This document shows positions 1 to 36,588 of a DNA stretch of 36,588 bases, piece after piece. A program made the translations under genes and the position numbers. The notes beneath the pieces are model-generated. The model saw nothing but the letters and a program-made list of their open reading frames with translations. It made no database searches and was not told where the DNA came from. How positions within the stretch are numbered: the stretch's first letter is position 1; each line of letters begins with the position of its first letter. Source of the DNA: an uncultured Gammaproteobacteria bacterium (GTDB taxonomy: Bacteria > Pseudomonadota > Gammaproteobacteria > PS1 > Pseudothioglobaceae); the NCBI GenBank assembly GCA_902511025.1, contig CABXDP010000005.1:1-36588 (forward strand), read 5' to 3'.

Positions 1-159
1 AGCCAGTTAATTCAACTTCTATGTTATTTTTATCGGTACGCAAACCTCTAGACCCCACTTATGAATGTAACTTTTTTGCTCAAATAATACCAAAGATATT
101 TACATATTAATCAATTTTTACGTAAAAAATGACCATACTAGTAATTTATCTTGAAGTAT

Positions 160-174
160 TTACTTAATAAGTAA
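160..174. promoter_or_regulatory. Perfect 15-bp palindrome TTACTTA-A-TAAGTAA, candidate operator upstream of the Rieske gene
   Basis: Read directly: 7-bp perfect arms around one central base. It sits just upstream of TATAAT (185-190) and about 45 bp before the first ATG of a cluster that encodes an Lrp/AsnC regulator. Confidence 0.45.
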
Positions 175-184
175 TAATTAGGTC

Positions 185-190
185 TATAAT
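185..190 (+). promoter_or_regulatory. Putative -10 box (TATAAT) of the amine cluster
   Basis: Exact TATAAT 29 nt before ATG 219. No strong -35 box; TACTTA at 161-166 has an 18-bp spacer. Confidence 0.4.
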
Positions 191-218
191 TTCACAATCA
201 AAATATTTATTTAGAAGT

Positions 219-1319
219 ATGGATTCATCAATTATTAAAAATAATTTGTCTTCATTCAATGAGGAGAATGAGCTTAAACACGGGCTCCCAAGTTGGGCTT
301 ACACGAGCGAAGATTTCTTTAATGTTGAGTGTGAATCTTTATTCTCTTCTAGTTGGGTATTTGCAGGCTTCGTTCATGAATTGAAAGAGCCCGGAGATGC
401 TATACCAATTACAATCGCTGGACAGCCAATTCTGCTCATGAAAAACATGAATGGAATCGTGAATGCTTTTCATAATGCCTGCTCACATCGTTGTTTAAAG
501 TTAGTTGATGAGGCCTGCAATGTTGGTGCGATGCTTTCATGCCCCTATCACTCATGGACTTATAATCTTGATGGAGATCTTTGCGCTACTCCTTTTTTTG
601 GAGGTAAAGAACATCAACCAGAGGGTTTTGAAATGTCTAAACATGGATTGCAGTCTGTAAGAACTGCAATCTGGAATGACTGGATATTTATAAACTTGAG
701 TGACGATGGTCAAAACTTTGAGGACTATGCCAAGCCATTAATAAATAACTTTAAAGACATTGATTTCCAAAAAGTGACCCCTGTTGCAACTCTTGATTTT
801 GGTGAGATTGCTACCAATTGGAAGTTTCTCATGGAAAACTTTATTGAGCCATACCATGTTCAGTTTGTTCATAGAACTACAACAAATCAGCCACTTGAGG
901 ATCACTACACAATAGTTGATGGCGTATGCGTAGGGAGTGCAATTGACCTAGATGATAAGGACAAGGTAGAAGGCAGTCTCTCGGTGAGTTCAAGGTACCT
1001 GACTTTATTTCCTAATTTTATTATTGGTAGATACTTTCCTGACCAGATTGGAGTTTATTTAAATGTCCCTGTCGACTCTGGCCATACGCTTCAAAAAAGG
1101 GTGATCTATACTACCGATGGGAAGGCTATTTCAGATCAATCTGTAGATGAAATTAAGAAGCTTTGGTGGGACGTTCATAAAGAAGACCATGCAATTTGCG
1201 AAAGGATGCAGCTTGGAAGGCATTCTCCAGTTTCAAAGGATGGGGGATTACTCTCACCATACTGGGAGGATAGTGTTAGAGCATTCCAGCGAATGATTGC
1301 TGATGCTGTAACCAAATAA
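219..1319 (+). CDS. Rieske non-heme iron oxygenase, alpha subunit (quaternary-amine/carnitine/betaine monooxygenase-like)
   Basis: Rieske motif CSHRC...CPYHSW; mononuclear Fe motif ENFIEPYHVQFVH plus C-terminal WEDSVRAFQR. The bridging residue 3 before the first His is Glu, as reported for CntA, rather than the usual Asp. Confidence 0.85.
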   Translation: MDSSIIKNNLSSFNEENELKHGLPSWAYTSEDFFNVECESLFSSSWVFAGFVHELKEPGDAIPITIAGQPILLMKNMNGIVNAFHNACSHRCLKLVDEACNVGAMLSCPYHSWTYNLDGDLCATPFFGGKEHQPEGFEMSKHGLQSVRTAIWNDWIFINLSDDGQNFEDYAKPLINNFKDIDFQKVTPVATLDFGEIATNWKFLMENFIEPYHVQFVHRTTTNQPLEDHYTIVDGVCVGSAIDLDDKDKVEGSLSVSSRYLTLFPNFIIGRYFPDQIGVYLNVPVDSGHTLQKRVIYTTDGKAISDQSVDEIKKLWWDVHKEDHAICERMQLGRHSPVSKDGGLLSPYWEDSVRAFQRMIADAVTK

Positions 1320-1338
1320 ATATTATTAATGAGGAGTA

Positions 1339-1767
1339 ATGATGGCAGATGAAAATTTTAATAGTGACTATAGATTAGCACACACGATGATGCGGGTACT
1401 GGATTTAGATAAATCAATCCACTTTTATTGCGACATACTGGGAATGAATGTTCTTAGAAAAACGGACTACCCGGGAGGGCGATATACTAATGCGTTTGTA
1501 GGGTATGGGCCAGAGATAGAATTTCCAGCACTGGAGCTCACTCATAACTGGGATCAGGAAGAGCACTATGATAAGGGCAATGGATGGGGCCATATCTGTA
1601 TAGAGACCCCAGATGTTTATAAAGCTGTTGAAGATCTTGAGGCCAGTGGCGCCAAGATACTGAGTCCAGCAAAACCAATGAACGCAGGAACTAGAATCCT
1701 TGCTTTTATTGAAGATCCAGATGGCTATGTTGTTGAGCTAAATGAAAAACTTGAATTAACTGAATAA
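1339..1767 (+). CDS. Glyoxalase I-like VOC protein (lactoylglutathione lyase family)
   Basis: LAHTMMRVLDLDKSIHFYCDILGMNVLRKTDYPGGRYTNAFVGYG, ALELTHNW, GWGHICIE, IEDPDGYVVELNE. The H/E/H/E metal-ligand pattern of GloA is retained. Confidence 0.85.
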   Translation: MMADENFNSDYRLAHTMMRVLDLDKSIHFYCDILGMNVLRKTDYPGGRYTNAFVGYGPEIEFPALELTHNWDQEEHYDKGNGWGHICIETPDVYKAVEDLEASGAKILSPAKPMNAGTRILAFIEDPDGYVVELNEKLELTE

Positions 1768-1773
1768 GGAAAA

Positions 1774-2178
1774 ATGATGAAAGATAACAAACCTAAACTC
1801 TATAAATTTAGTGAGATTGAGCATCGCCTTCATACACTTGAGCCTGGCAAAAGTTACATTAAGCCTTTTGTTACAAGTGCAGTGAGCGATACGATGTGTG
1901 GCGGTCTTAACTTCCTGAATGAAGTCTCTGTTCCCTGGGAGTTAACTTGTGATGAGATTATTTATTGTATGGAAGGGACGTTCAGATTGACCTGTGATGG
2001 AGTTGCCTATGAATGCAACCCAGGTGATGTGTTATATATTCCAAAAGACAATTCGATTGCTTATGAGTGTGATGAGAAATGCATTATTTTTTATGCGGCC
2101 TACCCCCATGATTGGAAGCAACAAGCTGGCATTACTTTTGTCCCTGGCATTGATCCAGAGGATATGCCACAAAACTAG
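1774..2178 (+). CDS. Cupin-domain protein (EutQ-like)
   Basis: Small single-cupin pattern: DEIIYCMEGTFRLTCDGVAYECNPGDVLYIPKDNSIAYECDE. Confidence 0.65.
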   Translation: MMKDNKPKLYKFSEIEHRLHTLEPGKSYIKPFVTSAVSDTMCGGLNFLNEVSVPWELTCDEIIYCMEGTFRLTCDGVAYECNPGDVLYIPKDNSIAYECDEKCIIFYAAYPHDWKQQAGITFVPGIDPEDMPQN

Positions 2179-2187
2179 TGAATCGAT

Positions 2188-2736
2188 ATGAGCAGCTCAA
2201 GTAGTCGACTATTAAACTTAAACCAAAATAATGATTCAAGTCATGATGTGAACTCTCATTTACCTACAAGAGACACATTAAAGGATAAATTAAATCAACA
2301 AATCATAGATTTGCTTGAGTTGGATGGCAGGTTACCTTTTAAGGAGATTGCAAATACCCTAGATATCTCAGAAGGCACAGTCAGAAATAGAGTCAACCGA
2401 ATGAAAGATGCTGGAGTCTTGCAAATCAAAGCGCTGGTTGATCGCTCTGCAATAAACTACTCAACTGATTCAATGCTCGGCATAAAAGTTGCCTCAAGTT
2501 CAAGTCCGAGTTTGGTTGCCAAGAGGCTTGAGAGTTGTAATGAAATAGTATTTATTATGTGGGTGTCTGGAAGATACGACTTACTAGTTGAGATCGCATC
2601 AGAGAGTGATGACACATTGAGTCATTTTCTCGAAGAGCATTGTTTTAATAATGACGACATTAAAGACATTGAGGTCATGAAGGGCCTTTCAACTTTTAAA
2701 AATCAGTTTTTATTAAAGTCTCAAGAGAAAATTTAA
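2188..2736 (+). CDS. Lrp/AsnC-family transcriptional regulator
   Basis: Winged HTH (LNQQIIDLLELDGRLPFKEIANTLDISEGTVRNRVNRMKDAGVLQIKALVD) followed by a RAM/AsnC-type ligand domain. Confidence 0.88.
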   Translation: MSSSSSRLLNLNQNNDSSHDVNSHLPTRDTLKDKLNQQIIDLLELDGRLPFKEIANTLDISEGTVRNRVNRMKDAGVLQIKALVDRSAINYSTDSMLGIKVASSSSPSLVAKRLESCNEIVFIMWVSGRYDLLVEIASESDDTLSHFLEEHCFNNDDIKDIEVMKGLSTFKNQFLLKSQEKI

Positions 2737-2766
2737 AATTAATTAAAAAAGAAAAGAAGGAGAAAC

Positions 2767-4185
2767 ATGAATAAGATTTATCACACGAAGATGGCTGACG
2801 CGCTCCCCTCGAAAAAGCGCGTTGCAGAAGAAAAGGCGAGACTTGAAAAGGCTGGCATCAAATATATCCTCTCTTGTTGGATTGATATGCTTGGTCTCCC
2901 AAAAACAAAACCAATCCCTTTTGCTGAATTTGAAGCATTATGTGCTGGAAAAGGTCCACAATTTGCTGTCCATTCAGTTTCGTTTGTTCCAGAACTAGGC
3001 CCTAATGACTCAGATCAAATCCCTGTTCCAGATCTAGATAGTTTAGTCATTTGCCCATGGGATAAAACTTGTGTTTGGGTTTTTTCTGATCTGTGGTGGG
3101 AAGGTGAGCCATATAATTTATGCCCTCGTCAGACTCTTAAAAGAGCTGTGCAGAATGCAGATGATGCTGGTTACAAAGCTTTTTGTGGAATTGAGCCAGA
3201 GTTTATTGCAATGCGATATGAGGATGGTCAGCCCGTTAAGGCAATCGATGATGATCCATTGCCAGGTGAGGGTTTGAGGCCAAGAAGGCAGGCTTTTGGA
3301 TATGACGTTGAGTACTCAATAGATTCAATGGAGTTTCTCAAAGAACTAATAGATATCGTCAATGACCTTGGTTGGGAAATGAAGGATGTTGTCTGTGAGG
3401 GTGCATATTCACAATTTGAATTAGACTTTACCTATACCAACATTCTGCAGATGGCGGATCGATTAGTTTTCTTGAGAGTGCTACTCAAAGAAGTAGCTAA
3501 AAAATATGGGATGTTTATTACCTTTATGCCAAAGCCAACCATTGGTGACTGGAGATCTGGTGCCCATATTAACTTTAGTATGACCAGCAATAAAGATAAT
3601 AAAAATATCTTTGAAGGAAAAGATGGTAAGTTTTCTGACTTAGCCTACCATGCTGTTGGAGGCTTAATTAAGCACGGCACTTCAATTACAGCAGTTGCCT
3701 GCTCAACGGTAAACTCATACAATGGACTAGTTCCAATCGTGGGAGGATTTGAGGGAGGAGTTTATACATGGGCACCGACCACAATGGCCTATGGAGACAA
3801 CAATCGCTCTTGTATGATACGTCTGCCTCAGAATCGTTTCTGTATTGAAAATCGTGCAGCAGACATGTGTATGAATCCATACCTGTCTCTTGCGCTGACA
3901 ACTGCAGCAGCATTAGATGGAATTAAAAATAAAATTGATCCTGGTAAGCCTCTAAATCTAAATCTTTATACTTTAAGCCCTGAAGAAATGGAGGCATCAA
4001 ACATCAAATCACTCCCTCGTAATCTCTTAGAAGCCATTGAGGCACTGAACGAAGATGATTTTGCAAAAGAGGTACTAGGTGATTCAATGCTACTCCAGTT
4101 TTTCTCATACAAGAAAGATGAGTGGGATAGATATCATCAGGCAGTAACTGACTGGGAAGTTCAGGAGTTTTTAAGACTCTACTAG
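2767..4185 (+). CDS. Glutamine synthetase-like ligase (GlnT/GmaS/IpuC-type gamma-glutamylamide synthetase; amine substrate unknown)
   Basis: GS fold motifs: GIEPEFIA, EGAYSQFELDFTYT, FMPKPTIGDWRSGAHINFSM, NSYNGLVP, NRSCMIRLP, IENRAADMCMNPYL. Distinct from the second GS-like protein at 7234. Confidence 0.85.
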   Translation: MNKIYHTKMADALPSKKRVAEEKARLEKAGIKYILSCWIDMLGLPKTKPIPFAEFEALCAGKGPQFAVHSVSFVPELGPNDSDQIPVPDLDSLVICPWDKTCVWVFSDLWWEGEPYNLCPRQTLKRAVQNADDAGYKAFCGIEPEFIAMRYEDGQPVKAIDDDPLPGEGLRPRRQAFGYDVEYSIDSMEFLKELIDIVNDLGWEMKDVVCEGAYSQFELDFTYTNILQMADRLVFLRVLLKEVAKKYGMFITFMPKPTIGDWRSGAHINFSMTSNKDNKNIFEGKDGKFSDLAYHAVGGLIKHGTSITAVACSTVNSYNGLVPIVGGFEGGVYTWAPTTMAYGDNNRSCMIRLPQNRFCIENRAADMCMNPYLSLALTTAAALDGIKNKIDPGKPLNLNLYTLSPEEMEASNIKSLPRNLLEAIEALNEDDFAKEVLGDSMLLQFFSYKKDEWDRYHQAVTDWEVQEFLRLY

Positions 4186-4235
4186 ATAATAAAGTCATTA
4201 CCAAAAATTTAGTACGTTTTTAATTTAAACTATCA

Positions 4236-4262
4236 TTTTTTGAATTACCATCATTCAAAAAA
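4236..4262 (+). other. Inverted repeat TTTTTTGAAT-TACCATC-ATTCAAAAAA in the leader of the mgsA-like gene
   Basis: Perfect 10-bp arms with a 7-nt loop, read directly. The right-hand A-run can alternatively pair with the T6 run at 4267-4272. Confidence 0.55.
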
Positions 4263-4285
4263 GACGTTTTTTATTTGGAGTAAAT

Positions 4286-5179
4286 ATGTGTGGAATTGTT
4301 GGACTTTTTATTAAGAATCCTAAGCTTGAATCTCAACTTGGAGCTCTCGTAGCTCCTATGTTAAGCGAGATGACAGAGCGGGGACCTGATAGCGCTGGTA
4401 TGGCTGTCTATAGAGACCCTAATGAAGCTGGCTGTAAAGTTACCGTTCTTGCTCAAGATTCAGAGTTTGATTGGGAAAACTTTGAAAAATCGGTTCATAC
4501 AAATTTTTCAGTTGATAAGTTTTATGTGAATCAAAACCATGCAGTTCTCTCTCTAAGCTCATCTCTTGATAAAGTTCAGGATTGGCTTCATGATAATTGG
4601 AAAGACTTAAGTGTTACAAGTGCAGGGAGTAATATCGAAATCTTTAAAGGAAAGGGCAACCCTGCAGACTTTATAGAACAATTTGATATTAAAAATATGA
4701 CAGGAACTCACGCCCTAGGGCATACACGTATGGCAACTGAGAGTGCTATTACTACGGAGCATTCTCATCCATTTTCTACGGGCCAAGATTTATGTCTAGT
4801 CCACAATGGTTCTCTATCCAATCATAATCGTCTTCGTGAAACACTCAAACGTGCTGGAGTTCAATTTAAAACAGATAATGATAGTGAGGTTGCGGCGGGC
4901 TATTTGAGTTGGCGTTTAAGTGAGGGTGATGACCTAGATGAGGCATTGAACCATGCTATAGAGGATTTAGATGGATTTTATACCTTCGCCATTGGAACCA
5001 AGGATGGCTTTGCGGTTATGAGAGATCCAATTGGATGTAAGCCAGCAATCATGGCAGAGACAGATGACTGGGCAGCTATGTCTTCAGAGTATCGAGCAAT
5101 CGCAACTTTGCCTGGGGCTGAAAACGCACGAATCTGGGAGCCTGAACCAACCCAAATTTACAGTTGGAAGAGGAATTAA
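4286..5179 (+). CDS. mgsA: N-methylglutamate synthase subunit A (class II glutamine amidotransferase domain, GlxB-like)
   Basis: Starts MCGIVGLF (Cys2 nucleophile); ERGPDSAGMAVY, HTRMATES, HSHPFSTG, LVHNGSLSN, DNDSEVAAGYL. First of a conserved mgsABC-gmaS order. Confidence 0.82.
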   Translation: MCGIVGLFIKNPKLESQLGALVAPMLSEMTERGPDSAGMAVYRDPNEAGCKVTVLAQDSEFDWENFEKSVHTNFSVDKFYVNQNHAVLSLSSSLDKVQDWLHDNWKDLSVTSAGSNIEIFKGKGNPADFIEQFDIKNMTGTHALGHTRMATESAITTEHSHPFSTGQDLCLVHNGSLSNHNRLRETLKRAGVQFKTDNDSEVAAGYLSWRLSEGDDLDEALNHAIEDLDGFYTFAIGTKDGFAVMRDPIGCKPAIMAETDDWAAMSSEYRAIATLPGAENARIWEPEPTQIYSWKRN

Positions 5180-5180
5180 T

Positions 5181-5855
5181 ATGGCTACTATAGATCTAAA
5201 TAAAAGTACTATTCGAGAACTTAATGAAAAATTACAAGGGGGCTCGAGTGGTGATAAATTCATAGTTAATAATACTGTTGGCAAGCATGCTCTTTCTGTT
5301 GGACTTACAAAAGAAGTCGATGTAGAGATCAATGGCCATGTTGGATATTACTGCGCAGGAATGAATCAAGAGGCCTCCATAAAAATTAATGGAAATGCTG
5401 GACCTGGCCTTGCTGAAAACATGATGTCTGGTGAAGTTCGAGTGACGGGAAATGCATCACAGTATGCAGCTGCAACTGCACATGGTGGACTCCTTGTTAT
5501 TGAGGGTGATGCGAGCTCACGATGCGGCATATCAATGAAGGGAGTGAACATTGTTGTTGGTGGAAATATCGGCCACATGAGTGCTTTTATGGCTCAATCT
5601 GGAAGTCTTGTTGTGTGTGGTGATGCGGGAGATGCCCTTGGAGACTCTATCTACGAGACAAAAATCTATGTCCGAGGAAAGGTCAAAAGTTTGGGAACAG
5701 ATTGTGTTGAAAAAGATATGAAAAAAGAACACAAGGAAGAGTTAGCTAAACTTTTAGATTTGGCACAAATGAATTACGCTGTTGATGAGTTCAAAAGATA
5801 CGGCTCGGCAAGGAAATTATATAATTTTGACATTGACCAAGTCGATGAATACTAA
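5181..5855 (+). CDS. mgsB: N-methylglutamate synthase subunit B (glutamate synthase GXGXG/alpha domain, GlxC-like)
   Basis: Beta-helix repeats (DVEINGHVGYYCAGMNQEASIKINGNAGPGLAENMMSGEVRVTGNAS...). The ORF track begins at 5031 inside mgsA; the ATG at 5181 just after the mgsA stop is the better start. Confidence 0.82.
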   Translation: MATIDLNKSTIRELNEKLQGGSSGDKFIVNNTVGKHALSVGLTKEVDVEINGHVGYYCAGMNQEASIKINGNAGPGLAENMMSGEVRVTGNASQYAAATAHGGLLVIEGDASSRCGISMKGVNIVVGGNIGHMSAFMAQSGSLVVCGDAGDALGDSIYETKIYVRGKVKSLGTDCVEKDMKKEHKEELAKLLDLAQMNYAVDEFKRYGSARKLYNFDIDQVDEY

Positions 5856-5867
5856 GGAGACTAGATC

Positions 5868-7190
5868 ATGAGTAAAGACAATCCAACGTTAATAGAATCA
5901 GCAACTTTCCCTCGACATGTCATAGCTGAAATACAACGCGCTGCAAAAACAGGTATTTATGATATCCGAGGTTTTGGTGCAAAAAGAGATATCCCTACCT
6001 TTGATGACTTGGTTTTTCTTGGGGCGTCAACTTCCCGCTACCCTTTAGAGGGATATAGAGAAAAATGTACCACTGAAGTGGTTTTGGGAAATCGATTTGC
6101 AAAAAATCCTATCCATTTAAAAACACCAGTCACTATTGCTGGTATGAGTTTTGGATCACTTTCGGCGCAGGCCAAGGAGTCTTTAGGAAGAGGCGCAACA
6201 CTTGCTGGAACAAGTACCACAACTGGTGATGGAGGAATGACTCCTGAAGAGAGAGGGCATTCTAAAACTCTTATCTATCAGTATCTTCCTTCCAGGTACG
6301 GTATGAATCCAGACGACTTAAGAAGAGCTGATGCAATAGAAATAGTTCTTGGCCAGGGGGCAAAGCCAGGTGGCGGAGGTATGCTATTAGGTCAAAAAAT
6401 CTCTCCAAGGGTTGCAGAAATGAGAAATCTACCAGAAGGAATTGATCAGCGTTCAGCCTGTCGACATCCCGACTGGACAGGGCCAGATGATCTTGAAATC
6501 AAGATTCAGGAGCTCAGGGAAATCACAAACTGGGAGAAACCCATTTATGTCAAAGTTGGGGCAACCCGCGTATTTTATGATGTGACGCTTGCGGTTAAAG
6601 CTGGAGCAGATGTAGTCGTTGTTGATGGTATGCAAGGCGGAACGGCTGCAACTCAAGATGTATTTATTGAGCATGTTGGCATTCCAACACTGCCGGCTGT
6701 AAGAATGGCTGTTGAGGCTCTGCAAGAAATGGATATGCATCGCAAAGTTCAGTTGATAGTTTCTGGGGGTATTCGTAGTGGCGCTGATGTTGCAAAAGCT
6801 TTGGCTCTTGGTGCTGATGCAGTCTCAATAGGAACTGCTGCACTAATCGCTTTAGGAGATCAAAGCCCAGAGTTTGACGATGAATATAAGGCTATTGGTT
6901 CAGCTGCTGGGTTTTGGGATGATTACCAACAAGGCAATGATCCAGCTGGAATTACAACACAAGATCCTGAACTAGCAAAAAGACTGGATCCCATTTTAGG
7001 AGGTCGAAGACTGGCAAACTATATCAATGTTCTCACACTTGAGTTACAAACTTTAGCTCGTGCCTGCGGTAAAAGTCACGTTCATAATTTGGAACCAGAG
7101 GATATGGTAGCATTAACAATGGAAGCTGCGGCTATGGCTGGAGTTCCTCTCGCAGGGACAAGCTGGATTCCTGGAAAAAATGGGATGTAA
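5868..7190 (+). CDS. mgsC: N-methylglutamate synthase subunit C (glutamate synthase FMN-binding domain, GlxD-like)
   Basis: ITIAGMSFGSLSAQAKESLGRGATLAGTSTTTGDGGM, KPGGGGMLLGQKISPRVAEMR, VVVVDGMQGGTAAT, LIVSGGIRSGADVAKALALGADAVSIGTAALIALG. Confidence 0.85.
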   Translation: MSKDNPTLIESATFPRHVIAEIQRAAKTGIYDIRGFGAKRDIPTFDDLVFLGASTSRYPLEGYREKCTTEVVLGNRFAKNPIHLKTPVTIAGMSFGSLSAQAKESLGRGATLAGTSTTTGDGGMTPEERGHSKTLIYQYLPSRYGMNPDDLRRADAIEIVLGQGAKPGGGGMLLGQKISPRVAEMRNLPEGIDQRSACRHPDWTGPDDLEIKIQELREITNWEKPIYVKVGATRVFYDVTLAVKAGADVVVVDGMQGGTAATQDVFIEHVGIPTLPAVRMAVEALQEMDMHRKVQLIVSGGIRSGADVAKALALGADAVSIGTAALIALGDQSPEFDDEYKAIGSAAGFWDDYQQGNDPAGITTQDPELAKRLDPILGGRRLANYINVLTLELQTLARACGKSHVHNLEPEDMVALTMEAAAMAGVPLAGTSWIPGKNGM

Positions 7191-7233
7191 GCTAATTAAA
7201 ATTACTTAAAAGATATGACAGATAGGAGGATGT

Positions 7234-8547
7234 ATGGCAATTAAACTTAGTAAGGTCGCTAAAGACAGGGGTATTGAATATTTTCTGATTAGCTTTGTGG
7301 ATCTATTCGGCAGTCTTCGCTCTAAATTAGTTCCTGCAAGGGCTATTGATGATATGCAAAAAGACGGCGCTGGTTTTGCAGGATTTGCTGCTTGGCTCGA
7401 CATGACACCTGCTCACCCTGACATGTTTGCCATTCCAGATCCAGACAGTTTAATTCAATTGCCATGGAAGCCAGAAGTTGCTTGGCTGGCCTCAGATTTG
7501 TGGATGGATGGAAAGCCAGTAGAGGCCTCTCCACGCGTTGCTCTAAAACGACAGTTAGCTGAGGCTGAAAAGCAAGGCTTCAGAATGAAAACTGGCGTTG
7601 AATGTGAATACCATCTGATTAATGATGATGGCACTGATATTGCTGATGATAAAGACCAACAGAGTAAGCCTTGCTATGATCAGCAAGCATTAATGCGACA
7701 ATATCCAGTGATCAAACAAATTTGCGACAGCATGATTGAGCTTGGCTGGGGTCCCTATCAAAATGATCACGAGGATGCCAATGGCCAATTTGAAATGAAC
7801 TGGGATTTTGATGACGCCCTGACAACTGCAGATCGACAGGTATTTTTTAAATTTATGGTTAAATCGATTGCAGAACTGCATGGGATGCGCGCTACATTTA
7901 TGCCTAAACCTTTCAGCCATCTCACAGGAAATGGTTGTCATTCCCACCTCTCTATCTGGAGTCTTGATGGCTCTAAAAACTTATTCAATGGAGATGATGA
8001 TAGTAGAGGCTTAGGATTATCTTCCCTTGCTTATCAATTCTTAGGCGGCATAATGCACAGCGCTGATAAATTGACAGCAATCTTTAATCCAACAATAAAT
8101 AGTTATAAGCGTATCAATGCGCCAAGAACTCTCTCTGGAGCAACATGGTCTCCAAGTTCAATAACTTATGGAGGAAATAACCGCACCCATATGATTAGAG
8201 TTCCAGACTCTGGCAGATTTGAATTGAGGTTAATGGACGGTGCTGCAAATGCATACCTTATGCAGGCAGCAATCCTTGCTTGTGGGCTAGATGGAATTGC
8301 TTCGGATCGTGATCCTGGTGATCCATTAGATATCAATATGTATGAGCTTGGTAAAGATATTGAAGGTTATAAACAGCTTCCAAAAAATCTACTAGATGCT
8401 CTAAGACTTCTTGAGGAGAGTGATGTCTTGAGAGAAAGGCTTGGAGATGAATTAATTGATGCTTACATCAAGCTTAAGCAAAGTCAATGGAATGACTATT
8501 CATCTCATCTCAGTCAATGGGAGCGAGATAATACTCTAGACTGTTGA
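7234..8547 (+). CDS. gmaS: Gamma-glutamylmethylamide synthetase (GS-like)
   Basis: GAGFAGFAAWLDMTPAHPDMFAIPDPDSLIQLPWKPEVAWLASDLWMDGKPVEASPR resembles GmaS as I recall it; GVECEYHLI, FMPKPFSHLTGNGCHSHLSIW. Directly downstream of mgsABC; AGGAGG RBS. Confidence 0.85.
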   Translation: MAIKLSKVAKDRGIEYFLISFVDLFGSLRSKLVPARAIDDMQKDGAGFAGFAAWLDMTPAHPDMFAIPDPDSLIQLPWKPEVAWLASDLWMDGKPVEASPRVALKRQLAEAEKQGFRMKTGVECEYHLINDDGTDIADDKDQQSKPCYDQQALMRQYPVIKQICDSMIELGWGPYQNDHEDANGQFEMNWDFDDALTTADRQVFFKFMVKSIAELHGMRATFMPKPFSHLTGNGCHSHLSIWSLDGSKNLFNGDDDSRGLGLSSLAYQFLGGIMHSADKLTAIFNPTINSYKRINAPRTLSGATWSPSSITYGGNNRTHMIRVPDSGRFELRLMDGAANAYLMQAAILACGLDGIASDRDPGDPLDINMYELGKDIEGYKQLPKNLLDALRLLEESDVLRERLGDELIDAYIKLKQSQWNDYSSHLSQWERDNTLDC

Positions 8548-8562
8548 TAAAAATTTGCTGAA

Positions 8563-9573
8563 ATGGGCTATGTAAAATTTGAATTAGGCGATGTAACTCT
8601 TCTCTCTGGAGAGGTTCTTAGTTCAGCATTCTTGGCCTATCAAACCTACGGCAAATTGGATGCTAATAAAAGTAATGTTGTTGTTTTGCCTACCTTTTTT
8701 ACTGGATCACATCAAAGAAATGAAGGGTTCTTTGGTCCTGGAAGAGCGATAGATCCAGATAAGCACTTCATTGTTTCAATTAACATGTTTGGTAATGGAG
8801 TATCTTCCTCTCCGAGCAATACTGAGTCGCCTCAAGATGGTCCAAGGTTTCCTCATGTTTCGCTCTGGGATAATGTTGCTTGCCAGTATCGGCTTCTGAC
8901 TGAGGCATTAGGAGTAAAGAGGATTGCTCTAGTGACAGGATGGTCAATGGCTGGCTGCCAAGCCTATCAGTGGGCTGCTCAGTGCCCTGACTTTGTTGAC
9001 GCTATTTTACCCTTCTGTGCATCAGCAAAAACTTCACCACACAACTTTGTGTTTCTTGAGGGGGTTAGGTCAGCACTATGCGCAGACCAACATTGGAATA
9101 ATGGAGACTATAGCTCACCTCCTGTAAGGGGACTAAAAGCATTCGCAAGGGTTTATGCGGGATGGGCTTTTTCACAAACGTTTTATCGAGACTCACTCTA
9201 TAAAACAATTGGCTATGAATCATTTGAGGATTTATTGGTGGACTGGGAGGAGGACCATGCTGAAAATTGGGACGCTAACAATCTTATTTGCAAACTCAGA
9301 ACTTGGCAGACTAGTGACATCAGTATCGGCCCAATCTACAATGGAAATTTTGAAGAAGCGCTAAAATCAATTAAGGCTAAATCTATACTTATGCCTTGTA
9401 CTCAAGATTTATATTTTCCACCTGAGGATAACGCCATAGAGGCGAGTCATATGTTAAATGCAGAGTTTCGACCTTTTGATTCACCATGGGGGCACTGCGC
9501 TGCAAACCCTGGAAATGATTCCGACTTTACTCAGGCCCTTGAGAAAAGCCTACAGGAACTTTTAGAATACTAA
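8563..9573 (+). CDS. MetX/homoserine O-acetyltransferase-like alpha/beta hydrolase
   Basis: AYQTYGKLDANKSNVVVLPTFFTGSHQRNEGFFGPGRAIDPDKHFIVSINMFGNGVSSSPSNT; nucleophile elbow GWSMAGCQAYQWA; C-terminal WGHCAA. True substrate not inferable. Confidence 0.8.
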   Translation: MGYVKFELGDVTLLSGEVLSSAFLAYQTYGKLDANKSNVVVLPTFFTGSHQRNEGFFGPGRAIDPDKHFIVSINMFGNGVSSSPSNTESPQDGPRFPHVSLWDNVACQYRLLTEALGVKRIALVTGWSMAGCQAYQWAAQCPDFVDAILPFCASAKTSPHNFVFLEGVRSALCADQHWNNGDYSSPPVRGLKAFARVYAGWAFSQTFYRDSLYKTIGYESFEDLLVDWEEDHAENWDANNLICKLRTWQTSDISIGPIYNGNFEEALKSIKAKSILMPCTQDLYFPPEDNAIEASHMLNAEFRPFDSPWGHCAANPGNDSDFTQALEKSLQELLEY

Positions 9574-9587
9574 ATGTATGAGTTGAT

Positions 9588-9923
9588 ATGACAATTACGT
9601 GGCAAGATTTTGAAAAAGTTGACATAAGAATTGGCACGATAATTAAGGTCGAGGATTTTCCTGAAGCAAGAAAACCTGCTTTCATACTGCATGTTGACTT
9701 TGGCTCTGAAATTGGCATTAAGAAATCAAGTTCGCAAATTACTGACCTCTATAACAAAGATCAATTGAAAGATAAACAAGTGATGGGTGTTGTGAATTTT
9801 TCACCTAAGCAGGTTGGACCTATTATGAGTGAATGTCTTGTTTTAGGATTTTACCGCAAAGATAATTCTGTAGTTTTGGCTACGAATGATTTACCAGTGA
9901 CTAATGGCTCAAGGCTTCTATAG
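9588..9923 (+). CDS. csaA: CsaA-like tRNA-binding-domain (OB-fold) protein
   Basis: WQDFEKVDIRIGTIIKVEDFPEARKPAFILHVDFGSEIGIKKSSSQITDLY...VVNFSPKQVGPIMSECLVLGF. Confidence 0.85.
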   Translation: MTITWQDFEKVDIRIGTIIKVEDFPEARKPAFILHVDFGSEIGIKKSSSQITDLYNKDQLKDKQVMGVVNFSPKQVGPIMSECLVLGFYRKDNSVVLATNDLPVTNGSRLL

Positions 9924-9991
9924 CAATTTTTTTATCTGAGTTGTCGATATAATATCTAGCACTTTTAGTTGTTAAAAAAACCTAGCTTGTT

Positions 9992-10918
9992 ATGATAATT
10001 TGTGCTGGCGAGTCATTAATCGATATGGTCTCTTTTCGTGGGGAAGCTGAATATACTCCTCATGTTGGAGGTAGTAATTTCAATTCATCCATTGCACTTG
10101 GTCGCTTAGGTGCTGATAGCTATTATTTTGGCGCTATATCTAATGACAGCTATGGGGAGTTAATTGAGAGTAAGTTACGTCATTCAAAAGTAAAGGAAGA
10201 CTTTGTCATTAAGACAAATCGCCCTACAACTCTTGCCTATGCTGATGTGATTGATGGCATAGCAGAGTACACCTTTGTTGATGAGCATTCAGCTGGGAGG
10301 CTATTGGATTCATCGAGCCTCAAACCATTTCTAGATGGAGTAAAAAAGGCAAAGGCATTACTGGTTGGAGGGATAAGTCTTCAAGCAGAGCCTTGTGGTT
10401 CGAGTTGGCAATCATTTATTGAAGAAGTCGCAGGACACTTGCCAATTTATTTTGATGCGAACGTTCGTCCAGATTTTATCGAGAACAAACAGGCCTATTT
10501 AGCTCGATTCATTGAGCTTACTCACAAAGTTGATATTCTTAAAATATCAGATGAAGACTATCGCTATCTTTTTGGAGCACAGGACATTAATGAGGTCAGT
10601 AAAAGTTGGCTGGATAATGGGATTAAACTCGTTATATTAACTTTAGGGTCAGAAGGTTCAAAAGTGATTAATGGTAATGGCAATAAAGTATTTGCTGAGA
10701 GTCTTAAGGTTGATGTTGTCGATACAATTGCTGCAGGTGATACATTTAATGCTGGCTTTCTTCTGAATCTTGATGAGCAGGATTTGCTTGATAGAGACAG
10801 TCTAAGGACTATCAACAATGATCAGCTAACTCAAGCACTTAGTTTTGCGAATAAAGTGGCAAGTATAACTGTAACTAGAAAAGGTGCAAATCCGCCCTGG
10901 CATGAAGAACTCTCCTAA
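9992..10918 (+). CDS. PfkB-family carbohydrate kinase (fructokinase-like)
   Basis: GESLIDMV, GGSNFNSSIALGRLGADSYYFGAISNDSYG, VVDTIAAGDTFNAGFL (DTxxAGD). Confidence 0.85.
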   Translation: MIICAGESLIDMVSFRGEAEYTPHVGGSNFNSSIALGRLGADSYYFGAISNDSYGELIESKLRHSKVKEDFVIKTNRPTTLAYADVIDGIAEYTFVDEHSAGRLLDSSSLKPFLDGVKKAKALLVGGISLQAEPCGSSWQSFIEEVAGHLPIYFDANVRPDFIENKQAYLARFIELTHKVDILKISDEDYRYLFGAQDINEVSKSWLDNGIKLVILTLGSEGSKVINGNGNKVFAESLKVDVVDTIAAGDTFNAGFLLNLDEQDLLDRDSLRTINNDQLTQALSFANKVASITVTRKGANPPWHEELS

Positions 10919-10943
10919 CAAAAAAAATAATTTTTTTGTGTAC

Positions 10944-10974
10944 TTGAAAAGAAAAATATTAAACTCTATATAAT
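10944..10974 (+). promoter_or_regulatory. Putative sigma70 promoter for the ABC-2 transporter operon
   Basis: TTGAAA at 10944-10949 and overlapping TATATA/TATAAT at 10967-10974 (17-19 bp spacer), upstream of ATG 11041. Confidence 0.4.
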
Positions 10975-11040
10975 CTTGTTAAGAAGAATTTAGTAAGTAA
11001 AATCTATCCATTCTTCGTGTCATAAAATTTAAAAATATTA

Positions 11041-11967
11041 ATGGACTCAATCATTTCAATCAAAGGTTTATCAAAAACCTATAATTCTGGTTTTGAAGCA
11101 CTTAAAACAGTTGACTTGGAAATCAACCGAGGTGAAATACTTGCCCTTTTAGGTCCAAATGGTGCTGGAAAAACGACTTTAATCTCCTCTATATGTGGCA
11201 TTATCTCGCCTTCATCAGGCTCTGTAACTGTTGATGGTTTTGATATTATTAGCGACTTTAGAAAAACAAGATCTATGATTGGTCTGGTTCCTCAAGAGTT
11301 GACTTTGGGTGCTTTTGATACCGTCTGGGGAACTGTGAGATTTAGTAGAGGGTTATTTGGTGCCAAGAGAGATGATGCATACTTGGAACAACTTCTCAAA
11401 GATCTATCACTTTTTGATAAAAAAGATTCAGAAATTAGAGCCTTGTCTGGAGGAATGAAGAGGAGGGTTTTGATTGCTAAAGCCCTCTCTCATGAACCTA
11501 AAGTTTTATTTTTAGATGAACCAACAGCCGGGGTTGATGTTGAGCTAAGAAAAGATATGTGGAAGATTGTCAATAAACTTCGCAATCAAGGTGTGACCAT
11601 TATCCTTACAACACACTACATTGAAGAAGCTGAAGAAATCGCTGAAAGAGTCGGTGTTATTAGTAATGGTGAGCTTTTGTTGGTTGAGAAAAAAGATGAA
11701 CTGATGGAGAGCCTGGGTAAAAAACAGCTTCTTATTGATCTTAAAGAGTCGGTTAAAAAAATTCCAAGCATATTAGAGAAATACAACATTGAGCTCAATG
11801 AAGAGGGCACTCAGATCTCATATACTTACGTCGTTAAGGACGAGACAGCTGATGTATCAGAGGTTCTTCATGAAATAACAAATTCAGGATTATTATTAAA
11901 AGATTTGAAGGTGGAGCAGAGCTCATTAGAAGATATTTTTGTTGATCTGGTTAAGGAGGAGTTATGA
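11041..11967 (+). CDS. ABC-2 type transporter ATP-binding protein (YadG-like)
   Basis: Walker [10 protein letters not shown], signature [15 protein letters not shown], Walker [11 protein letters not shown], switch His ILTTH. Confidence 0.9.
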
Positions 11968-12725
11968 ATTTAACTGCGATTAAGGTCATCTATTTCAATG
12001 AGATGCTGCGTTTCTGGAAAACTCTCTTTCAAAGCGTCGCCTCCCCTGTTATTTCTACGGCTCTTTACTTTGTAGTCTTTGGCTCTGCTATTGGATCGAG
12101 AATAGAGAATATTGAAGGAGTGTCATACGGCCTATTTATTGTTCCAGGTTTGACCATGTTGTCGGTCTTAACTCAGAGCATTTCTAATGCGTCATTTGGT
12201 ATTTTCTTTCCTAAGTTTACTGGAACAATCTATGAACTTCTGTCTGCGCCTGTGTCTTTTTATGAAACTTTAATAGGTTACGTCGGCGCAGCTGCAACGA
12301 AGTCTCTGATTCTAGCAACAATCATTCTAGCAACAGCTAATCTGTTTGTAGATTTGAATATTGCTCATCCATTCTGGATGCTTGGCTTTCTGGTTTTAAC
12401 CTGCATCGCTTTCAGCTTGTTTGGTTTTATCATTGGCCTCTGGGCTGATAACTTTGAGAAACTGCAAATCATTCCGCTTCTTATTATTACTCCTTTGGTT
12501 TTCCTCGGTGGAAGCTTTTATTCAATCAGTATGCTCCCAGACCTCTGGCAGAAGGTGACTCTTTTTAATCCTGTTCTATATCTCGTCAGTGGATTTAGAT
12601 GGAGCTTCTTTGAGGTTTCAGATGTGAGCGTTGGAATTAGTTTATTTATGGTGTTTTTATTTCTTGCTATTTGTATTGCTATAATAGCTTGGATGTTCAG
12701 AACTGGATACAAACTAAAACAATAA
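11964..12725 (+). CDS. ABC-2 type transporter permease (YadH-like)
   Basis: Overlaps the ATPase stop (ATGA-type); hydrophobic, with ABC-2 motif [38 protein letters not shown]. Confidence 0.88.
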
Positions 12726-12743
12726 TCAATAATAGGTGAAGTT

Positions 12744-13592
12744 ATGGCTCAAATTACTGATCTGTACATTTACCCAGTCAAATCTCTTAAGGGGATTGCT
12801 CTAAAAGAAGCACAAACAGCACAGCGCGGACTGGAGTTTGATCGTGAGTGGATGATTACTGATCAAGACTATAACTTTATTTCCCAGAGAGAAATAGAGT
12901 TAATGACCACGATAGAGACAGACATTGATTCTGACTCATTAATTCTTACCTCGAACAATCAAAAGACTTTGAAGATTCCGTTAGATTCATCAAGAAGCAA
13001 TAAAGTCAGAGCGATGGTATGGGATGATCTGTGCGATGCTTTGGATGAAGGCGATGATGTATCTCGATGGCTGACTGATGTTCTTGGAACATTTCGCGGA
13101 AGTGAACTAAGGCTTGTCAGGTTTAATCAAAAGGGCGAGCGATTAGTTCCTAAAAAATATTTACATGGCGTTCATGCTGAAAGTGCATTCTCTGATCAGT
13201 TTCCATATCTAATCACCTCATGGGAGTCTCTTAGTAGGCTAAATACTGGCCTTTCGGAAAATGATTCATTTGAGGTTTCAATGAATCGATTCAGACCCAA
13301 CATAGTGGTTAATGGGCTACCCAATGTTGAGATGATGACCTCATCTAATTTGGTATGCGAAAAGAGTGGTTATCAGTTTGGATTGAGAAAGCCTTGCAAG
13401 CGATGTAAAATTACGACGATTGACCAAGAGACCGGTGCAATTGAAAATCCTAAAGAGCCTTTGGCAACCCTTGCTAAGCTAAAATTTAGTGAAGAAGAAA
13501 ACGGGGCCTTTTTTGGTCAAAATGCAATTTTACTTAGTGAGCATGCTGTTCTGAGAGTTGGAGATTTGTTTGAAATAGCTTATGTGAATTAA
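12744..13592 (+). CDS. MOSC-domain protein (YcbX-like N-terminal + MOSC, no ferredoxin domain)
   Basis: ITDLYIYPVKSLKGIALKEAQTAQRGLEFDREWMITD, NRFRPNIVVNG, RKPCKRCKITTIDQETG. Confidence 0.85.
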   Translation: MAQITDLYIYPVKSLKGIALKEAQTAQRGLEFDREWMITDQDYNFISQREIELMTTIETDIDSDSLILTSNNQKTLKIPLDSSRSNKVRAMVWDDLCDALDEGDDVSRWLTDVLGTFRGSELRLVRFNQKGERLVPKKYLHGVHAESAFSDQFPYLITSWESLSRLNTGLSENDSFEVSMNRFRPNIVVNGLPNVEMMTSSNLVCEKSGYQFGLRKPCKRCKITTIDQETGAIENPKEPLATLAKLKFSEEENGAFFGQNAILLSEHAVLRVGDLFEIAYVN

Positions 13593-14378
13593 TTAATTCT
13601 CCAATGAAATGGCTTCAAACTTAATGTCATTTTTCCAGGCGTGACCATATATGACTTCATAGGTTGCTGGAATCTTTCCGTTCTCACGGTAACTTTCATA
13701 CATCTCTAGCATTTTCTTGAACTTTGTTTTTCCAGTCAACGACTTAGATCTATTGTCAACACTTTGAGCACCAATACCCTTAAGGTCTCTCATCAAGTCT
13801 ATAACTTTTTCATAGGTAAGTGTTAACTTTTCCATCTCCATGATGGGGCTTTGAAAACCTGATTGAATCATCTGATCGCCAATATCGTGCATATCAATAA
13901 ATTCATTCACATGAGGACTACTGTCAACTATGGACCAGCTTCTCTTCAGCTCTTTTAGGGTTTCAGGGCCAAACGTTGTAAATAGAATTAAGCCCTGGGG
14001 CTTGAGAACCCGATGACACTCATTGAAAAGTGTTTTCAGATCTGTGCACCACTGCATCATGAGATTGGAAACAACAAAATCAACACTATTTGATTTAAAA
14101 GGAAGTTGGTACGAGTCTGCACAAACTTTTAGTTTTTGTGAATTGTTTATCAAAGACTGCTGAGCAAAATCGACACAAACTAATCGTGCATCAGGAAATA
14201 TCTTAGCAGTTTTTTTGCTAAGAAAGCCAGTCCCAGATCCAAGATCTATTATGGTTTCTGGATCAACAGAGATGACTTTTAGTTTCTCAGAGAGTCTTAT
14301 AGCAATCTCATTTTGAAGAAATGCATTCTCATTGTAAATGCTTGAGGCCTTATTAAAACTTTTTCTTACTTGAGACAT
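13593..14378 (-). CDS. bioC: Malonyl-ACP O-methyltransferase
   Basis: Class I SAM-MTase motif IIDLGSGTGFLSK, DFVVSNLMMQWC, FTTFGPETLKELKRSW. Confidence 0.85.
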   Translation of the reverse strand: MSQVRKSFNKASSIYNENAFLQNEIAIRLSEKLKVISVDPETIIDLGSGTGFLSKKTAKIFPDARLVCVDFAQQSLINNSQKLKVCADSYQLPFKSNSVDFVVSNLMMQWCTDLKTLFNECHRVLKPQGLILFTTFGPETLKELKRSWSIVDSSPHVNEFIDMHDIGDQMIQSGFQSPIMEMEKLTLTYEKVIDLMRDLKGIGAQSVDNRSKSLTGKTKFKKMLEMYESYRENGKIPATYEVIYGHAWKNDIKFEAISLEN

Positions 14379-15283
14379 GACGCAACTTGATTTGAAATTT
14401 TCTTCATTAAATTAAAGTACTGATTAGGGCCTTTTTCAAATTCTTGACCTAGTATATCTATTTTATGAGCCTTAATTTTTAGTCCCTCTGACAATACAGA
14501 AATCTGACTTTTTCTAACTTCTGTGCCATAAATAAGGCAAGAAATATTTAAATCATTAATTGTATTTTTAGATGCAAGGGTTCTATTGATGCTTAGCCTT
14601 GCTCCATGATATGGAGTAATAATGACTGGTCTTCCTAAATTATATTTTTTTTCAAAATACTGAATAGTATCTGAATAGGTTGCATAAAGATCTGATGAAA
14701 ATGGAAGCATTTGTTTTTTTAATTCAATGTGTAATATATCAAGCTTTGAATTTAAAGAAGCTAGATTCATATTATATTTATCTTGGTTATCAGGATTTAT
14801 ATCTATGAGTAATCTGTTGATATGCTGTGCAATTTTTTTCATATTGTCTAAATCAAGCCATAAGTGCATATCGGGAATTAAATCCTCCGGGCTATCTTCT
14901 TGTTGAACTTTTTCGTAGATCTTTTCAGCTCTGTATTTGTGAACATTAAGGCTACCCAAACTTATGATTTCAAATCGATTAGATTCATCCAAATTTTTAA
15001 GTGCTTTACGAAGCCCTATTTCAAATTCATCACCAATAGAGATTACCAGATCAGCTGTCTCAATCATTCTAATCTGTGATGGCTTGAGATGAAAGGTATG
15101 CGCAGAGTTATTAGATTGAAGAAGGAGTTTAGGAGAGGCAATATCCTCCATGAGAGCCACAACGATACTATGAATGGGTTTGATGCTGACAACTACTTGA
15201 GGTGTCGACTGAGCATGACTACTTTTAAATACAAAAATTAAAATTAAAGTGATTAAAAGACGAAATCTCATAGCATGCCTCAA
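14366..15283 (-). CDS. znuA: Zinc/metal ABC transporter periplasmic substrate-binding protein (ZnuA-like)
   Basis: Signal peptide; VVSIKPIHSIVVALMEDIASPKLLLQSNNSAHTFHLKPSQI, DMHLWLDLDNMKKIA, ITPYHGARLSINRTL. No His-rich loop seen. Confidence 0.8.
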   Translation of the reverse strand: MRHAMRFRLLITLILIFVFKSSHAQSTPQVVVSIKPIHSIVVALMEDIASPKLLLQSNNSAHTFHLKPSQIRMIETADLVISIGDEFEIGLRKALKNLDESNRFEIISLGSLNVHKYRAEKIYEKVQQEDSPEDLIPDMHLWLDLDNMKKIAQHINRLLIDINPDNQDKYNMNLASLNSKLDILHIELKKQMLPFSSDLYATYSDTIQYFEKKYNLGRPVIITPYHGARLSINRTLASKNTINDLNISCLIYGTEVRKSQISVLSEGLKIKAHKIDILGQEFEKGPNQYFNLMKKISNQVASCLK

Positions 15284-15326
15284 AGTGAAGGTAAATTATA
15301 CGCTTATTGAGTAAATCATCGATTGA

Positions 15327-16292
15327 TTAGTTGCCGCATATAAATATTGCTCGCTTTGGAGCAGGATAGCCCTCCACTGTAAGATTTGAGTCAGACGGAT
15401 CAAGAAAATCTTCAAGTGACGCAGGGTTATATCCAATCCATGACGTTTTGCTCTGTTCATGCGTTGAGGTTTGAGTGACATCTATAAGTTTTATATCATT
15501 GAAGCCAGCATCAATAAGCCATGACTTGAGTGTATCAGTGCTTGGTAAACAGTAGACATTTCTCATATTTGCATATCTTCCTTCAGGTTCAATTGTGAAG
15601 TCTCTAGGTCCGTCTACTATTAAGGTTTCAAGTATCAGCTCTGAATCAGTAGCCATCATTTTTTTAAGCATCAATAGATGCTTCATATGATCTCTCTGAT
15701 GGTAAAGAACCCCCATGGAAAAGACACTCTCAAATACTGGCATACTCGGTAATTCTTCTAGCCTGAGTGGCAGCAAAATTGTATTAGAGGTGTTTTTAGA
15801 TAAAGTTTCAATTGCCGCGAATTGATAATTGAACAACATAAAGGGCTCGATACCAAGAACTTTTTTTGCCCCTTCCAGGGCCATTCTTAGGCTGAAATAA
15901 CCATTTCCAGCCCCTATATCTAGAACTCTTTTATTTTTTAATGGACGAATCTTTTTATTGAGTCGTTGCCACTTTAAGTCTCCAAGCCATTCACTTTCTA
16001 AGACTAAGTCATTCAAGAGAAATGGTCCTTTTCTCCAAGGCAGTAATTTCCTTAAACTCAGTTCAATATTTTCTGAGGAGGAGCCTATATCTTGTATGGA
16101 TATATAAGGCTCATTAAGGCCTAATTCTCCCTTTGAGTAACTTTCTAGCTCATCAATTGATTCATTCCATTTGGGTATATTCCCATTTTTTACTTGAAGT
16201 GCTTTAAGGCTTTTAGAAAGGCACTCTTCTTTGAATTGATGAAGGGTTAAATCATTGAAAAATAACTCGAATTTATCTTCAAATAATTTCAT
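15327..16292 (-). CDS. cmoB: tRNA U34 carboxymethyltransferase
   Basis: WRKGPFLLNDLVLESEWLGDLKWQRL, RVLDIGAGNGYFSLRMALEGAKKVLGIEP, SMGVLYHQRDHMKHL, RYANMRNVYCLPS, KTSWIGYNPASLEDFLDP. Confidence 0.92.
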   Translation of the reverse strand: MKLFEDKFELFFNDLTLHQFKEECLSKSLKALQVKNGNIPKWNESIDELESYSKGELGLNEPYISIQDIGSSSENIELSLRKLLPWRKGPFLLNDLVLESEWLGDLKWQRLNKKIRPLKNKRVLDIGAGNGYFSLRMALEGAKKVLGIEPFMLFNYQFAAIETLSKNTSNTILLPLRLEELPSMPVFESVFSMGVLYHQRDHMKHLLMLKKMMATDSELILETLIVDGPRDFTIEPEGRYANMRNVYCLPSTDTLKSWLIDAGFNDIKLIDVTQTSTHEQSKTSWIGYNPASLEDFLDPSDSNLTVEGYPAPKRAIFICGN

Positions 16293-16380
16293 AAATTAAA
16301 TCTTTTCATAAAATACATCTAGTATAAAATAAGTTAGAGATACATATATATGTTACTTTTAACTCTTTTAGGGGATTAAC

Positions 16381-17334
16381 GTGATTAATAAATCAATTAA
16401 ATTTTTGGCGCTTCTGTTTTTGACTTTTAATGTCTTTGCAGGTGGCGATGATAGGGATCAAGTCTATTATGAAAACCTTGATGAAGAACTAGCTGCATTT
16501 GAGGCTCAACTGGCTGAAGATCTAGCAAAAGCTGAAATTGATGCTTTCAAAGCTGAAATGGATGCCGCTCTAGCTGAGCAAAAAATTGAAGACGAGTTGG
16601 CTACATTTGAAGCCAAGTTGGAGGCAGAGCTTGCTGCTCAAGAGATGATGGCAGAAATTGAGGCTGAAATGGCAAGAGCTGCTGCTCTTGCGGCTTTCCA
16701 ACAGAAACTTGAGGATGAAAGAGCTGCTGCTGCAAAATCAACTGCTGCTTATCAATCCAAGTTAGCCAGAGAAGCTGAAATGACTGCTCGTATGGCTGAA
16801 ATTGAAACTGAAAAAGAAATAGCTGCGTTTGAAGCCAAGCTTGCTGCAGAACTAGCCGCTCAAGAGATGATGGCAGAAATTGAGGCTGAAATGGCAAGAG
16901 CTGCTGCTCTTGCGGCTTTCCAACAGAAACTTGAAGATGAGAGAGCCGCTGCTGCTGCTGCGACTCAAGCCTACAGAGACTCTCTTCTAGAAGCAGAACT
17001 AGCAGCATTTGAAGCCCGATTAGAGGCTGAACTAGCTGCTGCAGAGATGATGGCTGAGATTGAAGAAGAGATGGCTCGAGCCGCTGCTCTTGAAGAGGAA
17101 GTGATTGGGGAACTTGTTGTAGAGGATGAAGTTATTGTGGTCACTGAAGAGGCTCATGAAGCCTGTAAGTATGCCCTAGGCTTATCTGATGCCAATATTG
17201 CTCTTTTCGAAAGTGCTTTAGCTGATGGAACTCTATTCAATAAAGGGCCTCAGAGCTCCAATGGTACTGAGTTTGGTGCCAGTAGATGGGATGCTTACGC
17301 AAACTGCGTAAGTAATTATATCAATCCATTCTAA
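16381..17334 (+). CDS. Secreted Ala/Glu-rich coiled-coil repeat protein, copy 1 (family unknown)
   Basis: GTG start after GGGGA RBS; signal peptide MINKSIKFLALLFLTFNVFA|GGDD; repeats ELAxFEAKLxAELAAQEMMAEIEAEMARAAALAAFQQKLEDERAAAA; C-terminal domain CKYALGLSDANIALFESALADG...NGTEFGASRWDAYANCV. Confidence 0.85.
   Translation: MINKSIKFLALLFLTFNVFAGGDDRDQVYYENLDEELAAFEAQLAEDLAKAEIDAFKAEMDAALAEQKIEDELATFEAKLEAELAAQEMMAEIEAEMARAAALAAFQQKLEDERAAAAKSTAAYQSKLAREAEMTARMAEIETEKEIAAFEAKLAAELAAQEMMAEIEAEMARAAALAAFQQKLEDERAAAAAATQAYRDSLLEAELAAFEARLEAELAAAEMMAEIEEEMARAAALEEEVIGELVVEDEVIVVTEEAHEACKYALGLSDANIALFESALADGTLFNKGPQSSNGTEFGASRWDAYANCVSNYINPF
16636..16712 (+). repeat. 77-bp exact direct repeat, unit 1 (partner 16858-16934)
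   Basis: Identical by eye from GCTCAAGAGATGATGGCAG through CAGAAACTTGA; offset exactly 222 bp. Confidence 0.85.
16858..16934 (+). repeat. 77-bp exact direct repeat, unit 2
   Basis: Same sequence as 16636-16712, in frame. Confidence 0.85.
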
Positions 17335-17392
17335 CTATTAAGGCTAGAGTCTTTTTGTTATGATGATTTAACATAACTTTAGTTCAAAATAT

Positions 17393-17424
17393 AAAAAAAC
17401 CCAGAGCTTGCTCTGGGTTTTTTT
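17393..17424. terminator. Strong bidirectional Rho-independent-type terminator
   Basis: AAAAAAACCCAGAGC-TT-GCTCTGGGTTTTTTT: 15-bp perfect inverted repeat with GC core and A/T tracts. Confidence 0.9.
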
Positions 17425-17427
17425 ATT

Positions 17428-17433
17428 TATAAT
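17428..17433 (+). promoter_or_regulatory. Candidate -10 box TATAAT 6 nt before ATG 17440
   Basis: Exact TATAAT; predicted +1 coincides with the A of the ATG (possible leaderless mRNA). No convincing -35 box. Confidence 0.35.
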
Positions 17434-17439
17434 CTTTTA

Positions 17440-18639
17440 ATGAATAAAATTCTTAGTAGTTTTCTAATCTCCTTTTTTTTGATTTTAATATCTACTTCTA
17501 GCTTCTCTGGAGGTGATGATATTTCAGTTCTTCAAGAAGAACTAGATATGATCCTGATGGAAGACCCTTGCTTTAATCATCTAGAGAGTGATATCTATGA
17601 TGAGGGTAATATAACTTCAGTTATATTAATCAAAGGAGATGGCTCATTTACTCAAGGTGATGAAATAATGAGCTCTAGCAATGTTAAGGCAATTGTTGAA
17701 TCTTATGATTCTGATAAAAATCTGCTCACCTATTACCAAACTGCTGAAACAGGTTTCAGATCCTTTTCAATTGGTGAAAAACTGGTAGGAAAGGGTGTAA
17801 ATGTTGTAACAATTGAAGAGTTTGTTTTGGACTTTGTTGTTCCGTGTTCAGACCTTGTAGTGTCAATTGAAGAGAATCCAGAGCAAATGATTTTTGTATT
17901 TGCAGATTCAGAAGCCGCAATTCAGGCTAAGTTAGCTGCGAAAGAGATGATGACAGAGATTGAAGAAGAGATGGCAAGAGCTGCTGCACTTGCGGCCTTC
18001 CTGCAAAAGCTAGAAGATGAAAAAGCTGCTGCTGCAAAATCAACTGCTGCTTATCAATCCATGTTGGCTAGAGATGCTGAAATTGCAGCTCGCATGAAGC
18101 AATTAGCGATTGAACAAGAGCTTGCTTTATTCGAAGCTAAATTAGAGGCTGAACTTGCAGCTCAAGCAATGATGACAGAGATTGAAGAAGAGATGGCAAG
18201 AGCTGCTGCACTTGCGGCCTTCCTGCAAAAGCTAGAAGATGAAAAAGCTGCTGCTGCAAAATCAACTGCTGCCTATCAAGCAAAGGTAGCTTATGAAAAG
18301 AGAGTTACAAAAATTAAGGATGACTTGCTCGCAGAGTTGGACGAGTTTAATTTATCTGGAGAGTATAAATCAACTATTTCAGAGGAGCTTATAAAGGAGG
18401 CTACAGACAAGTTGGCAGAGGAAGAGTTTGTTGGAGCTATTTCTGGAGAAATTGTAACCGAAGCAATTCATGATTACTGCAAGGTCAATCTAGGGCTATC
18501 TGAGAGTAATATTGAGCTATTCAAAAAAGCATTATCTGGAGGTTATCTAGGTAATGTAGGACCACAAGTGACCAATGGAACTGAATTTACAGCTAACAGA
18601 TGGCAGAAGTATATCGATTGTGTGGGTTCAAAAAGATAG
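17440..18639 (+). CDS. Secreted Ala/Glu-rich coiled-coil repeat protein, copy 2 (paralog of 16381-17334; family unknown)
   Basis: Signal peptide ...LILISTSSFSGGDD; 74-aa repeats MMTEIEEEMARAAALAAFLQKLEDEKAAAAKSTAAYQ; C-terminal CKVNLGLSESNIELFKKALSGG...NGTEFTANRWQKYIDCV. Confidence 0.85.
   Translation: MNKILSSFLISFFLILISTSSFSGGDDISVLQEELDMILMEDPCFNHLESDIYDEGNITSVILIKGDGSFTQGDEIMSSSNVKAIVESYDSDKNLLTYYQTAETGFRSFSIGEKLVGKGVNVVTIEEFVLDFVVPCSDLVVSIEENPEQMIFVFADSEAAIQAKLAAKEMMTEIEEEMARAAALAAFLQKLEDEKAAAAKSTAAYQSMLARDAEIAARMKQLAIEQELALFEAKLEAELAAQAMMTEIEEEMARAAALAAFLQKLEDEKAAAAKSTAAYQAKVAYEKRVTKIKDDLLAELDEFNLSGEYKSTISEELIKEATDKLAEEEFVGAISGEIVTEAIHDYCKVNLGLSESNIELFKKALSGGYLGNVGPQVTNGTEFTANRWQKYIDCVGSKR
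17947..18050 (+). repeat. 104-bp exact direct repeat, unit 1 (partner 18169-18272)
   Basis: Identical from ATGATGACAGAGATTGAAGAAGAG through AAATCAACTGCTGC; offset exactly 222 bp. Confidence 0.85.
18169..18272 (+). repeat. 104-bp exact direct repeat, unit 2
   Basis: Same sequence as 17947-18050, in frame. Confidence 0.85.
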
Positions 18640-18649
18640 AGTAGCTTTT

Positions 18650-19207
18650 CTATATCTCAAGCAATGAGTTTTCTTTATCAGCTAAAGATTTGTCAATTGA
18701 AGCGATATGCTGATCAGTAATCTTTTGAATGTTGTCTTCAGCTTTGCGCGACTCATCTTCAGAAATTTCCTTTTCTTTGAGAAGTTCTCTAAAGTCAGAT
18801 ATTGCATCTCTTCGGATATTTCTAATCGCCACTCTGGCATTTTCTGCTTCATCACGAACCACTCTTACTAGTTCTCTTCTGCGATCTTCAGTTAGAGGAG
18901 GCAGAGGTATTCTCATGACCAAGCCTTGGGTATTTGGGTTAAGGCCTAAATCAGAAGTCAAAATTGCTTTTTCAATCGGCCCGACCATATCTTTTTCCCA
19001 TGGCGATACCTTTAAAGTTCTTGCGTCCTCTGCAGTAATGTTTGAGACTTGTGATAGAGGGACCATTGTGCCGTAGTATTCAACAGTGACTTGTTCAAGT
19101 AGTGAGGGGTGTGCTCTGCCAGCTCGAATTTTGCTGAAGTCGTTTTCTAGAGAGGCAAGTGATTTATCCATACGACTATTGGCATCACTATGAATTTCAT
19201 TTATCAT
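18650..19207 (-). CDS. frr: Ribosome recycling factor
   Basis: 185 aa; [67 protein letters not shown]. Confidence 0.96.
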
Positions 19208-19209
19208 TT

Positions 19210-19932
19210 CTACTCTCCAGTTTGACTAACAGTTGTTCCAATTGCTTGGCCTTTGATAATGTTTGCAAGGGAGTAATTATCCTCCAACATACTAAAAACA
19301 CAAATTTTTATATTGTTGTCTCTGCATAGTGCAAATGCAGCAGTATCCATGACCTTGATGTTTTGCTCAATAGCCGAGTCAAAAGTTAGGGAGTCAAATT
19401 TAATAGCTGATGGATTCTTAATGGGATCACTTGAGTAGATACCATCAACTTTTGTTGCCTTGAAGACAATATCTGCACCTATCTCGATTGCTCTAAGTGC
19501 AGCTGCTGTGTCAGTAGTAAAGCAGGGGTTCCCAGTGCCTGCGGAGAAAATAACTACCTTTCCGTTGACTAGCTCACTTTTTGCTTTGGTATGATCAAAG
19601 GGTTCACAAACTCCACCACCAATTGGAAAGCCTGACATCACTATTGAAGGAATATTATTTCTTTCGAAGGCATCCGATAGAGCTAACGCATTCATTACAG
19701 TTGCTAGCATTCCGATGTGATCACCAGTAATTTTATTCATACCCTCTGCAGAAAGACTGGCACCTCTGTATAAATTTCCTCCACCAACAACGATAGCAAT
19801 TTCAACACCCAAATCAAGTGCTGATTGAACAATGCTTACGACCTTTTTAAGCATGTCAGAGTCTAAATTTTGATTACTACTGGATAGTGCTTCACCACTC
19901 AATTTTAGTAAGATACGTCGATAGGAAACCAT
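19210..19932 (-). CDS. pyrH: UMP kinase
   Basis: [69 protein letters not shown]. Confidence 0.96.
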
Positions 19933-19954
19933 CTGCTAAAGATTCAATACAAAA

Positions 19955-19984
19955 TTGTGATTTTACACAAGGGATGAGTATAAT
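19955..19984 (+). promoter_or_regulatory. Putative sigma70 promoter for uvrA
   Basis: TTGTGA (19955-19960), 18-bp spacer, TATAAT (19979-19984), then ATG 20017. Confidence 0.5.
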
Positions 19985-20016
19985 GAACCCTTTGTCCGTC
20001 ATAAAATACAGAGTTT

Positions 20017-22833
20017 ATGGATTCAATAAGTATCCGTGGAGCAAAAGTCCATAATTTAAAAAATATAGATGTAAGCCTACCAAGAAATAAGCTCGTTGTT
20101 CTGACTGGACTATCTGGTTCAGGTAAATCTTCATTGGCATTTGATACTATCTATGCTGAAGGCCAAAGACGATATGTCGAATCACTCTCAGCATATGCAA
20201 GACAGTTTTTGTCTTTGATGGAGAAACCTGATGTTGATCATATTGAGGGGCTTTCTCCAGCAATTTCAATTGAGCAGAAGGCAACGTCACACAACCCAAG
20301 ATCAACCGTTGGAACGATTACAGAGATTTATGATTATTTAAGACTTTTATTTGCAAGAGTTGGCTCACCAAGGTGTCCTGATCACGGAGTAAAACTTCAA
20401 GCCCAGACGATTTCCCAAATGGTAGACTCAATTCTAGGACTTCCAGAAGATTCTAAGATGATGATTTTGGCTCCAATTGTTAGAAACAGAAAGGGGAGTC
20501 ATCAAAAACTTCTTCAAGAGTTGTCTCATGAAGGATTCCTGCGTGCCCGAATTGATGGTGAGGTTCAATTCCTTGAGGAAGTTGAAGAGCTAGATGGTAA
20601 TAAAAATCACACGATTGAGATAGTGGTTGACCGGCTTAAGGTTAGGCAAGATATATCTTCAAGGTTATCTGAGTCGCTTGAAACAGCACTAAATATGAGT
20701 TCTGGCATTGCCATCGCAAGCCCTATGGATACTGTTGATGAATGGAAGGAGTTGACTTTTTCAGCTAAGTTCTCCTGTGTTCACTGTGGATACTCACTTA
20801 ATGAATTGGAGCCAAGACTTTTTTCATTTAACAACCCAGTGGGGGCCTGTGAGGCTTGTGATGGTCTAGGAGTTAAAGATGTGTTTGATGAAGAAAGAGT
20901 TGTAGCAAATCCTGAGCTGAGTCTTGAGGATGGAGCAGTTTACGGTTGGAGCAAAAACAATGCTTACTTCTATCAAATGCTCACTCTCGTTGGTAATTTT
21001 TATAACTTTAGCGTATCGACACCGTTTAAAGAGCTATCAGAGGAGCATAAAAAAATAGTACTCTATGGTAGTGGAGACCAATCCATTGACTTTTCTAAAA
21101 TAAAAGGGAGAAGAGGCTGGTCTAGTCGAAAAAAACCTTTTGAAGGAATCATTCCGAGAATGATGCGAAGATATGCTGATAGTGATATTCGTTCGGTTAG
21201 AGAGGATCTGTCTAGGTATGTCATAAGCAAGCCATGCGCGAGCTGTCATGGGGATCGACTCAATGCTGCTGCAAGAAATGTTTTTATAAAGGATCACAAT
21301 ATATCTGATTTGACAAAATTAACGATTGATCAGGTGTATGAGTTTTTTGAAACGCTGGAGCTTGATGGTCAGCGAGGAGAGATTGCCAGTAAGATCTTAA
21401 ATGAAATTTCACAAAGACTTCATTTTTTAATTAATGTTGGGTTGGACTATTTAAATTTAGAAAGAAAAGCCAATTCTTTATCAGGTGGTGAAGCTCAAAG
21501 AATAAGGCTGGCCTCACAGATTGGCGCAGGATTAATTGGAGTTCTTTATGTTCTTGATGAGCCTTCGATTGGATTGCATCAAAGGGACAATCAAAAACTA
21601 TTGGATACTTTGACTTACCTCAGAGATTTGGGCAATACAGTGATTGTAGTTGAGCATGATGAAGATGCAATCAGACAGGCAGATTATGTTATTGATATTG
21701 GTCCAGGGGCAGGCATTCATGGCGGAAAAATCGTAGCTAGCGGGTCACCAGATGAAGTTATTGCCAATACCAAGTCACTCACTGGAGACTATTTGAGTGG
21801 TCGCCAAGAGATTAGCACTCCTAAGAAAAGAAAAAGTTCAAATGAATGGCTTGAGATTACAGGCGCTAGTGGAAATAATTTAAAGAATGTCGACTTAAGG
21901 ATTCCAATTGGAGTGTTAACTTGTATTACAGGTGTATCTGGTTCTGGAAAATCTACTTTAATCAATAATACGTTGTATGAACTAGCTGCACAAACATTAA
22001 ACGGTGCTCAAACAGATATTGCTCCCTTCAAAAAAGTCAAAGGAATGGAACTTTTTGATAAGGTTGTGAATATAAACCAGAGTCCAATAGGAAGAACTCC
22101 AAGATCTAATCCAGCAACCTATACAGGTGTATTCACTTTAATTCGTGACTTATTCGCACTCACACTCGAATCTAGATCAAGAGGATATAAGTCAGGTCGG
22201 TTTAGTTTTAATGTTAAGGGTGGGAGATGTGAGGCCTGTAAGGGAGATGGTTTAATCAAAGTTGAGATGCATTTTCTACCAGATGTTTATGTTTCGTGTG
22301 ATGTATGCAATGGACATCGATACAATAGAGAAACTCTTGAGATTAAATATAAAGGAAAATCTATAGCCGAAGTTCTTGAAATGACTGTTGAGGATGCACT
22401 GGACTTCTTTAAACCGATTCCAAAAATTAATCAAAAAATACAAACTTTAATGGATGTTGGTCTGTCCTATATTACCTTGGGCCAAAATGCTACAACTCTC
22501 TCTGGAGGAGAGGCGCAGCGCATCAAACTAGCTAAAGAATTATCTAAGTCTGATACTGGTCAGACACTCTACATACTTGATGAGCCAACGAGTGGGTTGC
22601 ATTTTCATGATATCAAGCAACTTCTATCTGTGATATTTAGACTTAGGGATCGTAACAATACAATCGTCATTATTGAACATAATCTTGATGTTATTAAAAC
22701 TGCAGATTGGATTGTTGATTTAGGACCTGAAGGTGGAAATAAAGGTGGTGAAATAATTGCTTATGGCACACCTGAAGAGGTAGTAAATTCTAAAAAATCA
22801 TTTACTGGAAGTTTTTTGAGACATCATCTTTAG
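20017..22833 (+). CDS. uvrA: Excinuclease ABC subunit A
   Basis: [35 protein letters not shown], two ABC signatures, CxxC zinc modules (CVHCGYSL...[16 protein letters not shown]...[10 protein letters not shown]). Confidence 0.98.
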
Positions 22834-23540
22834 GTTTGAAAATCAATTGACTTCAAAACAATTCTAAAGGTATTTTTTTTGTTAATTTTATTTATAAGTA
22901 CAGGAAGATAGCTATGTTTTTTTGAAAGATTTAAAGTTAAGTTCAGTTCGGGGCAAGTTACTAATATAGTCTCAATCATTTCATCACTAATATTTATCAT
23001 TTCATTTTCTTCAACAATGAATGTCTGAAATTTAACTTTTTCCTCTGAACCTACTTGATAAATAAATTCTTTTGCAATTAAATCATTATTAATATCCTGA
23101 GATAGAGCTAGGTATACACTCAATTCATCAACTAAATTTCCAGGCGAGACCTTCCACTTTTCATTATTGTTATAGGTAGCATAGTTTTTTTCCGGAAAAA
23201 AATCAATTGTAATATTCTTTTCAGCATTTTCTCCAAGAATCTCTTTAACAGTATATTTTCTGCTGACTAATTCATTGTATGAATTTGTTCCTATACTTTG
23301 TTCAAACCTTGAGAATTTATAAAGTGCACTCCACATTGATTTAGTAGATGCTTCACTTGTATAAATATATTTATTACCATCAGTCTCAAGTCTAAATTCA
23401 GCAACTCCAATTTTGAAATTTCCCATAGAAGTGTCTGCGTATAAATCGTATTGAGCATTATATGGTGTTAGTGCATTAGCTCTTGAAGCAAGAATAATAA
23501 GTATGATAAAAATTTTAAATATCTTCATTAATTCAATCAA
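22830..23540 (-). CDS. DUF3108-like exported protein, copy 1
   Basis: Signal peptide; [61 protein letters not shown]. Next to purN. Confidence 0.65.
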
Positions 23541-23545
23541 ACAGG

Positions 23546-24241
23546 TTATCCTGGAGTAAAGCTAGTAAGAACAAGACGAAATCGAGTTTTTGAGCTATTT
23601 CTATTAATGATTAGGGGAATGTAGTTATATTTTTCAGATACATTGATAGAAATTTTTAATTCTGGGCTAGTTAGTTTAATAGAATTAATATTTATATCTT
23701 CTATACTAATTGTTTCATCTTCCGACCTGATAAAGGTTACTAGTTGAATTCCTTTTTCATCAACAACATGAAATGAGTACTCTTTTAGATTAGGTTTTTT
23801 TTGGAGATTCTCAGATAAAGCAAGGTAAAGATTCAGTTCATCAACTATTATTTTAGAATCTGATCCCCATTTTTTATCATTATTAACCATCACAAATCCT
23901 TCATTCTGGTTAATAAGAATTTTATTATTTTTGGTTACACCATCCTTTTCGATTTCAACAATATCATACAGCCTTCCTCTAATAATATTATCTTCTAAAG
24001 AGCCAATACTCTTCTCATATCTAGTATAGTTATAAAGTTTTTTCCAAATAGAATCTGTATAAGACTGACTCGAAAAAGTAAATTCATTGTTTCCATTGAG
24101 TTCTAACTTAAAATCTGCAGTACCAACTTTTAATGATCCCAAGTCTGTTGTAGCATTGAGTGCATATCTAGCTTCATATGGAGAAATCGCTTGTGAGCCT
24201 GAATAAATAAGAATCAAAATTACGAAAATAACTTTTTTCAT
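23546..24241 (-). CDS. DUF3108-like exported protein, copy 2
   Basis: Signal peptide; ISPYEARYALNATTDLGSLKVGTADFKLELNGNNEFTFSSQSYTDSIWKKLYNYTRYEKSIG; paralogous to copy 1. Confidence 0.65.
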   Translation of the reverse strand: MKKVIFVILILIYSGSQAISPYEARYALNATTDLGSLKVGTADFKLELNGNNEFTFSSQSYTDSIWKKLYNYTRYEKSIGSLEDNIIRGRLYDIVEIEKDGVTKNNKILINQNEGFVMVNNDKKWGSDSKIIVDELNLYLALSENLQKKPNLKEYSFHVVDEKGIQLVTFIRSEDETISIEDININSIKLTSPELKISINVSEKYNYIPLIINRNSSKTRFRLVLTSFTPG

Positions 24242-24843
24242 AAAATTTTTCCATCAAAAGTTGCAGTATTATTAATTAGTTTTAATCTGCTTTGAGTATA
24301 CCAATGAATGACCTTGGGATAAAGGCTGTGTTCTTTTTCTAAAACTTTTTTGGCAAGGGATGATGCTGTGTCATTATTTTCAATAGTCACTACTTCCTGA
24401 CTAATGATTGGACCTCCATCCAGCTTTTCAGTCACAAAGTGAACAGTTGCGCCATGATGAGTATCTGATGCATTGATTGCTCTCTGGTGGGTGTCAAGGC
24501 CTGGATATTTTGGAAGCAATGAGGGATGAATATTTAGAATTTTTCCTGAAAAATGATGAATAAATAGAGGCGAAAGTATCCTCATATAGCCTGCAAGAAT
24601 AATTACCTCAATACTAAAACTGTCAATAATTTTTATCATTTCCTGATCAAAATCATCTCTAGTATTAAATTTTTTTGGATCTAAAAAATGCGTTTTAATA
24701 TTTCCAATTTCTGCTCTCTTGAGGCCATAGGCGTTCATATTATTGCTTATAACAGCAGAGATTTGAAGGTCAATCCCGTCTGCATGATCCATGATTGATT
24801 GTAAATTAGAGCCATTTCCAGAAATTAGAATAACAGCTTTCAT
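24238..24843 (-). CDS. purN: Phosphoribosylglycinamide formyltransferase
   Basis: VILISGNGSNLQSIMD, LAGYMRILSPLFIHHFSGKILNIHPSLLPKYPGLDTHQRAINA, GATVHFVTEKLDGGPII. Confidence 0.96.
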   Translation of the reverse strand: MKAVILISGNGSNLQSIMDHADGIDLQISAVISNNMNAYGLKRAEIGNIKTHFLDPKKFNTRDDFDQEMIKIIDSFSIEVIILAGYMRILSPLFIHHFSGKILNIHPSLLPKYPGLDTHQRAINASDTHHGATVHFVTEKLDGGPIISQEVVTIENNDTASSLAKKVLEKEHSLYPKVIHWYTQSRLKLINNTATFDGKIL

Positions 24844-24845
24844 TT

Positions 24846-25850
24846 TTATTTAATTACAACTTGCTCACCGTCAAATTGAACAACTTCTCCAATAAGCCAT
24901 GCATTTTCACCACATGAATTTAAATGATTAATCGCTTCATTTGATGATTCTTTGGAAATGACAACAACCATACCAACGCCGCAGTTAAGAACCCTATACA
25001 TTTCAGAAGTTGCAATATTTCCTTGGTCCTGAAGCCACTGAAAGATCTCGGGTTGAGTCCACGAAGCTGGATCCAATTTTGCTGCTAGATGATCAGGTAA
25101 TACGCGAGGTATATTTTCTAGAAGCCCTCCTCCCGTGATGTGAGAAATAGCATGCACTGGAAGGGTTTTTAACAAAGATAAAATGGATTTAACATAAATT
25201 CTAGTTGGCTCAATAAGTGAATTGAGTTGCTCGTTTGTTGGCGTAGATTTTTCTAAGACTTTCCGGATTAGTGAGTACCCGTTAGAATGGGGTCCTGAAG
25301 AGCCTAGAGCTACAATTTGATCTCCTTGACTGACTTTAGAGCCATCAATGATTCGACTTTTCTCAGCAATGCCCACGCAAAAGCCAGCTAAATCATAATC
25401 TTCGCCGCTATACATCCCTGGCATTTCAGCAGTTTCACCTCCAATTAGTGAGCAGCCTGACTGACGACAACCTTCCCCTATTCCCTCAATAACCGAAGTT
25501 GCAATGTCTGGATTTAGAGATCCTGTTGCGAAGTAATCAAGAAAAAATAAAGGCTCAGCACCCTGCACAATAAGATCGTTGACACACATTGCAACCAAGT
25601 CGATTCCAATAGTGTCGTGCTTATTGAGCAGTTCTGCCACCTTAAGCTTTGTACCAACCCCATCGGTTCCTGAAATAAGTACTGGGTTTTTGTATTTATC
25701 CAAAGGGATTTCAAACATGGCTCCAAAGCCACCAAGGCCTGCCAAAACCCCAGGCCTAAGAGTTGATTTTGCAATAGGCTTAATTCTATCAATCAGTTGA
25801 TTTCCTTTGGTGATATCAACTCCTGAATCCTTATAAGTCAATGACGACAT
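24846..25850 (-). CDS. purM: Phosphoribosylformylglycinamidine cyclo-ligase
   Basis: [67 protein letters not shown]. Confidence 0.97.
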
Positions 25851-25903
25851 CTTGTTTTCCGTATAATTAAGGTCTTAAAAAATGGATTAAATCAAGCAAA
25901 ACA

Positions 25904-26464
25904 ATGAGCTTTTCAATGCTTCCTAATGCGCTTTCAGTAATACGCATTATTTTAACAGTTCCAATAGTTATAGCACTACTAAAAGAGCAGTATTTGCTTA
26001 CATTGCTATTATTTTTGGTCGCAGGTATCTCTGACGCTTTGGATGGATGGATTGCTAAACATTTTTCTTTTCAGACTAGATTGGGATCGATATTGGATCC
26101 AGTTGCCGATAAAGTTTTATTGACCTGTACCTTTATTGCGCTCTACTGGATTGAACTAATGCCACTATGGCTGCTTATGATTATTTTTGTTCGAGATGTC
26201 ATCATTATAGCTGGGGCATTGGGATACTTCCTAGGTGAGATGAGTGCTGAAAGTGATTTGTTGGAGCCTAGCCTTATAAGCAAAGTGAATACAGTGTTAC
26301 AGATTTCGTTAGTTTTGTACCTGCTCCTAGTTCAGTTCTATTTAAGTATTGATGGTTTTCAAGACATGATATTTATAGTTGTTGCTACCTCAACCGCTCT
26401 GAGTGGAGCAGATTATGCCCTTCTTTGGGTGAAAAAATTTATTCTACAAGAGACCAAGAAATGA
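25904..26464 (+). CDS. pgsA: CDP-alcohol phosphatidyltransferase (PgsA-like)
   Basis: LPNALSVIRIILTVPIVIALL and CDP-alcohol motif DALDGWIAKHFSFQTRLGSILDPVADKVLL. Confidence 0.8.
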   Translation: MSFSMLPNALSVIRIILTVPIVIALLKEQYLLTLLLFLVAGISDALDGWIAKHFSFQTRLGSILDPVADKVLLTCTFIALYWIELMPLWLLMIIFVRDVIIIAGALGYFLGEMSAESDLLEPSLISKVNTVLQISLVLYLLLVQFYLSIDGFQDMIFIVVATSTALSGADYALLWVKKFILQETKK

Positions 26465-27138
26465 ACCAGCTTGGCTTGCCAATCAGTTTAAATTCTTCAA
26501 TGCTTTTGAAGAACTTTGTTGCAAATCAAGAGCTAATAAAATCAGTAAGTCAACTATTTCAAAACCAGCAATCTTCAGAGCTGTATATCTATGGATCTTC
26601 TGGCAATGGCAAGACGCATATTCTTCAAGGGGCAGTATTAAAATCTTTATCAGATGATAAAAATGCAGTATTTGTTAATTGTTCAGAGCCCTTCCCTGAA
26701 CATCTAATAGAATTTATGGATCAAATCAGTTTAATTAGTTTTGACAATGTTCACCTTATAGCTTCAGAAAAAGAAGAAATATTTTTTGATATGTTTAATA
26801 GAGCTAGGCAATCTAAAGTCAACATTTTAGTGAGTGGAGATTCATTACCTGCAGATCTTAGGGTCATGAAAGACATTAAAACACGACTCAGTTTAGCAGC
26901 CGTTTTTAAGCTCGAAGAGCTTAATGATGAGTTTACTATGATGGTGATTGATAGGCAAATGAGTGAAAGAAATCTTAAGATTGATTCCAAGGTCTTCAAA
27001 TACCTTTTCAAAAACTTCTCACGAGATTTAAAGCTATTACTATCAACACTGGATGATTTAGATAAGGCCTCTCTTCAATCAAAAAAACCTATATCAATTC
27101 CCTTTGTTAGAAAATTCTTAAACTTGAATAATCAATGA
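26461..27138 (+). CDS. hda: DnaA-homolog regulatory protein Hda
   Basis: ATG at 26461 overlaps the upstream stop (ATGA). LYIYGSSGNGKTHILQGAV, LISFDNVHLIA, DRQMSERNLKIDSKVFKYLFKNFSRDLKLLLSTLDDLDKASL. The track start at 26425 (GTG) is probably too early. Confidence 0.85.
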   Translation: MNQLGLPISLNSSMLLKNFVANQELIKSVSQLFQNQQSSELYIYGSSGNGKTHILQGAVLKSLSDDKNAVFVNCSEPFPEHLIEFMDQISLISFDNVHLIASEKEEIFFDMFNRARQSKVNILVSGDSLPADLRVMKDIKTRLSLAAVFKLEELNDEFTMMVIDRQMSERNLKIDSKVFKYLFKNFSRDLKLLLSTLDDLDKASLQSKKPISIPFVRKFLNLNNQ

Positions 27139-27283
27139 AATTAAAATATTTTTCTATATTTCTATAAATTAGGGAAAATTTTACATCTTTTTTATTGAAA
27201 ATTTTTATTTGTAGAATTATTTACTATAATCCACAAAAATAGTCGAATAGGCATTTTACTCATTAAAAGCCGAATATTTTTTT

Positions 27284-28666
27284 ATGGATCATCTTCCTAT
27301 ATTTATTAATATAAGACAAAGGCCTTGCCTGGTAATAGGAGGCGGCGATATTGCTTTAAGGAAAATTAATTTATTGATTAAAGCTCAAGCTAAAGTCTAC
27401 TGCCTTTCTCCCTTGTTCTGTGAAGGAATTGTCAATCTATATAAAAATGGAATTGTCAATCTCATTGATAAAAGTTTTGAGCCAAATGACATTAAAGATT
27501 ACGCAATCATTATTGCTTCAACAGATGATTCATCAGTTAACTCATTAATCTCTCAATTAGCTAAACAAGCAAAAATCCCAGTCAATGTTGTCGATTCTCC
27601 TGAATTGTCAAGTTTCATAATGCCATCGATAGTTGACCGCTCACCCGTCATTATTGCTGTATCTTCGGCTGGAAAAGCGCCTGTTTTAGCGAGACTCATC
27701 AGAGCAAAATTGGAGACTGTTATTCCAAGTGCTTATGGAGTTTTGGCTGAAATTGCTGGTGAGTATAGGAAAAAGGTCAAAGATAGATTCGCCAATATTA
27801 AAGATAGAAGAGCTTTTTGGGAGTCGACTTTTTCTGGTGTTATTGCTGAAAAAGTTTTTTCAGGGAGGGTTGATGAAGCCAAGGACGACATCGATATGCA
27901 GCTTAAGAATGGAGTCAAAATGGAGCTGGGTGAGGTTTATCTGGTTGGAGCTGGCCCAGGAGATCCCGATTTATTAACCTTTAAGGCTTTGAGATTGATT
28001 CAGCAGGCTGATGTTATTCTTTATGACCGTCTTGTTTCAAAGGGTGTGATGGAGCTAGTTAGAAGAGATTCAGAATTAATTTATGTTGGTAAAAAAGGTG
28101 GTAGTGATATATCTACTCGACAGATTGACATAAATGAGAAATTAATTGAGCTTGCAAAAGCTGGTAGAAGAGTTTGTAGACTTAAGGGAGGTGACCCGTT
28201 TATTTTTGGGAGAGGCGGCGAAGAAATTGAATCTTTATCTGAGCAGGGTATACCTTTTCAGGTAGTCCCAGGAATTACTGCTGCATCTGGTTGCTCTTCA
28301 TACTCTGGTATCCCTCTAACTCATAGAGATTATTCTCAGTCCTGTAGATTTGTAACTGCTCATTTAAAAAATGGAACAACCAACCTTCCATGGGAAGAAT
28401 TTACCATTGATCAGCAAACCATTGTTTTCTATATGGCTTTGAGCGGCGCTAATTATATATGCGAGAAACTCATGGAGCATGGCATGGACAAAGACATGCC
28501 TATTGCAATTATTGAAAAAGGAACAATGCCCGAGCAAAAAGTCTATATTTCATCTTTAACAGCACTTCCTGATTTATTAGCTAAAGAGGATATTCACGCA
28601 CCAACCCTAATGATTGTGGGTGAGGTTGTTAAGCTCAATGAAAAGCTGAATTGGTATGGCAGTTAA
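27284..28666 (+). CDS. cysG: Siroheme synthase (fused dehydrogenase/ferrochelatase + uroporphyrinogen-III methyltransferase)
   Basis: N-terminal RQRPCLVIGGGDIALRKINLL; C-terminal VYLVGAGPGDPDLLTFKALRLIQQADVILYDRLVS, GDPFIFGRGGEE, VVPGITAASGCSSYSGIPLTHRD. Confidence 0.95.
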   Translation: MDHLPIFINIRQRPCLVIGGGDIALRKINLLIKAQAKVYCLSPLFCEGIVNLYKNGIVNLIDKSFEPNDIKDYAIIIASTDDSSVNSLISQLAKQAKIPVNVVDSPELSSFIMPSIVDRSPVIIAVSSAGKAPVLARLIRAKLETVIPSAYGVLAEIAGEYRKKVKDRFANIKDRRAFWESTFSGVIAEKVFSGRVDEAKDDIDMQLKNGVKMELGEVYLVGAGPGDPDLLTFKALRLIQQADVILYDRLVSKGVMELVRRDSELIYVGKKGGSDISTRQIDINEKLIELAKAGRRVCRLKGGDPFIFGRGGEEIESLSEQGIPFQVVPGITAASGCSSYSGIPLTHRDYSQSCRFVTAHLKNGTTNLPWEEFTIDQQTIVFYMALSGANYICEKLMEHGMDKDMPIAIIEKGTMPEQKVYISSLTALPDLLAKEDIHAPTLMIVGEVVKLNEKLNWYGS

Positions 28667-28731
28667 AAAAATGAAATCTGTTTCTTAATAAAGAATTATT
28701 TAATTTATTTGGGTATAATTCAGAATTCTTC

Positions 28732-28816
28732 GCGGGAGTGGTGGAATTGGTAGACACGCTGGATTTAGGTTCCAGTGTCGCAAGACGTGAGAGTTCGAGT
28801 CTCTCCTTCCGCACCA
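28732..28816 (+). tRNA. tRNA-Leu(UAG), CCA encoded
   Basis: GCGGGAG acceptor pairs with CTTCCGC (one G-U); anticodon stem-loop CTGGA-TTTAGGT-TCCAG; T-arm GTTCGAGTC; discriminator A + CCA. TATAAT at 28714-28719. Confidence 0.95.
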
Positions 28817-28830
28817 TAAATTTGATTTCA

Positions 28831-28848
28831 AGAGCTCTCAGGAGCTCT
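28831..28848 (+). terminator. Hairpin downstream of tRNA-Leu, possible terminator
   Basis: AGAGCTC-TCAG-GAGCTCT perfect 7-bp stem; followed only by a weak U-tract (CTTTC). Confidence 0.4.
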
Positions 28849-28966
28849 CTTTCATAACATCCCAGATTACATTCAGTTCACTCTAATTTAGCTACGTCTA
28901 TTAGGATTAAACATAAGAAATCCTGTAAAATATTAGCTCTAAAAAACACAATAAAAGTACGGCTAT

Positions 28967-30874
28967 ATGTTGATTGAGGTTGGACATTTTGCACTTGTTT
29001 TGGCGCTGGTTATTTCAGTCATTTTGATTGTAGTCCCATCGATTGGGCTTTATCAGAATAAAACATCCCTTTCGCAGCTTGCAAAGCCATTAGTTTGGGC
29101 ACAAGGCTTTTGGATTACTGTAGCCTTTTTTGTATTGATGAGTGCATTTTTGACGAATGATTTTTCAGTCAAGTATGTTGCAGAAAATTCTAATACACAG
29201 CTCCCTGTTTTGTATAAAGCCTCCGCAGTGTGGGGATCCCATGAAGGCTCTTTACTTTTGTGGGTATTCGTTCTGTCTTTATGGACAGTTGCAGTCTCTA
29301 TATTCTCTAAAAGAATCCCCTCTAATCTAATCAATCAAACTCTTATAGTTCTTGGTGCTATAAGTTTTGGATTCTTGCTTTTTCTTCTGTTTACTTCCAA
29401 TCCTTTTGAGCGATTAATGATACCTCCTATTGAGGGCCGAGAACTGAATCCTCTTCTTCAAGACTTTGGACTGACTGTTCATCCTCCTATGCTTTACATG
29501 GGCTATGTTGGTTTAGCTGTGCCATTCGCTTTTGTATTATCAGCTCTCATAAGAGGACAACTTGACAGCACATGGATAAGGTGGACGAGGCCCTGGACAC
29601 TCATATCATGGTCTTTTTTGACGATTGGTATAACGCTTGGAAGTTGGTGGGCTTATTACGAGCTTGGTTGGGGTGGTTGGTGGTTTTGGGATCCGGTCGA
29701 AAATGCCTCATTTATGCCCTGGTTAGTTGCAACAGCCTTAATTCATTCCTTGAGTGTGAGTGAAAAGCGCGGCGCATTTAAGCAGTGGACTGTTCTGCTT
29801 GCAATCGGAGGCTTTTCATTAAGCCTACTTGGAACTTTTTTGGTGCGATCAGGGGTTTTAACTTCAGTCCATGCTTTCGCGACTGATCCAACAAGGGGCT
29901 TGTTTATTTTAATATTTCTATTTGTTGTGATAGGTGGATCATTAGTTCTTTACACTTGGCGGTCTAGTTTATTACAGCAAAGCAATCCTTTTTCTTTGCT
30001 CTCTAGAGAGACAGGGCTGCTGATAAATAATATCCTGCTAGTCACAGCCATGTTGAGTGTTCTTTTGGGGACTCTATACCCACTTATTTTAGATTCGCTC
30101 AACCTTGGAAAAATTTCGGTTGGAGCTCCCTATTTCAATGCAGTTTTTGTACCAATTATGATTCCTGGTGTTATTGCCCTTGCAGTTTTTCCATACGTTC
30201 GATGGAAGAAAGATTCGGTAGCTAGGGTTTTCAATTTGTTGAAGTTTGATTGGATTTGTATTGTTTTACTAACCTTACTGTCATGGATTTTCATTACTAA
30301 GAATATTTTTGTTATTGTTGCTATAGGGCTTTTTATTTGGGTGGTAATTCATGTCTTGGTTCTATTTCTTAAACGATTAAAAGCAAAATCTAAAATTACA
30401 ATGGCATTTCTTGGTATGGTTGTTGCCCATCTTGGAATCGCCGTGTTCGTTCTGGGAGCAACTGTGACGACTCAGCTAGGAATTGAAAAAGACATCAAAA
30501 TGACTATTGGAGAAACACAAACAATTGCTGGATATGATTTTGTTTTTAATGGCGTAAGCCCTCACGCGAAAGATAATTATTCTGGGTTCATTGGAGATAT
30601 TAGCGTATTTAAAAACAATAAGAAAGTGACTCAACTTAACCCAGAAAAGCGTTTATACCAAACTGGAATGCCTATGACAGAGGCTTCAATTGACCCTTCA
30701 ATAACTCGTGATCTTTATGTTGCGCTGGGAGAAAGTTTAGAGGGCGGCGCATGGAGCGTTAGGATTTACTATAAGCCACTGGTTCGCTGGATATGGCTTG
30801 GAGGGCTAATGATTGCTTTAGGTGCCCTTTTGGCATCTATAGATCGCAGATATCTTGTGAGAGTTAAGTTATGA
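28967..30874 (+). CDS. ccmF: Cytochrome c-type biogenesis protein (heme lyase subunit)
   Basis: AVWGSHEGSLLLWVFVLSLW, GRELNPLLQDFGLTVHPPMLYMGYVG, GITLGSWWAYYELGWGGWWFWDPVENASFMPWL, FLVRSGVLTSVHAFA. Confidence 0.96.
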   Translation: MLIEVGHFALVLALVISVILIVVPSIGLYQNKTSLSQLAKPLVWAQGFWITVAFFVLMSAFLTNDFSVKYVAENSNTQLPVLYKASAVWGSHEGSLLLWVFVLSLWTVAVSIFSKRIPSNLINQTLIVLGAISFGFLLFLLFTSNPFERLMIPPIEGRELNPLLQDFGLTVHPPMLYMGYVGLAVPFAFVLSALIRGQLDSTWIRWTRPWTLISWSFLTIGITLGSWWAYYELGWGGWWFWDPVENASFMPWLVATALIHSLSVSEKRGAFKQWTVLLAIGGFSLSLLGTFLVRSGVLTSVHAFATDPTRGLFILIFLFVVIGGSLVLYTWRSSLLQQSNPFSLLSRETGLLINNILLVTAMLSVLLGTLYPLILDSLNLGKISVGAPYFNAVFVPIMIPGVIALAVFPYVRWKKDSVARVFNLLKFDWICIVLLTLLSWIFITKNIFVIVAIGLFIWVVIHVLVLFLKRLKAKSKITMAFLGMVVAHLGIAVFVLGATVTTQLGIEKDIKMTIGETQTIAGYDFVFNGVSPHAKDNYSGFIGDISVFKNNKKVTQLNPEKRLYQTGMPMTEASIDPSITRDLYVALGESLEGGAWSVRIYYKPLVRWIWLGGLMIALGALLASIDRRYLVRVKL

Positions 30875-31680
30875 TTATTTCCTGGCAACTCCTTATTATG
30901 CTTATTTTTTCATGCTTATTTTTTGCATGGTTTTTTTATAGGCCAGTCAAGTCAGGCTTAAGTGATGATGAATCCAATATTGCAATTAATAAGCAGAGGC
31001 AAGAGGAGTTGGCTGTTGATATCAATCAAGGGCTCATTGATGATGAGCAGTTCCAAGTTGCAGAATCAGAAATCATTAACACTCTAGCTAATGAATTAAA
31101 GGATAAGAGTTCAAATAGCATTGAAATTAAACCAATGAATTGGTCTATTGTAATATTTATATTATTGAGCTCTCTATCAATAGCCATCTATTCTCAGTTG
31201 TCACCAAAGTTTCTTCCAAGTAGTCAAGTTTTATCTGAGCCAATGAGTATGAGTGAGAGTATCGAAAAACTTCAAACCTTTTTAGAAGAAAACCCAGATG
31301 ACTTCCAAGCATTAAAGATGATGGGCTTAGCTCAGATTGGAGTAGGAAACGTAGATGATTCAATTGAGACTTTTGAGAGGGCATACCAAATTAACTCATT
31401 AGATATTGACCTATTACTTCAGTACGCAAGTGCCATTGCAGCAAAACAGGAAGGCCAATTCGATGGAAAATCTAAAGAACTTATTGAAGAGGCATTTAAT
31501 CTCGATCCTCAATCCGAGCAAGTTCTATATTTTTCAGGTATTGTAGCTGCTCATGGGGGGGATCTTAAGGGAGCTATTGAGTTATGGGAGAAAGCGCTTT
31601 ATCTTATGCCACTTGATCATCCAGATAGAAATATAATCGAAGAGGCTTTAGATACCGTAATGAATTTACAAGTAAAATAA
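30871..31680 (+). CDS. ccmI: Cytochrome c-type biogenesis protein CcmI (membrane anchor + TPR)
   Basis: ATGA-type overlap with ccmF; N-terminal TM + R-x-R-x-x-E-L-type cytosolic segment, second TM, TPR-like LQTFLEENPDDFQALKMMGLAQIGVGNVDDSIETFERAYQI. Confidence 0.82.
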   Translation: MIISWQLLIMLIFSCLFFAWFFYRPVKSGLSDDESNIAINKQRQEELAVDINQGLIDDEQFQVAESEIINTLANELKDKSSNSIEIKPMNWSIVIFILLSSLSIAIYSQLSPKFLPSSQVLSEPMSMSESIEKLQTFLEENPDDFQALKMMGLAQIGVGNVDDSIETFERAYQINSLDIDLLLQYASAIAAKQEGQFDGKSKELIEEAFNLDPQSEQVLYFSGIVAAHGGDLKGAIELWEKALYLMPLDHPDRNIIEEALDTVMNLQVK

Positions 31681-31685
31681 CCGCC

Positions 31686-32813
31686 ATGAATAATACATTA
31701 GAACTAGCAAAATCTCTTATAAGCCAAGCATCAGTTACTCCTGATGATAATGGTTGTCAGTCAATCATTATTGAGCGACTTAAAAAAATTGGTTTTGAGA
31801 TTCACCCACTTAAGTTTGGTGACGTTGATAACTTTTGGGCTACACGCGGAAATAGTGGGCCTATTTTCGCCTTTGCAGGACACACTGATGTGGTTCCAGC
31901 TGGAAATGAAGATGCCTGGAATACCTCCCCATTTGAGCCCACTATTAAGGGTGATTATTTGTATGGTCGTGGTGCAGCTGACATGAAGGGTGGCCTGGCA
32001 TCCATGGTAACCGCAACCGAAAATTTTGTTAAAGATAATCCGGATCATAACGGAACTGTCGCTTTCCTTATTACCTCTGATGAGGAAGGAGTTGCGATTA
32101 ATGGAACAGTCAAAGTCATGGATTATCTAAATGAAAATGATACAAAAATTGATTATTGTTTGCTTGGTGAGCCTTCGTCCACCTCTGTTACTGGTGATAT
32201 TATTAAAAATGGTAGAAGAGGCTCATTGAACGGAGTGATAAATGTTAATGGTCAGCAGGGACATGTTGCTTATCCTCATTTAGCTAAAAATCCAATTCAC
32301 TTTATTGCTCCAGCACTTAATGATTTGTGTCTTCAAGAGTGGGATAGTGGTAATGAGTATTTTCCAGCAACCTCGTTTCAAATTTCCAATTTTCATTCCG
32401 GCGGCGGTGTGACAAATGTTGTTCCTGGTGAAGCTAAAGTCATGTTTAACTTTCGCTACTCAACAGAAACCACAAAAGAAGAATTGATGGCCAAGGTTCA
32501 TGAAATTTTAGATAATCATAATATTGATTACACTCTAGATTGGCACCATTCAGGTAATCCATTTTTAACTCCCGTGGGTGATTTAGTTTCAGCTTGCGTC
32601 AGAGCAATTGAAGAAACAAAAAATATTACTCCAGAACTTTCAACATCTGGTGGAACCTCAGATGGGAGGTTTATTGCCCAAGAAGGAACTCAGGTCGTTG
32701 AGCTTGGCCCTGTAAATGCAACTATTCACCAGATAAATGAGTCTATTTTAGTTAAAGACCTTGAAGATTTAAGTAGTATTTATACTAAAGTTTTAACCAG
32801 GATACTAGTCTAA
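31686..32813 (+). CDS. dapE: Succinyl-diaminopimelate desuccinylase
   Basis: FAFAGHTDVVPAGNEDAWNTSPFEPTIKGDYLYGRGAADMKGGLA, ITSDEEG, GEPSSTSVTGDIIKNGRRGSL, TSGGTSDGRFIA. Confidence 0.96.
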   Translation: MNNTLELAKSLISQASVTPDDNGCQSIIIERLKKIGFEIHPLKFGDVDNFWATRGNSGPIFAFAGHTDVVPAGNEDAWNTSPFEPTIKGDYLYGRGAADMKGGLASMVTATENFVKDNPDHNGTVAFLITSDEEGVAINGTVKVMDYLNENDTKIDYCLLGEPSSTSVTGDIIKNGRRGSLNGVINVNGQQGHVAYPHLAKNPIHFIAPALNDLCLQEWDSGNEYFPATSFQISNFHSGGGVTNVVPGEAKVMFNFRYSTETTKEELMAKVHEILDNHNIDYTLDWHHSGNPFLTPVGDLVSACVRAIEETKNITPELSTSGGTSDGRFIAQEGTQVVELGPVNATIHQINESILVKDLEDLSSIYTKVLTRILV

Positions 32814-32822
32814 TTTCTTAAA

Positions 32823-33509
32823 ATGAAATTTGATATCATTACACTCTTCCCTGAAATGTTTTCAGCTATCAAAGAAGAGGGAGTAATCTCAAGAGCGCTC
32901 AAAAATTCAATCATTTCGATAAGGGAATGGCAACTGAGAGACTATAGCAGTAACAAATATAAAAATGTAGATGATAAACCCTATGGTGGCGGTGCTGGGA
33001 TGGTCATGCAGGTCAAGCCAATAAGGGATTGCCTTGCAAAAATAAAAGAATTAGAGCCTGAAACAAAGGTCATTTATCTATCACCTCAGGGTGAGCCCCT
33101 AAATCAAAAACTAGTTGAAAAGTTTGCAGAATTTGACTCATTGACGCTTCTTTGTGGGCGTTATGAAGGGATAGATGAACGGGTGATTGAAAATAATATT
33201 GACTATGAAGTTTCAATTGGTGATTACGTCATTAGTGGTGGAGAATTGGCCTCTATGGTTTTAATTGATGCGGTCAGTCGGCGGATAGATAATGTTCTTG
33301 GTAATAAAGACTCCCTCAATGACTCATTTACAGATAATTTGCTTGATCATCCTCACTATACAAGACCTGAAAGCATTGATGGTGAATCAGTGCCTGAGGT
33401 ATTATTAAGTGGAAATCAAGCCAAAATCGATGCTTGGCGACGTGATCAGGCAATAAAGAAAACAAAGCTTAAGAGGCCTGATATTTTATCCAGCTATTTA
33501 CTTGATTAA
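32823..33509 (+). CDS. trmD: tRNA (guanine-N1)-methyltransferase
   Basis: FDIITLFPEMFSAIKEEGVISRAL, YKNVDDKPYGGGAGMVM, LLCGRYEGIDERVIE, EVSIGDYVISGGELA. Confidence 0.97.
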   Translation: MKFDIITLFPEMFSAIKEEGVISRALKNSIISIREWQLRDYSSNKYKNVDDKPYGGGAGMVMQVKPIRDCLAKIKELEPETKVIYLSPQGEPLNQKLVEKFAEFDSLTLLCGRYEGIDERVIENNIDYEVSIGDYVISGGELASMVLIDAVSRRIDNVLGNKDSLNDSFTDNLLDHPHYTRPESIDGESVPEVLLSGNQAKIDAWRRDQAIKKTKLKRPDILSSYLLD

Positions 33510-33522
33510 ACAATCTCATGAA

Positions 33523-33551
33523 TTGTTATTGAAAGGCCAATCGTATATAAT
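33523..33551 (+). promoter_or_regulatory. Putative sigma70 promoter for dapA
   Basis: TTGTTA (33523-33528), 17-bp spacer, TATAAT (33546-33551), then ATG 33578. Confidence 0.55.
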
Positions 33552-33577
33552 TTAACAACATTTTAAATTAACAATCT

Positions 33578-34468
33578 ATGACAATTAAACACTCTTATAA
33601 AGGCTCAAATGTTGCATTAATAACTCCGATGTTTGATGATGGAGCGGTTGATTATGATGCTTTAAATAACCTCATAGACTTTCATATTGATGCTGGAACG
33701 AGCTCCATTGTTTCAGTGGGCACAACGGGTGAGTCAGCAACTGTTGGTGTTAAAGAGCATCTGAAAATCATCAAACATACAATTCAGTATTCTGGTGGAA
33801 GGATTCCTATAATTGCAGGTACAGGGGCCAATTCAACTTCAGAAGCGATTGAACTGACTCAAGAAGCCAAAAACCTCGGTGCTGATGCTTGCCTTCTTGT
33901 CACACCCTATTACAATAAACCAACCCAAGAAGGTTTATTTCAACACTTCAAGCTCATTGCTGAGAGTGTAGATATTGATCAAATTTTATATAATGTACCT
34001 GGAAGAACGGCAGTTAATATGTCTGTAGAAACAACTGTAAGGCTTTCGGAAATCTCAAATATAATTGGTATTAAGGATGCAACTGGGGATCTAAAGGTGA
34101 TTAAGGAGCTTGTTAATAATTGCCCAGAAGACTTTCTGTTGCTTACTGGAGATGATGCAACTGCAGTGGATTTTCTTATTTTAGGCGGTCATGGAGGTAT
34201 CTCTGTAACTGCTAATGTTACGCCTAAGCAGCTTCAGAAAGTTTACATGGCAGCAATTGCTGGAAACTCTAACTTAGCAAGACAAGCTAATAAAGAGTTG
34301 ACAAATCTTCATCAAAATTTGTTTGTTGAGTCCAATCCAATACCAGTTAAATGGGCTCTTCATAAAATGGGTCTGTGTCCAAAGGGAATTAGACTTCCTT
34401 TGCTAGTATTGTCCGAAGAATATAGATCTGTAATAGAAAATAATTTAAGGGAATTGAAATTGACATGA
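33578..34468 (+). CDS. dapA: 4-hydroxy-tetrahydrodipicolinate synthase
   Basis: GSNVALITPMFDDGAVDYDAL, SVGTTGESATVG, LLVTPYYNKPTQEGLFQHF, LYNVPGRTAVNM, IIGIKDATGDL. Confidence 0.96.
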   Translation: MTIKHSYKGSNVALITPMFDDGAVDYDALNNLIDFHIDAGTSSIVSVGTTGESATVGVKEHLKIIKHTIQYSGGRIPIIAGTGANSTSEAIELTQEAKNLGADACLLVTPYYNKPTQEGLFQHFKLIAESVDIDQILYNVPGRTAVNMSVETTVRLSEISNIIGIKDATGDLKVIKELVNNCPEDFLLLTGDDATAVDFLILGGHGGISVTANVTPKQLQKVYMAAIAGNSNLARQANKELTNLHQNLFVESNPIPVKWALHKMGLCPKGIRLPLLVLSEEYRSVIENNLRELKLT

Positions 34469-35526
34469 AGAAATTAAGCTTAACTAGTATTTTAATTATT
34501 TGTCTAGCCACTTTTGGTTGCTCAAAGGTAGCAGAACCGGTTAAAAATATTAGTTTAGGGAATCGACTTATTGACTATCAAGCTGATAATCAAGTAGATA
34601 CTTTAATCATTCCGCCAGATCTTACTTCCCCTAATTTTCAGGGAGAGTATAGTGAAAAAGTTAAGTTGGAAAAAAATGAGCCTATAATTCAACTCGTAAC
34701 TAATGTTGAGGTTATGAGAGATAAGTATCGAAGATGGCTTCTCGTTGAATCAACTCCTAACGAAGTTTGGGCAATGTCAAAAGATTTTTTCCGTTCATAT
34801 GGGTTTAAAATCGAAAAAGAAAATAAAAAAATTGGTATTTTTGAAACTAATTATCTAGAAATAGAGACTGTTGTTCCAGAAAAATCACTTGGATTTATTA
34901 GAGCAGCATTATCTAAAGCTTTAAAAACCCAATATGGCCTCCCAATAGCAGATAAGTATCGTATAAGAGTTGAACCTACTGAGAATTCAAATAAAACAGA
35001 AGTTTACTTAACATTAAGTTCAATTGGTGAAGTTGCTAATGGTTCAATGAGGGTCTGGCAACCTAGAGAAAAAGATGTTGAGCTTGAAACTGAAATGCTT
35101 CTTAAATTTATGGTTTACATAGGCAGTAATAGTGAAGAGGCAGTAGAAAAGATAAATTTGGTAGATAATAAAACAGAATTAGCTCCCTCAATTGTTGAAT
35201 CAGCTAATGGGGTAGCCTCATTAACTTTCCCATTTGATAAGAAGCAATCATGGAGGTACTTAGGCTGGGCACTTGATGAGCTTAATATTGAGATTGAAGA
35301 TAGGGATAATTTTGATGGAAGTTACTTTGTCAAAATACCAAAAAATAAAGGCTTCCTTAGCAGGCTTATCTCAACTTCTTCAGATTTTGTGACCTATAAA
35401 CTTTCAGTCAAAGAAGTTGATAAGTCCTTTTCTGAAGTTATTCTGAGTGAGTTAAGCGGCCAAGATGAAGAAAAAACTATTGAGTTTAGCTATGAATTCT
35501 TTGAGAGTATTCTTACTAAATTCTAA
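34465..35526 (+). CDS. bamC: Outer membrane assembly lipoprotein BamC (NlpB)
   Basis: Lipobox ATFGC; LIIPPDLTSP, KYRRWLLVESTPNEVWAMSKDFFRSYGFKIEKENKKIGIFETNYLE; downstream of dapA as in other gammaproteobacteria. Confidence 0.85.
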   Translation: MKKLSLTSILIICLATFGCSKVAEPVKNISLGNRLIDYQADNQVDTLIIPPDLTSPNFQGEYSEKVKLEKNEPIIQLVTNVEVMRDKYRRWLLVESTPNEVWAMSKDFFRSYGFKIEKENKKIGIFETNYLEIETVVPEKSLGFIRAALSKALKTQYGLPIADKYRIRVEPTENSNKTEVYLTLSSIGEVANGSMRVWQPREKDVELETEMLLKFMVYIGSNSEEAVEKINLVDNKTELAPSIVESANGVASLTFPFDKKQSWRYLGWALDELNIEIEDRDNFDGSYFVKIPKNKGFLSRLISTSSDFVTYKLSVKEVDKSFSEVILSELSGQDEEKTIEFSYEFFESILTKF

Positions 35527-35555
35527 CTTTATGTTATGGAAGATTTAACTAAATC

Positions 35556-36588
35556 ATGCTATCAAATGATGATGTTAAATTAATTGCCAATCAGAACATA
35601 CTAGTAGATAGTCTATCAGATGATGATTTAATTGAATTTTGTTCAATAGCAAATAATAAATATAGAGCTGGACAGCCTATTATTAGTGATGAAAATTATG
35701 ACTTTATTTTCATCTCTGAGTTAGCTAAAAGATTACCTAATCATCCTTTTTTAAAACAAGTTGAGGTTGAAGTTGAAGGTTTCTCTGAAGAAAAAATCAA
35801 ACTACCAGAAAAAATGCTTTCAACTGATAAAGCCTTCACATGGCTCGAAGTTGAGAAATGGCTAGAGAGGATTTCTAAATTTTCCGAAGAAATTACATTT
35901 CCATTAGATGATATTTTAGTCAAAGGAACTGCTAAGCTTGATGGTTTTGCGGGTTATGATGATGGAGTGAAACTCTACACTCGTGGGGATGGAAACAAGG
36001 GAAGTGATATTTCAAGAGTCTTTGAAAGGGGTCTTGGAATTTTAAATGACAGTGAAAGAGGTCAAGGCCCTGGTGAGATAGTGGTTAAGAGAAGTTATTT
36101 TGAAAGTCATTTAAATAGTCACTTTGAGTATCCAAGAAACTTTCAAGCAAGTTTAATCAAGGAAAAAGAGTTAGATCACTTTGCAAATGATGCAATAAAC
36201 GCCAAGGCTGCTCTATTTGTTCCCTTTAAACAGCTTCCATTTTGGCAGGGCTCTATCAAGGAGTTTAGGAATCAGTTTGCTGAAATAGTCGTTGAATTAG
36301 AACATGGCGTAGATTTTGATATTGATGGAGTGGTTTTTGAAGTAGTCAATCCAGATTTAAAAATTCATATGGGGTCAAATCGAAAATTCCATCGCTGGCA
36401 AATTGCTTACAAAGAAAATAAAGACAAAGCTCAGGTGAGGGTTATTTCAATCACAGCGCAAGTTGGAAGGACTGGAAAAATTACTCCCGTTGCGGAGTTA
36501 GAGCCAACCCAATTGAGCGGCGCAACTATTTATAGAGCTACTGGCCATCATTATGGATTGGTTAAAGAGCAAGGCCTTGGCGCTGGAA
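35556..36588 (+). CDS. Divergent NAD+-dependent DNA ligase-like protein (truncated by window end)
   Basis: My own translation from ATG 35556, open to the window end: ISDENYDFI, LPEKMLSTDKAFTWLEVEKWL, AKLDGFAGYDDGVKLYTRGDGNKGSDI, GEIVVKRSYF, YPRNFQASL, DFDIDGVVFEV, HRWQIAYKENKDKAQVRVISITAQVGRTGKITPVAELEPTQLSGATIYRAT. Confidence 0.8.
   Translation, partial: MLSNDDVKLIANQNILVDSLSDDDLIEFCSIANNKYRAGQPIISDENYDFIFISELAKRLPNHPFLKQVEVEVEGFSEEKIKLPEKMLSTDKAFTWLEVEKWLERISKFSEEITFPLDDILVKGTAKLDGFAGYDDGVKLYTRGDGNKGSDISRVFERGLGILNDSERGQGPGEIVVKRSYFESHLNSHFEYPRNFQASLIKEKELDHFANDAINAKAALFVPFKQLPFWQGSIKEFRNQFAEIVVELEHGVDFDIDGVVFEVVNPDLKIHMGSNRKFHRWQIAYKENKDKAQVRVISITAQVGRTGKITPVAELEPTQLSGATIYRATGHHYGLVKEQGLGAG

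Follow-up and report, generated by a model that had tools for sequence, protein, structure and literature searches.

A conserved C-terminal domain and variable helical repeats in putative envelope proteins of the Thioglobaceae

What kind of protein is encoded by the two adjacent, similar genes found between cmoB and frr, and what could it do in the cell? We have analysed the whole stretch of 36,588 nucleotides (hereafter the window), from a bacterium of the open ocean, in comparison with the genomes of the family Thioglobaceae. Both ORFs noticed in the initial annotation are present between cmoB and frr, and the pair and its parts are located as follows.

15327-16292, minus strand: cmoB, one flank of the gene pair
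16381-17334, plus strand: gene 1 (P0001), GTG start, 317 aa, orthologue of the family-wide protein
16381-16440, plus strand: probable type I signal peptide of gene 1, VINKSIKFLALLFLTFNVFA, recognized by eye in the sequence (41 of the 43 members aligned have Ala in front of GGDD)
16441-16458, plus strand: N-terminal tag GGDDRD of gene 1, start of the predicted mature protein, from its conservation across tag-bearing members
16471-17091, plus strand: Ala/Glu-rich helical spacer of gene 1 (33% Ala, 21% Glu) with 74-residue repeats (self-similarity at offset 74)
17146-17331, plus strand: C-terminal domain of gene 1 (Cys262, Cys309) with a predicted beta hairpin ahead, from the AlphaFold model and conservation
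17440-18639, plus strand: gene 2 (P0002), ATG start, 399 aa, paralogue of gene 1
17563-17898, plus strand: beta module of gene 2 with two cysteines (AlphaFold strands, pLDDT 75-91 across the core)
17911-18345, plus strand: predicted continuous helix of gene 2, 145 residues or about 22 nm (AlphaFold)
18460-18636, plus strand: C-terminal domain of gene 2, from conservation and AlphaFold
18650-19207, minus strand: frr, the other flank of the gene pair

As the earlier reading had it, both proteins begin with a basic and hydrophobic leader that ends directly before GGDD and, judged by eye, looks cleavable. In the first protein it is followed by GGDDRD, a helical spacer of ca. 207 residues rich in Ala and Glu, a beta hairpin and the C-terminal domain; in the second by GGDD, the beta module, a helix of ca. 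145 residues and again the C-terminal domain. Three features had been overlooked: the conservation of the GGDDRD tag across the family, the beta module of gene 2 and the apparent transcription of genes 1 and 2 as separate units. The last point concerns the following signals.

16323-16330, plus strand: probable -10 element TATAAAAT of the gene 1 promoter, divergent from cmoB; the sequence TAGTATAAAAT is invariant in 7 aligned genomes
17391-17426, plus strand: intrinsic terminator hairpin between genes 1 and 2 (16-bp stem, -31 kcal/mol, z = -5.4)
17428-17433, plus strand: TATAAT, probable -10 element of gene 2, six bases ahead of the ATG (six of the 7 genomes read TATAAT and one TAAAAT)

The promoter-like match of gene 1 (9 of 12 positions) ends at 16330, and an AGGGGA Shine-Dalgarno-like run precedes the GTG. 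The terminator, found by folding and alignment and absent from the output of the promoter/terminator scan, is kept with stem changes in the alignment of 7 genomes. An operon with the neighbours was rejected, as cmoB and frr lie on the opposite strand and the terminator parts genes 1 and 2. Since the conserved TATAAT stands only six bases before the ATG, the gene 2 transcript is probably separate and leaderless. Within 17391-17440 of the window, the conserved terminator of gene 1 directly abuts the conserved TATAAT of gene 2. Farther along, after uvrA (22830-24241, minus strand), there are two more tandem, similar-looking exported proteins of 236 and 231 aa.

The C-terminal domain comprises ca. 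60 residues with the pattern HxxC...RWxxYxxC. The two copies in the window align with a score of 173 against a maximum of 55 in 5000 shuffles, so far above it that the likeness is not one of composition. The motif described initially is indeed common to both proteins, with the correction that it starts C-x3-LGLS and not C-x5-LGLS. Its two cysteines, also noted then as conserved, occur without exception in the 63 homologous regions aligned; the full set of invariant residues in these 63 sequences is C, L, N, G, P, G, T, F, R, W and C, with His-x2-Cys invariant or nearly so. Values of pN/pS for orthologous domains are low (0.02-0.15 against most relatives in the genus of the window, g1, rising to 0.36 with the most divergent of those tested), which indicates that the ORFs are coding; together with matches in nearly all genomes of the family, this dispels the doubt whether they are real genes with homologs.

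We found neither a database family nor an open-access paper describing this domain, so that it remains as unfamiliar as it first seemed: nothing in Pfam or NCBIfam matched above the curated cut-off, and nothing among PDB sequences or by Foldseek. The most frequent weak Pfam match was to DUF5484 (PF17583), with a best E of 0.03; the similarity extends over ca. 35 residues in 4 of 25 members, and at 13.8 bits against a cut-off of 27 the domain is not a member of that family. AlphaFold models it as a hairpin followed by three helices (E-E-H-H-H) with moderate confidence (mean pLDDT 76.5). Taking as a match a Foldseek E below 0.001 or a significant PDB profile match, solved structures gave none (best E 0.77 by sequence in the PDB, and 1.6 by fold with the model of pLDDT 76.5). 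A viral origin was also rejected: the sole match on a viral contig (L092) was a chance NRWQKYID in a phage gene, and no phage match was obtained.

The domain was detected in 77 of the 83 genomes of the Thioglobaceae (SUP05, ARCTIC96BD-19 and the bivalve symbionts), or 76 if the marginal match in G001 (E = 0.006) is discounted, and in all 11 genera. It was found in none of 365 other genomes of the class nor in 398 genomes of the phylum (the two samples overlap), and remote homologues beyond the family were therefore rejected for the genomes sampled; the order contains no other family in the genome collection. The other 10 genera usually have one gene only, which lies at cmoB-X-frr and encodes 120-170 residues, made up of a signal peptide, the tag GGDDRDxGPVES, a short linker and the domain, and nearly all loci with full flanks show the syntenic slot bioC-znuA-cmoB-X-frr-pyrH-uvrA. 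The same pair does occur in genus-level relatives, such as PS1 (L047) with its two tandem genes, and elsewhere the single short gene is the rule: the tandem pair is an elaborated genus-level form of a family-wide protein. The proposed duplication in place holds as a local duplication within one genus, with the qualification that gene 2 is not a plain copy, having a beta module besides the duplicated parts.

Retention by the whole family does not by itself indicate a structural role. Nevertheless, in two genomes on contigs of 1,022,154 bp (L093) and 1,033,397 bp (L095), in which the tRNA modification gene cmoB is undetected and decayed, respectively, the gene with tag and domain is intact, with pN/pS of 0.19 between the two (51 codons, few changes), which speaks for a function that has been maintained. 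Even so, the domain cannot be wholly indispensable, since two near-complete genomes of g1, G001 and G020, are without it and have in the slot a protein that keeps tag and beta module and has a different C terminus. In most of the remaining negatives the region is missing or the sequence stops within it (the contig of G012 ends inside the domain, and no frr was found in G007, G008, G013 and G014), and because contig breaks or a missing frr may explain them, true gene absence was not concluded for most negative g1 genomes. On the whole, comparison of the sequences suggests that the domain probably does an important job in the cell envelope of the Thioglobaceae.

Some variants were also seen. Two g1 genomes (L114:2122-2730 and L115:2122-2730, minus strand) carry in the slot a protein with tag and beta module in which an unrelated two-cysteine tail replaces the domain. 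In genus g6 there is another short copy, unlinked to the first and with the tag GGDPRD (L103:3370-3747, L105:3708-4088); in L105 its neighbours are two small genes resembling a toxin-antitoxin pair. A third paralogue lies at another locus (L058:1996-2769, L050:4150-5344 and L052), near a MATE-type transporter-like gene; its N terminus resembles a membrane anchor and lacks the tag, and in L050 a broken frame splits it into two ORFs.

A hexagonal S-layer has been described in SUP05 strains in culture, PS1 and EF1 among them, and S-layer protein homologues are found in the symbionts (PMC6509183), that is, in the same clade as the C-terminal domain, so the protein could be part of this surface layer or of its anchoring to the outer membrane. 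We consider this rather improbable, as the S-layer protein of EF1 is reported to be of 34 kDa (PMC6509183) and the likely EF1 homologue of our protein has 132 aa (L100).

What has been conserved, and what has changed, is clearer when the parts of the protein are taken separately. In the tag-bearing members GG is present in 43 of 43, D3 in 40, D4 in 37, R in 37 and D6 in 38; some members are without tag and some gene 2 copies have a degenerate one. The spacer between the tag and the first cysteine of the domain ranges from 47 to 412 residues across the family, being ca. 50 in most of it and 215-410 in the genus of the window, by way of the Ala/Glu-rich helical repeats. Given that most members have only a linker of ca. 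50 residues, the conserved function lies in the tag and the C-terminal domain and not in a coiled coil as such, and the stalk is, as far as these sequences tell, a late add-on. Such a range excludes a fixed periplasmic ruler. Helical repeats of the same type are found in genus g5 (L042, L109) and not in g7; a tree of Frr, PyrH and UvrA groups g5, g7 and g1 (support 0.92), and the repeats were thus lost in g7 or gained twice.

The middles of neighbouring paralogs share long tracts of exact DNA in finished genomes, 225 bp in PS1 and 527 bp in G028, and the unlinked third copy in G009 has 150 bp in common. Orthologues from different genomes match exactly over no more than 34 bp, apart from a single close pair with 90 bp; the longest exact run between genes 1 and 2 of the window is 38 bp. 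As the identical DNA is found within and not between genomes, the middle appears to be reshaped by recombination inside the genome, with both ends diverging under constraint, and ectopic recombination among the repeats would be the simplest cause of the identical middles. Many contigs end just upstream of the C-terminal domain, consistent with assembly collapse in the repeats. Of the initial reading of the middles the long helix is supported, and coiled coil is a term that calls for caution. The AlphaFold model of gene 2 consists of the beta module, one unbroken helix of 145 residues (high confidence) and the domain, in an overall arrangement that is unreliable (pTM 0.28), and the hydrophobic periodicity of the helix is significant with a peak at 3.36 (3.35-3.37), against 3.5 for a canonical heptad.

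A helical, exported protein in sulfur oxidisers could also be a sulfur-globule envelope protein, by analogy with SgpD of Allochromatium, which is Sec-exported, partly helical, clade-restricted and bound to periplasmic sulfur globules (PMC10386293); in EF1, moreover, the globules are periplasmic and there are four putative sgp genes (PMC6509183). However, prolines recur at regular intervals in all of SgpA-D, and extreme hydrophobicity is a feature of SgpA-C (PMC10386293). The proteins described here are acidic (net charge -46 and -36), and it is the genus of PS1, a mixotroph, that has the most elaborate of them. We know of no sulfur globules in PS1, and regard this role as quite improbable.

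We propose, with about even confidence, that this Thioglobaceae-specific, probably exported envelope protein works as an extensible tether. Sec would carry it to the periplasm, the face of the outer membrane or the S-layer, the oxidising periplasm would allow its cysteines to pair, the tag and the C-terminal domain would each bind a partner in the envelope, and the middle would set the distance between the two partners. In g1 the middle would have become a long Ala/Glu-rich helix of 74-residue repeats, variable in length and homogenised between paralogs by recombination. Gene 2 would have arisen by duplication and then gained the beta module, which could add a second binding head. The spacer is not tuned to one distance, and a tether is one reading of it. 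Its main rival is a stand-alone binding or redox domain, that is, a small periplasmic module for a metal, redox cofactor or ligand, with the N-terminal extension as a flexible or solubilising tail. The conserved H, C, N, R, W and C do fall within a 50-residue core of the domain, and the short form of most genera is little more than tag and domain. We judge it unlikely all the same, because it leaves unexplained the near-equal conservation of the tag and the growth of the repeats in one genus; the domain contains no CxxCH or known metal motif and has no family or fold match.

The beta module of gene 2 is restricted to 14 of the 83 family genomes, all from g1. No significant PDB match was obtained for it, and a fold assignment of gene 2 by Foldseek was rejected, since only non-significant small beta barrels were retrieved. 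Eight of nine members match weakly to PHROG 438, a baseplate wedge (best E 1.8e-4; 0.06 for the copy in the window), and tblastn gives weak matches to cyanophage baseplate genes (E 0.4-0.6).

There is one more trait with a similar distribution. We could not detect ftsZ in any of the 82 family genomes searched (all 11 genera), while 13 of 14 control genomes were positive. EF1 and the symbionts had been reported to be FtsZ-less (PMC6509183), and division without FtsZ now looks family-wide in the Thioglobaceae. The clade bearing the domain is the same group of genomes, from which a contribution of the protein to FtsZ-less division or to the maintenance of shape might be supposed. It is highly improbable: any family-wide trait would give the same coincidence, and G001 and G020 are without both ftsZ and the domain. 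We take the overlap as a coincidence of distribution and not as evidence of a common pathway. The more specific version, in which the protein is the envelope part by which these bacteria divide or hold their shape, with tag and domain tethering two layers and repeat lengthening tuning the system, is a conjecture to which we give hardly any credence. Like the S-layer and sulfur-globule roles, a role in division is ecologically attractive.

To the Thioglobaceae belong bacteria abundant in the dark ocean as well as the sulfur oxidisers that live in symbiosis with clams and mussels of the deep sea. A domain that is near-universal in the family and kept even in symbiont-sized genomes of 1.0 Mb offers an entry point to their envelope, the study of which might possibly bear on how they divide without FtsZ. 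The g1 proteins would also illustrate how, within one lineage, helical repeats exchanged between paralogs can make a protein longer, and many of the contig breaks in published assemblies, from single cells and from metagenomes, coincide with these repeats.

Among known systems, TolA has a periplasm-spanning Ala-rich helix and a C-terminal globular domain. Our proteins resemble it in being probably exported, with an Ala-rich charged helix and a small C-terminal domain, and the third paralogue also in its anchor-like N terminus. They differ in that there is no tol-pal cluster here, the helix is absent in most members and genes 1 and 2 have cleavable-looking signal peptides; by inspection neither of these two has the N-terminal membrane anchor of TolA, only the third paralogue looking anchored, and no TolA model was among the Pfam matches at E up to 1. 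The likeness to PHROG 438, from the baseplate wedge of T4-like marine phages, is confined to the ca. 100-residue beta module of gene 2, whereas the rest of that protein is unrelated and the neighbouring genes are ordinary chromosomal ones. SgpD of Allochromatium vinosum is Sec-exported, as is predicted for our proteins, and also clade-restricted, partly helical and from a sulfur oxidiser; it forms its own transcription unit and is not essential in the laboratory (PMC10386293), but it has regularly spaced prolines and has been reported almost exclusively from Chromatiaceae, in contrast to the acidic Ala/Glu helix and cysteine-bearing domain described here. Helical envelope proteins that are exported and carry a terminal domain are of a known kind; the C-terminal domain itself, the tag and the swapping of repeats are new here.
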